Source of the DNA: Candidatus Nitrosopumilus sp. SW
Lineage (GTDB): Archaea; Thermoproteota; Nitrososphaeria; Nitrososphaerales; Nitrosopumilaceae
NCBI RefSeq assembly: GCF_006740685.1
Contig: NZ_CP035425.1
Coordinates: 225,687-289,686, forward strand
Reading direction: 5' to 3'
DNA length: 64,000 nt
Within the stretch, counting starts at the first letter, position 1. Every line of letters begins with the position of its first letter. The notes beneath the pieces are model-generated. The model made no database searches. It was not told the origin of the DNA and saw only the letters and a list, made by a program, of their open reading frames with translations. Below are positions 1 to 64,000 of this stretch, one piece after another. The position numbers and the translations under genes were made by a program.

Positions 1-2
1 AA

Positions 3-662
3 GATGCTACAGGCAAATCATTAAGCTCATTTAACAAATCAAGATTTAATCGATTAAGAGTGTTAGATAGTAGAAGTAAAACAAGAAAATCATCAGCAAG
101 AACCCTTGTAAAATCCCTAACTTTTCTAAATGGATTAAAGGGAAAGCTAGGAATATCTGAGAATACAATAGAAAGTACATCAGCACTATTTAGAAGGGCA
201 CAAAAGCATCAATTGATTCGAGGAAGAAGTTCTAATGATTTAATGGCAGCGGCTTTGTATGTTTCATGCAGACAAACTATGACTCCTAGAAGTCTTGAGG
301 ATATTTCTGAAACTGCCAACATTACAAAAAAACATCTACAAAAATCAGTCAGAGTTTTAATTAATGAATTTGAACTTGTATTGCCTCAATACAATATATC
401 CTCATTTCTAACTAAATTATCCAATGATCTAGGATTTTCTGAGAAAACTAAACGTTATGCTTTGAACATATTATCAGATGTTGAAAAATGTGGTTCTGCT
501 GCTGGAAAGAACCCTATTGGTCAGGCTGCTGCATCACTATATCTGGCATCTATGCTGATGGGAGAAAATATCTCACAGAAAATATTCTCAAAAATTTCAG
601 GAGTATCTACTGTAACATTACGTAATAGAAAAAATACAATACAAAAATTATTGGAATTGTAA
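3..662 (+). CDS. tfb: Transcription initiation factor B (TFB), 5' end cut by window
   Basis: Archaeal TFIIB homologue, which joins the TBP-promoter complex and recruits RNA polymerase. The frame is open from base 3, and its first residues (DATGKSLSSFNKSRFNRLR) match the linker just before the first cyclin fold in other TFBs, including the complete one at 57449 (DATGKPLTASMKSTIERLR). The N-terminal zinc ribbon therefore lies before the window, and the GTG at 60 is not the true start. Two cyclin-like repeats follow, the first around RGRSSNDLMAAALYVSCR and the second around GKNPIGQAAASLYLAS, then a recognition-helix-like end (VSTVTLRNRKNTI). It is clearly more diverged than the second TFB, which suggests a specialised alternative factor. 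The family assignment is firm; the specialised role is inference. Confidence 0.9.
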   Translation, partial: DATGKSLSSFNKSRFNRLRVLDSRSKTRKSSARTLVKSLTFLNGLKGKLGISENTIESTSALFRRAQKHQLIRGRSSNDLMAAALYVSCRQTMTPRSLEDISETANITKKHLQKSVRVLINEFELVLPQYNISSFLTKLSNDLGFSEKTKRYALNILSDVEKCGSAAGKNPIGQAAASLYLASMLMGENISQKIFSKISGVSTVTLRNRKNTIQKLLEL

Positions 663-672
663 GTGGGATATT

Positions 673-759
673 ATGTTAGATATTTCTTATTTCAAGAAAC
701 TATTGCACAAATTCCTGCACCACAATGTAGAAAAGAAGCATCATTGGTGGACTGAATAA
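673..759 (+). CDS. Possible 28-aa His/Trp-rich microprotein
   Basis: An ATG-started frame of 28 codons begins 10 bases after the TFB stop. It encodes a short basic helix-like peptide with histidines clustered in HKFLHHN and HHWW. No family is recognised. The His spacing could bind metal, but that is speculation. It could equally be a chance frame: it is short, and no clear ribosome-binding site or TATA box of its own is evident. If real, it would be read from the TFB transcript. Confidence 0.3.
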   Translation: MLDISYFKKLLHKFLHHNVEKKHHWWTE

Positions 760-808
760 TAAAATCTACTGAATCCGATTAGTCCCAGGACAGAGTATAT
801 TTCACAAT

Positions 809-1249
809 TCATTTGCTTGTGATTTTATATTTGCAAAGCAAGTCAAGAAATAACCTCAAATCTTTTTTGTGTTCCTTTTCTGACTCGTTTAGTTCCTTGA
901 GCAAGTCTTTGTAGTCATAATCTGAATGAGATTCCATTGATTCCTGATTAACCTCATTTATTGAGATCCTTTTTTGGATCTGTCTGATTTTGTTTTCTCC
1001 ATATTCTATTGTAGAATTAATCTTCTGCATATACTCATTAGGATTTTGTTTTGAATTATCCAGATGTTCAGTTATTTTTGTAACTATTTCATGGTTTTTT
1101 AGAATCTGATTCCATTCCTCAAGTGTTAACGGACGTTTTAGTACACAAACTTCAGTTCCATCAGGGATGTCTTTGTGTATGAATTCTGTAGTATGTATTA
1201 CTCTCTCTTCACTCAATTTGGTTTTGTCAACAACCACATTTGATGTCAT
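809..1249 (-). CDS. Hypothetical 146-aa charged protein, last gene of a micro-operon
   Basis: No known family is recognised. The protein is soluble and highly charged. The N-terminal part contains a compact segment (PDGTEVCVLKRPLTLEEW) and residues from about 75 onward look helical or coiled-coil (repeated E/K/I/Q). A GTG at 1270 would give 153 aa. The ATG at 1249 is preferred because it overlaps the TGA of the upstream zinc-ribbon gene in an ATGA arrangement typical of translational coupling. It is the fourth and last gene of a reverse-strand chain starting at 1615. The role is unknown; being coupled to two zinc microproteins suggests a shared complex or regulon. Confidence 0.7.
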   Translation of the reverse strand: MTSNVVVDKTKLSEERVIHTTEFIHKDIPDGTEVCVLKRPLTLEEWNQILKNHEIVTKITEHLDNSKQNPNEYMQKINSTIEYGENKIRQIQKRISINEVNQESMESHSDYDYKDLLKELNESEKEHKKDLRLFLDLLCKYKITSK

Positions 1250-1371
1250 TGGACAGATTCCTTCTTCCACACATTACACGCAGGACATCTATTTGTTAAC
1301 TTGGTTGCTATTTTTTTTAAGAATACGTTACCACAATTCTCACAGGATCTCAAATCATCATTTGCAATCAT
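1246..1371 (-). CDS. 41-aa zinc-ribbon microprotein
   Basis: A 41-codon gene encoding a compact rubredoxin-like zinc ribbon: CENCGNVF, a basic spacer (LKKIATKLTNR), then CPACNVW, giving two CxxC knuckles 18 residues apart. Such ribbons bind one zinc ion; the partner (nucleic acid or protein) cannot be told. The gene starts 5 bases after the stop of the C2H2 microprotein gene upstream, and its TGA overlaps the ATG of the downstream 146-aa gene by four bases. The exact knuckle pattern and the coupled junctions argue strongly against a chance frame. Confidence 0.75.
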   Translation of the reverse strand: MIANDDLRSCENCGNVFLKKIATKLTNRCPACNVWKKESVQ

Positions 1372-1375
1372 GGTC

Positions 1376-1504
1376 TTATGTTGCTTTTCCTGCAATGGGT
1401 GTTGCCTTTTCTTTCAGATGAGTCTTTTCATGAAGAAGTAGTTTTTGAATATCCCCTTCAGCAGAATCCCAAGTAAATTTGCAGTGTTTGCAATGATATG
1501 TCAT
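1376..1504 (-). CDS. 42-aa C2H2 zinc-finger microprotein
   Basis: A single classical-type zinc finger: YHCKHCKFTWDS, a spacer, then LLLHEKTHLKEK, giving C-x2-C and H-x3-H ligands with an aromatic core residue. It ends in a short basic, Ala-rich tail. Its ATG directly follows the TAA of the preceding 36-codon gene (TAAATG), and its stop lies 5 bases before the next zinc gene. Single C2H2 fingers are common as small transcription- or protein-binding modules in archaea; the target is unknown. The fold call is strong, the function open. Confidence 0.75.
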   Translation of the reverse strand: MTYHCKHCKFTWDSAEGDIQKLLLHEKTHLKEKATPIAGKAT

Positions 1505-1615
1505 TTATTTTTCTAAATCCTCTGGTTTTATTTTTCCAGATTCAGTGAATTCTTTTACATCCTTTGATGTCTTTTCTTGTTTTCCTTTCAGTCTTGCAAA
1601 AATATTTTTTAACAT
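1505..1615 (-). CDS. 36-aa basic peptide, first gene of micro-operon
   Basis: The first frame of the chain encodes 36 residues beginning MLKNIFARLKGKQ, an amphipathic basic helix, followed by a charged tail (DVKEFTESGKIKPEDLEK). No family is recognised. Support is positional: a TATA element lies about 25 bases before its ATG, consistent with a leaderless transcript, and its TAA abuts the ATG of the C2H2 gene. It could be a functional peptide or a translated leader for the zinc genes behind it. Confidence 0.55.
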   Translation of the reverse strand: MLKNIFARLKGKQEKTSKDVKEFTESGKIKPEDLEK

Positions 1616-1635
1616 GATTATATAGGTCGTACTTG

Positions 1636-1644
1636 CTTATAAAG
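1636..1644 (-). promoter_or_regulatory. TATA box of the zinc microprotein operon
   Basis: Read on the reverse strand this is CTTTATAAG, centred about 25 bases before the ATG at 1615. That spacing places transcription start at or near the start codon (leaderless mRNA), the usual arrangement for first genes in this lineage. Confidence 0.55.
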
Positions 1645-1717
1645 ACAAAATGTAGTTGATTTGCAACAGAATAAACTCAACTATACTGCCCTTAAACTAT
1701 TAGAATAAGCAACCAAA

Positions 1718-1852
1718 ATGAACAACATTATGAAAAAACAAACAAAACATACACAAATTAACAAAAATAACAAAACAAAACCTGAAAACTTAGCTAAAAA
1801 AGAATATTTGGAAACTCTTGAAAAATTAAAAAAAGACATTCGGAAAGAGTAA
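1718..1852 (+). CDS. Possible 44-aa Lys/Asn-rich small protein
   Basis: An ATG-started frame of 44 codons lies in an otherwise empty stretch. The product is very rich in Lys, Asn and Gln in its first half (MKKQTKHTQINKNNKTK) and ends in a helical charged segment (KKEYLETLEKLKKDIRKE). No family is recognised. The helical end looks protein-like, but the AT-rich composition could produce such a frame by chance. Apart from this, 1660-2070 shows nothing recognisable. Confidence 0.35.
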   Translation: MNNIMKKQTKHTQINKNNKTKPENLAKKEYLETLEKLKKDIRKE

Positions 1853-2071
1853 GTTAGTATTCAAACAAAATTGATTAGAAATAAAATGATAAAAAGAATA
1901 GAAGAATCGTAAAAATGAATTGGTTGAAAAAATTAGAATCACAATTTCTATTTTTACAAACTAGGTTGAGTTAATAATATACTACAAAAATATTGTGACG
2001 TCTAAATAACTAAAAGCACCATATCTGAAAATACGGATCTACTATCCAACACATTGGAGTTTATAATTAAT

Positions 2072-2251
2072 TTAATCATCATCTTCCCAATTATTCTCCA
2101 AATATTGTGGAGCTCTATGATCAATCTCTTTTGATTCAGTAATGGGGATAAATTTATGACAATTTGTGCATTCATACATGTCCTTGAGTCCTGCCATCCG
2201 GACTTTAGCATCATGAGTACATGTTTCCTGAGTAAAAATACCGTGTGTCAA
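2072..2251 (-). CDS. 59-aa zinc-knuckle small protein (start uncertain)
   Basis: Contains TCTH near the N-terminus and YECTNCHKF about 20 residues later, a CxH...CxxC set that could hold one zinc, followed by an acidic C-terminus ending ENNWEDDD. The first in-frame ATG is at 2197 (41 aa) and would lose the first Cys-His pair. A TTG at 2251 keeps it. The frame is identical to that of the upstream Cys-rich gene, whose TAA (2263-2261) lies 9 bases before this TTG, so re-initiation or readthrough fusion are both possible. No family name can be given. Confidence 0.5.
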   Translation of the reverse strand: MTHGIFTQETCTHDAKVRMAGLKDMYECTNCHKFIPITESKEIDHRAPQYLENNWEDDD

Positions 2252-2260
2252 AATTGTTTT

Positions 2261-2359
2261 TTATGGCTCCCAATGACAATCACAGTTACATCCGCTCTGA
2301 CAAGAGGCTCTCTTACAATCTGAACACGTTTTTTGACGGATGGATTTCATTGTATTCAT
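2261..2359 (-). CDS. 32-aa Cys-rich CxCxCH microprotein
   Basis: Thirty-two residues with six cysteines, arranged CSDCKRASC then CNCDCHW, after a short basic start. The spacing suggests a compact metal site (zinc, copper or iron-sulfur cannot be distinguished). The closing CxCxCH resembles the independent microprotein at 29841 (CKCSCH), which supports both as real. It precedes the zinc-knuckle gene ending at 2072 and is probably co-transcribed with it. No named family is recognised. Confidence 0.55.
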   Translation of the reverse strand: MNTMKSIRQKTCSDCKRASCQSGCNCDCHWEP

Positions 2360-2515
2360 AATGTTAATTGCTCTTTTGTCCTAATTAACCTGTCTTGAAG
2401 AATCCCTATAATCAAAATTGATGTAATGTTAGTATGCTCTACAATCTACAAACACTAAGCAACGTTTATTGGCTTAAAAATATTTGATAACAGTAATTGG
2501 TTTGCACGCCAACAA

Positions 2516-2556
2516 CCCAGTGAGACAGCCAGCATTCGTGTAGTGCACTCACTGGG
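2516..2556. other. Inverted repeat just after argS
   Basis: Perfect 9-base arms, cccagtgag (2516-2524) and ctcactggg (2548-2556), enclose 23 bases that include gtgcac. It lies 3 bases beyond the argS stop and is richer in G+C than its surroundings. No T-run follows on the argS strand, so it is not a simple terminator. On the forward strand a TATA-like cttaaaaatat lies about 40 bases before it, so a small RNA is possible. Confidence 0.45.
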
Positions 2557-2559
2557 ACA

Positions 2560-4446
2560 TTACATCTTATCAGGAGCAGTAATTCCCAACAGATTTAGTG
2601 CTTTTTCAATAGTAATTTTAAAAGAATGAACCAAACACAAGCGGGAATTTTCTAGTTGTTCATCACCTAAATCAAGAACCTTAGATTTTTCATAAAAGGA
2701 GTTGAATGCAACTGCCAAATCATGACAATATCTAGAAATTACTTTTGGAGACAAGTTATTTGCGGCATCGCGAACTTGCAAATTGAAAAGACCAATTGTT
2801 TTAACTAGATCAATTTCTGATTGCTCTTTGAGTAAAGAAAAATCAACATCAATAGAAGGATTTCTTCCAGATTTTTCTAAAATTCTAGATGCTCTAGCAT
2901 GAGTATACTGTATGTATGGTGCAGTATCACCTTCTAAACTAAGGGATTTTGTTAAATCAAATGCAATAATTTTGTCTAAATCTTGTTTTATCATTTCATA
3001 ACGTAATGTTGCAACAGATACAGCATGAGAAATTTGTTCAATTTCAGAATCATCCATTTCAGGATGTCTTTTCTTTGTTTCTTCAGTTGTTTTTTCTTTT
3101 AGTAAGTCATAAACAGAATCAGCATTAACATACAATCCTTTTCTTCCAGACATTTGAGCCTGCTTGCCATCAGTTTCGAGTCCCAAAACTTTTGCAGTAT
3201 CAGAACTCAGAGTAACCGATTCATATCCCAAATGAACATAAGCATCAGGAACTGATTTGAATTTTCCCATTAATGATGTGATAATTTTTTGCAGTCTTGC
3301 CTGGCGGGAATCAATTACAGTGATGACCTTATCACCGGAAAAATTCTGAGGTTCTGAATTATTATCATTAAGAGTAGTCTGCCACAAAACACGTGAATTT
3401 GGTTGGTCTTTTTCGTATTTTTCATAATAGAATGGATCATCAAGTAATCCTAATTTCCAGGCAGCATATGGAATGTCTTTTGCAATATAGGTAGCAGTTC
3501 CATTACTTCTGACAATTACTTTGTCTTCTTCTTTACCATCACCACGAATAACCCAGCATCCAGCATTTTTCCCATCATTTTCAAATTCTACTAGTTTCAT
3601 TTCTTTGAGTTTTTCAAATATTCCATCCCATAATCCAGAGCGAATTATTTGAGATTCAAAATTCAAGCAATCATAAGAGACGGATAGATTCCAGCATGTT
3701 TCGAGCTGATTTGATAATACACGACGAGTTATTTTATCAGCAAATTGTGCAGTTTCAGAATTCCCATCTTCTAATTCCTTGAGAACATTTTTTCTGATTT
3801 CTTCCAAGCTAGAATCTTGTTCATACTTTTCAGTAGTTTTGACATAAACGTCATCCCCACAATAATGATCAAATTTTTTCCCTTTTGGAGGTTCAACATC
3901 AAATCCAAAATGTTTGAATCCAACAATAATGTCTGCAACTTGAAGACCAGAATCATCAACATAGTTTAAGACATTAACTTTGTAGTTTGCTTTTTGTAAT
4001 ATTCTAGAAACAGTATCACCAATGATGATGTTGCGTATGTGACCAATGTGAAGAGCTTTGTTTGGATTTACGCTGGTATGTTCTACAACAATTGTAGAGT
4101 TTTTTCCAATATCTACGTCACCAAATTCAGGCAAATTAGATTCAGATAAAATCAGTTGATTTAGTTTTGGCCAATCAGCATAAAAATTTAGGTAGCCAGA
4201 AGGATGAGGTTCAGATTTTGATACAAGTGTGTTTACACATTGAGAATATTTTTCAGATAACATTTCAGAAATTTCTTTTGGACTTTTTTTGAGTTGTTTT
4301 GCAAGCAAAAAAGACACATTAGAGCTAACATCACCAAATCCCGGTTTTGCAGGTTCAACAGAAAACTTTACGTCAGAAATAGAAAGATCATTTAAAATCT
4401 TGTTGATGTTATTTTCAATTTCATCAATAATAGATTTGAAAGTCAT
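2560..4446 (-). CDS. argS: Arginyl-tRNA synthetase
   Basis: Class I aminoacyl-tRNA synthetase that charges tRNA-Arg in the cytoplasm. The 628 residues are of usual length. An N-terminal Add-1 domain (about 1-100) is followed by the HIGH motif in NKALHIGHIRN (about 130-139), the Rossmann core, a KMSKS-equivalent loop QMSGRKG (431-437) and a C-terminal DALR anticodon-binding domain starting near TAPYIQYTHARASRI. The loop keeps the RKG form seen in many ArgRS. The phosphatase gene upstream ends one base before the argS start, so the two are surely co-transcribed. Nothing appears missing. Confidence 0.97.
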   Translation of the reverse strand: MTFKSIIDEIENNINKILNDLSISDVKFSVEPAKPGFGDVSSNVSFLLAKQLKKSPKEISEMLSEKYSQCVNTLVSKSEPHPSGYLNFYADWPKLNQLILSESNLPEFGDVDIGKNSTIVVEHTSVNPNKALHIGHIRNIIIGDTVSRILQKANYKVNVLNYVDDSGLQVADIIVGFKHFGFDVEPPKGKKFDHYCGDDVYVKTTEKYEQDSSLEEIRKNVLKELEDGNSETAQFADKITRRVLSNQLETCWNLSVSYDCLNFESQIIRSGLWDGIFEKLKEMKLVEFENDGKNAGCWVIRGDGKEEDKVIVRSNGTATYIAKDIPYAAWKLGLLDDPFYYEKYEKDQPNSRVLWQTTLNDNNSEPQNFSGDKVITVIDSRQARLQKIITSLMGKFKSVPDAYVHLGYESVTLSSDTAKVLGLETDGKQAQMSGRKGLYVNADSVYDLLKEKTTEETKKRHPEMDDSEIEQISHAVSVATLRYEMIKQDLDKIIAFDLTKSLSLEGDTAPYIQYTHARASRILEKSGRNPSIDVDFSLLKEQSEIDLVKTIGLFNLQVRDAANNLSPKVISRYCHDLAVAFNSFYEKSKVLDLGDEQLENSRLCLVHSFKITIEKALNLLGITAPDKM

Positions 4447-4447
4447 A

Positions 4448-5143
4448 TTATATCTCAGATAATATAGGTGCTAATTTATCTAATGCTTCAAGCACTCCAT
4501 CTCCTGCATGTGCAGAAACAGTCATTGTGGCTTCTGATTTTACATCATCAAATGCATTACCTAGTGCAATACTGGTTTTTGCTACTTTGAATAACGGAAT
4601 ATCAGTTGCGCTATCACCAATTGCAATAACATCATCTTTTGAAATGGAAAATCGCTTCATGATTTCAGTAAATCCAGTTCCCTTGTCAATTCCTGGTGAA
4701 TTGATATGGTATGCATACTGACTATCAGACAGTACTACATCAACATCATTTTCAAGTAGTATCTTTCTAGCCTGATCCAGATCAAAGGTTCTTTGTAAAA
4801 CAACCTCTGTCATTCTAGGAAAAACGTACTTTTCTTCTACATTTTCCATGTTATTTTTTAAGATATTAAGGGCATTTTTGCATTCATTAAGATTACCAAG
4901 TAAAATATGATCGTTTGAATCAAGTGTGATACATCCCCCGTTTTCACCCACAGCAACTTTTGTTGTGCCACCAAATACTGAAAGTAAAAATCCTTCAACA
5001 GAAGATCGACCAGTTACAAAAATTACATCGTGTCCCATATTGACGAGACGTCTTAATGCTTCTAAAGCATCCAAATGAATTCGGCCGCCTCCATTTTCAG
5101 TTATAGTACCATCAATATCTACTGCAAAAGTTCTTTTTTTCAC
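4448..5143 (-). CDS. HAD-family phosphoglycolate phosphatase (archaeal type)
   Basis: Cof/IIB-type haloacid dehalogenase phosphatase, 231 aa. Motif I is AVDIDGTIT (nucleophile and acid Asp8/Asp10), motif II VTGRS, a cap domain with alpha/beta content follows, and motif IV is GDSATDIPLF near the C-terminus. Archaeal members of this length are usually annotated 2-phosphoglycolate phosphatase, removing phosphoglycolate formed by DNA repair or oxygenase side reactions; sucrose-phosphate-phosphatase-like activity cannot be excluded. It sits directly upstream of argS with a one-base gap. The family is firm; the substrate is inferred from homology. Confidence 0.8.
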   Translation of the reverse strand: MKKRTFAVDIDGTITENGGGRIHLDALEALRRLVNMGHDVIFVTGRSSVEGFLLSVFGGTTKVAVGENGGCITLDSNDHILLGNLNECKNALNILKNNMENVEEKYVFPRMTEVVLQRTFDLDQARKILLENDVDVVLSDSQYAYHINSPGIDKGTGFTEIMKRFSISKDDVIAIGDSATDIPLFKVAKTSIALGNAFDDVKSEATMTVSAHAGDGVLEALDKLAPILSEI

Positions 5144-5235
5144 ATCAGATGTTTTTTTTACCGAATAATATTTGCTGCGTATGAAACAAAAAAGAAATAC
5201 GTATTGTTCATTAATGCAATGATTTTACTCAAAAT

Positions 5236-5463
5236 ATGGCAAAAAAAGGAATTATTGAAGAGATTTTTAGTAAAGCAAAATTTGCAGATGAGTCTAAATC
5301 ATACAAAATTTTCTACAGAAATTTTGAAAGAATAGTTGAAACCACTTTGCCAGAATTTTTGGTTCAATCAGAAAATCTGCAAACCATACCAATAAGCAGA
5401 ATAAAGAAAATTAAAAAAAATAATACGGTTTTATTTGAAAAGAAATCAGCAGGTAGTGAATAG
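5236..5463 (+). CDS. DUF504/UPF0248-like small protein
   Basis: 75 aa, basic. The C-terminal part reads KIFYRNFERI ... TIPISRIKKI followed by NNTVLFEK, resembling the end of the archaeal DUF504/UPF0248 family (IPxHRIxxI...GxxLxxK), whose members are proposed RNA-associated proteins in some annotations. The N-terminal half matches less well, so the family call is moderate. It ends 2 bases before the start of the DRG GTPase, so it is the first gene of a two-gene unit and may act in the same translation-related process. Confidence 0.6.
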   Translation: MAKKGIIEEIFSKAKFADESKSYKIFYRNFERIVETTLPEFLVQSENLQTIPISRIKKIKKNNTVLFEKKSAGSE

Positions 5464-5465
5464 TA

Positions 5466-6575
5466 TTGGGAATTCCTGAAAAAATCAAGGCCATTCAAGA
5501 TGAAATGGCTAGAACACAAATTAACAAAGCAACAGAACATCATCTTGGATTACTAAAAGCAAAGATTGCAAAACTCAAAAGAGAGCAAGAAGATAACGCT
5601 GCAAAAAAATCTGGAATGAAATCTGATGGATTTGATGTTAGGAGAACAGGAGATGCAACAGTCGTATTCATTGGATTACCAAGTGTTGGAAAATCAACAT
5701 TGCTCAATAAATTAACTGGAGCAAAATCAGCAGTAGGAGCATTCCAATTCACAACATTAACAGTAGTACCAGGAATGATGGAATATAGAGGAGCAAAAAT
5801 TCAGGTATTAGATTTACCTGGAATTATCAAAGGTGCATCTACAGGAAAAGGATTAGGAAAGAGGATCTTATCCGTGGCAAGAACAGCAGATCTTGTGTTA
5901 TTGGTTTTAGACGTATTTCAGCCATATCATGAGGATGTTTTAGTTAACGAGTTAGGAAATATAGGAATCAGGCTAAACCAACTACCCCCAAACATTACAA
6001 TTGAAAAAGCAGCAATGGGAGGAATTGCAATTGCCCAACAAGTTAAACTTACAAAAATCACAGAAAAACATTTGAAAGATATTTTGCACCTTTATGGAAT
6101 TGTCAGTGCACGTGTTGTTGTTAGAGAAGACATAACATCAGAACAGTTATCTGATCATATTGCAGGAAACATTAGTTATTCAAAAGCACTCACAGTTTTG
6201 AATAAAATCGATTTAGTGGATGAGAAATTTTTGAAAGATTTGAAAACAAAAATCAAATCAGATGTGATTGAAGTGTCAGCAAATTCAGATATCAATATCG
6301 AAATATTAAAAGAAAAAATCTATGAGAAATTAAAATTCATTCGAATATACATGCGTCCAAAAGGGGGTGAAACAGATTTCAAAGAACCATTAATTGCAAG
6401 AGAAGGAGATACAGTAGAAGATATTTGTAACAAATTACATCGAAGAATGAAAAGAGAATTCAGATACGGAATGGTTTGGGGAAAGAGTGTAAAGTTTGGA
6501 GGACAAAGAGTAGGTTTGAGTCATATTCTACAAGATGAAGACGTGTTGACAATTATCAAAACACGAGGAACATAA
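5466..6575 (+). CDS. DRG-family (Obg-like) GTP-binding protein
   Basis: Translation-associated GTPase of the archaeal/eukaryotic DRG (Rbg) family, 369 aa. An N-terminal helical segment (1-60) precedes the G domain: P-loop GLPSVGKS (70-77), G3 DLPGI, G4 NKID. A TGS domain closes the protein (LIAREGDTVEDICNKLHRR to the end). Family members bind ribosomes and are linked to stalled-translation relief. It starts with TTG 2 bases after the DUF504-like gene; no better start is visible because the MGIPEKI opening matches the family. Length and motifs are complete. Confidence 0.93.
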   Translation: MGIPEKIKAIQDEMARTQINKATEHHLGLLKAKIAKLKREQEDNAAKKSGMKSDGFDVRRTGDATVVFIGLPSVGKSTLLNKLTGAKSAVGAFQFTTLTVVPGMMEYRGAKIQVLDLPGIIKGASTGKGLGKRILSVARTADLVLLVLDVFQPYHEDVLVNELGNIGIRLNQLPPNITIEKAAMGGIAIAQQVKLTKITEKHLKDILHLYGIVSARVVVREDITSEQLSDHIAGNISYSKALTVLNKIDLVDEKFLKDLKTKIKSDVIEVSANSDINIEILKEKIYEKLKFIRIYMRPKGGETDFKEPLIAREGDTVEDICNKLHRRMKREFRYGMVWGKSVKFGGQRVGLSHILQDEDVLTIIKTRGT

Positions 6576-6594
6576 TTTTAAAAAAAAGTTTAAC

Positions 6595-6771
6595 ATGGAT
6601 CAAGAATTTGAACATCGTTGGTGTAAATTTTGCATGACAAAAACAAAACAAGAACTAGTTTTTCTTCCAGAAATGGCAACTTACAAGCGTAGAAGGAAAT
6701 ACAAATGCACAATTTGTGGAAAAACAAGTTGGTTGCAAGGTAGAAGACCATCAGCTGAAGGCGTTTATTGA
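6595..6771 (+). CDS. 58-aa zinc-ribbon protein
   Basis: Encodes MDQEFEHRWCKFCMTKTKQ, a basic linker, then YKCTICGKTSWLQG, forming a two-knuckle zinc ribbon (CxxC and CxxC, 25 residues apart) on a strongly basic background (KRRRKYK) that suits RNA or DNA binding. The C-terminus is a short RRPSAEGVY tail. It lies 19 bases after the DRG gene on the same strand and may be co-transcribed. No named family is assigned. Confidence 0.7.
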   Translation: MDQEFEHRWCKFCMTKTKQELVFLPEMATYKRRRKYKCTICGKTSWLQGRRPSAEGVY

Positions 6772-6885
6772 AAATGTACGATCACAAATAATTTTTTGAA
6801 AAAAAATTACTTGAGAAATTGTAATCAAATTGTGTAAATTTCTTTAGTTTAACCACTGAAAAACAATGAAAATGTCGATCAAAAC

Positions 6886-7239
6886 ATGGCAGCTAAACGA
6901 AAAGCCGCTCCAAAGAGAAAAGCAGCTCCAAAGAGAAAGGCAGCTAAAAGAAAAACTGCAGCTAAAGCAGCTCCAAAGAGAAAAGCCGCAAAAAGAAAGG
7001 CAGCTCCAAAGAGAAAAACTGCAGCTAAGAAAGCAGCTCCAAAGAGAAAAGCCGCAAAAAGAAAGGCAGCTCCAAAGAGAAAAACTGCAGCTAAGAAAGC
7101 AGCTCCAAAGAGAAAAGCCGCAAAAAGAAAGGCAGCTCCAAAGAGAAAAACTGCAGCTAAGAAAGCAGCTCCAAAGAGAAAAGCCGCAAAAAGAAAGGCA
7201 GCTCCAAAGAGAAAAACTGCAGCTAAAAGACGAAAGTAA
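6886..7239 (+). CDS. Histone-H1-like Lys/Ala/Pro/Arg repeat protein
   Basis: 117 residues built, after the initiator Met, from only A, K, R, P and T. It opens MAAKRKAAPKRKAAPKRK and continues as a 22-residue unit (AAPKRKAAKRKAAPKRKTAA plus KK) repeated four times, ending KRRK. Such tails resemble the C-terminus of eukaryotic histone H1 and bacterial HctB/AlgP-type proteins, which bind and condense DNA without a fixed fold. The charge is extreme and no folded domain is present. Chromatin compaction is an inference from composition. It is convergent with the collagen-like gene. Confidence 0.85.
   Translation: MAAKRKAAPKRKAAPKRKAAKRKTAAKAAPKRKAAKRKAAPKRKTAAKKAAPKRKAAKRKAAPKRKTAAKKAAPKRKAAKRKAAPKRKTAAKKAAPKRKAAKRKAAPKRKTAAKRRK
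6967..7230 (+). repeat. Four tandem copies of a 66-bp unit
   Basis: Copies begin at 6967, 7033, 7099 and 7165. Each encodes 22 residues of the H1-like protein. The copies are almost identical at the DNA level, including synonymous positions, implying recent expansion by slippage or unequal recombination and probable length variation between strains. Confidence 0.85.
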
Positions 7240-7345
7240 ACTCGTCAATAAATTAACAATCGTCACAAGGCGAATTGTTTTCCATTTTTCTAAAAACAGT
7301 TAGTGTAAACTGTTCAAAAAAATATTTTTCATTAAAAAATTGTGA

Positions 7346-7357
7346 TTTTTTTTTTTT
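7346..7357 (+). terminator. T-run terminator after the H1-like gene
   Basis: Twelve consecutive T on the forward strand, about 107 bases after the H1-like stop and 20 bases before the convergent collagen-like gene ends. Archaeal polymerase terminates at such T-runs without needing a hairpin. Confidence 0.6.
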
Positions 7358-7377
7358 GAAACTTAATTTTTAGAAAA

Positions 7378-9021
7378 CTAGTAAAGATAACTCATTAGTT
7401 TAATTTGTTCTTCAGTACTAATGACATTTTTCTCTGTTAGTATTTCTAACAATTCTTTGAACAATGCTTTTTGTTCAGATGACATTCCACCTGATGGACC
7501 TTTTTCTCCTGGAGGACCTGGAGGACCTCTTGGACCTGCTGGACCTAACGGACCTTGTTCTCCACGTGGACCTTGTTCTCCGATAGAACCTATTGGACCT
7601 GTTGGGCCTCTTTCACCTTGTGGGCCTTGAATTCCTTGTGGACCTTGTGGACCTTTTTCTCCAGAGGGACCTGTTGTTCCTCTTTCACCTTGTGAACCTT
7701 GTGGACCTTGTGGACCTTTGTCACCTGGAGGACCTGTTGCGCCTGTTTGTCCTTTTTCTCCTTGAGGACCTAACGGACCTTTGTCACCTTTTTCTCCTTG
7801 AGGACCAGGAACGCCTGTTAATCCTTTTGCACCAGCTGGACCTTGTGGACCTTGTGGACCTTTGTCACCGATAGGACCTTCAGTTCCTCTAACACCTTTT
7901 TCGCCGATAGGACCCGGAGGACCTATTGGACCTTTGTCACCTGGAGGACCTGCTGGACCTGTTAATCCTTTGTCACCAAGTGGGCCTGGTGGACCTATTG
8001 GGCCTTTTTCGCCGATAGGACCTATTGGACCTTTTTCGCCGATAGGACCCGGACCACCTTGAATTCCTTTTTCTCCTTGAACACCTGCTTGTCCTGTTGG
8101 GCCTTTTTCTCCCGGAGTTCCAATAGGACCTGTTAATCCTTTTTCTCCTGGAGGACCTTGTGGACCTTTTTCTCCTTTATCGCCAGGGGCACCTCTTAAT
8201 CCAGATAATCCTTTATCGCCAGGAGGTCCTGTTGGACCTTTTTCTCCTTTATCGCCAGTTGGACCTTTTAGTCCAGTTGGACCTTTGTCACCAATTGGAC
8301 CAGTTACACCTTTGTCACCTTTTTCGCCAGGTGGACCAGGAACACCTTTGTCACCTTTGTCACCTTTGTCACCAGTGACTCCTTTGTCTCCAGTTAGTCC
8401 TTTGTCTCCAGCAATTCCTTTGTCACCAGATGGACCTTTATCTCCAGTTGGACCTTTGTCACCCGGAGGACCTTGTGGACCTTCGGGACCTTTGTCACCC
8501 GGAGGACCTACTTGTCCAGGCGGACCTTGTGGACCTTTGTCACCTTCTGGACCTTGTGGACCAGTAGCACCTTTGTCACCTGGAGCACCTTGTGGACCTG
8601 GATAACCAGTACTTGTTTTAGTTGTACGTTTTTGTTTTGGAGTTTCAGAAATTGTTCTAGTTTCAGTTGATGTTTGTGTAGTTGATTGAGGTTTTGGTCT
8701 TGATAATGGAACATCAAAAACAGAATGTAATGAGGAAAATAGATCTGTAACGACTATCCAAATTGTTTCTAATTCTAATACTGATGAGGGGATTGGATTT
8801 TCAGGAGAACCAATAGTTTCAGAAAAAATTCCATCTTTAACTCTAAGATGGAAATTACCCCGCCAAAGAGAAGTAAATTGTTTAGATTTAATTTGTTCAT
8901 CTGAAGGCCTACTACCAACAATTGCTATTTGGGCTTCATACACACCTGACTGTTTAAATGGTGCCTGGCCTTGGATTTCTAATTTAGACTGAGATGACAC
9001 AATCGTTTGTTTATACTTCAA
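7378..9021 (-). CDS. Collagen-like triple-helix protein
   Basis: 547 aa in three parts. Residues 1-138 form a non-repetitive N-terminal domain ending in a Thr/Ser/Lys-rich linker. Residues 139 to about 512 are an unbroken run of roughly 124 Gly-X-Y triplets, dominated by [12 protein letters not shown] and GPI. Residues 513-547 form a helical tail ([19 protein letters not shown]). GDK/GEK triplets favour inter-chain salt bridges, which stabilise collagen without hydroxyproline. No signal peptide or membrane segment is visible, so the location is unclear. A trimeric fibre or spacer is inferred; the tail may register the chains. Confidence 0.9.
7486..8607 (-). repeat. Collagen Gly-X-Y coding repeat
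   Basis: About 1.1 kb of degenerate 9-base periodicity encoding about 124 uninterrupted Gly-X-Y triplets. The triplets are diversified rather than identical, unlike the H1-like and Alba repeats in this window, suggesting an older and selected repeat. The periodicity opens several spurious long frames on the other strand. Confidence 0.85.
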
Positions 9022-9120
9022 GTATTTCTGTATTTAGATCGCATAATTAGGTTCTAAATCAAATAATTTCCAGGCTCACGCAGGATAGTATTTATCTAGA
9101 TAAAAGGGCATTTTGAGCTA

Positions 9121-10239
9121 GTGAAGAAACCTTTCGGAAAAAAATCAAAGGAAAAAGAAGAGTACAAAGTAGAAAAAAAGACAGAAGAGACAGCGTTAGT
9201 TGATATCGACTATAATCGTAAGAGACTGTTTAAGAAAGGAATCAATTTGATGGCAGATGAAAAACTTGAAGAGGCCATCACAGTATTTGAACAAGCATTA
9301 AGAATTGATCCAGATAATGTCGAGACATTATTGAAATTAGGATATGCAAGATTTCATATCGATGATCATCATGAAGCATTAAGAGTTTATGATAGAATTT
9401 TAGATATTGACGTTACAAATCCTGAAGCTTGGAATCTAAAAGGATTAGTTCATTATGAACAAAAAAATTATTCTAAAGCTCTTGATTCAGTTGAAAAAGC
9501 AATTGAAACAGACCCAACATATGGAATGGCATGGTACAACAAAGCATGTTTCTTATCATTATTGAATCAAGTTCCAGAATCATTAGAGGCATTGAAACGT
9601 TCAATCGAAATTGATGTAAAGAATGCTAGAAAATCAATTAGAGACAAAGATTTTGTTAATGTCAGAATCGAAGAAGGATTCAAAAGAATTCAAGAAGTGG
9701 TAGTTTTAGAATCAATCAGACAAGGTTATCACACAATTGGTTCAATCGTTTGGACGACATTTCTAGATAAGAAAGATGCAGAAGATGCATTAAGAAAATT
9801 ATTAGAGAAAGGATTGATTGTCCAAAATGAAAAGAGAGATGGGTTAAGCAGAATTCCAGTATATGATCTTGCACCAAACGTTGCAGAAAAAATGGGTAAA
9901 GAAAAGAAAGGATTGTTTGGAATTACAAAAAAGAAATTACCAAAACCTGTAAAGAATCTAAAAGAATTAAGTCAAGCAATTCAAGATGCTAAAGAGGCAA
10001 TAGAAGAAGAGAATGCAGAAAGAGCAATAGAAGTGTTTGATGAGTTTATTGATCCAAAGAAATCAGGAGAACAGATGATTGAAAATTTCTTTGATGAACA
10101 TAGAGAGATTAGATTATGGAAAATCAGACTAAAAGATAGAGGTAATGATTACATTGTAGAAAACAAAGAAAAGATGTTGATATTGTTTGATAACGTAGAA
10201 GTTACAATTACCAAAAAACTCAGAAATGAAATTTCTTAA
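9121..10239 (+). CDS. TPR-repeat protein with winged-helix-like middle
   Basis: 372 aa, GTG start. After a Lys/Glu-rich leader, residues about 38-180 hold consecutive tetratricopeptide repeats (AITVFEQALRIDPDN, ALRVYDRILDIDVTNPEAW, ALDSVEKAIETDPTYGMAW), a protein-protein interaction scaffold. A following segment (SIRQGYHTIGSIVWTTF ... ALRKLLEKGLIVQ) looks like a winged helix, and the end is charged and helical. It is divergent from the collagen-like gene across a 100-base gap. No enzymatic motif is present. The TPR call is firm; the partner is unknown. Confidence 0.85.
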   Translation: MKKPFGKKSKEKEEYKVEKKTEETALVDIDYNRKRLFKKGINLMADEKLEEAITVFEQALRIDPDNVETLLKLGYARFHIDDHHEALRVYDRILDIDVTNPEAWNLKGLVHYEQKNYSKALDSVEKAIETDPTYGMAWYNKACFLSLLNQVPESLEALKRSIEIDVKNARKSIRDKDFVNVRIEEGFKRIQEVVVLESIRQGYHTIGSIVWTTFLDKKDAEDALRKLLEKGLIVQNEKRDGLSRIPVYDLAPNVAEKMGKEKKGLFGITKKKLPKPVKNLKELSQAIQDAKEAIEEENAERAIEVFDEFIDPKKSGEQMIENFFDEHREIRLWKIRLKDRGNDYIVENKEKMLILFDNVEVTITKKLRNEIS

Positions 10240-11046
10240 TTATTCAGCAGAAAGATCCCAATAATTTGCATCTTCTTGTTTTACAGTAGGTTTTTGAAGA
10301 CTTTTCCATTCTTTGAAAGAACGGACATATAGTTTAGCATTTGGAAGACCTGCAGTCTTTAATGCATAGTATGCCAATCCAGAAAGTGTGCCCACACTGC
10401 CACAATAAGTAATAATTTCAGAGTCGCCTGTCACTCCACGATTATCAAGTAAACGTTTCATATCCTCTTTTGGACGTAAAATTTTGTCATTTGATGCAAG
10501 TGTTCTATAAGGTAAACTGATCGCACCAGGGATGTGTTGTTCAAGGAAGTTTAATCTCTCTCTATTATCAATCAAAATAACATCATCACGTTGTTTTGCA
10601 GTTTCTAGATAATCAGATGTAGCTAAAATATCAGGTTGTAATTTCACAGAGTGTTCTTTACTTTGTACCTCAGGAGTCTGTGAGTCGCTTTCAAGACCAA
10701 GAGATTTCCAATTACTATAAGTTGTTTCAAGTAAGCTTACATCAGAATGTCCAAGATATTCCAAAGTCCATGCAACTCTTGATGCCAAGGCTCCAAATGT
10801 ATCATCGTAAACTACAACACGAGTTTCATCATCAATTCCCATTGAGTTTACCAGTTTAACAACACGTTCAGGACTATCATCTGACAAAAGATTTGCCAAA
10901 GGTAAATTCACAGCAGTAGAGATATGATCTTTTTTGTAGTCATCTTCTCGTCTTACATCAATTACTCGAACGCTTTTGTCTCTAATTTCTGAACGTAAAG
11001 AGTCCACATCAGTTGTGACATTACCAGATTCTGTCAAGCAGCACAT
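10240..11046 (-). CDS. Two-domain rhodanese-like sulfurtransferase
   Basis: 268 aa with two rhodanese domains. The first (about 12-115) lacks the catalytic cysteine (VVYDDTFGALASR at the active-site position). The second carries it in ITYCGSVGTLSG (Cys215). This is the usual pattern of thiosulfate or mercaptopyruvate sulfurtransferases, which carry sulfane sulfur as a cysteine persulfide. The start overlaps the end of the sulfite/nitrite reductase gene by 13 bases; a TTG at 11037 would overlap less. The overlap implies translational coupling and supports a sulfur rather than nitrogen role for the reductase. It is stop-to-stop with the TPR gene. Confidence 0.9.
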   Translation of the reverse strand: MCCLTESGNVTTDVDSLRSEIRDKSVRVIDVRREDDYKKDHISTAVNLPLANLLSDDSPERVVKLVNSMGIDDETRVVVYDDTFGALASRVAWTLEYLGHSDVSLLETTYSNWKSLGLESDSQTPEVQSKEHSVKLQPDILATSDYLETAKQRDDVILIDNRERLNFLEQHIPGAISLPYRTLASNDKILRPKEDMKRLLDNRGVTGDSEIITYCGSVGTLSGLAYYALKTAGLPNAKLYVRSFKEWKSLQKPTVKQEDANYWDLSAE

Positions 11047-12842
11047 TCACCTTTTCCAGTTTTAGTATGGTAACTAGTGTCGCTTCCATAATCAAGATAG
11101 AAATCAGGATCCTCTTCTTTTGTTGGAGGAATTGTTAATGGATCAATTGCTTTTCTAATATCATTGAGAGTTTTAATTTCAGAATCTTCACTGTTAGTTG
11201 CAATTCTGTGAATCCAGGATTTTAGTGTGTCATCAGGTTTTTTATGTTCCTTAAACAACTCAATGATTTTCAAAATTACAGGAATCACTCTTTTTGCAGG
11301 AACCCTGTGACAAATCTGCCCCAACATAGTATCACCATCAGAACGTCCACCTAACAACATTTGATAATTTGCATACATGTCTTTTCCTACACGTGCACCG
11401 CCACCAAAGAATCCTATTGTTGCAATTCCATGTTGGCCACAAGAGTTTGGACAACCGCTAATTTTGATAGAAGCGTCACGTAAATCATCATCTTCATCAA
11501 GTTTTAGTTCTAAGAATTTTCTTTGGATTTCTTTAGCTAATCTATGAGAATTTGTCAATGCGAGATTACACGAGGTTGTGCCAGAACAGCCTATAGGGGC
11601 AGTCATGGTAAGAGCACCAGATTTTGCCAATCCAACTTCAAGCAGTTTAGAGTACAGACGTGGTAAATCATCCTCATGGACATAACGTAACGCAACATTT
11701 TGTACAAAGCCGGCACGGGCCTTACCTTCAGATGAAAAGTCACGTATAATGTCAGCCAATGCATGTAATTGATTTGAAGTGATGTCTCCTGCTTCAAGAG
11801 TTATGTAGACAGTTCTGTAATCAGATTGTTTTTGTGTTTCAGTGTTAGTTTTTAGCCATCTTGCATATCCATCAGGAGTTCCACTTCCACTCTCATCACT
11901 AATTCTAATTGGTCGTTTGATTTCATCAGGAGTATGATCAACATCAAGTTGTGTGATTACAGATTGAGTAGCTCTTACTACAGCTCTTTCTTTTAGTACA
12001 AGGTTTTGGAATTTTTCCCAACCCATATCATTAACAAGATAACGCATTCGATTTCTTGCAAGATTTTTTCTATCACCTAATCTATCAAAGATTCTCATTA
12101 CAGCAATTGAAGTATAGAGTAAATCTTCTTCAGGAGTAAAGTCTTCTAATTGATGTCCAACAAATGATCTATTTCCTAATCCACCACCAAGAAATATCTT
12201 GAACCCTTTTTGCGGAGTTCCATCTACTTCTTTTATTTGAGGAATTAATCCAACATCAACCATTCTTACCATTCCGTGTTTCTCACAACATGTGAAAGTG
12301 AACTTGAATTTACGAGGGAGATTTTGAGCCATAGGATTTCTTAAAAAGAATTTTGCAGTTGCAAGTGCATATGGAGTTGCATCAAATTCTTCAGCAGGAC
12401 AAACACCAGACATTGGACTACACATTACGTTTCTTACACTATTTCCACATGCCTCTCTTGACGTAAGTCCAACCTCAGCTAATTCTCTAAAAATTTCTGA
12501 AACATCTTCAAGAATTACCCAGTGTAATTGAATATTTTCTCTTGTTGAAAAATGAGCACTGCCAATTGAATATCGTTCGCTGAGTTGAGATATCTTTTCA
12601 AATTGATGAGGATAAATCTCACCTGCAGGAAGTTTAATTCTAACCATTGCATAATCACCAGTCATTCTAGTACCATATGCACCATGTTGAAGTCGGAATC
12701 GTCTAAAACTATCTTCGTCGTATTTTCCTTGACGGAATAATTTTACAGTTTTTGCAAAATTATCAGCCTCTTCTATTCTTGCCCAATTAATTTTAGGCTT
12801 TGGAGAATCAGCTGTAGATTGTTTAAGATCAGATACTGTCAA
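11034..12842 (-). CDS. Siroheme/[4Fe-4S] sulfite or nitrite reductase (ferredoxin type)
   Basis: 602 aa, full length for the ferredoxin-dependent family, with two ferrodoxin-like half repeats and the cluster ligands CSGTTSC (Cys419, Cys425) and CPNSC (Cys464, Cys468) that bridge [4Fe-4S] and siroheme. It catalyses six-electron reduction of sulfite to sulfide or nitrite to ammonia; motifs alone do not separate these. Coupling to a rhodanese gene and nearby Thi4 favour assimilatory sulfite reduction, and an ammonia oxidiser has little need to make ammonia from nitrite. TTG start at 12842; divergent from thi4. Confidence 0.9.
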   Translation of the reverse strand: MTVSDLKQSTADSPKPKINWARIEEADNFAKTVKLFRQGKYDEDSFRRFRLQHGAYGTRMTGDYAMVRIKLPAGEIYPHQFEKISQLSERYSIGSAHFSTRENIQLHWVILEDVSEIFRELAEVGLTSREACGNSVRNVMCSPMSGVCPAEEFDATPYALATAKFFLRNPMAQNLPRKFKFTFTCCEKHGMVRMVDVGLIPQIKEVDGTPQKGFKIFLGGGLGNRSFVGHQLEDFTPEEDLLYTSIAVMRIFDRLGDRKNLARNRMRYLVNDMGWEKFQNLVLKERAVVRATQSVITQLDVDHTPDEIKRPIRISDESGSGTPDGYARWLKTNTETQKQSDYRTVYITLEAGDITSNQLHALADIIRDFSSEGKARAGFVQNVALRYVHEDDLPRLYSKLLEVGLAKSGALTMTAPIGCSGTTSCNLALTNSHRLAKEIQRKFLELKLDEDDDLRDASIKISGCPNSCGQHGIATIGFFGGGARVGKDMYANYQMLLGGRSDGDTMLGQICHRVPAKRVIPVILKIIELFKEHKKPDDTLKSWIHRIATNSEDSEIKTLNDIRKAIDPLTIPPTKEEDPDFYLDYGSDTSYHTKTGKGECAA

Positions 12843-13033
12843 TACAAAGGAATTTCTTTTGGTTGTGATATAAATTTTTGAGAAAGGGGGGTTTTAGGAC
12901 TCAAACTTTCAAGGCTGGCAGAATATTTCCTATAATTTTAAGAAAAAATCATTTTACAGATATAGAATAATTAGTAACTCCTAATTTTAGAGATGTGGCA
13001 AAGTATTAATGGGTTCTCGACTGGAAATTTTTC

Positions 13034-13852
13034 ATGCAAGAGGCAACTGTAGCAGAGCAATCAACAAAAATATTTACTGACGTACGTGAAGTCGAAATCA
13101 CACAAGCTATCGCAAATGAATTCCACGAAGTTCTAATCGATAGAGCAGAGTCAGATGTAATCATTATTGGTGCAGGTCCAGCAGGACTTACTGCAAGTAG
13201 AGAACTTTCAAACTTGGGTTTCAAAGTTCTAGTTATTGAACAAAACAACTACCTGGGAGGAGGATATTGGTTAGGAGGTTACATGATGAATCCAGTTACA
13301 GTCAGAGAGCCAGCACAAAAAATTTGGGATGAATTAGGTATTCCATACAAGAAAGTGAAAGATGGATTGTATTTGACACCAGGTCCACATGCAGTATCAA
13401 AATTAATTGCAGGAGCATGTGATGCAGGAGTAAAATTCTTACAATTAACAAAGTTCGATGATTTAGTTCTAAAGAATGGCAGAGTTGCAGGAATTGTTGT
13501 TAACTGGATGCCAGTTTCAGCATTACCACGTAACATTACATGTGTGGATCCAGTTGCATTTGAAGCTAAGGTGATTATTGATGCATCAGGTCACGATTCT
13601 GTTGCAGTAAAAAGACTAGTAGATAGAGGCTTAGCTGAATGGAAAGGTATGGAACCAATGTTTGTAAACGATGGTGAAGAACACGTAGTTCACAAAACAG
13701 GCGAAATATATCCAGGACTAATTGCAGCAGGAATGTCAGTCACAGAAACTCACGGATTAGCAAGAATGGGACCTACGTTTGGTTCAATGCTTTATTCTGG
13801 AAAAAGAGCAGCAGAAATTGCTGCTGAAAAAATCAAAGAGTTAGAAAGATAA
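13034..13852 (+). CDS. thi4: Thi4-family thiamine thiazole synthase, Cys type
   Basis: 272 aa FAD/NAD-binding protein of the Thi4 family, forming the thiazole of thiamine from NAD and glycine. Visible are the dinucleotide site IIGAGPAGLTASREL (about 44-58), the NNYLGGGYWLGGYMMN signature (71-86), the RITC-like catalytic loop PRNITCVDP with Cys170, and a C-terminal MGPTFGSML. In yeast Thi4 the Cys at this place donates its sulfur and inactivates the enzyme; methanogen homologues carry His there and use sulfide. This protein has Cys. It faces away from the sulfite reductase operon with a 190-base intergenic region. Confidence 0.9.
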   Translation: MQEATVAEQSTKIFTDVREVEITQAIANEFHEVLIDRAESDVIIIGAGPAGLTASRELSNLGFKVLVIEQNNYLGGGYWLGGYMMNPVTVREPAQKIWDELGIPYKKVKDGLYLTPGPHAVSKLIAGACDAGVKFLQLTKFDDLVLKNGRVAGIVVNWMPVSALPRNITCVDPVAFEAKVIIDASGHDSVAVKRLVDRGLAEWKGMEPMFVNDGEEHVVHKTGEIYPGLIAAGMSVTETHGLARMGPTFGSMLYSGKRAAEIAAEKIKELER

Positions 13853-13876
13853 GCAATCAGACATTTTCTTTCTTTA

Positions 13877-14650
13877 TTGAAAACAAGCAAAATTATCATT
13901 TATGACGAACCTACAGTTCCAGAAATTCAGATAAATAAATTAGAAAAATTTCTCAAAGACACATTTCATGTAGACACAGAAGTAAGGAGGAATTTTTTTG
14001 AGGATGCTAATGATGAGTTGTTTCAAGAAATCGCCGCCACAAGAATTTTTGAATTAAAAAAACCGTTTTCAAAACACATTCCAATAGAATCAGAGATACA
14101 AACAGAAAGAGAAAATATAGACAATTCACAAAGTAAAGAAAAAATTCTTTATGATGGATTTGAATTTCAAAAAGCAGTATCAAAATTCATTCCAACAGAA
14201 GAACAACATCAAGAGATCTTACACATAATTTTAACAAATAAACTACCATGTACGTTTGACGAAAGCGATTTCAGATACCATGCAAGGGCATTAATTGGAA
14301 CAAATCCTTCAATAATTTCAACCACGGGAATAATAGAAGCCCCTGCAAAACCTAAAGAATACTATCTAGAATTAATGACAAATTTTTCAGAAGGGAGTAT
14401 AGACAAAATTAACGAGAAATACAAAGGAGAATTTTTAGAATATAATGATCCAAGAATATCAGAAATTACAGAAGGGTATCTCTTGCAGGCCATTATGTAT
14501 TATGAAACAGGTGATGCATTCTGTGAAGACAAAGAATGTAGGTTGTATAATGCACATTGGCAAAAAGATTTGTTTAATTCACAATTAAAAAATAAAAAAT
14601 TCTGCAGTAAACACGAAAAAAGTTTTAGAAAAATTATTGATCATTCATGA
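13877..14650 (+). CDS. Conserved hypothetical, possible inactive archaemetzincin-like protein
   Basis: 257 aa, TTG start 24 bases after thi4 on the same strand. The C-terminal portion contains CEDKECRLYNAHWQ ... KKFCSKHEK, a Cys/His arrangement reminiscent of the structural zinc site at the end of archaemetzincin-type peptidases, but no HExxH motif is present anywhere. I associate it tentatively with archaeal putative-metallopeptidase DUF6775; this could not be checked. The N-terminal 100 residues are charged and without motif. It overlaps the convergent MDH-like gene by 10 bases. Confidence 0.6.
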   Translation: MKTSKIIIYDEPTVPEIQINKLEKFLKDTFHVDTEVRRNFFEDANDELFQEIAATRIFELKKPFSKHIPIESEIQTERENIDNSQSKEKILYDGFEFQKAVSKFIPTEEQHQEILHIILTNKLPCTFDESDFRYHARALIGTNPSIISTTGIIEAPAKPKEYYLELMTNFSEGSIDKINEKYKGEFLEYNDPRISEITEGYLLQAIMYYETGDAFCEDKECRLYNAHWQKDLFNSQLKNKKFCSKHEKSFRKIIDHS

Positions 14651-15552
14651 ACAGATTTTATATCATTACGAATTTTTTCAGAGGATTTTTTTAGAGAAGA
14701 GGATTCAGTATCATCAAGTTTAATTTGTTGTATTTTAGATACCCCGTTTTGATCGATTTTTACAGGAACACCCATTGCAACATCATATTCTCCATACTCA
14801 CCATCAAGAACGATAGAAGCAGGAATACTGATTTCTTTTTTCTTTGAAATGGCATCAATTACGTCAAAGGTATTTTTGGCAATACCAAACTGAGATCTAC
14901 TCTTAAAATTACGAAGAGTCCTCCAATAGTTTCTCACATTTTCAGTGATAATATCTCGGCTATCAATCATAGAAAAAAGAGGGTTACCACCAACAGAGAC
15001 ACCAGAAAAAATAGGAACCATAGAATCACCATGTTCGCCCAAAACTAGTGCATTGGAAATAGACGATTGGGGAACAGACAATGTTTCAGAAATATAATAA
15101 CGAAACCTACTAGTATCAAGACTAGATGCAATACCAATTACTTTGAACCTGGAAAATCCACTAATCTTTTGAAAATAATAAGTTAAAACATCAAGAGGGT
15201 TAGAAACCAGTAAAACAATTGCAGAAGGACAATATTGTTTTATTTTTTCTGCAATTTCTTTTATCATTTCAACTTGGAAATCTATATTTTCAGATCTGTC
15301 CTTTGTGTAAACACCAACACTTGCAGCAATAACAACAATATCAGAACCCACTAATTCAGAATAATCATCCGTTCCACGAATAGAGAATTTTGAGTCAGCA
15401 GGAATTGCACTTGCAACATCAAGAGATTCTCCAATTGCTTTTTCTTTTGTTTTATTTACAAGCAATACATCATCTAGGCCATTTGCAACACAAAGAAATG
15501 CAATAGATGCACCGACTCTACCACTGCCAACAATTGAAATCAACCGTATCAC
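14641..15552 (-). CDS. Lactate/malate dehydrogenase family protein
   Basis: 303 aa, GTG start. Rossmann motif SIVGSGRVGASIA, catalytic pair Asp146/His174 (SSLDTSRF and GEHGDSM) and substrate-carboxylate Arg149 are present, so it is a 2-hydroxyacid dehydrogenase of the LDH/MDH fold. Two positions are unusual by eye: the acidic residue after beta-2 that selects NAD is replaced (LLVNKTKEK), and the mobile loop reads SVGVYTKDRSENI without the usual PRKPG segment whose Arg specifies malate. It is third in an operon after the hibernation-like factor and a UspA protein, 3 bases from the latter. Malate dehydrogenase is the default call; the substrate is uncertain. Confidence 0.8.
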   Translation of the reverse strand: MIRLISIVGSGRVGASIAFLCVANGLDDVLLVNKTKEKAIGESLDVASAIPADSKFSIRGTDDYSELVGSDIVVIAASVGVYTKDRSENIDFQVEMIKEIAEKIKQYCPSAIVLLVSNPLDVLTYYFQKISGFSRFKVIGIASSLDTSRFRYYISETLSVPQSSISNALVLGEHGDSMVPIFSGVSVGGNPLFSMIDSRDIITENVRNYWRTLRNFKSRSQFGIAKNTFDVIDAISKKKEISIPASIVLDGEYGEYDVAMGVPVKIDQNGVSKIQQIKLDDTESSSLKKSSEKIRNDIKSVHE

Positions 15553-15555
15553 CAG

Positions 15556-15987
15556 TTATTTTACTATAAGAACTGGACACTTTGCTTTTTGAGAAACACC
15601 ATTTGCAACACTGCCTAAAAGAACCTTATCTAATCCAGTTCTCCCATGAGAACCAATTACAATAAGATCATATTTTCTAGATTTTGCAAATACAACAATA
15701 TCATTTACAACAGATTTTGATTTTAAAATATGGGATTTTACAGAGACATTATTTTTTTCAGCAATCTCTTCTAGTTTTTCAAGATGTTTTTGAGAAACTT
15801 TTTTTTGTTTTTTAATTAATTCTGAATCAGCTCTAGAATCATAATATTTGTGATGCCAAGCATCACCTTCAAGACAAGTTAGTAGCGTAAGTTTTGAATC
15901 ATATTTTTTTGCAAGATCAACTGCAACCTTAAAAGCTCGAGTAGAATGAGCAGATAAATCAAAAGGAATCAAAATATTCTTAAACAA
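15556..15987 (-). CDS. Universal stress protein (UspA) 1
   Basis: 143-aa single-domain Usp. It starts FKNILIPFDLSAHS and ends with the ATP-binding signature GSHGRTGLDKVLLGSVANGV (G-x2-G-x9-G-S), so nucleotide binding is expected. Middle-gene position between the hibernation-like gene (5-base gap) and the MDH-like gene (3-base gap) makes co-expression nearly certain. One of three Usp proteins within 2.6 kb; usual role is stress or starvation sensing, with the client unknown. Confidence 0.92.
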   Translation of the reverse strand: MFKNILIPFDLSAHSTRAFKVAVDLAKKYDSKLTLLTCLEGDAWHHKYYDSRADSELIKKQKKVSQKHLEKLEEIAEKNNVSVKSHILKSKSVVNDIVVFAKSRKYDLIVIGSHGRTGLDKVLLGSVANGVSQKAKCPVLIVK

Positions 15988-15992
15988 TTTTT

Positions 15993-16334
15993 CTATGGCT
16001 CTCTTTTACGAATACTATCTCTTTGACGTTTATCATCATGTTTTGGCATTTCTCTTTCTAATTTTTTAATTAGTAGATCGCAAATTTTTAGAATATCCCA
16101 ATCAGATTCAGTATAGATTAATTGATTTTTGGATGTTTTTATTGTTGCAGTAACATCATAATGAGTTCGAGAGCCCTCAGGATTCTGAGATTTTACATCA
16201 ATTTTGGCCTCAATAATGTCAGGCAATACAGGTTGAACTTTCTCTAGGGCAGCACCAAACTTGGAATACAGAACTTCAGTAGCAGGTTCATCTTTAGACA
16301 ATCCAATTACGTATAAGGGAATTTTTTCAGTCAT
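15993..16334 (-). CDS. Ribosome-hibernation (HPF/RaiA)-like protein
   Basis: 113 aa. The profile, an N-terminal strand-helix (LYVIGLSKDEPATEVLYSKF), a central beta pair (THYDVTATIKTSKNQLIY) followed by a helix (SDWDILKICDLLIKKLERE) and a basic tail (KHDDKRQRDSIRKR), fits the S30EA/HPF fold, which binds the decoding centre and parks ribosomes during starvation. Sequence similarity is modest, so this is a fold-level call. It leads an operon with a UspA protein and the MDH-like enzyme, consistent with a stress function, and is divergent from the four-CBS protein. Confidence 0.5.
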   Translation of the reverse strand: MTEKIPLYVIGLSKDEPATEVLYSKFGAALEKVQPVLPDIIEAKIDVKSQNPEGSRTHYDVTATIKTSKNQLIYTESDWDILKICDLLIKKLEREMPKHDDKRQRDSIRKREP

Positions 16335-16443
16335 GAATATCTCTTAAAATATCAACTTTAAACGGTTATAATAATTATTAAGTGCGATTTTCATCCATGA
16401 TATTAGAAATGATATATTTAATGAGTAATCAAGAGTTAACCTC

Positions 16444-17298
16444 ATGAACATAAAAAAATCAAATTTAACAAAAATCTTAACAAAACCAATCACAGTAGGA
16501 CCTAATTCAACACTCGTTAAAGTGCGAGAGTCATTACTTAAGAATAAAGTCAAAAGATTGGTGGTGGTAGATAAAAAAAAGCCCATTGCAGTAATTACAG
16601 AAAAAGACATTGCAAAGAAAATTTATGAGTTAGGAAACAAACCAATCAAATCAGTACTTGCAAAAAATTTCAAACCAAAAAAACTATTCACGCTAACTAG
16701 AGAAAACACAGTTAGTGAATGTGCAAAAATGATGAAAAAACACAGAATCAGTGTTGTTATAATTTTAAATGAAGATAAAACACTTGGAGGAATTGTCACC
16801 AAAACAGATCTAGTCAAAATATTCTTGACAAAAGGTTCTGAATCACTCAAAGTCTCTCAAGTAATGAAGAAGGATTTGATAACTGCATCTCCAAGTGACC
16901 CCATACTACATGTCGAAAGTTTGTTGTTAAAATACGGAATATCCAGAGTGGTGATTAAAAGAAATGAAAAACCCGTTGGAATCATAACATTCAGAGATTT
17001 TGTACCTGCAAAAATACCACAATGGATAGCAGAATCAGCAGATCCGAAGGAAGTAGAAGAGTACAAATTCAAAAAAGGATTAGAAGAAGGTCACGCCAAT
17101 CAAATGAGTTACCTTTTTCCATTCCATGCCACAGACATTATGGCTTCAAAACCAATCACAATTGAGGCAGATAAAGAAATCAGAGCAGCAATAACACTTA
17201 TGATCAAACACGACATCAGTGGATTACCAGTTGTTAAGAATTCAAAATTGGTTGGAATTATAACAAAATCAGATATTGTAAGTGTATTAGCTAGTTGA
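16444..17298 (+). CDS. Four-CBS-domain protein
   Basis: 284 aa made of two CBS pairs (Bateman modules) and nothing else: segments around VRESLLKNKVKRLVVV, MMKKHRISVVIILNED, VESLLLKYGISRVVIK and ALTLMIKHDISGL-like ITLMIKHDISGLPVV mark the four units, with a short linker near 195-225. CBS pairs bind AMP, ATP or S-adenosylmethionine and act as energy sensors. No attached enzyme or DNA-binding domain is present, so it must act through partners. Divergent from the hibernation-like operon and convergent with Usp genes. Confidence 0.88.
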   Translation: MNIKKSNLTKILTKPITVGPNSTLVKVRESLLKNKVKRLVVVDKKKPIAVITEKDIAKKIYELGNKPIKSVLAKNFKPKKLFTLTRENTVSECAKMMKKHRISVVIILNEDKTLGGIVTKTDLVKIFLTKGSESLKVSQVMKKDLITASPSDPILHVESLLLKYGISRVVIKRNEKPVGIITFRDFVPAKIPQWIAESADPKEVEEYKFKKGLEEGHANQMSYLFPFHATDIMASKPITIEADKEIRAAITLMIKHDISGLPVVKNSKLVGIITKSDIVSVLAS

Positions 17299-17299
17299 A

Positions 17300-17722
17300 T
17301 TACTTTACAATCAATATAGAACAGTTTGAATGTTGAGCAAGTTTGTTAGAAACACTACCTAACAAAAATCTTGTAACGGCTCCAAGGCCCTTATTACCAA
17401 CAATTATCAAATCACATTTTTCAGATTTTACAATTTTTTCAATTTCAGAGACAATATTTCCTTCTTTAAGAAGAGATTTTGCAGAAATTCCTTTTTTTGA
17501 AAGTGTTTTGTTCGCATCATCAAGAGTTTTTTTTCCAAATTTTCTAAGCATTGTTAGGTACTCTTTACGATCTAGTAAATTGATTGATGATTTTTCTGCA
17601 ACATAAAGTAAAATGATCTTAGAGTTAAATGCATGAGTAATTTCGCTTGCACGTTGTAATGCTTTTTTAGAATATTTTGAACCATCAAGGGGAACAAGAA
17701 TTGTTTTAAAATTGTTAGTCAT
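17300..17722 (-). CDS. Universal stress protein (UspA) 2
   Basis: 140-aa Usp domain. Opens with TILVPLDGSKYSKKAL and carries the ATP-binding signature GNKGLGAVTRFLLGSVSNKL. Its ATG overlaps the stop of the upstream Usp gene by four bases, so the two are translated together and may form a heterodimer. Convergent with the four-CBS gene (one base between stops). Confidence 0.92.
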   Translation of the reverse strand: MTNNFKTILVPLDGSKYSKKALQRASEITHAFNSKIILLYVAEKSSINLLDRKEYLTMLRKFGKKTLDDANKTLSKKGISAKSLLKEGNIVSEIEKIVKSEKCDLIIVGNKGLGAVTRFLLGSVSNKLAQHSNCSILIVK

Positions 17723-18150
17723 TTCACAACAAGGACTGGTTTTTTGGACTTATGCAAGACATAATTTGAAACACTACCCAAGAACAATTCTTTTGCAGAA
17801 CTTCTTCCACGAGCCCCAATTACAACTAAATCAATTCCATTTTTTTTATTATTTGCAAATCGTGCAATATCATATCCAGGATCACCAGACAATGCCTTTG
17901 AAATTAACTTAATCCCTTTTTTTGCAGCTCGTAGTTTTGCATCATCAAGAGTTTTTTTCAATTCTTTTGAAGAGTTAAAATCTAAAAATCCTAGTGGATG
18001 AATAGCATAAATTCCAGGAACAGATTTTACGCTTAAAGCAACAATTACTCCATGAGATTGTCTTGCTATGTGAATAGCCATATCTAAACCTCGAATAGAA
18101 TTCTTTGAACCATCAAGAGGCACCAAGATTTTCTTAGTTTTAATGACCAT
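17719..18150 (-). CDS. Universal stress protein (UspA) 3
   Basis: 143-aa Usp domain starting KKILVPLDGSKNSIRGLD, with signature GARGRSSAKELFLGSVSNYV. It overlaps the following Usp gene by four bases (ATGA). The upstream region is shared with the divergent two-CBS gene at 18262 and contains two copies of gatataattgaa (18161-18172 and 18235-18246). The divergent Usp/CBS arrangement repeats that seen at 16334/16444. Confidence 0.92.
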   Translation of the reverse strand: MVIKTKKILVPLDGSKNSIRGLDMAIHIARQSHGVIVALSVKSVPGIYAIHPLGFLDFNSSKELKKTLDDAKLRAAKKGIKLISKALSGDPGYDIARFANNKKNGIDLVVIGARGRSSAKELFLGSVSNYVLHKSKKPVLVVK

Positions 18151-18234
18151 GTTCTAAAATGATATAATTGAACATTAAAAGGCTTTAGTAATTATCTGGG
18201 ATGATTTTCAATTATGATAATTTAGAATTTATAT

Positions 18235-18246
18235 GATATAATTGAA
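18235..18246 (+). promoter_or_regulatory. TATA-like element of the two-CBS gene
   Basis: gatataattgaa is centred about 22-25 bases before the ATG at 18262, fitting a leaderless transcript. The same 12-mer occurs at 18161-18172 nearer the divergent Usp gene, so a shared regulatory site is also possible. Confidence 0.45.
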
Positions 18247-18261
18247 AAAGGTCAAAAAGTC

Positions 18262-18699
18262 ATGGACAACACATTTGTCAATCAAGTAATGAGTAAAAAT
18301 GTACTAACAGCGGAAAAATCAACATCATTACAAGATGCAGCACAAGAAATGAATCGACTCAATGTCGGTTGTGTTATTGTTATGGACGAATCCAACCCAA
18401 TCGGGATTGTTACTGAAAGAGATTTTGTAACAAAAGTTGCAGCCGAAGGAAGACCATTATTTACTGAAATTTCAGAAGTGATGTCATCACCTCTGATAAC
18501 CATAGAACCTGAAGAAACAATTTGGGAAGCATCAGAAATTATGAAAGAAAAATTAATTCACAAACTACCAGTTATGGAAAAAGAACGAATTGTAGGAATT
18601 ATAACAACATCAGACATTGTTAGAATTTCCAGTGTTGGTTCTGATTCTCAAATGCGTAAAATATGTGATCAGATTCTTATGAGAATGAAAGATGATTAA
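18262..18699 (+). CDS. Two-CBS-domain protein
   Basis: 145 aa, one CBS pair. Unit 1 lies around LQDAAQEMNRLNVGCVIVMD ending GIVTERDFV. Unit 2 lies around IWEASEIMKEKLIHKLPVME ending GIITTSDIV. Both have the (G)I(V/I)T-x-x-D nucleotide-binding ending. Stand-alone Bateman modules bind adenine nucleotides. It is transcribed divergently from the Usp pair and is followed by thioredoxin reductase 49 bases on, which may be a separate unit. Confidence 0.9.
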   Translation: MDNTFVNQVMSKNVLTAEKSTSLQDAAQEMNRLNVGCVIVMDESNPIGIVTERDFVTKVAAEGRPLFTEISEVMSSPLITIEPEETIWEASEIMKEKLIHKLPVMEKERIVGIITTSDIVRISSVGSDSQMRKICDQILMRMKDD

Positions 18700-18748
18700 T
18701 CAAAAAAGGATATTCACTTAAATTATTGAAATTAAAAGACGAATTACT

Positions 18749-19753
18749 ATGATGGCAGCAGATTCAGGTGCAACAGTACTTGAAACAAATGATGATAATC
18801 CAAAAATGCCAGATAAAAAGAAAACAAAATTTGATGTCATAATAATTGGAGCAGGTCCATCAGGATATACTGCAGGAATTTATTGTTCCCGAGCAGGTTA
18901 TGACACATTAATTTTATCAGGAATATTACCAGGAGGGCAACTAGTAAACACAACAGAGGTTGAAAATTATCCAGGATTTGAGAACGGAATTATGGGTCCA
19001 GATTTGATGATAGATATGCGAAAACAATCTCAAAGAATGGGTACTACCATAATTGATGATGAAGCAGTAGATGTAGATTTTAGACGTAAACCACTCAAAG
19101 TGTTAACAGCATCAGAAGAATATGAAGGCCGTGCAGTCATAATTGCAACAGGAGCTAATCCTAGAAAACTAGGATTGGAAGGAGAAGAAACTTTTGGTGG
19201 AAAAGGGGTTTCATATTGTGCAACATGTGATGGTCCATTCTTTAGAAATCAAGAATTAATTGTAGTTGGCGGAGGGGATTCGGCCATAGAAGAAGCAACT
19301 TTTCTAACAAAATTTGCAACAACTGTTCATGTGGTTCATAGAAGAAATGAATTACGTGCAAGTAAAGTTATGCAAGAAAGAGCATTAAGTAATGAAAAGA
19401 TAAAATTCCATTGGGATTCAGCTGTAATAGATATCAAAGGAGATCAGAAAATGCAACAAGCAGTATTGAAAAATCTCAAAACAAATGAAGAATCAACGTT
19501 AGATGTGGGAGGACTCTTTGTTGCAATTGGACATGAACCAAATACAAAATTATTCAAAAATCAAATTGAATTGGATGAGGAAGGTTATGTTGTATTAAAA
19601 AATAAAACGCATACTAATGTCGAAGGTGTTTTTGCCGCAGGTGATGTGCATGACAGAAACTACAGACAAGCAATTACAGCTGCAGCATTTGGTTGCATGG
19701 CAGCAATTGATGTGGACAAATATCTAACAGAAAGTGCAGACAAACAAGAATGA
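18749..19753 (+). CDS. trxB: Thioredoxin reductase
   Basis: 334-aa flavoprotein disulfide reductase that passes electrons from NAD(P)H through FAD to thioredoxin. FAD site IIGAGPSGYTAGIYCSRAG (about 32-50), redox pair CATC (Cys157, Cys160), NAD(P) site VVGGGDSAIEEA and the C-terminal FAD contact GVFAAGDVHDRNYRQAITAA are all present. A 25-residue N-terminal extension precedes the core. The HRRNE segment after the second Rossmann fold is typical of NADPH-using members. Its stop overlaps the next zinc gene by four bases. Confidence 0.95.
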   Translation: MMAADSGATVLETNDDNPKMPDKKKTKFDVIIIGAGPSGYTAGIYCSRAGYDTLILSGILPGGQLVNTTEVENYPGFENGIMGPDLMIDMRKQSQRMGTTIIDDEAVDVDFRRKPLKVLTASEEYEGRAVIIATGANPRKLGLEGEETFGGKGVSYCATCDGPFFRNQELIVVGGGDSAIEEATFLTKFATTVHVVHRRNELRASKVMQERALSNEKIKFHWDSAVIDIKGDQKMQQAVLKNLKTNEESTLDVGGLFVAIGHEPNTKLFKNQIELDEEGYVVLKNKTHTNVEGVFAAGDVHDRNYRQAITAAAFGCMAAIDVDKYLTESADKQE

Positions 19754-19965
19754 AAAATGCACAATGCAAAAAATGCTTAAACAAATTTTTTGAAAAAGAA
19801 ATCTACACAATTCAACAATTCCAATATAGAGAAGAGCCACCATACAAATGGTCATTAGAATATTTTAAAAAAATTGGAATTGATGAATGGGATTCATTTT
19901 GTGAAAAGTGCTTGCTAGAATATTCCAAAGAATCCTCGGAGTCTTGGAAGAAATCACAAATCTAA
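19750..19965 (+). CDS. 71-aa CxxC zinc protein coupled to trxB
   Basis: Two knuckles, QCKKCLNKFF near the N-terminus and FCEKCLLEY near the C-terminus, separated by about 40 residues containing an aromatic-rich stretch (QFQYREEPPYKWSLEYF). It probably binds one zinc ion, or the cysteines are redox-active. The ATG overlaps the trxB stop (ATGA), which strongly supports it being real and co-translated. Serving as a TrxB-linked redox client is an inference from position only. Confidence 0.65.
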   Translation: MKNAQCKKCLNKFFEKEIYTIQQFQYREEPPYKWSLEYFKKIGIDEWDSFCEKCLLEYSKESSESWKKSQI

Positions 19966-19997
19966 ACTCTTTTTTGGTACAAAATATACTAAGTTTT

Positions 19998-20471
19998 ATG
20001 ACTGAAGAAACAGAAAATAAGAAAAAAATCATGAAAGAGTACAGTGATAAACTGGCAAAATTAGGAATGGATTTGAGTAAGATTCAATTTAGTTACAAAG
20101 TAGAAGAAAAGACATCAAAAGAATATTGGCAAAAAAGAATTGAAAGTTTTGAAGAATATAACAATAAAGCTTTAGAATACTATAATCAAGTATTTTCTTT
20201 AATCAAAGTTACCAACAAAGAAGAATCAGAAAGATTCCTTTTACAGATTAGTAAATTTCGACAGTTAGGATCATCATTAATGGAGATCATGGAAAAAATC
20301 AAGGAAAACCCATCAATTATCAATTCTAAAGACAGACAACAAAGTCAATGGAGTAGAGAAATCAAAAACAACATTACAGAACAAAGTAACAAATGTTTAC
20401 ATCATGAAAGAGACATGAATTCATACTTTAGGGATTTTTATGAAAAACATTTGAAAGATATTTTAGAATAA
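19998..20471 (+). CDS. Hypothetical helical protein, 157 aa
   Basis: No known family. The product is almost wholly predicted helical and charged, with many E/K/Q/I residues and a phasin-like or coiled-coil look (EYWQKRIESFEEYNNKALEYY). The frame extends upstream to 19908, but the ATG at 19998 (MTEETENKKKI) is preferred because the upstream part overlaps the zinc gene and reads as unrelated sequence. One His/Cys site (KCLHHERDM) lies near the C-terminus. It is stop-adjacent to the cysteine synthase gene on the other strand. Confidence 0.65.
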   Translation: MTEETENKKKIMKEYSDKLAKLGMDLSKIQFSYKVEEKTSKEYWQKRIESFEEYNNKALEYYNQVFSLIKVTNKEESERFLLQISKFRQLGSSLMEIMEKIKENPSIINSKDRQQSQWSREIKNNITEQSNKCLHHERDMNSYFRDFYEKHLKDILE

Positions 20472-21464
20472 TTAGTATGCCAATTCAGATAGATGTTTTG
20501 CATCTTTAAGGCAGTTTTCAAAATGTTCTTCAGACATTACGTTTTGTTTAGCATATACACTCTTGAATTTTCGTCCATCATCAGCAAAAATTCCAACAAC
20601 ACATGCATCCCCTTCAACAGGATATTTTTTCATACAAGCATAAACTGCAGCAGAAGAAGGACTGATCAAGAGTTGATCTTTTTCAAAAACATCCTTTACA
20701 ACAGAAAATGCTTCTTCGTTATCAACAGATATCCAATCATCAACCACATTCTCTCGTTTCAAAAATAAATCAGGTTTTGCAGATTCTTCAAAATTTCTCC
20801 ATCCCTGAATGAGATGGTTTTGTTGTGGTTGGCATCCAATGATTTTCACGTTAGGATTTTTTTCTTTAAGAAATGTGCCAATGCCAGTAATTGTTCCGCC
20901 AGTACCCACGCCAGTGAAGAAGTGAGTTACTTTACCTTCAGTTTGTCTCCAAATTTCAGGTCCAGTTCCAATGTAATGACCCTTGAAATTTGCCTCATTA
21001 GCATATTGATTAGGAGAGTAATAGGTATCAGGTCTCGAAGATGCAATAGATGTTGCAAGGGCAATACTTTGATCAGTTCCTGCACCAACTTTTGGACACA
21101 AATCATCACTCGTTTCAAAGACTTTGGCACCTAAATTTCGAATAATATCTTTAGTTTCATTACTTGCCTTTTCAGGAATAACTATCTCAACTTTATATCC
21201 CAACAAATTTGCAATTCCAGTTAAAGCGATTCCAGTGTTTCCAGAAGTAGGTTCGATGATAATGCTCTTACCTTTTGTAAGAATTCCTTTTTCTTCTCCA
21301 TCTTTTATCATCCAATATGCAGCTCTATCTTTTACAGAACCAAATGGATTGTGTCCTTCTAGTTTTGCAAAATAATTCACATTATCATGTGAAAGAGAAT
21401 TTAATTTTACAAGAGGAGTGTTACCTACACGATTCAAAACATCTGTGTCAGTTACAGTAGTCAT
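20472..21464 (-). CDS. cysM: Cysteine synthase (PLP-dependent)
   Basis: 330-aa fold-type II PLP enzyme. PLP lysine Lys45 in FGSVKDRAA, substrate loop PTSGNTGIAL, phosphate-binding GVGTGGTITG. It makes cysteine from an activated serine (O-acetyl- or O-phosphoserine) and sulfide; the CysK/CysM/phosphoserine type cannot be separated by eye. It is preceded by tusA with an 8-base gap, so a sulfur carrier is co-expressed. A serB gene nearby (23509) deals with phosphoserine. Convergent with the helical protein gene. Confidence 0.9.
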   Translation of the reverse strand: MTTVTDTDVLNRVGNTPLVKLNSLSHDNVNYFAKLEGHNPFGSVKDRAAYWMIKDGEEKGILTKGKSIIIEPTSGNTGIALTGIANLLGYKVEIVIPEKASNETKDIIRNLGAKVFETSDDLCPKVGAGTDQSIALATSIASSRPDTYYSPNQYANEANFKGHYIGTGPEIWRQTEGKVTHFFTGVGTGGTITGIGTFLKEKNPNVKIIGCQPQQNHLIQGWRNFEESAKPDLFLKRENVVDDWISVDNEEAFSVVKDVFEKDQLLISPSSAAVYACMKKYPVEGDACVVGIFADDGRKFKSVYAKQNVMSEEHFENCLKDAKHLSELAY

Positions 21465-21472
21465 AATTTTGG

Positions 21473-21709
21473 TTATTTCACCTTTTTAATTTGAAATGTA
21501 ATTACATTTCCATCTTTAGACATATCTAGTAATTCATGACCTTGTCTTGTTACCCATCTAGAGATATCATCTTCAGCTGCAGGATCATCTGCAGAAACAG
21601 TTAATGTTTCACCTACCTGCATTCTTTCAATTTCAATTTTGGTCCTAAAAACAGGTTCTGGGCAAAATAATCCAGTAGCATCTAATTTTTTTTCTGTTGA
21701 TTCAGACAT
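21473..21709 (-). CDS. tusA: TusA-family sulfur carrier
   Basis: 78 aa, typical for the family. It begins with a short Ser/Glu leader, then LDATGLFCPEPVFRTKIEIE with the persulfide-forming Cys in the CPxP motif (CPEP), and ends in an amphipathic beta strand (NVITFQIKKVK). TusA-like proteins relay sulfane sulfur to tRNA thiolation, molybdopterin or other acceptors. It is directly upstream of cysteine synthase, a pairing that suggests delivery of sulfur for cysteine or thio-cofactor synthesis. The rhodanese at 10240 could be a donor (inference). Confidence 0.92.
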   Translation of the reverse strand: MSESTEKKLDATGLFCPEPVFRTKIEIERMQVGETLTVSADDPAAEDDISRWVTRQGHELLDMSKDGNVITFQIKKVK

Positions 21710-21777
21710 CTTATCTAATTAAAAAAGGACGTTTTGTCATATTAAAATCTATTTGAGTTATTCAGATTAATTATTAC

Positions 21778-22698
21778 TCATAATGCCATTTTAAACATAG
21801 TTGTAAGATTCCTATCTTTCATAAAACTAGGATCTTGATTCTGGAAATTGATTTTTTGTGAAATTCTCTTCATTAAATAAATTGCAATTTTGTAAAAAAG
21901 TGACCACATATGGCTATTTTGATTTGAATCATAAATTCTCAGTAATAATGTCAAAAGCCATTTTGCATTTGGATAATGTTCAGAAATATAATCAATCAAG
22001 TATTCTTTTGAATTATTAATTTTGTATCGTAAATGATCAAGAGTTTCAGTTTGATGAGCATAGCCTGTTTGAGAGATTTCTATTTTCCCATGTTTCATGG
22101 CAGATAAAATATCATCAAGATTATTTTCAGAGTCAATCACATTAACACATCGTCCAAGTGTAGACAAAACATGAGAATCACTACCTGCAACTTGAATCAT
22201 GTTATTATCTAAAGCAAATTCAGTTGCACGGGCATTAGATAAAATATCTACATTATTGCTGTTAAAGACCTCAATCATATCACATTTTTTAGCACCATCA
22301 CGTAACGCATCAAGTAAACTAAAGGGGTGAGGAGCAGATGAGACACCACCTTGTTTTTGAACTTCATCTATGACTTCCTCAAGAGAGAGACCAGGAGATA
22401 TCGCATCATGAATTCCATAAGCTAAAACATGTGCACCGGTATCAGTAGTGATTTCTTCAGCAGGAAAAACATCAATGTTTTTGAATTTTGAGTGATTATT
22501 TTTGTATTCCAATAATTGGCGATAGCCATCTAATGTGTTGTGATTGGTAACAAAAATTGCATCTAATCCTAAATGATATGATCGCTCAAGTTGATCTCGT
22601 ATAGAAATATCGCAATCATATGGAGGTTCATCATCACCTACATGAAAATTTGAAAAAGAGTTATGACAATGTAATTCAGCATTTATTGGCATTTTCAA
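21778..22698 (-). CDS. PHP-domain metal-dependent phosphoesterase
   Basis: 306 aa. The PHP fold is marked by NAELHCHNSFSNFHVGDD (metal ligands HxH), TNHNTLDGY, APHPF and AGSDSH. These four metal-binding motifs fit the RNase AM / histidinol-phosphatase-like branch that hydrolyses phosphoesters of nucleotides or 3'-phosphoadenosine species. The last 90 residues (from about 215) are helical and specific to this protein. It is third in a serB-cofE-PHP run on the same strand. The substrate is not determined. Confidence 0.85.
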   Translation of the reverse strand: MKMPINAELHCHNSFSNFHVGDDEPPYDCDISIRDQLERSYHLGLDAIFVTNHNTLDGYRQLLEYKNNHSKFKNIDVFPAEEITTDTGAHVLAYGIHDAISPGLSLEEVIDEVQKQGGVSSAPHPFSLLDALRDGAKKCDMIEVFNSNNVDILSNARATEFALDNNMIQVAGSDSHVLSTLGRCVNVIDSENNLDDILSAMKHGKIEISQTGYAHQTETLDHLRYKINNSKEYLIDYISEHYPNAKWLLTLLLRIYDSNQNSHMWSLFYKIAIYLMKRISQKINFQNQDPSFMKDRNLTTMFKMAL

Positions 22699-22748
22699 AT
22701 AAAATTTTTCATCTTTAGGTAATAATCTTATGGAATTACAATGGTGAA

Positions 22749-23474
22749 TTATCTAAAAAGATCTTCATCCTCAGGACGAATTAATTCATTAATTTCATGT
22801 TCACCTTTCTGAAAGGAATAATTACGAATTATTGCTACAGGTGTTTTCAATGTTTTACCCATAACTAATTCAGATGCAGCAGAAAGTTCATCTGCAATTG
22901 CAATTGCCGTAACTCGCAAAGTTTTTCCGAATGTATCTCGAGTTCCCTCATAGTCAGTTATTGGAGACAATCCAGAAATACCTATAGCACAATTTGTTTG
23001 TCCCATTCTAAATGGACGACCAAAAGTATCAGATATTATAACAGCAACATCTTTTTTTGTAAGTCCAAAAATTTTTTCACGTATGGTTTTAGCAGATATA
23101 TCGGAATTCAGAGGCAATAATGTTGCATACCCTTCTTTTACATTACTTTCATCAATACCAGCATTAGCACAAATTGCACCATCGTTTGTTTCAACAATCA
23201 AAATTCCATTCTTCATACGGATGATTCGTTTTGATTCAGATAAGATTAATTCAATGATCCTAGGATCTTTTTGGTATTGGGAACTAATTCCTTCAGAAAG
23301 TAATGAGGGCTTTACGGTGGATAAATCAATCATGCGTCCTTCTTGTTTTGAAATTATTTTTTGAGCAATAACCAAGATATCGCCATCCTGAAGTTGATTT
23401 GAAGAAGTAATTAATTCCGAAATATCATCTGAAGGTTCAATCTCTTTTTCGATATGAACAGGTATAATTTCCAA
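22749..23474 (-). CDS. cofE: F420-0:gamma-glutamyl ligase
   Basis: 241 aa; adds gamma-linked glutamates to F420-0 using GTP. The opening IIPVHIEKEIEPSDDISELI and the segment GDILVIAQKIISKQEG, followed by SDTFGRPFRMGQTNCAIG, are hallmarks of CofE. No fused FMN-dependent domain (as in actinobacterial FbiB) is present. The other pathway steps cofD and cofC are at 55770-57330. Together they indicate a working F420 pathway in this genome. Spacing to serB upstream (34 bases) and PHP downstream (50 bases) suggests one transcript. Confidence 0.93.
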   Translation of the reverse strand: MEIIPVHIEKEIEPSDDISELITSSNQLQDGDILVIAQKIISKQEGRMIDLSTVKPSLLSEGISSQYQKDPRIIELILSESKRIIRMKNGILIVETNDGAICANAGIDESNVKEGYATLLPLNSDISAKTIREKIFGLTKKDVAVIISDTFGRPFRMGQTNCAIGISGLSPITDYEGTRDTFGKTLRVTAIAIADELSAASELVMGKTLKTPVAIIRNYSFQKGEHEINELIRPEDEDLFR

Positions 23475-23508
23475 TTATAATATGTCGTGATTAGGACTAA
23501 AAAATTGT

Positions 23509-24177
23509 TTATGCAGGGGTTGGAGCTTCTAGTTCTAATTTGTAATGTTTGTTAATAATATCCAAAATTTTTGAAAGATCTTTTTCTTCCAAAGTAGTAG
23601 TTGCCAAATCTTTTACCAAATCTTGTGCACGGTATGCAATTCCCAATCCACAAATATCAAATAATTTAACATCATTTGCCCCATCTACAACACAGACAAT
23701 ATTTTCTTTCTTTTCACCCCATTCTTCAATTTTGATTCGGGCAGATTTTGATTTATCTGAATCAACATTGATTTTTACTCCATCAAGTTTACCATCTTTG
23801 AAAATTAACTCGTTTGAATAAACATAATCCAATCCTAATTCTTCTTTTAATCTGTCCATCATCAAGGTGAATCCACCTGAAACAGCCATCAACTTCCAAC
23901 CAGCAGCCTTTAATGCTCTACATGCTTCCTTTGCACCAGTCATGATAGGCAATTCATCTGACACTTCTTGACATGTTTTTTCATCAAGACCTTTTAGAGC
24001 AGCAACGCGGGTTCGAAGTCCTTCTTCCCAGTTAATTTTTCCCTGAATTCCTTGTTTTGTGATTGCCCAAATTTCATCTTGTTTATTCAGTTTTTCTGCA
24101 AGAATAGGAAGATATTCTTCATCATACAATACACCTTCAACATCAAAAATTACTAACAATTGATTTCTGTTTTGCAA
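23509..24177 (-). CDS. serB: Phosphoserine phosphatase-like HAD enzyme
   Basis: 222 aa HAD class. Motif I FDVEGVLYDEE (Asp12 nucleophile, Glu14), motif II AVSGGFTLMMDRL, motif IV VVDGANDVKLFDICGLGIAY. The DxE form with SGGF and a four-helix cap matches SerB-type phosphatases, releasing serine from phosphoserine. The C-terminus is about 20 residues longer than the minimal fold. Other HAD members could share these motifs, so the substrate is probable rather than proven. It provides serine for the cysteine synthase 2 kb away. Confidence 0.82.
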   Translation of the reverse strand: MQNRNQLLVIFDVEGVLYDEEYLPILAEKLNKQDEIWAITKQGIQGKINWEEGLRTRVAALKGLDEKTCQEVSDELPIMTGAKEACRALKAAGWKLMAVSGGFTLMMDRLKEELGLDYVYSNELIFKDGKLDGVKINVDSDKSKSARIKIEEWGEKKENIVCVVDGANDVKLFDICGLGIAYRAQDLVKDLATTTLEEKDLSKILDIINKHYKLELEAPTPA

Positions 24178-24261
24178 AAATTTGCTAATTATATTAAAGT
24201 TTAAACTTTTTTGAGATCCAAAAAACGCTAGTAATAAATCACCGGAGTTAATGGTATAGTC

Positions 24262-24546
24262 ATGGGCGAATTAGAACACAAATACGAAGTAGATATCAAA
24301 GAAAGAGAAGGACGACAAAAACTGCCAGATGACGTAAAAGCAGAATTAAAAGTATCAGGTATGATGGACGATAAAGGAAAATTGAAATTAAAAGGTGTGA
24401 GTCCAAAAATGCTCAAAAGAATGAAACAAGAATTTGTAGAATGTCCAGTTCTAAAAGACGACATACACTTTATCCAATGTTTCGTATGTCCAAATTTCCA
24501 AAGTAGGGTTACAGGACAAGTACTCTGCAAAGGCGATAAATTATAA
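24262..24546 (+). CDS. Conserved 94-aa four-Cys protein
   Basis: A small basic/acidic protein whose last 35 residues hold four cysteines in the order ECPV ... QCFVCPNF ... VLCKG (C-x12-C-x2-C-x11-C), a plausible zinc or iron-sulfur site. The first 60 residues are lysine-rich and helical (SPKMLKRMKQEF). I recognise no named family. The gene stands alone between serB (divergent) and proS (54 bases downstream). A TATA-like element (attatattaaag) lies about 65 bases upstream. Confidence 0.7.
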   Translation: MGELEHKYEVDIKEREGRQKLPDDVKAELKVSGMMDDKGKLKLKGVSPKMLKRMKQEFVECPVLKDDIHFIQCFVCPNFQSRVTGQVLCKGDKL

Positions 24547-24599
24547 TCAAAAATTTCTCACGAAAGGCTCATTAGTTAATTTATTCTGAGAATTTTAGT

Positions 24600-26042
24600 T
24601 TGAGTAAAGAAGATGTAGGAATTACAGTTTCAAAAAAAGATGATTTCAGTGAATGGTACACTCAAGTTGTACTAAAAGCCAAATTAGCAGATTATGCACC
24701 AGTAAAAGGACTAATAGTGCTCAGACCAGATGGGTATTCTATTTGGGAGTCGTTAAAAAATACATTTGATAAAAAATTTGCAAAAAACGGAATTAGAAAT
24801 GGATTTCTTCCAGTGTTGATTCCTGAGTCACTGTTGGGAAAAGAACAAAAACACTTTGCAGGTTTTAATCCTGAAGTTTTTTGGGTAACACATTCAGGGA
24901 CAAATGAAATTGGGGACAGATTAGCATTAAGACCAACATCTGAAACATTAGCATATACTTTGTATTCAAAATGGATTCAAAGTTGGAGAGATTTGCCATT
25001 AAAAATTAATTTTTGGAATACTGCTTTACGTGCAGAAATTAAAGCAACAAAACCATTTCTAAGAACATCAGAATTTTTGTGGCAAGAAGGACACACAGTA
25101 CACACAACACAAGAAGAAGCAGAAGAAGAAGTAATGAAAATTTTAGAAATTTACAAAAATACTGTTGAAGAAGAATTAGCAATTCCAGTCACAACGGGAA
25201 AGAAAAGTGAGAAAGAAAAGTTTGTGGGAGCAGTATATACAACAACAATGGAATCCATAATGCCAGATGGTAAAGCACTACAAATGGGTACATCACATTT
25301 CTTAGGACAGAATTTTTCAAAACCATTTGAAGTAAAATTTGCAGACAAAGACAATGTGGAGCATTTTGCATGGCAAACATCATGGGGAGTTTCATGGAGA
25401 TTAATTGGGGCAATGATAATGACACACGGCGATGATCAAGGCCTTGTGTTACCACCTAAAGTTGCACCAATACAAGTAGTAATTGTTCCAATTTACAGAA
25501 ATGATGAAGGTAAAGACAAAGTATTGCCAAAAGTAAAAGAAATACAAGAAAAATTAGAAGCAAAAGATATTCGTATTCAGGTAGATGACCGAGAAGGATT
25601 ATCTCCAGGTTACAAATTCAACGATTGGGAAATGAAAGGAGTTCCAATACGCATAGAGATTGGACCAAAAGATATTGAAAAACAGAGTTTTGTTGTTGCA
25701 AAAAGATACAATCGTGAAAAAATTAACTTGGGACTAGAAGAGATAGAGAAAATTCTTTCAGTTCTAGACGAGATACAAAAAGCCATGCTTGAAAATGCAC
25801 GAGTGCAATCAAAAGAAAATACAAAAGATATTTCAAATTATACAGAATTTAAATCACAAATTGAGGTGGGGGGATTTTTCAATGCACCTTGGTGTGGAAA
25901 ATTAGAATGTGAAGAAAAAATAAAAGAAGAAACAGGTGCAGATATACGGGTAATCCCATTTGACAGTAAAAATACTGATTTGAAATGCATGTATTGTGGA
26001 GAAGAAAGTAAATCAGTGCCGATTTTTGCTAGAGGATATTAG
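24600..26042 (+). CDS. proS: Prolyl-tRNA synthetase (archaeal/eukaryotic type)
   Basis: Class II synthetase, 480 aa. TTG start gives MSKEDVGITVSKK DDFSEWY, the standard archaeal N-terminus. Motif 2 lies around NFWNTALRAEIKATKPFLRTSEFLWQ (read in two parts) and motif 3 in GDDQGLVLPPKVAP, followed by the anticodon domain and a C-terminal zinc-type domain (WCGKLECEEKI ... KCMYCGEE) ending in the family's Tyr (FARGY). The bacterial editing insert is absent, as expected. It is convergent with the DUF6659-like gene (4-base overlap). Confidence 0.96.
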   Translation: MSKEDVGITVSKKDDFSEWYTQVVLKAKLADYAPVKGLIVLRPDGYSIWESLKNTFDKKFAKNGIRNGFLPVLIPESLLGKEQKHFAGFNPEVFWVTHSGTNEIGDRLALRPTSETLAYTLYSKWIQSWRDLPLKINFWNTALRAEIKATKPFLRTSEFLWQEGHTVHTTQEEAEEEVMKILEIYKNTVEEELAIPVTTGKKSEKEKFVGAVYTTTMESIMPDGKALQMGTSHFLGQNFSKPFEVKFADKDNVEHFAWQTSWGVSWRLIGAMIMTHGDDQGLVLPPKVAPIQVVIVPIYRNDEGKDKVLPKVKEIQEKLEAKDIRIQVDDREGLSPGYKFNDWEMKGVPIRIEIGPKDIEKQSFVVAKRYNREKINLGLEEIEKILSVLDEIQKAMLENARVQSKENTKDISNYTEFKSQIEVGGFFNAPWCGKLECEEKIKEETGADIRVIPFDSKNTDLKCMYCGEESKSVPIFARGY

Positions 26043-26404
26043 TTATTTTCAATAGAACAAATATTCATTATTTTCTGTGCAGTTTTGTCAATATCCACAG
26101 TCGGTTCAGCAGATACAAAGAGAACATAATCACCCAATGCAAAAGTGAATGTAACAACATTTTTTCTTCTTGCAGCAGCATAACTTACGGGTCCTAAATT
26201 CTCATCAAAATCTTGTCTAGTTCTAATTCTCAATACAGCTTCAATGAACATTTTTTTACGTTCTTCTTCATTTTTTAGAGGTTTTACATTGTCACGAAAT
26301 GATCCTGCAACTAAATTTCCCATCATATCTAAAAATCCTGCAAAACGAATTTCAGGTTCTTTGAGCAAAAGTTCACATTTGGAAGATAAAGAATCATCTG
26401 ACAC
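26039..26404 (-). CDS. Small thaumarchaeal roadblock-like (DUF6659-type) protein
   Basis: 121 aa from a GTG at 26404. The core reads EIRFAGFLDMMGNLVAGSFR ... RTRQDFDENLGPVSYAAARR ... VVTFTFALGDYVLFVSAE, a pattern I know from abundant Nitrosopumilus-type paralogues labelled DUF6659; the beta-sheet profile resembles roadblock/longin sensors. The frame is open to a GTG at 26461, but the extra residues are hydrophobic and unlike the family, and the divergent TATA elements between 26404 and 26501 fit the shorter form. The family name is from memory and the function is unknown. Confidence 0.65.
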   Translation of the reverse strand: MSDDSLSSKCELLLKEPEIRFAGFLDMMGNLVAGSFRDNVKPLKNEEERKKMFIEAVLRIRTRQDFDENLGPVSYAAARRKNVVTFTFALGDYVLFVSAEPTVDIDKTAQKIMNICSIENN

Positions 26405-26468
26405 GAATTTATAAAAAGAAAATAGGAATAAAAGAATTTTCAAATTTTCAGTAAGGAACACAGGATCA

Positions 26469-26477
26469 GATATAATA
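26469..26477 (+). promoter_or_regulatory. TATA box of egtB
   Basis: gatataata is centred about 28 bases before the GTG start of egtB, consistent with a leaderless transcript and supporting that GTG as the start. Confidence 0.5.
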
Positions 26478-26500
26478 GTGGAAAAAACTGATTAGCAATT

Positions 26501-27811
26501 GTGACTAGCAATCCACAGTTAGAGGAAAGAAAGCCACTCTTAGAGCAATTCAGAGAGACCAGAAGTAGAACTCTAGAATTAGTAAAAACTTTAGAAAAGG
26601 ATGATTTTGTGGTTCAAACTGCATTTTTCATGAGTCCGCCAAAATGGCACATAGGTCATGTTAGTTGGATTTATGAAGCAATTATGAGTAAATTGGACAA
26701 AAATTACGAATTTTATTCAAAAGAATTTTCAGAATATCTTAATTCGTACTATCAACAATTTGGAGTTCCACACGATAAAGGATTGCGAGGAGTAATTTCA
26801 AGACCCACAGTTGATCAGATTTTTCAATATTTCAATACAATCAATCAAAGAGTAGAGAAATTTATTGAAACCCAATCTTTGAATGATGAAGGAGTCAAAT
26901 TAATCACAATGGGATTCCATCATGAATGTCAACATCAAGAATTGTTAGTGTATGATTTACAGCATCTTCTTGCAGAACAATACAGACCAGTAAGAAAAAA
27001 CCAAATTCAAAAACAAAACAATGTTGAAAAACAAACTGTCGAAATAAAAGGCGGTTTATACACAATGGGATTTAATGGAAAGGGATTCTGTTATGACATT
27101 GAGCTTCCAGAGCACAAAGTTTACCTTAATGATTACAAAATAGATGTTTTTCCAGTTACAAACCAACAGTATTTAGAATTTGTTGAGGATGGAGGATATG
27201 AGACATACAAGTATTGGTTATCAGATGGATGGGAAAAAGTAAAAGCTAACAAATGGAAATCTCCAATGTATTGGGAGAAAATTGACGGTAAATGGCATGT
27301 CAGAGACTTTTTAGGAATCAGAGAGATAAATCCAAACGAACCAGTATGTCACGTTAGTTTCTATGAAGCTGATGCATATTGTAAATGGGCAGGAAAAAGA
27401 TTACCAACTGAAGCAGAGTGGGAAAAAGCTGCTTGTTGGGACGAGAACAAACAAGAGAAAACAATTTTCCCATGGGGAAATGAACAAGCAACAGAGAGAA
27501 AATGCAATTTACTTGAGTCATATCATTGGGGATGTACAGAAATAGGAACATATCCAGAAGGAAAAAGTCCTTCAGGCTGCCAACAAATGATTGGAGACGT
27601 ATGGGAGTGGACATCATCAGAATTCACAGGATATCCAGGATTCAAAACAGGATTTGATGAATACAATGACAAATGGTTTACAAATCAAAAAGTTTTGAGA
27701 GGAGGTTCATTTGGAACACCAAAAATGTCAATTCGTGGAAGTTACAGGAATTTCTTTAGATTAGATGAAAGATGGTTATTTTCAGGTTTCAGATGTGTTG
27801 AAGATATCTAG
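26501..27811 (+). CDS. egtB: EgtB-like iron-dependent sulfoxide synthase
   Basis: 436 aa with the two-domain EgtB layout: an N-terminal DinB-like four-helix part with iron-ligand histidines in KWHIGH (His50/53) and GFHHECQHQELL (His141, His145), then a formylglycine-generating-enzyme-like domain (ETKGGL-type start VEIKGGLYTMGFNGKGF, through FPVTNQQYLEFV, to GGSFGTPKMSIRGSYRNFF and GFRCVED). It joins a cysteine-derived thiol to trimethylhistidine with O2 in ergothioneine synthesis. No methyltransferase is fused, so it is not OvoA. SenA-type selenoneine synthase is an alternative. egtD is 2.2 kb away. Confidence 0.82.
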   Translation: MTSNPQLEERKPLLEQFRETRSRTLELVKTLEKDDFVVQTAFFMSPPKWHIGHVSWIYEAIMSKLDKNYEFYSKEFSEYLNSYYQQFGVPHDKGLRGVISRPTVDQIFQYFNTINQRVEKFIETQSLNDEGVKLITMGFHHECQHQELLVYDLQHLLAEQYRPVRKNQIQKQNNVEKQTVEIKGGLYTMGFNGKGFCYDIELPEHKVYLNDYKIDVFPVTNQQYLEFVEDGGYETYKYWLSDGWEKVKANKWKSPMYWEKIDGKWHVRDFLGIREINPNEPVCHVSFYEADAYCKWAGKRLPTEAEWEKAACWDENKQEKTIFPWGNEQATERKCNLLESYHWGCTEIGTYPEGKSPSGCQQMIGDVWEWTSSEFTGYPGFKTGFDEYNDKWFTNQKVLRGGSFGTPKMSIRGSYRNFFRLDERWLFSGFRCVEDI

Positions 27812-27878
27812 TTATTCACAAGCAAATAATGATATTCTTCGTAAAGACTAGAGCCATTTTTTGAAAAAGATATTTCAA

Positions 27879-28358
27879 TTAATCTTGTTGAGTGATCACT
27901 TCAAAAGTAATTGGAAGATATGTCATTCCCTGATTACTTCTAAAAGATATTTTCCAAGTTCCAAAGAATTCACACTCACCACACTCTTCTAAATCACTTG
28001 AAGATACAGGAGTAAAGTAGTGATTTACTGCATTCTTTGATCCATCATATTGTAGTGAATGATGGATTACACCATCAGGACGAATAAAGTCAATCATTCC
28101 TTTGGAATCAAGTGGAATCTCATCTCCAATCAAAAATACTGTATCATTGACATCATAGGTGCCATCCAAAATGGCAAATGGTCCTGAATAGAGGTTATTT
28201 GGATAACCAAAATCCTCAGAAACAGCCTCAAGATTGGAGTTCAAAGGTACAGATAAAGAAGTTTCAATTGCAGAATCATCTAATACAAGATTGATGATTA
28301 TGGCAGATAGAATAACTAGAGGTATGCCATAAACAATCTTTGGGATTTTGGCATTCAT
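27879..28358 (-). CDS. Membrane-anchored hypothetical, last gene of the hsp20 chain
   Basis: 159 aa with one N-terminal membrane anchor (IVYGIPLVILSAIIINLVL) and an extracellular beta-rich domain ending in ITFEVITQQD. It contains CGEC in LEECGECEFFGTW and a motif pattern (YDVNDTVFLIGDEIP, GMIDFIRPDG) resembling thaumarchaeal immunoglobulin-like domains. Its ATG overlaps the TGA of the 42-aa zinc gene by four bases, making it the sixth gene of the hsp20 chain. No known family; envelope stress is an inference from context. Confidence 0.75.
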   Translation of the reverse strand: MNAKIPKIVYGIPLVILSAIIINLVLDDSAIETSLSVPLNSNLEAVSEDFGYPNNLYSGPFAILDGTYDVNDTVFLIGDEIPLDSKGMIDFIRPDGVIHHSLQYDGSKNAVNHYFTPVSSSDLEECGECEFFGTWKISFRSNQGMTYLPITFEVITQQD

Positions 28359-28483
28359 TGTTTTCCCTCTTTTAGATTGAATGTTACATCACATTTCATG
28401 CAGTGATATTTCTTAGATTGGTAGTTTTTCAATAAAATAGAGTGTTTGCAGCCAATGCTTGGTTTGGTAATCTGTTTTAGCAT
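28355..28483 (-). CDS. 42-aa zinc-finger microprotein
   Basis: Carries IGCKHSILLKNYQSKKYHCMK with ligands Cys-x-His and Cys-x2-Cys (GCKH ... HCMKC), a single compact zinc site, then DVTFNLKEGKQ. Its ATG lies inside the end of the previous gene (7-base overlap, GAATGCTAA), and its TGA overlaps the next ATG by four bases. The chain of overlaps and the intact ligand set support a real gene although it is only 42 codons. Confidence 0.65.
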   Translation of the reverse strand: MLKQITKPSIGCKHSILLKNYQSKKYHCMKCDVTFNLKEGKQ

Positions 28484-28671
28484 TCAGAATTACCTCCAAA
28501 ACATTTGCTGCACAAGACTTCACAAGAATCATTCAATGTTACTTGGACATTGCTTGACCAGCAACGATGGCATAGACCAACAAAAGTTGGAACATATAGG
28601 GAGGAATTGGCTCCCCATATGTTTGAACTAGGTGTTCTATGACTTATGCAAGTGCTGCGACTGTGTGACAT
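28477..28671 (-). CDS. 64-aa zinc-knuckle protein
   Basis: Contains LCHRCWSSN and VLCSKCFGGN, two CxxC knuckles about 20 residues apart, forming a zinc ribbon in the second half. The first 30 residues (SHSRSTCISHRTPSS) are Ser-rich. The start at 28671 overlaps the preceding gene by 28 bases, more than the other junctions, so the true start may be internal. Member of the hsp20 chain. No family assigned. Confidence 0.6.
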   Translation of the reverse strand: MSHSRSTCISHRTPSSNIWGANSSLYVPTFVGLCHRCWSSNVQVTLNDSCEVLCSKCFGGNSEC

Positions 28672-28826
28672 AGCATCTCCTCATTGTACATGCATTGGCT
28701 GTGAAATCTTACTTCAGTTGGTTGCAAACATTTCGTACAAACTAGCTGAACTGGTTGATGGCAATGCAAGCATTGCTTTTCTATATCCAGTTCTCCACCA
28801 CATTGTCTACACAAAGTGTCTGGCAT
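28644..28826 (-). CDS. 60-aa double zinc-site protein (paralogue of 52684 gene)
   Basis: Ligand pattern CRQCGG, CLHC, CTKC and FHSQC: Cys6, Cys9, Cys19, Cys22, Cys30, Cys33, His42, Cys45. The same eight positions recur in the 71-aa protein at 52684-52899, and both open MPD, so they are paralogues and bind probably two zinc ions. A ribosome-binding-like GAGGTG lies 9 bases before the ATG. It is third in the hsp20 chain. Function unknown; a protein-interaction module is likely. Confidence 0.75.
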   Translation of the reverse strand: MPDTLCRQCGGELDIEKQCLHCHQPVQLVCTKCLQPTEVRFHSQCMYNEEMLCHTVAALA

Positions 28827-28837
28827 TTTTGTTCACC

Positions 28838-28960
28838 TCAGGGGAAGTTTCTCCTACCAAACTTCCATTTGGAAAAAACTTCCTCGCATTCTGAAGAAAC
28901 TCTTTCCACTGAAGATTTGAGAGAGTCTCTGACTTGTTTTAGGGATGAATTACAGTTCAT
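28838..28960 (-). CDS. 40-aa small protein after hsp20
   Basis: An ATG frame of 40 codons 15 bases after the hsp20 stop, preceded by a clear GGAGG about 7 bases from the ATG, one of the few strong ribosome-binding sites in this window. The product (MNCNSSLKQVRDSLKSSVER ... then FSKWKFGRRN) is helical and ends basic, with Cys3 and one more Cys at the middle. No family. The ribosome-binding site and tight packing support it as real. Confidence 0.55.
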   Translation of the reverse strand: MNCNSSLKQVRDSLKSSVERVSSECEEVFSKWKFGRRNFP

Positions 28961-28975
28961 TGTTCTTCCTCCAGT

Positions 28976-29467
28976 TTATTCAACTGACACTAGCTTGCCT
29001 TGAGGTTTTTCCTTGGCAAGTGAAATTGTCAGTTCCAAGACTCCGTTTGTGTATCTGGCTTTTGCAGAATTTTCATCTACTTTTGATGGTAGAGGAATCT
29101 TCTTTTCGTATTTTCTTTCTCCATGCTCGGCTGAAAGCAGTACTAGTTTATCTGACACATTTAGTTTGATGTCAGACTTTTCAATTCCTGGCATCTCTGA
29201 GACAATTTTGAGAGTACGTTCTTTGTCATTGACTGAAACGTCAACATATGGATCTCTCACTGTTGAATCTGCAAGAGAGTCAGTTGGTTTTGTATTTCCC
29301 CATTCAGTTACATGAGGAATGCCATCTTCACCTACAGTCTTTACGTAACCATAGTAGTATGGTCCAAAGGTTTGGACTGTTTTATTTGGATTTTCGAAAA
29401 CATCTCCCATTGAAAAAAAGGGGCTCGATAATCTTCGAAATGTTCTTTCAAAGTGGTCATCAAACAT
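28976..29467 (-). CDS. Small heat-shock protein (Hsp20/alpha-crystallin)
   Basis: 163 aa ATP-independent holdase. After a variable 70-residue N-terminus, the alpha-crystallin domain runs from about VRDPYVDVSVNDKERTLKIV through MPGIEKSDIKLNVSDKLVLL to the conserved KARYTNGVLELTIS. The C-terminal I-x-I anchoring motif is not obvious (tail KPQGKLVSVE), so large-oligomer assembly may differ. First gene of a six-gene reverse-strand chain of small zinc and membrane proteins. A TATA element lies about 40 bases upstream. Confidence 0.92.
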   Translation of the reverse strand: MFDDHFERTFRRLSSPFFSMGDVFENPNKTVQTFGPYYYGYVKTVGEDGIPHVTEWGNTKPTDSLADSTVRDPYVDVSVNDKERTLKIVSEMPGIEKSDIKLNVSDKLVLLSAEHGERKYEKKIPLPSKVDENSAKARYTNGVLELTISLAKEKPQGKLVSVE

Positions 29468-29500
29468 CTTTTAATCACCGAATTAGTGTAATAGTGATGA

Positions 29501-29512
29501 CAAAATATAAAG
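29501..29512 (-). promoter_or_regulatory. TATA box of the hsp20 operon
   Basis: On the reverse strand this reads CTTTATATTTTG. It is about 40 bases before the ATG at 29467, placing transcription start near 29482 and leaving a leader of roughly 15 bases that contains GGTGATT, a weak ribosome-binding site. Confidence 0.5.
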
Positions 29513-29591
29513 ATTTTGCATAAATTATTCATAACTGACATAATGTCATATACATGACAATATTAAAATATCCAAATGGTATTCTCATCTC

Positions 29592-29795
29592 ATGCAAAGT
29601 ACAATTTTAGAATATGAAAATCAGGCAATGCCAAGATCTCAAAGACAGGTAAGTTACTTTTGCAGATTATGTAGAGAGTATGGAATTAAAACAAGAAAAG
29701 CACATCTACAAAATTTCCATAATGCAAGTAGAGATACCGTAACTAAGAGAAGCAATAATGATCTTGTTGATGTGATCTTTATCGAATCAAGATAA
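29592..29795 (+). CDS. 67-aa C2H2 zinc-finger protein
   Basis: One finger: YFCRLCREYGIKTRKAHLQN then FH, giving C-x2-C-x10-H-x4-H, flanked by basic residues (RSQRQ, KRSNN). It could bind nucleic acid or protein. It is divergent from hsp20 and is followed 45 bases later by the 36-aa Cys-rich gene on the same strand. No named family, but the finger is unmistakable. Confidence 0.75.
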   Translation: MQSTILEYENQAMPRSQRQVSYFCRLCREYGIKTRKAHLQNFHNASRDTVTKRSNNDLVDVIFIESR

Positions 29796-29840
29796 AATCA
29801 ACAAAAAATAAAAATATTGAAAGGGGCAATATGGAAAAAA

Positions 29841-29951
29841 ATGGCTACAGGGAAAGGTTGTAACATTTGTGAGAAAGAACATGACGGTGATTTTTACAGA
29901 TTTTGTAAATGTTCATGCCATGGAAGAATTGCAAGAGAAATTGTGGGATGA
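29841..29951 (+). CDS. 36-aa Cys-rich CxCxCH microprotein
   Basis: Cysteines in GCNICEKEH and FCKCSCHGRI. The CxCxCH ending matches the reverse-strand microprotein at 2261-2359 (CNCDCH), so the two probably belong to one unnamed family. The ATG at 29841 is preferred; an earlier ATG (29831) is in another frame. It probably binds a metal ion. It follows the C2H2 gene, possibly on the same mRNA. Confidence 0.55.
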   Translation: MATGKGCNICEKEHDGDFYRFCKCSCHGRIAREIVG

Positions 29952-29989
29952 CATCCATAAAAATTTGAATCAATCAAGTGCAATATTGA

Positions 29990-31012
29990 TTAATTTTTAG
30001 AAACTAAAGTTAATGAAAAATATTTTTTGTCATCAAGCCATGTATGTTTTAAGTCAAATCCTACATCATCAAGAAGATCATGAATTTGAGACATACGGTA
30101 TTTATGAGAATACTCAGTATGGATTAATTCATCTTTTTTTAATTTTAATTCCAAATCAGATTTCGATATAACAATAGATTGATCAGATAATGATTTCAAA
30201 TACATTTCAATTCGTTGATCCTTTTCATTGTAAATTGCATGATGTGAAAAGTTTTTGAGATTAAAATCAGCATCAAGCTCATCATTGATTCTAGATAAAA
30301 CATTAAGGTTGAATTTAGCAGTCACACATTCAGAGTCGTTATAAGCTGATTCGAGAACAGATTTGTCTTTTACAAGGTCAAGTCCAATCAAAAATAAGTC
30401 ACCAGGTTTCATTGTAGAATATATTTTCTCTAAAAATTTGTAGCCATCAACAGGTGAAAAATTACCAAAACTAGAACCTAGAAAAACTATAAGATTGTGT
30501 TTATCATCATATGTTTTTAAAAATTCTAAACCACCTTCATAAGTATCAATAATGCCAGTAATGGTAAGATTCTTGTAATCATTTAGAAGTTCTTCAGAGC
30601 TTTCAGTAAGAATTTCAGAGATATCTATGGGAAAATATTCAGTAGAACTTTGAGAAGTTGTCAAAAAATCTAAGATTAGTCGTGTTTTTGTGGATGAACC
30701 ACTCCCTAGTTCAACTAATCGATATTCATCATCTAGAAATGAAGATAATTCAGTTTGTAATTTTTCTAAAATGGAAATTTCAGTTCTAGTAGGGTAATAT
30801 TCTGAAACAGAACAGATTTTTTCAAATAGGGCAGAGCCTTTTTTGTCATAAAAGAACTTTGGATGAATAGATTTTGAATTTGTGCCTAAACTCGTAGAAA
30901 TTTCTTCAGCAAATGTTTTTTCAATTTTTGTAGCATGAGGTTTGAAATATTGTAATCTAGAATCAACAACAAATTTTTTGTACTCTTTATTTTTCTGTAA
31001 TGTGTCGTTCAA
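29990..31012 (-). CDS. egtD: L-histidine N-alpha-methyltransferase EgtD
   Basis: 340-aa SAM-dependent enzyme that trimethylates histidine to hercynine, the first step of ergothioneine synthesis. Family-specific segments are present: SIHPKFFYDKKGSALFEKIC near the start, the SAM loop LVELGSGSSTKTRLIL, FPIDISEILTESSEELL, FLGSSFGNFSP and KYRMSQIHDLLDDVGF. TTG start at 31012. It lies 2.2 kb from egtB on the opposite strand, with the hsp20 chain and two zinc microproteins between. No egtC or egtE is seen in the window. Confidence 0.88.
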   Translation of the reverse strand: MNDTLQKNKEYKKFVVDSRLQYFKPHATKIEKTFAEEISTSLGTNSKSIHPKFFYDKKGSALFEKICSVSEYYPTRTEISILEKLQTELSSFLDDEYRLVELGSGSSTKTRLILDFLTTSQSSTEYFPIDISEILTESSEELLNDYKNLTITGIIDTYEGGLEFLKTYDDKHNLIVFLGSSFGNFSPVDGYKFLEKIYSTMKPGDLFLIGLDLVKDKSVLESAYNDSECVTAKFNLNVLSRINDELDADFNLKNFSHHAIYNEKDQRIEMYLKSLSDQSIVISKSDLELKLKKDELIHTEYSHKYRMSQIHDLLDDVGFDLKHTWLDDKKYFSLTLVSKN

Positions 31013-31105
31013 GTATTAGAATCTCGTTTAGTAGACTTAAAAGTTTTAACCCAATTAATTACGCATAAACTATATCTCTTGATATACTTCTAAATTCAAC
31101 TATAT

Positions 31106-32074
31106 TTGTTGGATGAGATTCTTAGAATAGAGCATTTGAAAAAACATTTCATCAAAAAAGGAATGTTTGGAAAACAATCAGATGTTGTAAGAGCAACAGA
31201 CGATATTTCATTTTCTGTAAAGAAAGGAGAAGTGTTTGTTTTAGCAGGAGAATCAGGTTCAGGAAAATCTACAATTGCAAAATTAATTTTAAGATCAATA
31301 CAACCAGATTCCGGAAAAATATTTTTTGAAAATAATGAAATTGATAATAATCCTGAAAATTTGCAGAAAATTAGAATGGGATGTCAAATGATTCATCAAG
31401 ATCCGTATGATTCGATTAATCCAAGAATGAAAATCGGAGATATAGTTTCAGAACCATTAGAAATTCACAACATAGGGGATAAAAATGAAAGAAAGAAGAG
31501 AGTAATTGAAGTTCTTCAGGAAGTAAAACTAGAGCCAGCTGAAGAAATTATTAAAAAATATCCACATATGTTGTCTGGAGGACAAAGACAAAGAGTAGTT
31601 TTAGCAAGAGCATTATCATTAAAACCCAAAGTCATCTTAGCTGATGAGCCAGTTTCAATGCTTGACGTGTCAATAAGAGCTGAAATGCTAGAATTATTGC
31701 AGGAACTTCAAAAAAAATACAATATTTCATTTATCTACATCACTCATGATTTGGCAACTGCAAGGTATTTCGGTCAAAGAATAGGAATTTTGTATTTAGG
31801 TAAAATCGTCGAGATAGGACCTATTGATCAAGTTCTACTAAGCCCAAAACATCCATACACACAGGCATTAATTGATGCAATATCAGAGCCAAACCCAGAT
31901 AATTTACACAAAGAAAAAAAAATTAGAATTAATGAACCAACAAACATAGGTATTCTTCAAGGCTGTAGATTCAGAAACAGATGTCCATACATCATAGATA
32001 AATGCGAATTAGAGCCAAATTTAGAGAAAATAGGAGTAGAACACTTTTCAGCTTGCCATGTAAAAATTAACTAA
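31106..32074 (+). CDS. Peptide ABC transporter ATP-binding protein (OppF/DppF-like)
   Basis: 322 aa, TTG start. Walker A GESGSGKSTIAKLIL, signature MLSGGQRQRVVLARAL, Walker B VILADEPVSMLDVS, switch His THD, and the C-terminal oligopeptide-transporter extension with CRFRNRCPYIIDKCE, which in this subfamily ligates an iron-sulfur cluster. It powers uptake by an Opp/Dpp importer. No permease or second ATPase adjoins it; a substrate-binding protein of the same class starts at 62748. Its stop overlaps the convergent smc gene by four bases. Confidence 0.92.
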   Translation: MLDEILRIEHLKKHFIKKGMFGKQSDVVRATDDISFSVKKGEVFVLAGESGSGKSTIAKLILRSIQPDSGKIFFENNEIDNNPENLQKIRMGCQMIHQDPYDSINPRMKIGDIVSEPLEIHNIGDKNERKKRVIEVLQEVKLEPAEEIIKKYPHMLSGGQRQRVVLARALSLKPKVILADEPVSMLDVSIRAEMLELLQELQKKYNISFIYITHDLATARYFGQRIGILYLGKIVEIGPIDQVLLSPKHPYTQALIDAISEPNPDNLHKEKKIRINEPTNIGILQGCRFRNRCPYIIDKCELEPNLEKIGVEHFSACHVKIN

Positions 32075-35000
32075 GTTGTTCTAACAGAAGGCATGCGTTT
32101 ATCTTTGTAAGTAACAACATTTGAAACACCATTTTTGGGGAAAACCCCATAGATCAATTTTGCTTTTTGAACTACAGAGTCTTTTAGTGAGACCATAATG
32201 AATTGACTTTCTTTTGATCTTTCTTCTAAAATGTTTGATAAGCGTTCAGAGTTTGGAGCATCAAGGTGAGCATCTACTTCATCAAACAAGTAGAATGGAG
32301 AGGGTTTGAGTTTTTGTAAAGCAAGTACAAATACAATTGCAGCTAATGTTTTCTCACCACCACTAATGGAAGTAGATTCTCTTTTAGGTTTATTTGGAAA
32401 TTGGATCAGGTAAGAGATTCCAGAATTAAATATATCATCTTCATTTTGTAATTCTAACCAAGCATTTCCACCAGTCATTTTATTGAAAATTAATTTAATT
32501 TCTTTATCGACCTTGTCAAATGCATCCAAGAATGTTTGACGTTTATCTTTTTCAATATTTTCAATGAATTTGACAATAGAGTTTCTTTCTTCCTCAAGAG
32601 AATTCTTTCTAGTAGACATGGAACGATAACCATAAGATACTTCCAGATATGTTTCAGGAGCCTTTGCATTTAGTGCATTAAGTGAAGCCAGTTCTGCAGA
32701 TAATCCTTGAACAATTGACTCGACATCAAATGTTTCCATATCCTTATCAAAGCCAAACGCAGAGAGAATTTGCTGTAATTTTACCTCATTTTCCACCAAA
32801 TCTCGTAAATCTCTATTCAAAGAATCAGATTGTCTCTCCAAAGTATTGATTTGTTTAGTTAATTCTCGATCTTTTTCAGATAGAACTTTTAATTTATCAT
32901 CAAATTCTTTAAGTTGACCAATGGATGATCCTGATGTTTCAATAAGTTCTTGTTCTTTTTCTCTTAATTTTACAAGAATTTGATTTTTAGATTCTTTTTG
33001 TATTTCTAGTTCATTGATTTTTGTTTGTAATTCCTCTTTTTCTGAATTTAGTGAAAGTTCTTCATCATGGAGTCTATTAGATTGAGATTTTTCACGGTTA
33101 TCTTGAGTTTCTAATGTTGTTAGTTGTGAAGCTTTGTCACGATATTCATTTGTGATTGTTGTGTATAATTTTTCAACTTCTGCTTTCTTAAGGTTAATTC
33201 TTGATAATTCATTTGCAATACGTGTTTGTTCACCACTTGCATAGTTGTCTTCCACGATAGAAATACGCTCTAGCAAAGATTCTACATGAGATTCATTTGT
33301 AAGAACTTCAGACTCAATATTTTGATCACGTGAAGTTAAATCAGCAATTCTATCTGTAAGTTGTTTTTTCATATTCAATGCAGATTCTATTCTAGGGGTA
33401 AGAGTAGAGTAGTGTTCATTAGTGGATGCCAAGGATTGTTCAGAGATTGAAAGACGTTCTGAATTTAATTGGATAGAATCATCTAATTTTTTAATTGCAT
33501 TCTTTTTCAACAGAAGGTATTTCTTTACAGCATTGATTGATTGGAATAATCCATCAACATCACTGCTCATTGAAATTAATTTTGTAAGTTTTGATATCTT
33601 TGAGTCAATATCAATAACAACCGTACCACCTTTTGCCTCAAAGTATTCACCATCCATAGTAACTGCCTTGTATCCAGATTGGGAAACATTGTAAGCAGAT
33701 TCCCGAGTTTTTGTGAGGACAATATTGCCAAATAGGAAGGTTTTGAGTTCAGAATAAGCAGGTTTACAACGAACAAAGTCTGAAAGTACACCTATCACAC
33801 CAGATTCAGTAGGTAGTTTCAGATTGAATTTAGGAATTGAATCCATAGGGATTATCTTGAGTTTAGACAATTTTCTAGATCTTGCAAATTCTGCAATTCC
33901 AAGAAGAGTTGCAAAGTCTTTCACAACTATTGCTTTAATCCAATCAGAACTTACAGCTAATACAGAACGCTCATACTGTTTATCCCAAGAAATCATTTCA
34001 TAAACAAGACCTTCAATTCCTAGTTGTTCTGCATCTTCTTTTAATTTTGCAACAGTGTAGTCTTCATGCATGAATCCCTTTACAGTTTTAATTTTTGATT
34101 CATAACGTGTTGCAGCTTGGTTAGATTTTTCAAGAATTTCACCCCACTCATCCATATCAGAAACAATTTTAGATTTTTTTGATTGTAATTTTTGAATTCT
34201 AGATTTTAGTTCAGTAATTGTTGCATTGTGATTTTTTATCATAGATTCTAATTTCAATTTTGATGAAGTGAGTTCTTCAATTCCTTGTTCAAGTCCTTGA
34301 AGTTTTACAGTGTTTGATTCAACCTTAATTTTTGATTCTTCTTTTTCGTGTTGAAGTTTAGAGAGTTTAAGTTTTGTATCATTTAATTCAGAAGTCAACG
34401 TCCTAATTTTTTCATCAATTTCAGATTTTTTAGCAGCTGCTTGTGATTGTTCATCTAAAATTTTATTTCTTTGGGAGTCAACAACTTCTAAATCAGAATT
34501 TATTTTGTTTTTCTTTACATTAGTTTCTTCAATTGATTCTTTAATTTTTAAAATTTGAGTATCAATGTCACTTCGGGCATTTTCAACTTCTTCAAGTTCT
34601 TGTTTTATTTCTGGAATTCTAGATTCAATTTGTTCTATTCTCTTCTTTGATGCAGAAATTGCACTGTTATCAATTTCATATTGTTCCATGGCAGTGGCAA
34701 TTTCAGTGTCAAGGGCAGATTTTGCTTGAGTGTAATCATTTGCTTCAGTCATCAATTTTGATTTTTCAGTTTCCAGTGCTCCAATTTCATTTCTCAAGAC
34801 ACTTCTTTCATCATCAAAGGTAGTGATTTCAGTGGTGACCGAGTGCAAAGTAGATTCTTTAGACTCTTTTTGGCTAGAGATTACTTTGAGTTTATTGGCA
34901 GCTGCTATTGCCTTGTACCTATTTAGTTCACGCTCAAGAATATCATGACGTAGTTTCTGATTACGCTCTTCTTCAAGTTCATCGATACGTTTCTTGATTT

Positions 35001-35601
35001 CACCCATTTTTGCAAGAGCAATTTCCAGCCTTCTGTCTGCCTCATCAAGTTGTTTAACAGATTCAGCCTTTTTTTCGTCAAAATATGACAGCCCGATTAA
35101 ATCTTCAATTGTTTTTCTTTTTTCTTCAGATGTGAATTCAGAGATTCTTGTAACGGTTCCTTGTTGGACTGCATTGAGTTGTCCCAATCCAGCATTTGCC
35201 ATATCAAGCAAATCAAGAATATGACTTCGATTAGTTTTCTTTTTGTTCAGATAGTATGTATTTTCACCATTAGCATCCATTTCTCTTGTAATCTCAACAG
35301 TATCAGTATCAACAGGAATTTTTCGATCAGAGTTATCAAAATGAACACTAGATCTTGCCATTTTTGGTCCACGTCTATTTCCCTCAATATCGTGAATCAG
35401 TGATCTTAATTTGTCAACTCTCATAACTTTGGGTTTGTTTTCACCCATTGCAAAAATTATGGCATCTAAAATGTTGCTTTTACCAGAACCGTTTGGACCT
35501 GAGATCGATACAAGTCCTGGTTCAAAATGAACAGTCGTGTTCTTAAAACCAAATGACTTGAAACCAAAGATCTCAACTTTTTTTACATGAACCAATATCA
35601 T
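32071..35601 (-). CDS. smc: Chromosome segregation protein SMC
   Basis: 1176-aa ATPase of the SMC complex organising chromosomes. Walker A SGPNGSGKSNILDAI near residue 35, long coiled coils (about 170-490 and 665-1000) and a hinge (about 505-650) with IEGLVYEMISWDKQYERSV. At the C-terminal head the signature is SISGGEKTLAA (from 1078) and Walker B FYLFDEVDAHLD (about 1104-1115). The length is usual. A few residues (MILV) precede the common start VKKVEIFGFKSF. No scpA or scpB adjoins it; it is convergent with the ABC gene and divergent from the nitrilase gene. Confidence 0.96.
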   Translation of the reverse strand: MILVHVKKVEIFGFKSFGFKNTTVHFEPGLVSISGPNGSGKSNILDAIIFAMGENKPKVMRVDKLRSLIHDIEGNRRGPKMARSSVHFDNSDRKIPVDTDTVEITREMDANGENTYYLNKKKTNRSHILDLLDMANAGLGQLNAVQQGTVTRISEFTSEEKRKTIEDLIGLSYFDEKKAESVKQLDEADRRLEIALAKMGEIKKRIDELEEERNQKLRHDILERELNRYKAIAAANKLKVISSQKESKESTLHSVTTEITTFDDERSVLRNEIGALETEKSKLMTEANDYTQAKSALDTEIATAMEQYEIDNSAISASKKRIEQIESRIPEIKQELEEVENARSDIDTQILKIKESIEETNVKKNKINSDLEVVDSQRNKILDEQSQAAAKKSEIDEKIRTLTSELNDTKLKLSKLQHEKEESKIKVESNTVKLQGLEQGIEELTSSKLKLESMIKNHNATITELKSRIQKLQSKKSKIVSDMDEWGEILEKSNQAATRYESKIKTVKGFMHEDYTVAKLKEDAEQLGIEGLVYEMISWDKQYERSVLAVSSDWIKAIVVKDFATLLGIAEFARSRKLSKLKIIPMDSIPKFNLKLPTESGVIGVLSDFVRCKPAYSELKTFLFGNIVLTKTRESAYNVSQSGYKAVTMDGEYFEAKGGTVVIDIDSKISKLTKLISMSSDVDGLFQSINAVKKYLLLKKNAIKKLDDSIQLNSERLSISEQSLASTNEHYSTLTPRIESALNMKKQLTDRIADLTSRDQNIESEVLTNESHVESLLERISIVEDNYASGEQTRIANELSRINLKKAEVEKLYTTITNEYRDKASQLTTLETQDNREKSQSNRLHDEELSLNSEKEELQTKINELEIQKESKNQILVKLREKEQELIETSGSSIGQLKEFDDKLKVLSEKDRELTKQINTLERQSDSLNRDLRDLVENEVKLQQILSAFGFDKDMETFDVESIVQGLSAELASLNALNAKAPETYLEVSYGYRSMSTRKNSLEEERNSIVKFIENIEKDKRQTFLDAFDKVDKEIKLIFNKMTGGNAWLELQNEDDIFNSGISYLIQFPNKPKRESTSISGGEKTLAAIVFVLALQKLKPSPFYLFDEVDAHLDAPNSERLSNILEERSKESQFIMVSLKDSVVQKAKLIYGVFPKNGVSNVVTYKDKRMPSVRTT

Positions 35602-35734
35602 TATTCACTCAAATGGTGAGATAATCGATGTTTAACAAGTTTAGTTGACACTATTGCATAATTTTTCTTGTTTTAGTATGATATTTTTCGTAACGGTAAA
35701 GACAAAATATTTTACAATAACCCTCTTGTGCCTA

Positions 35735-35744
35735 CTTATAATTA
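35735..35744 (+). promoter_or_regulatory. TATA box deciding the nitrilase start
   Basis: cttataatta lies about 27 bases before the ATG at 35767, implying a leaderless mRNA from that ATG and arguing against the upstream in-frame GTG at 35728. Confidence 0.5.
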
Positions 35745-35766
35745 CCAAATAGTAGGGTTTACAGAT

Positions 35767-36504
35767 ATGACAAAACTAGGATTGATTCAAACTATCGCAC
35801 ATGATACAGATCAAAAAGCAATTTCAGAGGTTTCCAAAATTCTAAAAAAATTAGGTAAGAATGAAACTGAGATCGTGTGCCTACCTGAACAATGGTTAAA
35901 AAATAATCAAATTTCAGACTGGGATTTACAATTTAGAGAGTTTAAAGAAATTGCCAAAGACTTTCAGATGACAATAATTCCAGGTGCATTTTATGAAACA
36001 AAAAGAGGTCAATCATCCATAGTATCACCAATTATTGGACCAAAAGGTGAATTCATAGGAAAACAAGAAAAAATACATCCATTTGACTATGAGAAAGACA
36101 GGATCACGCCTGGAAAAGAGGCCAAAATTTTCAAAACTGCCTGTAAGTTTGGAGTGATTATCTGCTATGATATGGTATTTCCCAAAGTAGCAAACACATT
36201 AGCCACAAAAGGAGCCCAAGTGTTGTTATCTCCAAGTAGAATCGTCAAGCGAGGCATAGAACCATGGCAAATGTATGTTCAAGTAAGAGCATTAGAGAAC
36301 AGAATCCCAATTCTTGCAGCAAATGTTGAGAATCAGAAATTTGGAGGCAATAGTATGATAGTAGATTTAAATCAAAATAACAAAGTAGTCACGACAAAAA
36401 TCACAAAACTAAATGGCGAACAAGGAAGATCACATGAATTTGACCTTAAAAAATATGAATCAATAAGGAAGAAAAGATTTTCAGATTCTAATGAATTTCA
36501 ATAA
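35767..36504 (+). CDS. Carbon-nitrogen hydrolase (nitrilase superfamily)
   Basis: 245 aa. The catalytic triad appears as Glu in VCLPEQWL, Lys in IGKQEKIHPFD and Cys in GVIICYDMVFP. It cleaves C-N bonds of amides; the subgroup (omega-amidase, NAD synthase-like, N-carbamoyl or other) is not clear. The frame opens at a GTG (35728), but MTKLGLIQT at 35767 is the standard family N-terminus and suits the TATA position. It is stop-adjacent to the inositol-phosphate synthase gene. Confidence 0.88.
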   Translation: MTKLGLIQTIAHDTDQKAISEVSKILKKLGKNETEIVCLPEQWLKNNQISDWDLQFREFKEIAKDFQMTIIPGAFYETKRGQSSIVSPIIGPKGEFIGKQEKIHPFDYEKDRITPGKEAKIFKTACKFGVIICYDMVFPKVANTLATKGAQVLLSPSRIVKRGIEPWQMYVQVRALENRIPILAANVENQKFGGNSMIVDLNQNNKVVTTKITKLNGEQGRSHEFDLKKYESIRKKRFSDSNEFQ

Positions 36505-37599
36505 TTAGTCGCCTGCAACAAACTTTTCACATGCAGCCTTTGCTTTAACATCTGAAGTTTGTTCAATTGGATGTTTCATTAAATATGCACTTGCAGGTTT
36601 AATTGGACCACCAACTCCTCTATCAAGAGCAATTTTTGCAAGTCTAATTGCATCAATTACAATTCCTGCAGAATTTGCTTTGTCATCTACTTCTAAACGA
36701 ACTTCCATGTTGTAAGGAATGTTTGCCCATTGACGTCCTTCAATTCTCATAAACATGAGTTTTGTGTTACCTAAAAAGGGAATAAAGTCAGAAGGGCCAA
36801 CATAAATTTGATCATCATCCAATCTTTCATCGAGTTGGCTTTGAACACTTTCAGTTTTAGAAATTTTCTTTGAAACAAGTCTATCTTGTTCTTTCATGTT
36901 TAAGAAATCAGTATTACCACCTACATTGATTTGGTAAGTCTTTTCAATTTTTGTACCTCTATCATTACATAATTTTGCTAATGTTCTGTGAACAATTGTT
37001 GCACCAACTTGTCCTTTGATGTCATCACCAATACAAGGAATATTTTTTTCAGCGAATTTTTTTGCCCAGGTCTCATCTGATGCAATGAATGAAGGTATAC
37101 AGTTTACAAATGCAGTGTTGGTGTCAAGGCAAATTTGTGCCCAATATTCAGTTACTTTATCAGAGCCCACAGGTAAGTAAGATACGATTATTTCAACACC
37201 AGTGTCCTTGATTACTTGTTTTACTTCTTTAGTGATTTCTTCAACAGATTTTGGATTTTCAACAGGTTTGATTCTATTTTCCACCCATAAACCAACACCA
37301 TCCAAAATGGGGCTTTCGTAAATTTTAGCATCAGTTTTTGGCAATTCATCTTTTGGAATCCAATCAACCATGTTGGGATATGCATAGATTGCCTCATGGA
37401 GAGGTTTTCCTACTTTATTTTCACCAACATCAAATCCACAAACAAAATCAATATCATGAATACCATAACCAGCTAATTTATCATGAATAATTCCAGTAAC
37501 TTCTTGATCAGGATTTTGTCTATAATACTCAATACCTTGAATTAAACCTGAAAAACAATTACCAATTCCTACTAATCCTACCTTAATTCTACCTGCCAT
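36505..37599 (-). CDS. ino1: myo-Inositol-1-phosphate synthase
   Basis: 364 aa NAD-dependent isomerase making inositol 1-phosphate from glucose 6-phosphate, needed for archaeal inositol lipids or solutes. NAD site VGLVGIGNCFSGLIQGIEYY, the GDDIKGQVGATIVHR core, NVGGNTDFLNM, and the C-terminal RLAKIALDRGVGGPIKPASA are typical of archaeal/mycobacterial-type Ino1. Full length. The 82-base gap to the divergent deoxyhypusine synthase gene contains both promoters. Confidence 0.93.
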   Translation of the reverse strand: MAGRIKVGLVGIGNCFSGLIQGIEYYRQNPDQEVTGIIHDKLAGYGIHDIDFVCGFDVGENKVGKPLHEAIYAYPNMVDWIPKDELPKTDAKIYESPILDGVGLWVENRIKPVENPKSVEEITKEVKQVIKDTGVEIIVSYLPVGSDKVTEYWAQICLDTNTAFVNCIPSFIASDETWAKKFAEKNIPCIGDDIKGQVGATIVHRTLAKLCNDRGTKIEKTYQINVGGNTDFLNMKEQDRLVSKKISKTESVQSQLDERLDDDQIYVGPSDFIPFLGNTKLMFMRIEGRQWANIPYNMEVRLEVDDKANSAGIVIDAIRLAKIALDRGVGGPIKPASAYLMKHPIEQTSDVKAKAACEKFVAGD

Positions 37600-37681
37600 T
37601 CGAAAATTGGTGTTATTGGGCGGGTTTAAAGTTTTCTTAGAGAAATTAAAAAAGCAACAAAATTAAGGCAGGATTTTATAC

Positions 37682-38644
37682 TTGACATCGACGATTAAGA
37701 TCATGTTAGAACCAGGTCGTCCTGTTAAAGACATAGAAATTAGTCCAAACATGCCAATAGAGAAAATTTTTGAAGAGTTATCTCAATCAGGAGGATTTGA
37801 ATCAGTGAATCTTTCAGACGGTTTAGAAATTCTAACAGAAATGATTTCAGACAAACAATGTCTCAAATTTGTTTCATTTGTAGGTGCTGTAATTTCAACA
37901 GGTCTAAGAGGAATCATCAAAGATATGATCAAAAACAAATGGTTTGATGTAGCAATTACAACATGTGGTGCATTAGATCATGACATTGCCAGACATTTTT
38001 CACATTACAAAGAAGGTTCATTCACAATGGATGATAGAGAGTTAGCAGATCAAGATATTCACAGATTAGGTAATGTTTTGGTGCCTATGGATAGTTATGG
38101 ACCACTAATTGAAGAAAAAATGCAGGCATTCTTAGAAGAAGAATATCAAAACGGGGTAAAAGAAATGACGACAGCAGAAATTTGTAAAATGATTGGAAAG
38201 CATTTAGGAGAAGATTCATTTCTTTATTGGGCATACAAAAATGACATTAGTGTTGTAGTTCCAGGAATTATGGACGGAGCAGTAGGAAGCCAAATTTGGC
38301 TATTCACACAAAAACATAATGATTTTAAGTTAAACATGGTAGGAGATGCAAATTTACTTTCAGGATTTATTTTCAAAGCTGAAAAATCAGGAGCTTTTAT
38401 GATTGGAGGAGGAATTTCAAAACATCATACATTATGGTGGAATCAGTATAGGGAAGGATTAGATTATGCATTGTATATTACAACTGCACAAGAATTTGAT
38501 GGAAGTCTTAGTGGGGCATTAGTTAGAGAAGCAATCTCATGGGGAAAAGTTACACAAAAAGCTAAACAAGCAACACTTCATGCAGAAGTTACAACAATTT
38601 TACCATTTATTTATGCAGCACTAGTATCAAAATTACAAAAATAG
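37682..38644 (+). CDS. dys: Deoxyhypusine synthase
   Basis: 320 aa. Transfers an aminobutyl group from spermidine to a lysine of aIF5A using NAD. The catalytic lysine lies in GGGISKHHTLWWNQY (Lys247), and the NAD/substrate segments TTCGALDHDIARH and TAQEFDGSLSGA are intact. TTG start. It implies polyamine synthesis and hypusination-type modification in this organism. Followed 36 bases later by the PAC2 gene. Confidence 0.95.
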   Translation: MTSTIKIMLEPGRPVKDIEISPNMPIEKIFEELSQSGGFESVNLSDGLEILTEMISDKQCLKFVSFVGAVISTGLRGIIKDMIKNKWFDVAITTCGALDHDIARHFSHYKEGSFTMDDRELADQDIHRLGNVLVPMDSYGPLIEEKMQAFLEEEYQNGVKEMTTAEICKMIGKHLGEDSFLYWAYKNDISVVVPGIMDGAVGSQIWLFTQKHNDFKLNMVGDANLLSGFIFKAEKSGAFMIGGGISKHHTLWWNQYREGLDYALYITTAQEFDGSLSGALVREAISWGKVTQKAKQATLHAEVTTILPFIYAALVSKLQK

Positions 38645-38680
38645 ACAAAACCTATTATCTAATAAAAACAAAAAGTAATC

Positions 38681-39394
38681 ATGTTTACCAAAATTAAAAT
38701 TAAAGAATTTGAGCCACTTAATTTAGAAGGAGGTTATCTCATCGATGGTTTTCCGTCAGCAGGTTTTAGCAGTGCAATTGCAACAGAATCAATGGTACAT
38801 ACATCGAATTTTGAATTAAAAGGAATTATTGATTCAGATACATTTCCCCCAATTAGCATAATCAAAGATGGAAAACCAAACTATCCATCAAGAATTTTTG
38901 TTAACGAAGAATTGAAAGTCAGCGTATTTTTATCATATCTCACACTTGATCAATCACTACACAAAGTTACAGCCAAAACAATGCTCAAGTGGGCACAGAA
39001 ACACAAAATTGGATTGATTGTAAGTAGTATTGCTGTAAAATCCCCTAATGAGAATGAAGAATTGATTGGAATTGGAAGTACTGATTCAGCAAGAGAAAAA
39101 ATCAAGAATGCAGGATTAAAAGTTTTAGAACACGGAACAATTCCAGGAATTCCAGGTGCATTATTAAATCAGGCAAGTATAACAGGACAAGATGTCATTG
39201 TAATTATTTTTCATACAAATGGGCAGGGACCAGATTTCAAATCAAGTGCACAATTATGTATGGCAATGTCAAAACTTATTCCAGGAACTTCATGCGATAT
39301 TCTTGCTTTGCAGCAAGAGGCAGAAAAAGCTGAAACTGTTATCAAAGAAGCAGAAGAAGAATCAAAGCACATGAAAGATTCTATGTACATGTAA
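38681..39394 (+). CDS. PAC2-family protein (proteasome assembly chaperone-like)
   Basis: 237 aa. The PAC2 fold is signalled by GGYLIDGFPSAGFSSAIATE, the SDTFPPISIIKDG loop, LIVSSIAVKSPNE and GIPGALLNQASITGQDVIVI. Eukaryotic PAC2 helps assemble the 20S proteasome; archaeal members are thought to serve a related role. The last 30 residues are a charged helix (EAEKAETVIKEAEEESKH). Downstream of dys on the same strand, then lysE 50 bases on. Confidence 0.85.
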   Translation: MFTKIKIKEFEPLNLEGGYLIDGFPSAGFSSAIATESMVHTSNFELKGIIDSDTFPPISIIKDGKPNYPSRIFVNEELKVSVFLSYLTLDQSLHKVTAKTMLKWAQKHKIGLIVSSIAVKSPNENEELIGIGSTDSAREKIKNAGLKVLEHGTIPGIPGALLNQASITGQDVIVIIFHTNGQGPDFKSSAQLCMAMSKLIPGTSCDILALQQEAEKAETVIKEAEEESKHMKDSMYM

Positions 39395-39444
39395 GTTCTT
39401 TTGACTATGTTTATTTCATTATCAAAATAATAAAAATTTGATAG

Positions 39445-40065
39445 ATGGAACAGTTTTTAGAATTTGCAGTTTTAGTGATAGTTATCTCAGCATCAGGAGT
39501 CATGGCCCCAGGACCACTTTTTGCAGCAAACATATCATATGGATTGAAAGAGGGTACAAAATCAGGCATCAAAATGGCCACAGGTCACGCAGTAGTAGAA
39601 TTACCTTTAGTAATTTTGTTGGGAATTGGTGTTTTTTCGTTAGAAAACTTTCCAGAATTTAGAATAATTATTTCTATTTTAGGAGCAATAACACTTTTTG
39701 TTTTTGCGACGTTACAAATCAGAACAGTTCTTAGAAAGAAAGAGTTTTCAATTAAAAATCAAAAACAAGGGGCGTTAATTACAGGGGTTTTACTAAGTGG
39801 TTTAAATCCATTTTTTATTATTTGGTGGTTAACTATAGGATTCAAATTAATTTCAGATGCGATGTTGATTTGGGCATTTTCAGGCATGCTAATCATGTTT
39901 GGATTACATATTTGGATGGATTTTGCATGGTTAGGAGCAATTTCATTTTTGGCATCAAAGAGTTCAAAAATCATTTCCAATAAAAATTACAAAATATTGA
40001 TGATAGGATTAAGTGGTATTCTGATTTATTTTGGAATTACATTTTTGCAAGAAGTACAATATTAA
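39445..40065 (+). CDS. LysE-family translocator
   Basis: 206 aa with about six hydrophobic segments and the family opening AVLVIVISASGVMAPGPLFA followed by GLKEGTKSGIKMATGHA. LysE/RhtB proteins export amino acids or related small molecules across the membrane. No specificity can be read. Convergent with a small membrane-anchored gene (4-base overlap). Confidence 0.87.
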   Translation: MEQFLEFAVLVIVISASGVMAPGPLFAANISYGLKEGTKSGIKMATGHAVVELPLVILLGIGVFSLENFPEFRIIISILGAITLFVFATLQIRTVLRKKEFSIKNQKQGALITGVLLSGLNPFFIIWWLTIGFKLISDAMLIWAFSGMLIMFGLHIWMDFAWLGAISFLASKSSKIISNKNYKILMIGLSGILIYFGITFLQEVQY

Positions 40066-40334
40066 CCACAATCAAGGATTTCTATTTGAGGTTCACAAAT
40101 ATCATTAAACAAGTCAATCTTTTCAACAATCACTTCACAAAGTTCTGGATCAAGTGTTTCTTCATAAGAGTTAATTTCATTTAAAATCATCACATGTTGT
40201 ACGCCACAAGAAGAATTAGAAAACAGTATTACAAGTATTGAAATTAAAATTCCACTTAGAATTATGAGAGGGATTTTAAAATTATTCTTTTGAAATGTCA
40301 ATTTCCATGGTAGAGACATTACGTTGCTTACCAT
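40062..40334 (-). CDS. Small membrane-anchored hypothetical protein
   Basis: Up to 90 aa: an N-terminal membrane helix ([18 protein letters not shown]) and a short extracellular part with four cysteines (SSCGVQH, ELCEV, DICEPQ, LDCG) that could form two disulfides. The longest start overlaps the alba gene by 53 bases; a TTG at 40301 within the overlap would give a shorter protein starting just before the helix. It is co-directional with alba. No family recognised. Confidence 0.6.
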
Positions 40335-40962
40335 CTTGAGAAGTTAGTGAATCAGATGAAATTCTTACATCGCTTATTACATAACCAACAGAGTCCATTC
40401 GTTTTACAATCATTTGAGATACATCAACAGCTTGAGTAATTCTTTTTCCCCTAGCTTTTATGGTAACAGTTGGTCTTGTCGAAAGTTGAGTTAAAGTTGC
40501 AGAAACATAAGTCATGATTGGTTTTGTACCAACAAAAATCACATCACGTTCTTCTGAGGATTTAGAGTGTTCTGGTGTTGGTTCAGGTTCTGGTGTTGGT
40601 TCAGGTTCTGGTGTTGGTTCAGGTTCTGGTGTTGGTTCAGGTTCTGGTGTTGGTTCAGGTTCTGGTGTTGGTTCAGGTTCTGGTGTTGGTTCAGGTTCTG
40701 GTGTTGGTTCAGGTTCTGGTGTTGGTTCAGGTTCTGGTGTTGGTTCAGGTTCTGGTGTTGGTTCAGGTTCTGGTGTTGGTTCAGGTTCTGGTGTTGGTTC
40801 AGGTTCTGGTGTTGGTTCAGGTTCTGGTGTTGGTTCAGGTTCTGGTGTTGGTTCAGGTTCTGGTGTTGGTTCAGGTTCTGGTGTTGGTTCAGGTTCCGAT
40901 TTAGTTCTAGAGTCAAATTCAGATAAAATATCTTCTGCATCTTTGGATTTTTTGTCACTCAA
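40282..40962 (-). CDS. alba: Alba-family DNA/RNA-binding protein with long Pro-Glu-Pro-Thr tail
   Basis: 226 aa. Residues about 140-226 are a complete Alba domain ([18 protein letters not shown], then [20 protein letters not shown] and a final [13 protein letters not shown]). In front lies a disordered acidic arm: residues about 23-130 are 18 repeats of a six-residue Pro/Glu/Thr unit (PEPEPT). Alba normally has no such arm; it is basic and about 90-100 aa. The acidic arm could counter DNA binding, space dimers or recruit partners. The [19 protein letters not shown] leader precedes it. Confidence 0.9.
40571..40894 (-). repeat. 18 perfect copies of an 18-bp repeat in alba
   Basis: The forward-strand unit tctggtgttggttcaggt repeats 18 times without a single mismatch (324 bp), encoding the Pro-Glu-Pro-Thr arm of Alba. 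Perfect identity including third positions indicates recent or ongoing expansion and predicts copy-number variation. Copy changes keep the reading frame. All frames on both strands are open across it, creating false genes. Confidence 0.95.
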
Positions 40963-41003
40963 TTCTTTATTCCTTTAATAACAAAATTCTCTCTCGCTTT
41001 TAT

Positions 41004-41252
41004 TTAATTTTTCAGGTCTTGCCCCTTGAGATAGTCATCAAATAATTTTTCTAGATCGTCATCATTAGTAATTTGCTTGATTTTTTCAACAAGATCTTTT
41101 TCTTCAATCTCATAACAATTCATAACATCTTGAGAATCTTTGAAAACTAACATTGCCTTTTCCTTGAAAATACAATGATAGAGTTTCTCTTTTTCCATTT
41201 TTTCAGGTTTTATTTTTAATCCATTTTCATCAACAGAAACAGGATAATCCAT
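41004..41252 (-). CDS. Hypothetical 82-aa protein
   Basis: Starts at the second ATG (MDYPVSVDENGLKIK); the ATG at 41267 adds five residues. A beta-rich first half (KLYHCIFKEKAMLVFKDSQD) and a charged helical second half (DLVEKIKQITNDDDLEKLF). No motif or known family. It precedes alba on the same strand by 41 bases and may be co-transcribed, which is the only functional hint. Confidence 0.65.
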   Translation of the reverse strand: MDYPVSVDENGLKIKPEKMEKEKLYHCIFKEKAMLVFKDSQDVMNCYEIEEKDLVEKIKQITNDDDLEKLFDDYLKGQDLKN

Positions 41253-41324
41253 AAAAGATGTAAGCAAATTGAGTATTTAGATGAATACACAATATAGTAA
41301 TAATCTAAAGTTCATCTCATAGTA

Positions 41325-42419
41325 TTGGAAACAAGAATCGTTTTCCACATAGATTTTGATTATTTTTATGCTCAGTGTGAAGAGATAAGATCACCAGAAT
41401 TAAAATCAAAACCAGTTTGCGTATGTGTCTTTTCAGACAGAGGGGGAGATAGTGGAGCAATTGCAACTGCAAATTATACTGCAAGAAAGTACGGTGCAAA
41501 ATCTGGAATACCAATAGTCTTTGCTAAAAAAAGATTGGGAGAAAGAAAAGATGCTGTGTTTTTACCCGTAGATTTTGATTACTATTCAGAAATGTCTGAA
41601 AAAGCAATGAAGATCATAGAAGGATTTTCAGATGTTTTTGAATATGTAGGAAGGGATGAAGCATATTTGGATGTGACAAAAAGAACAGAAGGTGATTTTC
41701 ATAAAGCTAGTCATCTGGCACAGCAAATTAAAAATTCCATAAGAGAGAAGACAAAACTTAGTTGTTCAATTGGGATTTCCCCAAATAAATTAATTTCAAA
41801 GATTGCATCAGATTTTCAAAAACCAGACGGACTAACAATAGTTTCACCAGAAAAAATCGAGGAATTTTTAGAATCATTAAAAATAAGAGACATTCCAGGT
41901 ATTGGTAAAAAAACAGAAGAAAGATTTGTTGAAATGAATTTAGAAACAATTGGAGATGTAAAAAAACTGGATGTTTTTACTTTGAATAAAGAGTTTGGAA
42001 GAAAAAGTGGAACTTACATCTACAATGCAGTAAGAGGAATCGATGATGAGCCAGTAAAAAGAAGAGAACCTAGTATTCAACACGGAAAAATTGTTACTCT
42101 AAAAAAAGATTCAAAAGATTACAAATTTCTTTTAGAGAATTTGTCAGAATTATGCAAAGAAGTACATGAGATAATTCAAAAAAAGAATCAAATGTTCAAA
42201 TCAGTTGGAATAAGTTTTGTTCAATCAGATTTATCAAACAAATCAAAATCAAAAATGCTCAGAAATTCTACTATGAGTTTAGAAGAATTAGAAAAAACAG
42301 CAGAACAATTACTAAAAGAAGCACTAGAAAATCAAACAATCACCATCAGACGATTAGGAGTCAAAGTTTCGGAACTTTCAGAGAATCAGGGACAAAGAGA
42401 CATTACGAGTTATTTTTAG
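41325..42419 (+). CDS. dinB: DNA polymerase IV (Y family)
   Basis: 364 aa translesion polymerase. Catalytic acidic motifs FHIDFDYFYAQ and VGRDEAYLDVT, helix-hairpin-helix segment RDIPGIGKKTEERF, and a little-finger domain (about 235-340). The protein ends QGQRDITSYF, a good PIP box for binding the sliding clamp (Q-x-x-I-x-x-Y-F). TTG start; METRIVFHIDFD matches the family opening. Convergent with the thaumarchaeosortase gene (17-base overlap). Confidence 0.95.
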   Translation: METRIVFHIDFDYFYAQCEEIRSPELKSKPVCVCVFSDRGGDSGAIATANYTARKYGAKSGIPIVFAKKRLGERKDAVFLPVDFDYYSEMSEKAMKIIEGFSDVFEYVGRDEAYLDVTKRTEGDFHKASHLAQQIKNSIREKTKLSCSIGISPNKLISKIASDFQKPDGLTIVSPEKIEEFLESLKIRDIPGIGKKTEERFVEMNLETIGDVKKLDVFTLNKEFGRKSGTYIYNAVRGIDDEPVKRREPSIQHGKIVTLKKDSKDYKFLLENLSELCKEVHEIIQKKNQMFKSVGISFVQSDLSNKSKSKMLRNSTMSLEELEKTAEQLLKEALENQTITIRRLGVKVSELSENQGQRDITSYF

Positions 42420-43347
42420 AAATACCATCTCGTTCTTCTTGTTTTTTGAGACGTCTAGATTCTATCAATATGACGACTAGAATGAATGCAAATAACCAAG
42501 GCAGGAACATTATTTCGCCTGCAATTTTGTGATATTCCTCCCAAGCCACAGGGTCAGTTGTTACTTTTAGTGCATACCAAGATAAAGAGAAAATACGAAT
42601 CAAGTTTACAGTAATTGTTCCAATAATACCCAAAACAAAATACATTGATTTTCTTGCTCTAGGGATATTCATCTTGAGCATAAATGCACCAATAACTAAT
42701 GAGAAGATGATAATACTATGAACGCCAGCTGATGGCCAAAATACTTGCAAGGCCATTGAACCATGATCTCCACGTAAGAACATGACATTGTCTCTTGCAA
42801 CAGCAGTACCAAGTTCAAGTACGGTAATCACCCAAACATTAGCTTGTACAAAATATGGAACGATGTATTGTAAAGGACCTAATGTATCATATGGGAAAAA
42901 TGCATCAAGAGATAAAATAATTGCAGTACCAGTTAAGAAAATAGGTCCAGCAGGAGCAATCCTAATCCATCTCTTTCCAAAGAATATAGACAATGTAACA
43001 ACAATAAATATTGCCATGACGATAAAGTCCCACATCCATGTCCAAGAATAGATTAGTTGAACATCAAACTGTTCTGCAGATGTAACAATGTAGTCCCTTA
43101 AACCATATTCTAATGAAATCAGATAAGAGATTGTCAGTAATGCAATAGGAATTACTGCAAGTAAGCGTTTTTTTGAAATTACAATCTTGAGACCAATTAG
43201 TTCAGCTACAACAAAAACAAGTGCAAAGAGATATCCACCTCGACCCTCATTCCAACTCCAAGCTACAGAATCAGGGTATGCGATCATTGAAAATAGAATC
43301 GGACTGGCAATTATCAAAATTCCAGCAATCAAATTCCAATTTTGCAT
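42403..43347 (-). CDS. Thaumarchaeosortase (exosortase/archaeosortase family, Ser type)
   Basis: 314 aa polytopic membrane protein with about nine hydrophobic segments. The conserved exosortase triad positions are visible: WPSAGVHS where the usual motif is A-C-S/T-G-x-x-S, so Ser206 replaces the catalytic Cys; Arg251 in NLIRIFS; His273 in YHKIAGE. Archaeosortases cut C-terminal sorting signals of secreted proteins and attach them to lipid. A Ser-bearing variant is known from thaumarchaea in comparative work. No clear C-terminal sorting-signal protein is visible in the window. Confidence 0.82.
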   Translation of the reverse strand: MQNWNLIAGILIIASPILFSMIAYPDSVAWSWNEGRGGYLFALVFVVAELIGLKIVISKKRLLAVIPIALLTISYLISLEYGLRDYIVTSAEQFDVQLIYSWTWMWDFIVMAIFIVVTLSIFFGKRWIRIAPAGPIFLTGTAIILSLDAFFPYDTLGPLQYIVPYFVQANVWVITVLELGTAVARDNVMFLRGDHGSMALQVFWPSAGVHSIIIFSLVIGAFMLKMNIPRARKSMYFVLGIIGTITVNLIRIFSLSWYALKVTTDPVAWEEYHKIAGEIMFLPWLFAFILVVILIESRRLKKQEERDGISKNNS

Positions 43348-43433
43348 TATGTTAAACTTGAAAAAGGCAAATAAATAGCTCGACTTTGAAAATTTCCTAA
43401 ATTCATTTATTCATAATCAAATGGGAAAAGATG

Positions 43434-43511
43434 CTAATCTTCAGCATCTTCGATTTCATCGGCGTCTGGATCTCGCCTACTTGGCCTAATTGGAACATAA
43501 ATGAATGTCAC
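43434..43511 (-). CDS. Possible 25-aa acidic/basic peptide
   Basis: A GTG frame of 25 codons ending RRDPDADEIEDAED, in a patch notably richer in G+C than its surroundings. The charge pattern (basic then acidic) looks protein-like, and a weak TATA-like stretch lies about 25 bases upstream. It could also be a remnant of a larger gene or chance. The rest of 43348-43589 shows nothing else. Confidence 0.25.
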   Translation of the reverse strand: MTFIYVPIRPSRRDPDADEIEDAED

Positions 43512-43589
43512 ACAAGTAATTCATCAGACTTTAAGATACGTCCAAAGGTTGAAAACGTTTGCCTAAATGGTGATTTCTAATGAATCAAA

Positions 43590-44069
43590 TCAAAGATCAA
43601 ATTTACATTCAGTTTTAAGGGATTTTACAGTTGTAAAATAGGTAATTACTAAAACCCCAATAGCAATTATCCGAAGAGGAATTTCATAATTAGTCAAAAA
43701 TGCAGTTGCAGTTGCACCAACAGAACCAAATGTTGAGATCACTGCAAATCCAATTGGACCACAACTACATGCTCCAGCTGCTGCACCAACAAAAGAACCA
43801 ATAACACCACCACCCATTTTTTTTGTTGAGCTTTTTAGCACACTAATTCTAAAAATATTCATTGGAAGAACTAATGCAGACAATCCAGAAAGAATCACAA
43901 TTAGTGCAAACCCCAATTCAGTCCCAACAGGGAGATGACTTACAACATAAGGTTCTAAGAAAATATACTCAGATATTATCAGTAATCCAATAAGCATTGG
44001 AACGAATATTGCAAAAGAAAGAACGATGTATTTAGGATTTGAAAAAACAAATTTTATTGTACTTGCCAT
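43590..44069 (-). CDS. Four-helix membrane protein with CSC motif, DsbA partner candidate
   Basis: 159 aa with about four membrane helices (IVLSFAIFVPMLIGLLIIS, LGFALIVILSGLSALVL, GVIGSFVGAAAGACSCGPIG, IPLRIIAIGVLVITY). Helix three holds a Cys-x-Cys in GACSCGPIGF, the only cysteines besides one at the C-terminus. The gene starts immediately after the dsbA-like stop (no gap), so the pair is co-translated. Reoxidation of DsbA or another electron-transfer role is an inference; it is not a recognisable DsbB or VKOR. Confidence 0.7.
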   Translation of the reverse strand: MASTIKFVFSNPKYIVLSFAIFVPMLIGLLIISEYIFLEPYVVSHLPVGTELGFALIVILSGLSALVLPMNIFRISVLKSSTKKMGGGVIGSFVGAAAGACSCGPIGFAVISTFGSVGATATAFLTNYEIPLRIIAIGVLVITYFTTVKSLKTECKFDL

Positions 44070-44738
44070 CTATACCAGTGGATCCAGAACTTGTTTAAAG
44101 ACAGAGAATGGTTGTGCCCCACCAATCTGTTGTTGTCCATCTGGACTTACAATAAAGAATCCAGGAGTTCCTCTTACACCATGATCTCTTGCTTGTTGAG
44201 TGTTATATTGAACACGTTTAGAATATTTTCCAGAATCAAGACAACTCTCAAACAATTCCATATCCAACCCCATTGAAAATGCAAATGCCTTTAGTCTTTC
44301 AGTGTTGGCCCAACCACCATCGATTTTATCTTCTTGTGCATTATACAACATGTCATGATACTCCCAATACTTTCCTTGATCTTCAGCACAGTAAGTTGCT
44401 TGAGCTGCAGGACTTGAATCTCTTCCCAAGAATGCCATATCAACAAAAACCAAGTTAGCTTTTCCAGTGTCAATATAATCACGGGTTATAGCAGGTTTTG
44501 TATTGTGGAACCAATTGTAGCATTGATGGCATTGGTAATCGCCAAATTCAACAATAGTTACAGGTGCAGAAGGGTCACCTAGTATAGGAGAGCCCATTGC
44601 AGTAGAAATAGTTCCATGACTTCTAGTCATGTCAAGATTTACAGTTTCATTAGGAGTAGAAGACAAAGATGCAGCCACTCCAGCAATAATTGCAATAACA
44701 ACGACGCCTATAATCACGCCTTTTTTGTTCATGTTCAA
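44070..44738 (-). CDS. DsbA-like extracytoplasmic thiol-disulfide oxidoreductase
   Basis: 222 aa. N-terminal membrane anchor (VIIGVVVIAIIAGVAASL), then a DsbA/thioredoxin fold with the redox pair in FGDYQCHQCYNW (Cys70, Cys73) and the cis-Pro loop GVRGTPGFFI. One extra Cys lies in QATYCAED and another in FESCLDSG. It is expected to introduce or shuffle disulfides in secreted proteins outside the membrane. Directly followed by the CSC membrane protein gene. Thaumarchaea often have several paralogues. Confidence 0.92.
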   Translation of the reverse strand: MNMNKKGVIIGVVVIAIIAGVAASLSSTPNETVNLDMTRSHGTISTAMGSPILGDPSAPVTIVEFGDYQCHQCYNWFHNTKPAITRDYIDTGKANLVFVDMAFLGRDSSPAAQATYCAEDQGKYWEYHDMLYNAQEDKIDGGWANTERLKAFAFSMGLDMELFESCLDSGKYSKRVQYNTQQARDHGVRGTPGFFIVSPDGQQQIGGAQPFSVFKQVLDPLV

Positions 44739-44763
44739 AAGAAATTAGATGAGTTAAAAAAAC

Positions 44764-44961
44764 TTATTCCAAATTATGAGAAGATTTTCGTTTAAACAGA
44801 TTAGTGAATTTTGCAATTGCAGTATCAATTGGACAAACTTCACATTGAACACCAGATGAGTGGCTGTCTAGATGTTTTTCAAATCGTTCTCTAGATTCAA
44901 ACACAAGATCACATTTTTCACAATAAACCTTTGAAACATTATTTCTTGATGGTTTATCCAT
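44764..44961 (-). CDS. 65-aa C2H2 zinc-finger protein
   Basis: Finger YCEKCDLVFESRERFEKHLD with following SH gives C-x2-C-x12-H-x3-H. A second Cys pair (VQCEVCPID) lies after it and could form part of another site. Ends in a basic tail (FKRKSSHNLE). It is 25 bases before the dsbA-like gene on the same strand, so it probably shares its transcript. Small single-finger proteins recur in this window. Confidence 0.78.
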   Translation of the reverse strand: MDKPSRNNVSKVYCEKCDLVFESRERFEKHLDSHSSGVQCEVCPIDTAIAKFTNLFKRKSSHNLE

Positions 44962-45011
44962 AACAAATTACAGGAATTAGTGCTTATAAAGATCCTGTTG
45001 AAAATCAACAT

Positions 45012-45314
45012 ATGAAAAAAATTCTGGACAAATTTGTAACCGGATTTTTTGTAGTAATATTAGGAGTTGTATGGTATTGTAGTACAAAATTTTACATCAA
45101 ACCAGATAATCATTCAATAGTTGTCTATGATATTTTTGGTAAAGAAGTCAAACTAGATGGAGTGAGAGTTGATTTTAAAACACATAATGTAGCACAAAGT
45201 TACATTTCAGAATATAAAAAAAGATTTCCACATTACAATTTTGCAATGGCAATAGAAGTTCCAGAAATTAGAAAAAATACAATACCTAGAATTTTTAAGA
45301 AGATTCAGAGATAA
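45012..45314 (+). CDS. Membrane-anchored hypothetical, 100 aa
   Basis: One N-terminal membrane helix (FVTGFFVVILGVVWYCSTKF), then a 65-residue soluble part (DNHSIVVYDIFGKEVKLDGV ... IPRIFKKIQR). No known family. Divergent from the C2H2 gene at 44961 and overlapping the end of the convergent zinc-finger gene at 45305 by 10 bases. Confidence 0.65.
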   Translation: MKKILDKFVTGFFVVILGVVWYCSTKFYIKPDNHSIVVYDIFGKEVKLDGVRVDFKTHNVAQSYISEYKKRFPHYNFAMAIEVPEIRKNTIPRIFKKIQR

Positions 45315-45673
45315 TGAATTCTCATATGAGTTTCTAGTTCAACCTGATACTGAGTTACAAATCCGCAATGAGAGCATGAGAACATCTCTTGTTGTGGAGG
45401 AGCTTGTCTTTCAATTACTTTTCCAGATACAGAAGTAATACTTATCATGTTATGATTTCCAATAACAGCAAAATTTCTACCCTCGCCAATGGAATCTAAA
45501 AATTCCTTGATTGCAGTAATTACAGTGTTAGTATCAATTACCTCATCATCTTCTAAAGTAGATAAAGTAAATTGATTATTTTTTAGAGTTGGAATAGCTG
45601 CTACTTGATCTGATACATACACTACAAGTTCATGTTTGATTGAGATCACATCTTTACAATCAACAGTAAGCAT
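45305..45673 (-). CDS. 122-aa protein with C-terminal C2H2 finger
   Basis: Residues 1-85 form a beta/alpha domain with no known match (AAIPTLKNNQFTLSTLEDDE ... FLDSIGEGRNFAVIGNHNMI). Residues about 98-120 are a canonical C2H2 finger (FSCSHCGFVTQYQVELETHM then RIH). The first domain may be a ligand or dimer module and the finger the binding end. Convergent with the 100-aa membrane protein. Confidence 0.78.
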   Translation of the reverse strand: MLTVDCKDVISIKHELVVYVSDQVAAIPTLKNNQFTLSTLEDDEVIDTNTVITAIKEFLDSIGEGRNFAVIGNHNMISITSVSGKVIERQAPPQQEMFSCSHCGFVTQYQVELETHMRIHYL

Positions 45674-45754
45674 GAATATTTTGAGTCAAATCGATATTTT
45701 AGTTTAACAATTATCGAAAATGATTATTATGGTTCAATATGGTGGTTTTTGTAG

Positions 45755-46141
45755 ATGAGTGATTCAGAAACTTTTGGAGTTGAAAAAGGTCACGGTGAAG
45801 AAGTAGTTGCATGGTTAAACGAACATGCAAAATCTCAAAAAATAAAACTTGAGGCAAGACTGTATGGATATACTGTATCTACAAAGAATTTTGGAGAGTT
45901 TGAAATGTTTTCATGGATAGGAGATGTTCAAGTGGCTAGAAAAATGATAATCAAAGTAAGTAAGAGATTCAAAGTCAAAGTTATCGAAGGAGGATACAAA
46001 CCAAAAGAAAAAGTATTCAGTATGAAAAAATTTGATTTTGCCAAAGTCAAAAAAGGAGACAAAACAGTTGGGCAATTAAAATTTGCAGCAACAAGATTTG
46101 GAAATGCTCATTGGGAAATTGAAGAGGAGGAGCGTCATTAG
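45755..46141 (+). CDS. Conserved hypothetical, 128 aa
   Basis: No family recognised. Basic, soluble, alpha/beta pattern: KGHGEEVVAWLNEHAKSQKI, EARLYGYTVSTKNFGEFEMF, then VARKMIIKVSKRFKVKVIEG, and a Lys-rich middle. It starts at ATG 45755 and ends 3 bases before the dehydrogenase gene, so they form one unit. RNA binding is possible from the charge but is unsupported by motif. Confidence 0.7.
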   Translation: MSDSETFGVEKGHGEEVVAWLNEHAKSQKIKLEARLYGYTVSTKNFGEFEMFSWIGDVQVARKMIIKVSKRFKVKVIEGGYKPKEKVFSMKKFDFAKVKKGDKTVGQLKFAATRFGNAHWEIEEEERH

Positions 46142-46144
46142 AAT

Positions 46145-47023
46145 ATGAAAAAAATAGGAATTGTAGGATTGGGAATGCTAGGAAATGCTGTAGCACTACA
46201 TTTGTTAGATTCAGGATTTGAAGTTACAGTGTTCAATAGAAACAAAGACAAAACAATTCATGCAAAAGAAAAAGGTGCAATAGTTGTAAATTCGCCTAAA
46301 GAAGTTGCAGAAAAATCAGATTTAGTAATAATAGTAGTTAAAGATGCAGAAGCAGTAAAACAAGTATCATTTGGAGAGAATGGAATTGTCAAAGGAGATA
46401 ACGAAAGACTAATTGTTGCAGATATGAGTACAATAGACCCCTCAGAATCTAAAAATATTTCAGAAAAGTTTGAGGAATTTAAGATAAACAAATTAGACAT
46501 TCCAGTCATGGGAGGTCCCAATGTAGCAATTACAGGAAATTTAGTCATGATGGCATCAGGAGATAAAGAAAGTTTTGAAGAATGCAAGGAGGTCTTTGAA
46601 AAGATTGCAAACAAAGTCTTTTTCTTGGGAGAAAAGGGAGTTGCACATTCTATCAAGTTAGCCATGAATCTACAAATCACCATGCTTGCACTTGCATTGT
46701 CTGAAGGAATTTTACTAGTCAAAAAAGCAAATGTAGATCCTAGAATTTTTCTTGAGATTTTAAATTCTACTTATTTCAAAACAGGAATGAGTGAAAATAA
46801 GGCTTTCAAAATGATAGATGGAAAATACGAACCAACATTTACACTTGAAAATCTCAAAAAAGACATTACAACAATGACAAATGCTGCAAAAGATCTAGGA
46901 ATCGAATTACCTATGATAAAAAAAGCTGAAGAGGTTTATGAAAATGCAGTAAATGAAGGATTAGGTGGGATCGATTATACAGGAATTATTGAATATATCA
47001 AAAGAATTAATGAAAATAAATAA
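46145..47023 (+). CDS. 3-hydroxyisobutyrate dehydrogenase-family oxidoreductase
   Basis: 292 aa beta-hydroxyacid dehydrogenase. Rossmann GIVGLGMLGNAVALHLLD at the N-terminus with FNRNKDK after beta-2 (Arg/Lys near the cofactor phosphate position suggest NADP), substrate-site DIPVMGGPNVAITGNL, and catalytic Lys in HSIKLAMNLQITML. Candidates are 3-hydroxyisobutyrate, tartronate semialdehyde or succinic semialdehyde/glyoxylate reduction. In a lineage using the 3-hydroxypropionate/4-hydroxybutyrate cycle a semialdehyde role is tempting but unproven. Confidence 0.85.
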   Translation: MKKIGIVGLGMLGNAVALHLLDSGFEVTVFNRNKDKTIHAKEKGAIVVNSPKEVAEKSDLVIIVVKDAEAVKQVSFGENGIVKGDNERLIVADMSTIDPSESKNISEKFEEFKINKLDIPVMGGPNVAITGNLVMMASGDKESFEECKEVFEKIANKVFFLGEKGVAHSIKLAMNLQITMLALALSEGILLVKKANVDPRIFLEILNSTYFKTGMSENKAFKMIDGKYEPTFTLENLKKDITTMTNAAKDLGIELPMIKKAEEVYENAVNEGLGGIDYTGIIEYIKRINENK

Positions 47024-47080
47024 AATTCATGAATGAAATTAAACAAAAATCTATTAAGTCAGTAGCAAAAAAATAACATT

Positions 47081-47842
47081 ATGAGGTTAAATGAGAAAGT
47101 TGCAATTGTCACAGGAGCATCAAGTGACATTGGAAAAGGGATTGCCAAGAAATTTGTTGAAGAAGGAGCAAAAGTGGTTCTTGTTGCAAGGAATTTAGAA
47201 AAATTAGAAAGTGCAAGAAAAGATATAGGAAATGAGGATTCTACAGTCCCCATTACTTGTGATTTAACAGATGAGTCTCAAACATTACAAGTTGTTAATC
47301 AGATCATGGACACATATGGGAAAATAGACATTCTTGTAAATAATGCAGGTGCAATTAATGACCCAGTTCATTTTCATGAAATGCCAAACTCAGAAATTCA
47401 AAAACTCATCAATGTAAACCTGATGGGAGTTTTCAATATGACAAAAGCTGTTTTGACAAAAATGTCAGATGTAAAAAGTGGTTCAATCATAAACATAGGT
47501 TCTATCTCAAGTGAGAGGGCAATTCCACGAGTTCATTTAGCAGTGTATTCAGCCACAAAAGCAGCAATACCCATGTTTACAAAATCAATTGCAGTAGAGT
47601 ATGCAAGAAAAAATATCAGATGCAATTGTGTTAATCCAGGAATAATCAACTCAGGTTCAATCAAACCATATCTTGATGATCCACAAGCAAGAAAAGTACT
47701 TGAAGAAAGATTACCACTTGCAAGGGTCGGAGAACCAGAAGATGTTGCAAACGCAGTAACATACTTGGCTTCAGATGAAGCAAGTTGGGTTACCGGAACA
47801 ATTCTAAATGTTGATGGTGGAAAGACAGCTTCAGAAGGATAG
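47081..47842 (+). CDS. Short-chain dehydrogenase/reductase
   Basis: 253 aa SDR. Cofactor site [19 protein letters not shown] motif [11 protein letters not shown], Ser in GSISSERA and active-site YSATKAA (Tyr-x3-Lys), then the NPGIINSG and ending [14 protein letters not shown] of FabG-like classical SDRs. The substrate is unknown; 3-oxoacyl or alcohol reduction are options. It follows the 3-HIBADH-like gene by 57 bases and overlaps the DUF99 gene by 12 bases at its 3' end. Confidence 0.9.
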
Positions 47843-48412
47843 ATCTTTCTCAAGTAGTGTTTTTGCCAAAAGTTGAGAGACCCTAATTGGTTCAGGAACA
47901 GAACCATGTAATGTCAAATCATTAAGAAGATGTTTTACTTCATTTAATGTGCACCCTTCTTTTCTAATGTAAACATCATGGGAAGTATTTAGAGTGATTT
48001 TTTCACGTTTACCTAATTTTTCATATTCATTTATCTTGGATTCAAAAGATTTTGGAAAATGGTGTTTTAGTGAATCTTCAATTCCTGAAGAATCATGATA
48101 TGAAACACCAATAATGGGAATTTGTAATGTGTCAAATAGTTTTTTGATGTCAATGATGTTATACATCGAAACAATTAATCCAGAAATCAAAACATAGCTA
48201 ATATCAGGCCTGTTTAAATCACCATACATTTTCAATATCGTATCCGTTGCATCATTTCCTTCCAAAGTAGCACTGCCAAAGACGAATCCATCTATTACAA
48301 AGTCTCGTCTCATTACAACTCCAGAAAAAACGGATTTTACAGAATTTTGTTTAAAGCTCTCAGCAATTGCCAATCCACGTAGGCCTTTTTTTTCAAGATG
48401 AAGAGATCTCAT
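47831..48412 (-). CDS. DUF99-family protein (endonuclease V-related fold)
   Basis: 193 aa archaeal DUF99. Typical segments are HLEKKGLRGLAIAESF, VVMRRDFVIDGFVFGSATLE, GDLNRPDISYVLISGLIVS, LQIPIIGVSYHDSSG and the end SVPEPIRVSQLLAKTL. The fold is related to endonuclease V; activity on DNA or RNA with deaminated bases is proposed, not shown here. Its ATG overlaps the end of the upstream 41-aa membrane microprotein gene by 20 bases. Confidence 0.82.
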   Translation of the reverse strand: MRSLHLEKKGLRGLAIAESFKQNSVKSVFSGVVMRRDFVIDGFVFGSATLEGNDATDTILKMYGDLNRPDISYVLISGLIVSMYNIIDIKKLFDTLQIPIIGVSYHDSSGIEDSLKHHFPKSFESKINEYEKLGKREKITLNTSHDVYIRKEGCTLNEVKHLLNDLTLHGSVPEPIRVSQLLAKTLLEKDLSF

Positions 48413-48518
48413 GGTTGTTTTTCCTCATATATGCACGATAACTCAAGCCGGTGACAAGCATTATGATTCCAGTAACTGCAGACCACATAACAAAAGATGT
48501 AATTTCAGATTCATCCAT
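48393..48518 (-). CDS. 41-aa single-span membrane microprotein
   Basis: ATG-started 41 codons: a short acidic start (MDESEITSF), one membrane helix (VMWSAVTGIIMLVTGLSY) and a basic tail (RAYMRKNNHE). The charge layout places the tail in the cytoplasm. It overlaps the DUF99 start by 20 bases on the same strand, implying co-translation. The strong helix and charge asymmetry favour a real small membrane protein. Confidence 0.6.
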   Translation of the reverse strand: MDESEITSFVMWSAVTGIIMLVTGLSYRAYMRKNNHEISSS

Positions 48519-48612
48519 AAAAAATAAGGGATTTTTAAACATCTAAAGTTTCGGATCAGGAAGACGATAGTATCCCTGAAACATCTAAATAGATTTGATA
48601 TTGTCTAAAATT

Positions 48613-48822
48613 ATGCCTGAATTCACATGTCCAGAATGTGGAAAACGACTATTTCATGAGAATGAAACTACACTAAAAGTAGAAGAAACAATTCATTCAA
48701 AATTCTGTAGAAAAGCAGAAGGTGAAACTCACAGTTACATGCATAGAGATCCAGCACATATGAGTACATTTGATCCTGAAAGAGAAAATGATTCAAATGG
48801 TGTGCCTGTATTAAAAAAATAA
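48613..48822 (+). CDS. 69-aa Cys/His zinc protein
   Basis: Starts MPEFTCPECGKRLFHENE, with CxxC, then a His and Cys later (TIHSKFCRKAE), enough for a treble-clef or C2HC-type zinc site. The His-rich middle (ETHSYMHRDPAHMS) may add ligands. An upstream TTG (48595) would add six residues, but the ATG opening is the family-like one. Alone, 51 bases before the geranylgeranyl reductase gene. Confidence 0.65.
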   Translation: MPEFTCPECGKRLFHENETTLKVEETIHSKFCRKAEGETHSYMHRDPAHMSTFDPERENDSNGVPVLKK

Positions 48823-48873
48823 TTTTTCTCCAGACCTCAAAATTATATCCTAGGTGCTATTGATTCAAACCAA

Positions 48874-50091
48874 TTGTCACATACTTATGATGTAGTTGTT
48901 GTAGGAGGAGGGCCGGCAGGGTCATCAGCTGCATATGCTGCATCAAAGAATGGATTGAAAGTGGCATTAATTGAAAAAGAAGAATCAATTGCAGAATCAG
49001 TTAGAACCAGTGGCGTTACATGGATTCAAAATATCAAAGAGTTTGGAATTCCAGATGATTGTTACAATCCAGTAAAGAATTTTGTATTTTACTCACCAAA
49101 CAACAAAGTAAGTATTGGAGACACTGTTGCTCGTTCTGCAGTACTAGATGTCAGAAAGACGTATCGATGGTTAGCATCTCAAGCAGAAACAGAAGGTACT
49201 GAAACTTTTGTGGATACTTTTGTAAAAGACGCAATCAAAGACGAATCAGGAAAAATTATCGGAGTAAAGGCAATAAGATATGAAAAAGAAATTGAATTTT
49301 ATGGTAAAGTAATCATTGATGCAAGTGGTTTTCAATCAGCAGTTGCAAAATCAATGGGTTTTGTAGAACAATGGGAAAGATTTGGCGCAGGTGCAGAATA
49401 TGAAGCAAAAGTAGAACACGTTCAAGCAGATACATGGTGGTTAATGGTAGGACAGAAGTATTCCCCTGCAGGGTACGCATGGATTTTTCCATTAGGAGAC
49501 AATATTGCAAGAATAGGAGTAGGAATTGGAAAACCAGACTCTCCAGTTGACCCAATAGCCAGATTAAAAGAATTGATCAAAAATAAAGAAGGCCCAATTG
49601 CAGATTTGGGTAAAATCGAACCAATAGAGTTTCACTATGGATTAATTCCAAATGATGGTCTTTCAAGAAAAACTGTTTATGATAATTTGATTCTAGTTGG
49701 AGATTCTGCAGGGCAAGCTAATCCACTAGTTTTGGAAGGAATTCGTTATGCAATAAAATTTGGGAGAATAGCAGGTGAAGTAGCTGCCAAAGCAATCAAA
49801 GCAAATGACACTTCAGAGAAAAAACTATCAGAGTATGAGGACAATTGGAAGAAAGCAATTGAATCTAAAATAAAATCTGCAGGAAAGGTGCAGGACAGAT
49901 GGATTGGATTAACAGATGAAGATTGGGACAAAGAGTTAGACATTATCAGTGAATTAAAGCCTGAAGAATTTTTAGACTTCATCAAAGCAGATTTTGGATT
50001 ATCCAATATGCTAAAACTTGCAACTAGCCATCCAAAACTAGCAGTCAGACAGTTATTTTCCATGATAAAAAAACCAGGTAAGAAAGAGTAA
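48874..50091 (+). CDS. Geranylgeranyl reductase-family flavoprotein
   Basis: 405 aa. FAD site VVVVGGGPAGSSAAYAASKN with VALIEKEE, the PxxYxWxFP-type motif AGYAWIFPLGDNIARIGVG, and LVGDSAGQANPLVLEGIRYA at the second FAD contact. It reduces isoprenoid chains; in archaea the main substrate is digeranylgeranyl glycerophospholipid, yielding saturated membrane lipids. Menaquinone side-chain or other isoprenoid reduction is possible. TTG start. Convergent with the 829-aa secreted protein gene. Confidence 0.9.
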   Translation: MSHTYDVVVVGGGPAGSSAAYAASKNGLKVALIEKEESIAESVRTSGVTWIQNIKEFGIPDDCYNPVKNFVFYSPNNKVSIGDTVARSAVLDVRKTYRWLASQAETEGTETFVDTFVKDAIKDESGKIIGVKAIRYEKEIEFYGKVIIDASGFQSAVAKSMGFVEQWERFGAGAEYEAKVEHVQADTWWLMVGQKYSPAGYAWIFPLGDNIARIGVGIGKPDSPVDPIARLKELIKNKEGPIADLGKIEPIEFHYGLIPNDGLSRKTVYDNLILVGDSAGQANPLVLEGIRYAIKFGRIAGEVAAKAIKANDTSEKKLSEYEDNWKKAIESKIKSAGKVQDRWIGLTDEDWDKELDIISELKPEEFLDFIKADFGLSNMLKLATSHPKLAVRQLFSMIKKPGKKE

Positions 50092-52581
50092 TCATTGACC
50101 ATAAAATTGGCCATCACGGGGGTCCATAGGGATTCCGTAATAGTTGGTTTCAGAAATAAAATTATCAATTTGTTCTTGTGTCACATAGAAGTTACTTATT
50201 GAATGATAAGATGTAGAGATTGTTTGGCAAATTGGTGTTGCACCAGTATGTTGGCTAGCATCAAGATCAACAAAATCACCATTTACATCTAGAATTGCTC
50301 CAAAGTAAGGAGAATATGATTCAGGACAATATCCTGCAGGTTGTATTGAGAATTGTACAATTGGAGCATAGACTCCTTGTACAATCAAAACTTTGATTGA
50401 GATGTCACCAGTGTTGTCAGATGTTTGTGAATCATCTACAGGTTCAGATTCTTCTGGAGTGTCAGAATCATTTGGTTCAGTACTTTCATGTTCTTCAGAC
50501 TCAGATACTTCCGGAGCACTAAAAACAGAATATTCGTTGGCAAAACCATCACCAATTAGAACAACAATAGGTTGAATTTGTTCTGCAACACTATCAACCT
50601 CATCTACAATTTCATCTATTTGTTCATGGATGTTAACATATGAAGGATCATCTTCTTTTTCAAGAATGTTGATTTGTTGTTCAGATTCTACATCAAGAAA
50701 ACTCAAATCATTAATTCCGAAAATCGTTTCAAAGAAAATTACAGAAGATAAAAATCCAGCAGAGTTAGGAAGTTCTTCATCATTATCCGTAGGATGAATT
50801 AAAACAAAATCAAAATCATCTTCAAAATTCAATTCACCAGTAGAAGGTCCAATGATATCACTTAACATATCCACATCACCAATTTTTGAAAATGTGACGT
50901 CAGAGAGAGATGCATTCAAAGAATTTTCTAACTTGTTTGTATCTTCAGAGTTTTTCAAATATTTTGAAAGAGTGTCTGTGAATAACAATGATAATGATTC
51001 ACGCATACTGGAATTGGTTTCCTTTTGAATTTTCTGTAGTTCTTTTGCACCAGATTGAATCGATTCTATAGAGGACATTTTTGGTAGATTGTCTATTCTA
51101 GCATCAATTTCATAATCAATTTGATCAAATTGTTCAAGATTAAAATTCAAAGTTTTTGCATATGTTTTTGTTTGTTCCATTTCATTTTTTAGTTTGGATA
51201 ATTGTTTTGTGACAAATAGTGCATCATTAGTGGTCTTGCCAGAGAGTTTTTCTATAGATTGGGCCCTAGTTGCCTTTTCAGAGGTTTGTTCATCAGCATA
51301 ATCATCCCAAGCAATCACAGATGCTTTTTTGAGAAGAGCAGATTCTGCATTTTTTACATCCAACAATAGATTAAAAGAGAGTTCATTGAGTTTTTGAGTT
51401 TCATAAATGCTAAAAATAACTCCCGAATCAGATATGTGAAATGTACCTGCATTACTATCACGTGCAGGACCGCTTTCAGGCCTTCCAAATTCATCACGTG
51501 TTTTTTCTTCGACTTTTTCCTGAACTTTTTCTTTAATTTTTTCAGAGCTGATGATTCCAGTGCTCATCAGATGTCCAATTGAATTGACAATCTCCCCATC
51601 AGAAACTAATCCTTCACTCCAATAACCAAATACAGTTTTTTGATATTCAGGAATTGTGACAAAGGTTCCGCCAGGTTGCACTCCAGCTTCATGTTCTAAT
51701 CCAGGGTGAGAAGGAAATTCAGGAGTTATCTCAAATGTTCCACCTTTTTCAACACCTGCTTCATGTTCTAGTCCAGGATGAGACTCGATGAATTTGTCAA
51801 GGGGTATGACATCTTGAATTAACAGACTTTCCAAAGCATTAACAATTTCAGTATCGGAAATTATTCCTTCTTGCCACCATCTTGCATTGTTTTTGAACCA
51901 GGCAGGAATTAAAGAAACAGTTTCATCTTCTTGAACCAGACAATTGTCATTATTTTCATATGTCTGAGTTCTCTTTATCACAAAGACACCAGAGATACTT
52001 TCATCAGAACCAATTTTTGCATTGAGTTCATATTCATAAATTGCAAATCCTTCTGCATGAGAGCCAGGAATGGTTCTAGAAGAGGTTCCAATCCATTCAT
52101 CACCTTGTTCAGACAAGATATCTTGTAAGGTAATGTCTGCATAAGATGATGAATCATCTGAATGAACCCTTTGATTGATGTGTTTTGCAGTATCAGATAG
52201 GTTGTCTTGATCAGATTCTGCAGCCCATAATTTTATCTTGATATCCCCCAGAGGAGAACATTCATCATGACTAATCACCTCTTTCCCAATTTCCAAGTAT
52301 GTGTTCTCAGAAATTGAAACATCTGTAAATGCCATCACATCTCCAGATACAGAATCAGAGTGTCCCGTAAGTTCCACATTCCAGCCAATCACCAGATCTG
52401 CAGTTAGAAGATCATTCCAAGTAGTAGAACCTTCATTGAATTGAATTTGCTCCAAAGTAACAGTAGTGTGATATGCACTTCCCTGAGGAGGTGTATCCCA
52501 ATGAGCATGTGCCAATCCATTACTAAATGAACTAGCTAACAAAACAGCACTTAGAAGAAAAACGATGAAAAATTTGGTCAC
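50092..52581 (-). CDS. 829-aa secreted thaumarchaeal surface-type protein
   Basis: Signal peptide FFIVFLLSAVLLASSFSNGL with likely cleavage after AHA. Residues about 27-205 are beta-rich. Two thaumarchaeal repeats follow (AWFKNNARWWQEGIISDTEI at 227-247, and a worn copy GYWSEGLVSDGEIVNSIG at 315-335). Between them lie two copies of SHPGLEHEAGV-x2-GGTF (267 and 291). Then come helical coiled segments (about 390-560), an acidic Ser/Glu linker (EVSESEEHESTEPNDSD) and a C-terminal domain with cysteines. No transmembrane end. Probably an envelope or matrix protein; ligand unknown. Confidence 0.8.
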   Translation of the reverse strand: MTKFFIVFLLSAVLLASSFSNGLAHAHWDTPPQGSAYHTTVTLEQIQFNEGSTTWNDLLTADLVIGWNVELTGHSDSVSGDVMAFTDVSISENTYLEIGKEVISHDECSPLGDIKIKLWAAESDQDNLSDTAKHINQRVHSDDSSSYADITLQDILSEQGDEWIGTSSRTIPGSHAEGFAIYEYELNAKIGSDESISGVFVIKRTQTYENNDNCLVQEDETVSLIPAWFKNNARWWQEGIISDTEIVNALESLLIQDVIPLDKFIESHPGLEHEAGVEKGGTFEITPEFPSHPGLEHEAGVQPGGTFVTIPEYQKTVFGYWSEGLVSDGEIVNSIGHLMSTGIISSEKIKEKVQEKVEEKTRDEFGRPESGPARDSNAGTFHISDSGVIFSIYETQKLNELSFNLLLDVKNAESALLKKASVIAWDDYADEQTSEKATRAQSIEKLSGKTTNDALFVTKQLSKLKNEMEQTKTYAKTLNFNLEQFDQIDYEIDARIDNLPKMSSIESIQSGAKELQKIQKETNSSMRESLSLLFTDTLSKYLKNSEDTNKLENSLNASLSDVTFSKIGDVDMLSDIIGPSTGELNFEDDFDFVLIHPTDNDEELPNSAGFLSSVIFFETIFGINDLSFLDVESEQQINILEKEDDPSYVNIHEQIDEIVDEVDSVAEQIQPIVVLIGDGFANEYSVFSAPEVSESEEHESTEPNDSDTPEESEPVDDSQTSDNTGDISIKVLIVQGVYAPIVQFSIQPAGYCPESYSPYFGAILDVNGDFVDLDASQHTGATPICQTISTSYHSISNFYVTQEQIDNFISETNYYGIPMDPRDGQFYGQ

Positions 52582-52683
52582 ATCAAAACTAGCAAATATC
52601 AGTATTTGAATTTTAGTTAGAAATGATAACCATGGAATTTGTTAGATCTGCAAGTAATTTTCAATTTGTAAAAGTTGGAATAA

Positions 52684-52899
52684 TCAAGCCATGGCAACTA
52701 CCCTAGAGTAGTTGCCAGACTTGAAAAAGGGCACGGTATTGGTCTGGTTTGTCTCAGCAGACATACAAATTGAATGAAATTGCTCAGTTGTGCTAAGGGC
52801 ACAATCTTGACAAATCATACTGTTTGGTTTCATGCAATGAGCACATTTTGTATGCTCTGTTAGTTTTCCACCACAGTTTCTACATGATTCATCAGGCAT
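52684..52899 (-). CDS. 71-aa double zinc-site protein (paralogue of 28644 gene)
   Basis: Same ligand map as the hsp20-chain protein: CRNCGG, CAHC, CQDC, FHSIC (Cys6, 9, 19, 22, 30, 33, His42, Cys45). The tail after residue 46 differs and is longer (TVPFFKSGNYSRVVAMA). The last codons form a perfect hairpin in the DNA (52693-52716). A TATA-like CTTATATTC about 30 bases before the ATG suggests its own leaderless mRNA, so unlike its paralogue it is free-standing. Confidence 0.75.
   Translation of the reverse strand: MPDESCRNCGGKLTEHTKCAHCMKPNSMICQDCALSTTEQFHSICMSAETNQTNTVPFFKSGNYSRVVAMA
52693..52716. other. Perfect hairpin at the 3' end of the zinc gene
   Basis: Arms ggcaactac (52693-52701) and gtagttgcc (52708-52716) enclose the six-base loop cctaga. 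It lies within the last codons of the 52684-52899 gene. It may act as an mRNA-stability or transcription-termination structure; no T-run follows directly on the coding strand. Confidence 0.5.
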
Positions 52900-52997
52900 T
52901 TCTATTCAAACAATATTTGTGAAAATTGAATATAAGGCACACGTAGAAATTATTCATATCAATGATCAGTAAGACGAAGATTATAATGTAAAATAAA

Positions 52998-53633
52998 ATG
53001 ATAAAGCACATGGATGGAGTCAGAAAAACATTTGATGAATGGGCTCAAAACGGCAAAGCAGAATTAATGGAAGTGGAACATGGAAAAAATGTCTCAAAGT
53101 TTTTGAATAAAATATCATTTGATGCGCCCTTCACATTTCTTGATGTAGGATGTGGAAATGGTTGGGTTGTAAGAAAAATTGCTAGAGAAAAGAATTGTAA
53201 AAAAGCAATAGGAATTGACAAAAGCAAAAAGATGATTACTCAAGCAAAAAAGAAAATAGATAGTAAAAAAGAAGAATTTTTCCACACAGACATAGAATCA
53301 TGGGAATATAGAGGAAAATTTGATTTTATTTTCTCAATGGAGGCGATTTATTATTCAGATTCCATAGAAGAAGCACTCAAAAAAATATACAAATTGTTAA
53401 AACCAGGAGGAGAGTTTTTTTGTGGTACTGATTTTTACACAGATAACAAAGCAACTGCAAAATGGGCAAATATTATGAAAATCCAAATGCATCTGCATTC
53501 AAAAAAAGAATGGAGAGAATTTTTTAAGAATGCAGGGTTTCAAGTCAAAACAAAACACATCAAAGATTTGAAAAGTAGTAAAAAATGGAAAAGAGAATTT
53601 GGGACTTTGTTCATCATAGGCACAAAAATCTAA
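52998..53633 (+). CDS. Class I SAM-dependent methyltransferase
   Basis: 211 aa. SAM motif I FLDVGCGNGWVVRKIA, acidic end of beta-2 GIDKSKKMI, motif post-I FHTDIESWEY, and motif FIFSMEAIYYSDSIEEALKK with a long helix, as in UbiE/Coq5-like small-molecule methyltransferases. The substrate is not evident. It lies directly before the RNase P RNA gene on the same strand. Basic tail (SKKWKREFGTLF). Confidence 0.88.
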   Translation: MIKHMDGVRKTFDEWAQNGKAELMEVEHGKNVSKFLNKISFDAPFTFLDVGCGNGWVVRKIAREKNCKKAIGIDKSKKMITQAKKKIDSKKEEFFHTDIESWEYRGKFDFIFSMEAIYYSDSIEEALKKIYKLLKPGGEFFCGTDFYTDNKATAKWANIMKIQMHLHSKKEWREFFKNAGFQVKTKHIKDLKSSKKWKREFGTLFIIGTKI

Positions 53634-53670
53634 GGCAATATTCAAATTCGATAAATCAAAAGTATAGTTA

Positions 53671-53952
53671 TGTGAGCTGGAGCACGACACGCTGCTACGG
53701 CAGAGGAAACTCCTCCCTCCATACAGGATATGTGATCTGGAGATAGATAATCAGAGATGATTGGCAACGGAGCAGAAAAAAATCCAATATGGCGCACTGT
53801 GATGGTGAAAACCTGAGATTTCCATAAAAGGAATGAAAAAGCCGACCCACATGGAGCAAAGCCAAACAGAACTGCAAGTTCCTGTACTAAGTTCAGGTAG
53901 GCTGCAAAGCGAAATATCGTGAAAACAGAAGGAGGGTTACTCCCAGCACACA
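53671..53952 (+). ncRNA. rnpB: RNase P RNA (archaeal)
   Basis: About 282 bases, G+C-richer than the surrounding genes. The conserved CR-I core gaggaaac is at 53703-53710, and CR-V acagaaggagggtta is at 53925-53939, in the order and spacing of RNase P RNA. The ends pair: tgtgagctgg (53671-53680) with ccagcacaca (53943-53952), 9 of 10 matches, forming helix P1. A T-run (53953-53958) follows as terminator. It processes the 5' ends of pre-tRNAs together with Rpp proteins. The internal reverse-strand frame is not a gene. Confidence 0.88.
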
Positions 53953-53956
53953 TTTT

Positions 53957-54256
53957 TTAATTTTTAATTTCGTAATACTCAACAGGATGAGAAAACTGTC
54001 TATTGTAATCAACTTCTCTCCAAAATTTCTCTTCATCAATTTTTTTCCCTTCAGAAATCCAAACGTTTAGGACTTTTTGCATATACATTACAGTTGTGTC
54101 ATCAATCTCAGGACGAGTTCCAGTTTCTTTTTCTATTCTATCTCTTTCTTCTTTGAATGTCTTGAGTAGTCCTTTGAGAGTTTTGCCATTAGTTTGTGCA
54201 GCCTTTTTTGTTTTAGCAGATTTTAGTTCTTTTCTAAAATTAGATAAAAAGCCCAT
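53957..54256 (-). CDS. Conserved hypothetical, 99 aa
   Basis: Soluble, basic first half (FLSNFRKELKSAKTKKAAQT) and a helical middle (LKGLLKTFKEERDRIEKETG), then a mixed end with aromatic residues (WREVDYNRQFSHPVEYYEI). No family or motif is recognised. The gene stop lies 5 bases after the RNase P RNA end on the other strand. It follows the membrane protein gene ending at 54287 on the same strand (30 bases). Confidence 0.65.
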   Translation of the reverse strand: MGFLSNFRKELKSAKTKKAAQTNGKTLKGLLKTFKEERDRIEKETGTRPEIDDTTVMYMQKVLNVWISEGKKIDEEKFWREVDYNRQFSHPVEYYEIKN

Positions 54257-54286
54257 AGTAAAATTAGAAAAGATTTTTCTAAAAAT

Positions 54287-55654
54287 CTAACTCATAGAGT
54301 TGACTTGTTCTTTACAAATATCAGCACTACAATGGCATGTTGCATCACACAAACATGCACCCTGCATTGCACAATCACATTCAGAACCCATTTCAGCTGA
54401 TGCTGCACATCCACATGCTGCTTCTTCCTCAGTTGTAGGAGTTGCTGCTTGTGGTGGAGGGGTTGAATTTGAAGAGTCATCATAAACACTTCTTGTTTGC
54501 TGATAGTTAGATTCATCTGCTAATTGTGCTTCACCTCTATTGGTTTGATAACCACCAGATGAGGAACTGGTTTGATAACCGACTAGTCTACTTGGATCAA
54601 TTCCTTGTTGACCTTCTTTTGTATTTTTAAGAGCACGATTACTAAACATAAAGAATGCACCACCGGCAATGGCTGCAATTGCTGCCATTCCATAGATAAT
54701 CATTACAGGGAAATCACCTGTAGATGTAGTAGCATAATCCTCAGGAGGAGTTGGAGTTACACCTGCAATCTCAACACCATCAAAAACATCTAAAGCGCCA
54801 AATCCAATTGCATACAAGTTTCCTTGATCTGAGGATTGAACACTTCTAACAACATAAAGTTGGTCAGCCATAACTTCTGCTTCAAAGACTCTTTCTACTT
54901 GTCTTCCTTCTCTAAGACTACTTTCACCCATAGTCCAACTAGAGACAACATATCCGGAAATCTCTTCACTTAGACCAAATGTTCCTGCATCAACATTAAT
55001 GCCAGTTGGGTCAAACAAGAAGTGCCAGTTTGTTAATGGTTGTTCTAAGATAAAGTTAGCATCAATAAGATTTCTATGTAAAACGTCTTCAGCTTCAGTT
55101 CCTACAAAGAAGTCTGCTGCTTCAGGTTCCATTTCAAGTAAAATGTTAATTGGGAAATTGAGTTCATGTCCATCAATTACAACTTCATCAGTTGCAGTTA
55201 ATCCTCTCCATCCTAAATCAATCAATGTTTTTTGAGAATCTTTAGTAATTACATAGTTTGAGAGAGTTCCTTCAAGAATTACCCTATAATCAACAGAAGT
55301 GTTGATGTTTCTTGCTTTAAGGTGAATATCATAAGAGACATTCAAGTCAGAAATATGTGCCTGACTACCATCAGCTTTAATTTTATCATTAAGTTGTTTC
55401 ATCAAGTTTCTAACACCAGGATCTGATGAATCAGCAGTTCCTTCAACTGTCCATTCTTGACCTCTCAAGACATCAAATAATTGTCCACCATTTGGATACT
55501 CAATGAATACAGTTTTTTGGTAATTCATCTTAAATGGAGAAGTCTCATTGTTTGGGTTTATTCTTGCATCCATTTGGGCACCAAAAACAGAACCAGTTGA
55601 ACTAATTACGATAAGACTAGCGAGTAAAACGGTTAAAACGGCTACCCTAGACAC
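54287..55654 (-). CDS. Exported membrane protein with Cys-rich cytoplasmic tail
   Basis: 455 aa. Signal peptide (VAVLTVLLASLIVISSTGSV), a large beta-rich external domain (about 27-325), one membrane helix (VMIIYGMAAIAAIAGGAFFM, about 330-350) and a Ser/Gln/Thr-rich cytoplasmic tail. The tail's last 45 residues hold nine cysteines: ACGCAAS, ECDC, ACLC, TCHC and DIC, four of them CxC pairs. This looks metallothionein-like and suits Cu, Zn or other soft metal binding inside the cell. No family is recognised. The external domain is of unknown function. Confidence 0.82.
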   Translation of the reverse strand: MSRVAVLTVLLASLIVISSTGSVFGAQMDARINPNNETSPFKMNYQKTVFIEYPNGGQLFDVLRGQEWTVEGTADSSDPGVRNLMKQLNDKIKADGSQAHISDLNVSYDIHLKARNINTSVDYRVILEGTLSNYVITKDSQKTLIDLGWRGLTATDEVVIDGHELNFPINILLEMEPEAADFFVGTEAEDVLHRNLIDANFILEQPLTNWHFLFDPTGINVDAGTFGLSEEISGYVVSSWTMGESSLREGRQVERVFEAEVMADQLYVVRSVQSSDQGNLYAIGFGALDVFDGVEIAGVTPTPPEDYATTSTGDFPVMIIYGMAAIAAIAGGAFFMFSNRALKNTKEGQQGIDPSRLVGYQTSSSSGGYQTNRGEAQLADESNYQQTRSVYDDSSNSTPPPQAATPTTEEEAACGCAASAEMGSECDCAMQGACLCDATCHCSADICKEQVNSMS

Positions 55655-55769
55655 GATCTAGAAAGCAATTATTTACAGTAATAAACTTATCCGACACAAT
55701 GATCGCAATTTTTTGAAAAAGTAATATGGAGTAAGCGTTGCAGACTCTGCAGTTTTAGGAGAAAATGGT

Positions 55770-56690
55770 ATGATTACGGTTTTAGCAGGAGGAACAGGTT
55801 CAGTAAAACTGGTTCGAGGATTAGTGTCTCAAGAATCCAAAGTCAATGTCATAAGTAATGTTGGAGACAATTATTGGTTATACGGACTCTACGTATGTCC
55901 AGATATAGATACAATCGTATATGGATTAGCAGATTTGTTAGATTCAGAAAAAGGATGGGGAATCAAGAAAGACACATTCAACTTTTTGCGTCAAATGGAA
56001 GTATTTGGAGAAGAGACATGGTTTAGAGTTGGAGACAGAGATGCTGCAACCCATTTGATTAGAACAAACATGTTAAAGAACGGAAAAAATCTAAGCGACA
56101 TTACAAAATGGATGTGTGAGAAATTTGCAGTTAGTGCAAACATTATCCCAGTAACTGACAACAGTATTGAAACAAGAATAATCACTGACAAAGGAGAATT
56201 ACACTTACAAGAATATTGGGTCAAACACAGAGGCAAAGATCCTGTTGAAGGAATTCAATATATCGGCGCAGATAAAGCTCGTCCAAATCCAGAAGCAGTA
56301 AATGCAATACATGATGCAGACATGGTAATTTTAGCTCCCGGAAATCCACTAACATCAATTGGCCCAATGCTTCAAATCAAAGGAATTAGAAAAGAATTAT
56401 CAAAAATTAAGAAAAAAGTAGTCGCAATAAGCCCATTAATTGGAGATAATGCAATTAGCGGTCCTGCCGCAAAATACATGCAGGCTGCAGGTATAGAATC
56501 AAATGCTTATGGATTAGCAAAAATGTATTCAGATGTATGTTCTAACATAATTGTAGATACTAAAGATAGAATGCTCTCAAAGAAAATTCAAAGTTTAGAC
56601 ATGAAAGTCTTTGAAACAAAAATTACTATGAAAAATAAATTAGCTGAAGATGCATTAGCAAATTTCATTCTAAAACAAGTACACGTATAA
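55770..56690 (+). CDS. cofD: 2-phospho-L-lactate transferase
   Basis: 306 aa. Joins the phospho-lactyl (or equivalent) group to Fo in F420 synthesis. N-terminal ITVLAGGTGSVKLVRGL is the CofD signature. Further conserved segments are VSNVGDNYWLYGLYVCPDID, GDRDAATHLIRT, APGNPLTSIGPML and AISPLIGDNAISGPAAKYM. Full length. The next gene, cofC, starts one base after its stop, so the two consecutive pathway enzymes are co-translated. Confidence 0.95.
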   Translation: MITVLAGGTGSVKLVRGLVSQESKVNVISNVGDNYWLYGLYVCPDIDTIVYGLADLLDSEKGWGIKKDTFNFLRQMEVFGEETWFRVGDRDAATHLIRTNMLKNGKNLSDITKWMCEKFAVSANIIPVTDNSIETRIITDKGELHLQEYWVKHRGKDPVEGIQYIGADKARPNPEAVNAIHDADMVILAPGNPLTSIGPMLQIKGIRKELSKIKKKVVAISPLIGDNAISGPAAKYMQAAGIESNAYGLAKMYSDVCSNIIVDTKDRMLSKKIQSLDMKVFETKITMKNKLAEDALANFILKQVHV

Positions 56691-56691
56691 T

Positions 56692-57330
56692 TTGAAAATA
56701 GCTGCAATAATTCCTGTAAAGACTTTCTCTAATGCAAAAACACGTTTAGATTTACCTCCGCAGAAAATAGAAGATTTGTGCAAAGTGATGTTAGAAGAAA
56801 TTCTACATACAGTTTCAATCTCACCTCAAATTGATAAAGTAGTGATAGTCACAAAAGAGAAAAAAGCAATTGAGATTGGAGAAAAATTCAATGTCCATAC
56901 AATAGTTGATGAAAAAGAAGAAAGCGTCAATGGTGCAGTTGCACTTGCAGACAAGTACCTACTAGAAAATAATTTTGATGCATCAATTGTTTTTCCTCAA
57001 GACATACCATACATCAAAACACAAGATATTGATTTTATGTTAAACTACAAAGCACCACCGAATTTTGCAATAATTGTCCCATCAAGAAGATTTGATGGCA
57101 CTAACGCACTTGTACGAATGCCAATTGATTTGATGGAGACACATTATGATGAAGACAGTTACAAAATACATATGAACACTGCAAAAGAACACACACTAAA
57201 TGTTGCAATGGTGTTTGTAAAAAGAATCATGTGGGATGTAGATAATTCTGAAGACTTGAAATTCCTTTTAGAACAAAAAGAAAAGCCACACGTTGCAGAA
57301 AAAATCAAACAGATTTTGGAATCAACATAA
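56692..57330 (+). CDS. cofC: 2-phospho-L-lactate guanylyltransferase
   Basis: 212 aa. Activates phospholactate (or phosphoenolpyruvate) with GTP for CofD. Opening AAIIPVKTFSNAKTRLDLP and the nucleotidyltransferase core KVVIVTKEK ... FPQDIPYIKTQDIDFML, FDGTNALVRMP fit CofC. TTG start one base after cofD. A palindrome with a T-run follows the stop, probably ending the cofDC transcript. Confidence 0.93.
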   Translation: MKIAAIIPVKTFSNAKTRLDLPPQKIEDLCKVMLEEILHTVSISPQIDKVVIVTKEKKAIEIGEKFNVHTIVDEKEESVNGAVALADKYLLENNFDASIVFPQDIPYIKTQDIDFMLNYKAPPNFAIIVPSRRFDGTNALVRMPIDLMETHYDEDSYKIHMNTAKEHTLNVAMVFVKRIMWDVDNSEDLKFLLEQKEKPHVAEKIKQILEST

Positions 57331-57350
57331 AAAAAATCAAAAAAATACCC

Positions 57351-57366
57351 AAAAACGGCCGTTTTT
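57351..57366 (+). terminator. Palindrome with T-run after cofC
   Basis: aaaaacggccgttttt is a perfect 16-base palindrome 20 bases after the cofC stop, running into a T stretch. It resembles a hairpin-plus-T-run terminator. It is also about 80 bases before the tfb ATG at 57449, so an operator role in controlling tfb is possible. Confidence 0.6.
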
Positions 57367-57448
57367 TAGGTACGATCATCAGCAGACTTATAAGTAATGA
57401 TTCAGAAAATGTTAAATATTATCATAAAAGGTTTTGGGAGATATAAAG

Positions 57449-58357
57449 ATGGTTAAAACAGTAAATCCAAAGGACAGATGTCCAAGATGTGGAAAAGGTA
57501 CACTAGTAACAGATGCAAATACTGGTGAAAATTTTTGTGGCAAATGTGGATTTGTAATTACAGACAAAGTAGAAGAGTCAGGTCCAGAATGGAGATCATT
57601 TTCAAATGAAGGTGAAAACAAAAGTAGAGCAGGAGTTCCAACATCACTTGCCATGCACGACATGGGATTGGCAACTGTAATCAATCCTCAAAATAGAGAT
57701 GCAACAGGTAAACCACTAACAGCTTCTATGAAAAGCACAATTGAGAGATTAAGAACATGGGATAGTAGAAGTCAAGTTCATGAACCAGTTGATAGAAACT
57801 TTAGACAAGCATTTAGTGAGTTAGATAGGCTAAAAGACAAACTTGCAGTAGGAGATGCAGTTATTGAAAAAGCAGCTTACATTTACAGAAAAGCATTAGA
57901 GAAAGGATTAGTCAGAGGACGTTCCATTTCAGCTTTGATTGCATCAGCATTATATGCAGCATGTCGTGATACTGAAACACCAAGAACATTAAAAGACATT
58001 GGACAAGCAAGCAACATCAAAAGAAAAGACATTGCAAGATGTTACAGATTATTGTTAAGAGAATTAAATTTGAAAATGCCAGTAGTAGATCCAATCAAAT
58101 GTATTTCAAGAATTGCAAGTAAAGCAGGTCTATCAGAAAAAACAAAAAGAAAGGCAACAAAGATTTTACAAACTGCAGAAGAAAATAAAATTTCAGCAGG
58201 TAAAGATCCAATGGGATTAGCTGCTGCAGCATTATATGTTGCATGTGTAACAAATGGTGAAAACAAAACACAGAGAGATGTAGCAGAAGCTGCAGGAGTT
58301 ACAGAAGTGACAATTAGAAATAGATACAAAGGCTTGAAAGTAGCCTTAAATCTCTAG
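57449..58357 (+). CDS. tfb: Transcription initiation factor B (TFB), canonical
   Basis: 302 aa. Zinc ribbon CPRCGKG ... FCGKCGFVI at the N-terminus, B-reader/linker with RDATGKPLTASMKSTIERLR, two cyclin folds (RGRSISALIASALYAACRD and GKDPMGLAAAALYVACVTNG) and a helix-turn-helix in the second (VTEVTIRNRYKGLK). The frame opens at a TTG (57434), but the ATG at 57449 with GGGAG about 9 bases before is preferred. This is the conserved housekeeping-like copy; the one at the window start is diverged. The zinc-ribbon cysteines are intact. Convergent with the CPBP gene (12-base overlap). Confidence 0.97.
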   Translation: MVKTVNPKDRCPRCGKGTLVTDANTGENFCGKCGFVITDKVEESGPEWRSFSNEGENKSRAGVPTSLAMHDMGLATVINPQNRDATGKPLTASMKSTIERLRTWDSRSQVHEPVDRNFRQAFSELDRLKDKLAVGDAVIEKAAYIYRKALEKGLVRGRSISALIASALYAACRDTETPRTLKDIGQASNIKRKDIARCYRLLLRELNLKMPVVDPIKCISRIASKAGLSEKTKRKATKILQTAEENKISAGKDPMGLAAAALYVACVTNGENKTQRDVAEAAGVTEVTIRNRYKGLKVALNL

Positions 58358-59335
58358 TGCAGACTCTTTTTTAGAATAATATCTATTCAAAAATAACATC
58401 CCTATAGACAATATACCTGATGCCAAAAGAAGTAATTCCAAAGTAGACATTAACGAATGGGAAAATGCATTTTCAATAGATATAGAATTAATCTGAGATA
58501 AGAAATTTGCATAAGAGAATATGAAGTAATTTGTAGCCCAATGAATCAGTAAAGATGCAACAAATCCAAACCTAAGATACACCCATCCTAGAATAATCCC
58601 ACCAGCCGTTGCTTGAGCAAATTTTCCTTCAGTCCAAGATTCTGCAAATGCAATATGTGCAAATCCAAACAATATTCCAACAAAAACAATCAAAAAAATT
58701 GCTTTTTTAGAATCATGAATGTCAAGATTTCTAGGATACCATAGACATTTGAAGAAGTATTTTGCAGATGACCTATGAGAATAAAGTGCAAACAATGGAA
58801 TTCCAACTAGAATTAATCGAAATCCAATCTCTTCAATTAAAGGGGCAAGTGAGACATAGAAGAATTGTATCAGATCATTTTCATCAAGTGGAGGAACGGT
58901 AACAATTCCAAATTGCTCCTGAACAAAATTAATCAATGCAGAAACCAATACCAGAATAGAAAGCCACTTGGTTATAGCAAGCATATAGTTTGAGGTAGGA
59001 TCATATTTTCCAAAAGAGATTATCGAGGTAAATGATTTTAAAAATCCTGTTTTAGGACCTAAAATAGCAATTACAAATAGCACCACATAAAAAATCCACA
59101 AACCAACAAAGACATCACCGATACTAACATCAGATACAGTTTGATAAACAGAAGTGCCTTCAAATAATTCTAAATGAGTTACAGGAAAATCATAATTGAT
59201 ATCGCTACCAATTTCACTTTCAAAAATAACAAAAATTCCGATTGGAAAAGAGACTAAAAGTAATCCAAAGATTACTGAAAGTAATGCAGTAAAAGGAATT
59301 CCAACAGCTTGGAGTAGTTTGTTTTGATTTTGCAA
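58346..59335 (-). CDS. CPBP-family intramembrane metalloprotease
   Basis: 329 aa with about eight membrane segments. Motif 1 PLIEEIGFRL (EExxxR) and motif 2 FGFAHIAFAES (FxxxH) are the metal-binding residues of the Rce1/CAAX-processing and bacteriocin-processing protease family, plus a third helix with WVYLRFGFVASLLIHWATN holding the last His and Asn. The substrate is unknown. It is 6 bases after the eIF1 gene on the same strand, an unexpected partner. Confidence 0.9.
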   Translation of the reverse strand: MQNQNKLLQAVGIPFTALLSVIFGLLLVSFPIGIFVIFESEIGSDINYDFPVTHLELFEGTSVYQTVSDVSIGDVFVGLWIFYVVLFVIAILGPKTGFLKSFTSIISFGKYDPTSNYMLAITKWLSILVLVSALINFVQEQFGIVTVPPLDENDLIQFFYVSLAPLIEEIGFRLILVGIPLFALYSHRSSAKYFFKCLWYPRNLDIHDSKKAIFLIVFVGILFGFAHIAFAESWTEGKFAQATAGGIILGWVYLRFGFVASLLIHWATNYFIFSYANFLSQINSISIENAFSHSLMSTLELLLLASGILSIGMLFLNRYYSKKESALEI

Positions 59336-59341
59336 TTTATT

Positions 59342-59650
59342 TTAATGTAATTCTATGGTTTCTTCAGCAAAACCAAGATTAGTTAAAGTTTCTTTGATGG
59401 TATCGCGATGATCACCTTGTAAGAAAATGTAACCTTCTTTAGCAGTTCCACCACAAGCATATTTGCTTTTGAGTTCTTTTGCAACAGTCTCTAAATTATT
59501 TAGTTTAGGATCCAAGCCTTCGATCATAGTACCTTTTTTCTTAAATCGTCTTGTTTCTAATCGAATTATAATTTTGGTGCTATCTTTGGCAAGTTCACCG
59601 CATGCACACAAGTCTTCTGGAAGACCACAAGTATTACAAATTACTGCCAT
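59342..59650 (-). CDS. eIF1/SUI1-like translation initiation factor
   Basis: 102 aa. Zinc-binding-like N-terminus (CNTCGLPEDLCACG), then the SUI1 fold: TKIIIRLETRRFKKKGTMIE, LKSKYACGGTAKEGYIFLQG and ETLTNLGFAEETIEL. Archaeal SUI1 (aIF1) binds the small ribosomal subunit and proofreads start-codon choice. Usual length. Divergent from the SSSCA1-like gene across 100 bases. Confidence 0.93.
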   Translation of the reverse strand: MAVICNTCGLPEDLCACGELAKDSTKIIIRLETRRFKKKGTMIEGLDPKLNNLETVAKELKSKYACGGTAKEGYIFLQGDHRDTIKETLTNLGFAEETIELH

Positions 59651-59752
59651 TCGTTCGAAATGAATTCAATTATACGCACTATTAAGCCTTGTTTGGAACA
59701 CTCCATTTTAGAAAATAATGAGATTTTTTAGATAGAAAATTTAAGAAAAATA

Positions 59753-60076
59753 GTGTCAAAAGATCTTACAAAAAAAGCAGCAGAGATGTTGCTGCAAGGA
59801 GCAACGTTACTTAGTGAACCATGCCCATATTGTAAAGGAGTAAGAGTGATGAAAGAAGGGCATGCATTATGCATAAGCTGTGGCAGAGAACCTGAGAAAA
59901 AAGAGATCCCAAAAATCAAAGAAAAGGAAACCCAATCACCGCTAATTGAAACACTAGAGAAGAAACTTGCAGCCTTATCAAAAGAACTTGAAGATGAAAA
60001 AGATCACACAAAACAACAAGACATACTAAAATCGATTAATTCACTGTTAGAGACAATAGAAAAGACAAAAAAGTAG
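59753..60076 (+). CDS. SSSCA1/p27-autoantigen-like zinc protein
   Basis: 107 aa. KKAAEMLLQGATLLSEPCPY followed by CKGVRVMKEGHALCISCG gives the family's CxYC...CxxC zinc ribbon after a helix, as in archaeal homologues of Sjogren/scleroderma autoantigen 1. A coiled-coil-like Lys/Glu tail (about 60-107) follows. GTG start. Molecular role is poorly known. First of three co-directional genes with secG and the DUF2070 gene. Confidence 0.85.
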   Translation: MSKDLTKKAAEMLLQGATLLSEPCPYCKGVRVMKEGHALCISCGREPEKKEIPKIKEKETQSPLIETLEKKLAALSKELEDEKDHTKQQDILKSINSLLETIEKTKK

Positions 60077-60118
60077 ACAATAAAGTATTTATGTCAAAAT
60101 CCTTGTTTTCGAATTAGA

Positions 60119-60283
60119 ATGGCAGATAAGAAATCAGCACCACTTCCAGCATCAAGTGGAGGTCTCATGAGGTTCTTTGAAGATGAGACAAAGGGATTCA
60201 AATTAGATCCAAGAATTGTAGTATCAATTCCAATTAGTTTAATTTCAATATCATGGGTTATCGATATCTTTTTAGCTCCCTGA
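60119..60283 (+). CDS. secG: Sec61-beta subunit of the protein translocase
   Basis: 54 aa. The cytoplasmic part (APLPASSGGLMRFFEDETKG then FKLDPRIV) followed by one membrane helix (VSIPISLISISWVIDIFL) is the exact layout of archaeal Sec61-beta: PxS(S/A)GLxRFFEExTxG. It is the small accessory subunit of SecYE. Lies 42 bases after the SSSCA1-like stop and 7 bases before the DUF2070 start, in one unit. Confidence 0.93.
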   Translation: MADKKSAPLPASSGGLMRFFEDETKGFKLDPRIVVSIPISLISISWVIDIFLAP

Positions 60284-60290
60284 ATAAACA

Positions 60291-62036
60291 ATGGAAAACG
60301 CACCAGATGATGTTTCAAATATCCACAACAGGTTCTCCCTTACTTTAGTTAATCCTTCATCACATTACTTTTCATTATTCGTATCATTAGGAGTCGCAGC
60401 AATAATTTCATTTGCAACCATTTTAGGATATTTGGGAGCAAGTATTGAAGAATCATGGTATGTTGTTCCCTCAGTAATCGTTGTTCTTTTCTTAACACAA
60501 TTACTAGATACAAGATTCACAAAGAAAAAAGAATACTCAAAGTCGCTACATTCATCGTTATTTGCAAATATGTTGTGGGCTGCAACGGTATTGTTAGGAT
60601 TACTTGCTAGTTTTGTATTAGGCAAAGAGACATCATTGTTCTTTGTAACTTTTGGAATGTTCTTGTTTGCAAGCTTTAGAATTGGAATTTACACTACCAC
60701 ATTAGGGGCAAGCCTCAAAAAAGCATGGGCTATTTGTTTTGTTCAACCACTAGCAATGTTTGCAGTTCTAATTCCACAAGATTTGTGGATTCCAATGCTA
60801 AGTGACCCAATATCATTATTTTATGGAATTTCATTTATGATAATTGCAAGTGTGTGGTCAGTACTTACAGATAGAGCAGGAAGACCTGGAATGGAAAGCA
60901 CTCACAAAACAATTCAAGCATACCTTGCATCACAAAAAAATGATCATACAGAAGCAGAAGAAATTATGGAAGAGCGTTCTAGTGAAACTAGAGTAGCAAC
61001 TTCACAAATTAGATTATACGCAAATAATGGAGATAAGGAATTTAGAATGGTTTTGCCTGAAATTCATCCAGGCCCATATCACCCAGTTGGAGGCAGTAAC
61101 ATACCATATCTAATTTACAAAAATTTGTCATCTTCAGCCATGGTAATGCACAGCATATCAGATCATGCACTAAATCTTCCATCAAAAAACGAAGTTGAGA
61201 ATTATCTAAAGAATTTAGAAAACAGCAAGGTCAAAGAAGAAGGATTGCAATGTACAGAACCTGTAACTGTACAAATTAACAAAGCAAGAGTAATTGGATT
61301 ATTATTTGGAAAGAACCCTCTACTATTCTTATCATTATCACCACACGGAATGGAAGACATACCAAATTACATGAAAAATGATATCGAACAGTATGCCAAA
61401 AACAGAAATTACTCAAAACCACTAATCGTTGATTGTCACAATGCAATGGGAGATGAAATTTCAAATGAAGATGGCGAAGACATGCTAAAAGCTGCAAAGT
61501 CTTGTTTAGACACACTAATTACAAAAGATAGTTTCCCAATTGAATTTGGATATGCAAATTCAGATGACATGGATGTGTGGACAGAAGATTTGGGAATGGG
61601 CGGATTAGGAATTGTTTGCCTCAAAATTAATGAAAAGAAATACTTTCTTGGTTGGGCAGATGCAAACAACATGGAAAACGGAGTAAGAGAGAAAATCATA
61701 GACTTGTTTACAAAAAAAGGCCTTCAATTACTTGAGATTTGTACATCAGATACTCATTATGCACCAGTCAAAGCCAGAAATAGAAATGGATACTACCAAC
61801 TAGGACTAATCACAAGTGCAGACAAACTTGCAAAGTGGTTCTTAGAAATTGCAAGTAATGCAGAATCAAGTACTGTTAGCGCAAAGTTTGAGATTTTAGA
61901 AAATGAAACCAAGGTCAAAGTTATGGGACAGGGGATCTATGAAGATTATTCAAAAGCATTAGATAATTCATTAAAAATCACCAAAGGATTCGTGATTGGA
62001 GGAGTAATATTCTTCATAACTAGTCTTTTTCTATAG
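60291..62036 (+). CDS. DUF2070 membrane protein
   Basis: 581 aa. About seven membrane segments in the first 200 residues (VSLGVAAIISFATILGYLG, VPSVIVVLFLTQLL, MLWAATVLLGLLASFVLG and others), a large cytoplasmic or external domain with PEIHPGPYHPVGGSNIPYLI and DCHNAMGDEISNEDGEDM, which has His/Asp motifs reminiscent of metal-dependent hydrolases, and a final membrane helix. Archaeal family of unknown function. It is directly after secG, hinting at a role in membrane protein biogenesis. Overlaps the nuclease-like gene by 17 bases (convergent). Confidence 0.88.
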   Translation: MENAPDDVSNIHNRFSLTLVNPSSHYFSLFVSLGVAAIISFATILGYLGASIEESWYVVPSVIVVLFLTQLLDTRFTKKKEYSKSLHSSLFANMLWAATVLLGLLASFVLGKETSLFFVTFGMFLFASFRIGIYTTTLGASLKKAWAICFVQPLAMFAVLIPQDLWIPMLSDPISLFYGISFMIIASVWSVLTDRAGRPGMESTHKTIQAYLASQKNDHTEAEEIMEERSSETRVATSQIRLYANNGDKEFRMVLPEIHPGPYHPVGGSNIPYLIYKNLSSSAMVMHSISDHALNLPSKNEVENYLKNLENSKVKEEGLQCTEPVTVQINKARVIGLLFGKNPLLFLSLSPHGMEDIPNYMKNDIEQYAKNRNYSKPLIVDCHNAMGDEISNEDGEDMLKAAKSCLDTLITKDSFPIEFGYANSDDMDVWTEDLGMGGLGIVCLKINEKKYFLGWADANNMENGVREKIIDLFTKKGLQLLEICTSDTHYAPVKARNRNGYYQLGLITSADKLAKWFLEIASNAESSTVSAKFEILENETKVKVMGQGIYEDYSKALDNSLKITKGFVIGGVIFFITSLFL

Positions 62037-62673
62037 TTTTCATCTGATCGATATTCCCATAAAACTCATCAACAAATGAAGAGAATTGAAATATTGGAAC
62101 AATAGGTACGTTTTCAATAAAATCTACTTTATCCTGATATAATGTAACTATAACAGGCACTGCAATTGCCCCTTCTGTTTTTGCAACATATTGCTTTGTT
62201 CTTTCTATCTGTTTTTTAACAACAGATGAAAGAGACGACATACTGTAACGCTTCCAGTGTTTACAATCAATTAGTATTGCAACACCCAACCTAATTCCTA
62301 CAACATCAATCTCCATTCGAGGTTTTGTGAGCATCATGTTTTTCATAACAGCAAAATTTTTTGAAGACAGTATTTCGGCAGTTAATCCCTCAAAGTCTTT
62401 CCAATCTAATGCAATAGAGATTTCATCAATAGGGAGTCCTTTTTCAAGTAAAGATATTGCTATCTTTAATTTGTCACCTTCTTCAAAGTAGTAAAAATCA
62501 TCTTGTTTAGTTCCAATTTGATTTTGGGTAAATTCATCTAAAATTATTTTTGATTCATCTTCAGTCATTTTAGTTACAGCAGAAAAATCTTTAGCAGATA
62601 CACCGCCAGGGATAATTCCTTTTAGACCAACAATCATTTTGGGATTTGTTTTCAATTGAATTTCATGAATCAT
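62020..62673 (-). CDS. Mrr-like restriction-endonuclease-fold protein
   Basis: 217 aa. The second half has the PD-(D/E)xK type core: DWKDFEGLTAEILSSKNFAV, EIDVVGIRLG then AILIDCKHWKRYS (D...D-x-K with Cys between), as in Mrr/archaeal Holliday-type nucleases. The first 90 residues look like a winged-helix domain (GIIPGGVSAKDFSAVTKMTE), perhaps DNA-binding. No methylase or other restriction gene is nearby, so repair or RNA processing is as likely as defence. Convergent with DUF2070. Confidence 0.78.
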   Translation of the reverse strand: MIHEIQLKTNPKMIVGLKGIIPGGVSAKDFSAVTKMTEDESKIILDEFTQNQIGTKQDDFYYFEEGDKLKIAISLLEKGLPIDEISIALDWKDFEGLTAEILSSKNFAVMKNMMLTKPRMEIDVVGIRLGVAILIDCKHWKRYSMSSLSSVVKKQIERTKQYVAKTEGAIAVPVIVTLYQDKVDFIENVPIVPIFQFSSFVDEFYGNIDQMKTIEKD

Positions 62674-62747
62674 GAAAGGAATTTAGGTTTTAAGAAATAA
62701 AAGAACAGGGTATTATGATATAGGTTTTATTATGAGCCTCTTAAATT

Positions 62748-64000
62748 ATGGATATGAAAAAATTGCTAGTTATCATACTAGCTCTTTCAATTGTAATTAT
62801 CGGACAGAATCAAGTGTTTGCAGAAAAAAATGTGTTTTTTGATTCTGTAAAATTTATTCAGTATCTAGATGAGAACACAGCATTAGAAGAGGTTCGAAAT
62901 GGCAATCTGGACATGTATTATTACAGAATTTCATCAGACAGATTAGAAAACAATCAAGCAAGAGAGGGATTACAAGTGTTTGATTCAACTGGAGGATCAT
63001 ATAGTATTCTAGTCAATCCAGCAGAATCAGAAAATTTCAACCCATTTTCAATTAAAGAAATAAGATTTGCTTTGAATTATTTGGTAGATAGAAAATTAAT
63101 TGTAAATGAATTGATGGGAGGGTATGGGGCACCAATAATTTCTTACTATGGACCATCAGACCCAGAATACCTTACAATATTAGAAGAGTTAGAGAGATTC
63201 AATTTCAAATACAATCCTGCACTTGCAGAAGAAATTATCACAAATGCGTTAAAAGAAAGAGGAGCAGTAAAAATTGATGAGAAATGGCAAGTAGATCAAA
63301 CACCAATAGAGATTAGAATCTTCATTAGAAGTGATGATCCAGTTAGAAAATCAATTGGAGAAATTTTGGCAATTGAATTAGAGAGAATTGGGTTTTCAGT
63401 TAAGAAAGATTTTGGCGATTTGAATAAGGCATTTGTTGTTGTATATGGTTCAAACCCATCGGATTTGAAATGGAATTTGTATACAGAGGGGTGGGGACGT
63501 TCAGCATTTGTAAAATATGATTCAGTTGGATTAGGTCAAATGTATTCTCCATGGTTTTCAAATATGCCAGGATTTAATGACCCATCATATTGGAACTATG
63601 AGAATACAAAACTGGATGAAATTACACAAAAAATCTACACAGGAGATTTTGAAACTGCTAAAAACAGATCAGAGTTAATTCAAGAAGCAGTTGTTGAGGG
63701 AATTAATGAATCTGTAAGAATTTTTCTTGCAAGTAAGATTGATCAGTATGTTGTAAATGAAAAAGTAAGCGGAGTTGTGAATGATTTTGGTGCAGGAGTG
63801 CCAAGCAGATTTACTCCAATTAATGCACAAAGTCAAAATGATGAACTGGTGATTGGGGTCAAACAAATCTATCAAGGAGCATGGAATCCAATTATGGGTT
63901 TAACTGATAGTTATAGCAGGCATATTTGGGGAATATTATCTGACCCGGGAACATTCAAACATCCTTTTACTGGAGAAACATTTCCAGTCAGAACAAATTG
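62748..64000 (+). CDS. Peptide ABC transporter substrate-binding protein, 3' end beyond window
   Basis: The frame is open from the ATG at 62748 to the last base (417 full codons). Signal peptide MKKLLVIILALSIVIIGQNQ with cleavage after VFA, then SBP_bac_5 (DppA/OppA) features: FAEKN start, IRFALNYLVDRKLIVNELMG, APIISYYGPSD and repeated lobe strands. It binds oligopeptides or similar for import. Full family length is about 500-700 aa, so a part is missing. The OppF-like ATPase at 31106 is a candidate partner, though 31 kb away. Confidence 0.9.
   Translation, partial: MDMKKLLVIILALSIVIIGQNQVFAEKNVFFDSVKFIQYLDENTALEEVRNGNLDMYYYRISSDRLENNQAREGLQVFDSTGGSYSILVNPAESENFNPFSIKEIRFALNYLVDRKLIVNELMGGYGAPIISYYGPSDPEYLTILEELERFNFKYNPALAEEIITNALKERGAVKIDEKWQVDQTPIEIRIFIRSDDPVRKSIGEILAIELERIGFSVKKDFGDLNKAFVVVYGSNPSDLKWNLYTEGWGRSAFVKYDSVGLGQMYSPWFSNMPGFNDPSYWNYENTKLDEITQKIYTGDFETAKNRSELIQEAVVEGINESVRIFLASKIDQYVVNEKVSGVVNDFGAGVPSRFTPINAQSQNDELVIGVKQIYQGAWNPIMGLTDSYSRHIWGILSDPGTFKHPFTGETFPVRTN

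Follow-up and report, generated by a model that had tools for sequence, protein, structure and literature searches.

A second, diverged Hsp20 heads a conserved cluster of microprotein genes behind an hsp20-type promoter element in Candidatus Nitrosopumilus sp. SW

The genes for Hsp20-2, p40 and p60 lie tightly packed in a single conserved cluster, which in some species also includes p52, p64, p42 and p159. The promoter of this operon carries a palindromic element seen otherwise only before the core hsp20, the gene that belongs to the hsp20-CDC48 cluster. We propose, with a probability of roughly 0.6, that this is a stress-inducible operon with a second, diverged Hsp20 at its head, in which a repressor would act at the palindrome and the microproteins would serve as accessories of the holdase. 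The stretch analysed here (the window, 64,000 nucleotides) covers positions 225687-289686 of a 1.50 Mb single-contig genome, and its features are collected in Table 1. An earlier note on this DNA had described a six-gene chain headed by hsp20, in which the 40-aa gene follows a strong GGAGG site. All six ORFs were verified in the sequence, with lengths, coordinates and overlaps (28, 7 and 4 bases for p60/p64, p64/p42 and p42/p159, respectively) exactly as described there, and p40 is indeed preceded by GGAGG. The remaining junctions, hsp20-p40 and p40-p60, span 15 and 11 bases, so that an intergenic promoter has no space inside the chain. To this picture we add p52, the divergently transcribed C2H2-type p67, both operators and the placing of the Hsp20 as a second, diverged copy.

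Table 1 Features of the hsp20-2 operon and its divergent neighbours (window coordinates)
Feature	Position	Strand	Description
hsp20-2	28976..29467	-	archaeal Hsp20 paralog, 163 aa; PF00011, NF041800, clade support 0.98
p40	28838..28960	-	40-aa peptide, C-terminus KWKFGRRNFP; GGAGG site upstream
p60	28644..28826	-	60-aa double zinc-ribbon-like protein
p64	28477..28671	-	64-aa CxxC...CxxC protein; 28 bp overlap with p60
p42	28355..28483	-	42-aa CxH...CxxC peptide
p159	27879..28358	-	membrane anchor at N-terminus, then beta-rich domain with CxxC
hsp20 promoter-operator	29487..29511	-	TATA (TTTATAT) + palindrome TGTCATCACTATTACA; 20 bp upstream of hsp20 ATG
p67 promoter-operator	29544..29570	+	TGTCATATACATGACA adjoining TATA (ATATTAAAATA)
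p67	29592..29795	+	67-aa C2H2-type zinc-finger-like protein, divergent from hsp20
p36	29841..29951	+	36-aa Cys/His-rich peptide, downstream of p67

Hsp20-2 passes the test for an alpha-crystallin domain (PF00011, 41.8 bits against a cut-off of 20.8) and scores 173.4 bits against the archaeal Hsp20 model of NCBIfam, NF041800, for which the cut-off is 140. The genome holds five Hsp20 genes, and its core hsp20, which shares 52-53% identity with hsp20-2, precedes CDC48/VAT. In a tree of 69 Hsp20 sequences, all 28 operon Hsp20s fall into a single clade (support 0.98) with zero core members inside; phylogenetically, the operon Hsp20 is a distinct second paralog that has diverged from the core Hsp20.

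The distribution of the cluster was followed by sequence searches with hsp20 in 61 relatives, with p60 and p159 in 95 genomes of the genus and with p40 in 250 genomes of the family, after which the regions were read. The consensus order is p67 (divergent), hsp20, p40, (p52), p60, (p64), (p42), (p159), where brackets mark genes present in some species. Defined as hsp20-2 together with p40 or p60, the operon occurs in 20 of the 95 genus genomes, a count that includes two special cases: G093, in which p60 is placed upstream of p67 and hsp20, and G035, in which p40 is present and a close p60 is absent. The cluster is also found in other genera (L102, L103, L110/L271, L270 and L272). This recurrence of gene order within and beyond the genus, together with purifying selection, argues that the chain is not a chance arrangement. 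Matches to p40 were found in 34 of the 250 family genomes, the strong ones adjoining hsp20 at every locus read. The core consists of p40 and p60, with p60 nearly always the next gene, while p64 (about 11 of the loci examined), p42 (4) and p159 become progressively rarer across species. The earlier note had made conservation of three zinc genes beside hsp20 a check of its proposal; this holds for p60, which is universal, and fails for p64 and p42. The strong variation between species after p60 implies that the unit can do without p64, p42 and p159.

Such variation raises the question of whether only hsp20, p40 and p60 belong together, and the downstream genes are an unrelated, loose neighbourhood joined by read-through, with no single functional system. 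The genes after p60 differ by species (Usp, ArsC, a 90-aa membrane protein or p159), p64 is eroded in some of them, being truncated in G002 and lacking its first cysteine in G022, and the ergothioneine-type genes that flank the operon in its own genome do so there alone among the operon loci read. However, p159 follows p60 in seven species, the overlaps are conserved, and in G084 a deletion joins hsp20 codons 1-20 to p159 (L264, 2748-3616), so that p159 is retained behind the hsp20 promoter though the intervening genes are lost; in G104, p159 lies after p67. On balance we regard a loose neighbourhood as unlikely. Stress genes are found adjoining the operon elsewhere, namely a divergent thermosome gene (L272), Usp (G031 and G061), ArsC (G028) and a Dps-like ferritin (L271).

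The most solid and most useful new element of the analysis is the operator. Upstream alignment revealed, 20-24 bp ahead of the hsp20 ATG, a TATA box with a palindrome directly behind it, and a second palindrome farther upstream; the core hsp20 promoters for which enough upstream sequence is available display the same arrangement of TATA box and palindrome. The expected frequency of the combined element, TTTATATNNTGTMATN4ATKACA (TTTATATNNTGTMATNNNNATKACA), is about 0.0005-0.001 per genome. Among the 95 genus genomes, 72 contain it, with one or two sites apiece, as do 113 of 300 genomes of the order, representing 18 genera, while the reversed pattern, used as a control, gave 0 matches in the same two sets. 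At 50 of the 51 loci read, the element lies 20-29 bp before the ATG of hsp20; the 51st is cut by a contig end and its hsp20 match is partial. Given an hsp20-specific element in this position, the operon very probably represents one hsp20-regulated unit, as far as sequence can tell. Twelve genus genomes have two sites, of which 11 carry the operon and the twelfth, G107, has a frame-damaged hsp20-2. About 1.4 exact TGTMATN4ATKACA sites are expected, and the one at position 771445 of G000, which falls within a coding frame, probably reflects chance. No match to the operator was found among the published copper-limitation promoter motifs of Nitrososphaera viennensis (PMC7785015). A candidate regulator was noted beside the core gene: an ACT-domain protein (L184, 10580-11245, plus strand; PF13840 just above cut-off, N-terminus weakly DUF7523-like) is encoded divergently from the core hsp20 across a common intergenic region, and likewise in L269.

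The closest parallels are the Phr regulon of Pyrococcus furiosus and the HSR1 regulon of Archaeoglobus fulgidus, in which a palindromic operator also sits at or downstream of the hsp20 TATA box. Phr covers the start site and blocks the polymerase (PMC9133787), and the targets of Phr and HSR1 are a small heat-shock protein and an AAA ATPase (PMC10653856). A comparable pairing is seen here, in that hsp20-2 and the core hsp20, which precedes a CDC48/VAT-type AAA ATPase, both have the element. The Nitrosopumilus system nevertheless differs in its operator sequence (TGTMATN4ATKACA), in the restriction of the element to hsp20, p67 having its own variant, and in its thaumarchaeal host. The core hsp20-cdc48 cluster itself has a homologous Hsp20 and an identical promoter element, and differs from the operon in having the CDC48 ATPase downstream and no microproteins. 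In our literature search, archaeal heat-shock regulators were reported for Pyrococcus and relatives and for Archaeoglobus only, with none for Thaumarchaeota. The literature searched, which covers subscription journals thinly so that novelty is not proven, held no description of this operon or operator. Only a few Euryarchaeota have known heat-shock regulators, and an element characteristic of hsp20 genes in several families of the globally important ammonia-oxidising archaea (AOA) provides a handle for finding the AOA regulator.

That the small ORFs are genes is indicated by their substitution patterns. Median dN/dS is 0.17 for hsp20, 0.32 for p40, 0.21 for p52, 0.18 for p60, 0.37 for p64, 0.38 for p42, 0.26 for p159 and 0.09 for p67, and an excess of third-position changes is present in all ORFs tested except p42. 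By these measures the operon genes are under purifying selection, which for p42 is weakly shown. Searches of Pfam, NCBIfam and the PDB gave no match above threshold for p40, p52, p60, p64, p42, p159 or p67. In p40, residues K31, W32, G35, N38 and P40 are invariant in an alignment of 19 orthologs. At seven loci (L041, L042, L078, L102, L103, L045 and L108), a further membrane microprotein, p52 (VHAPFKKVVxFDLLCxAMGxPIGAG), is encoded either in the p40-p60 interval or immediately behind hsp20; L036, L039, L080 and L083 have related copies at a distance of a few kb. In L103, p40 and p52 form a single open frame, which could be an assembly error of one draft genome. The orthologs of p64 show a pN/pS of 0.45 and a third-position excess outside the overlap region. 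For p42, the ORF and the CxH...CxxC motif of the claimed 42-aa zinc finger are both present, but the coding signal is weak, with full-length orthologs in G067, G064 and L102 only and, across these three sequences, no third-position excess. The 159-aa anchored protein of the earlier note, p159, has seven operon orthologs, together with distant, mostly single-copy relatives in most of the genus, and its AlphaFold2 model, of low confidence (pLDDT 54), places a membrane helix at residues 11-27, followed by strands. A profile search of the PDB gave no relatives of p159.

Among the microproteins, p60 carries two four-ligand sets (C6, C9, C19, C22 and C30, C33, H42, C45) that are invariant in 23 sequences. 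The 60-aa protein had been claimed as a double zinc protein, and while its eight predicted ligands agree with this, its score against the DZR profile PF12773 (16.2 bits) falls under the gathering cut-off of 27.3; on sequence, p60 resembles a double zinc ribbon without being filed as a member of that family. Its AlphaFold2 model contains two short strands (pLDDT 74), the best matches in a fold search of the PDB are zinc ribbons, albeit weak (best E 0.32), and the weak PDB profile matches are to zinc proteins. The second claimed zinc protein, p64, is not a CCHC knuckle and has instead a ribbon-like CxxC/CxxC arrangement. Both p60 and p64 fit the description of zinc micro-proteins (<70 aa with at least two C-x2-C-type motifs), a group known from the C(P)XCG proteins of Haloferax volcanii, which are likewise <70 aa with paired CxxC and for which many deletion mutants have stress phenotypes (PMC6562870). 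The likeness seen is one of size and motif, and the operon differs in that one lineage has here become fixed behind hsp20, under the hsp20 promoter. A zinc motif in p60 and p64 is not proof of zinc binding, since several H. volcanii C(P)XCG proteins are reported to bind none (PMC11241148). In AOA, p60 belongs to a wider family of zinc-type proteins (MPDxxCRxCGG...FHSxC, about 60-73 aa) which, where it occurs, numbers 1-9 copies in a genome. Identity between p60 and the other copies is roughly 30-48%, and the copies read outside the operon, which make up most of L106-L141, have no hsp20 adjoining. A 71-aa paralog, 43% identical, is encoded within the window at 52684-52899 (minus strand).

The invariance of the p60 ligands, the CxxC pairs of p64, p42 and p159, and the ArsC, Trx-like or ferritin genes that adjoin the operon in some species would also suit a zinc or redox buffer, whose proteins store zinc or capture metal from damaged proteins while Hsp20 is merely co-induced by the same stress. 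Two sites per 60 aa, however, is the arrangement of structural zinc ribbons, unlike that of Cys-dense metallothioneins; p40 and p52 have no cysteine that is common to all p40 orthologs or acts in a ligand pair, and the operator is tied to hsp20 genes rather than to metal-transport genes. We therefore consider a buffering role improbable.

The divergent gene, p67, encodes C24, C27, H38 and H43, which are invariant in 23 sequences. Their spacing, C24-x2-C27-x10-H38-x4-H43, may be compared with the C2H2 pattern C-x2-C-x(about 12)-H-x(3-5)-H, although p67 has no Pfam or NCBIfam zf-C2H2 match. Exact TGTCATN4ATGACA occurs just once in the genome, in the p67 operator, and across the 95 genomes each of the 25 sites with this form is located at p67. 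The second palindrome adjoins the p67 TATA box on its upstream side, even where p67 lies elsewhere; because it stays with p67 on relocation, the palindrome at 29544 belongs to p67, and was rejected as an activator site for hsp20. The gene is present in 19 of the 20 operon genomes and 17 of the 75 others (P = 3e-9, a significance inflated by related genomes), an association that includes genomes in which p67 is unlinked.

These features would be consistent with p60 (with p64) and p67 acting as transcription regulators that tune the hsp20 response in the manner of Brz of Halobacterium. In favour are the C2H2-like spacing, the basic stretch, the lowest dN/dS of the set (0.09) and the separate operator of p67, and effects on transcription are reported for small zinc-finger proteins of haloarchaea, Brz among them (PMC2253796). 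Yet many genomes that lack p67 or an hsp20-linked p60 keep the hsp20 operator, so that neither is a general regulator, and no helix-turn-helix or known DNA-binding family was matched in Pfam or NCBIfam. As sole regulator of hsp20, p67 is rejected, being absent from most operator-bearing genomes, and a tuning role for these proteins appears doubtful to us. Downstream of p67, p36 is 86-100% conserved in G000, G067, G084 and G064 (86-94% in three relatives only) and has no Pfam match. In genomes without the operon (L188, L189 and L192), p67 and a third, different Hsp20 gene, of 162 aa, are transcribed convergently, and p67 once more adjoins a heat-shock gene.

Returning to the stress-inducible operon that we favour, we tentatively propose the following mechanism. 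A single transcript would span the chain. By analogy to Phr and HSR1, a putative dimeric regulator would repress hsp20 at the palindrome until heat or another proteotoxic stress releases it; repression is suggested because the palindrome, situated between TATA box and start codon, covers the position where transcription is expected to start. Hsp20-2 would then hold unfolding proteins, and the co-made microproteins might act as its accessories. In this more speculative part of the model, p60 could represent a structural zinc module that makes contact with Hsp20 or with clients and might also sense thiol redox state; p40 together with p52, and likewise p159, could bring the holdase to the membrane and protect envelope proteins; and p67 may be a DNA- or protein-binding partner in the response. 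A link to membrane or clients is hinted at by the single p40-p52 frame of L103, by membrane segments in both p52 and p159, and by the neighbouring stress genes. The idea put forward earlier, of a stress system pairing a holdase with metal-binding peptides, survives in part: the conserved hsp20-headed operon, its hsp20-type element and its stress-gene neighbours agree with it, while only p60 of the three zinc genes is universal, and both zinc and the pairing were overstated. The operon offers a candidate partner set for a small heat-shock protein, a class usually acting alone or via general chaperones, and gives short zinc proteins a testable functional context. It is conceivable, though we think it rather less than an even chance, that AOA possess a dedicated heat-shock operator and a regulator unrelated to Phr and HSR1, controlling two arms, hsp20-CDC48 and a second Hsp20 whose co-evolved p40, p52, p60, p64, p159 and p67 are obligate membrane-targeting cofactors. 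If true, such a dedicated operator and cofactor suite would constitute a small heat-shock protein machine of a kind not described before.

Either side of the operon lie genes for EgtD (29990-31012, minus strand) and EgtB (26501-27811, plus strand), which exceed the cut-offs of the equivalogs TIGR03438 and TIGR03440, respectively, and as a pair suggest ergothioneine biosynthesis; with their position confined to this genome among the operon loci read, they were rejected as operon members. An EgtB-like gene is also found near a p159-like gene in G082.
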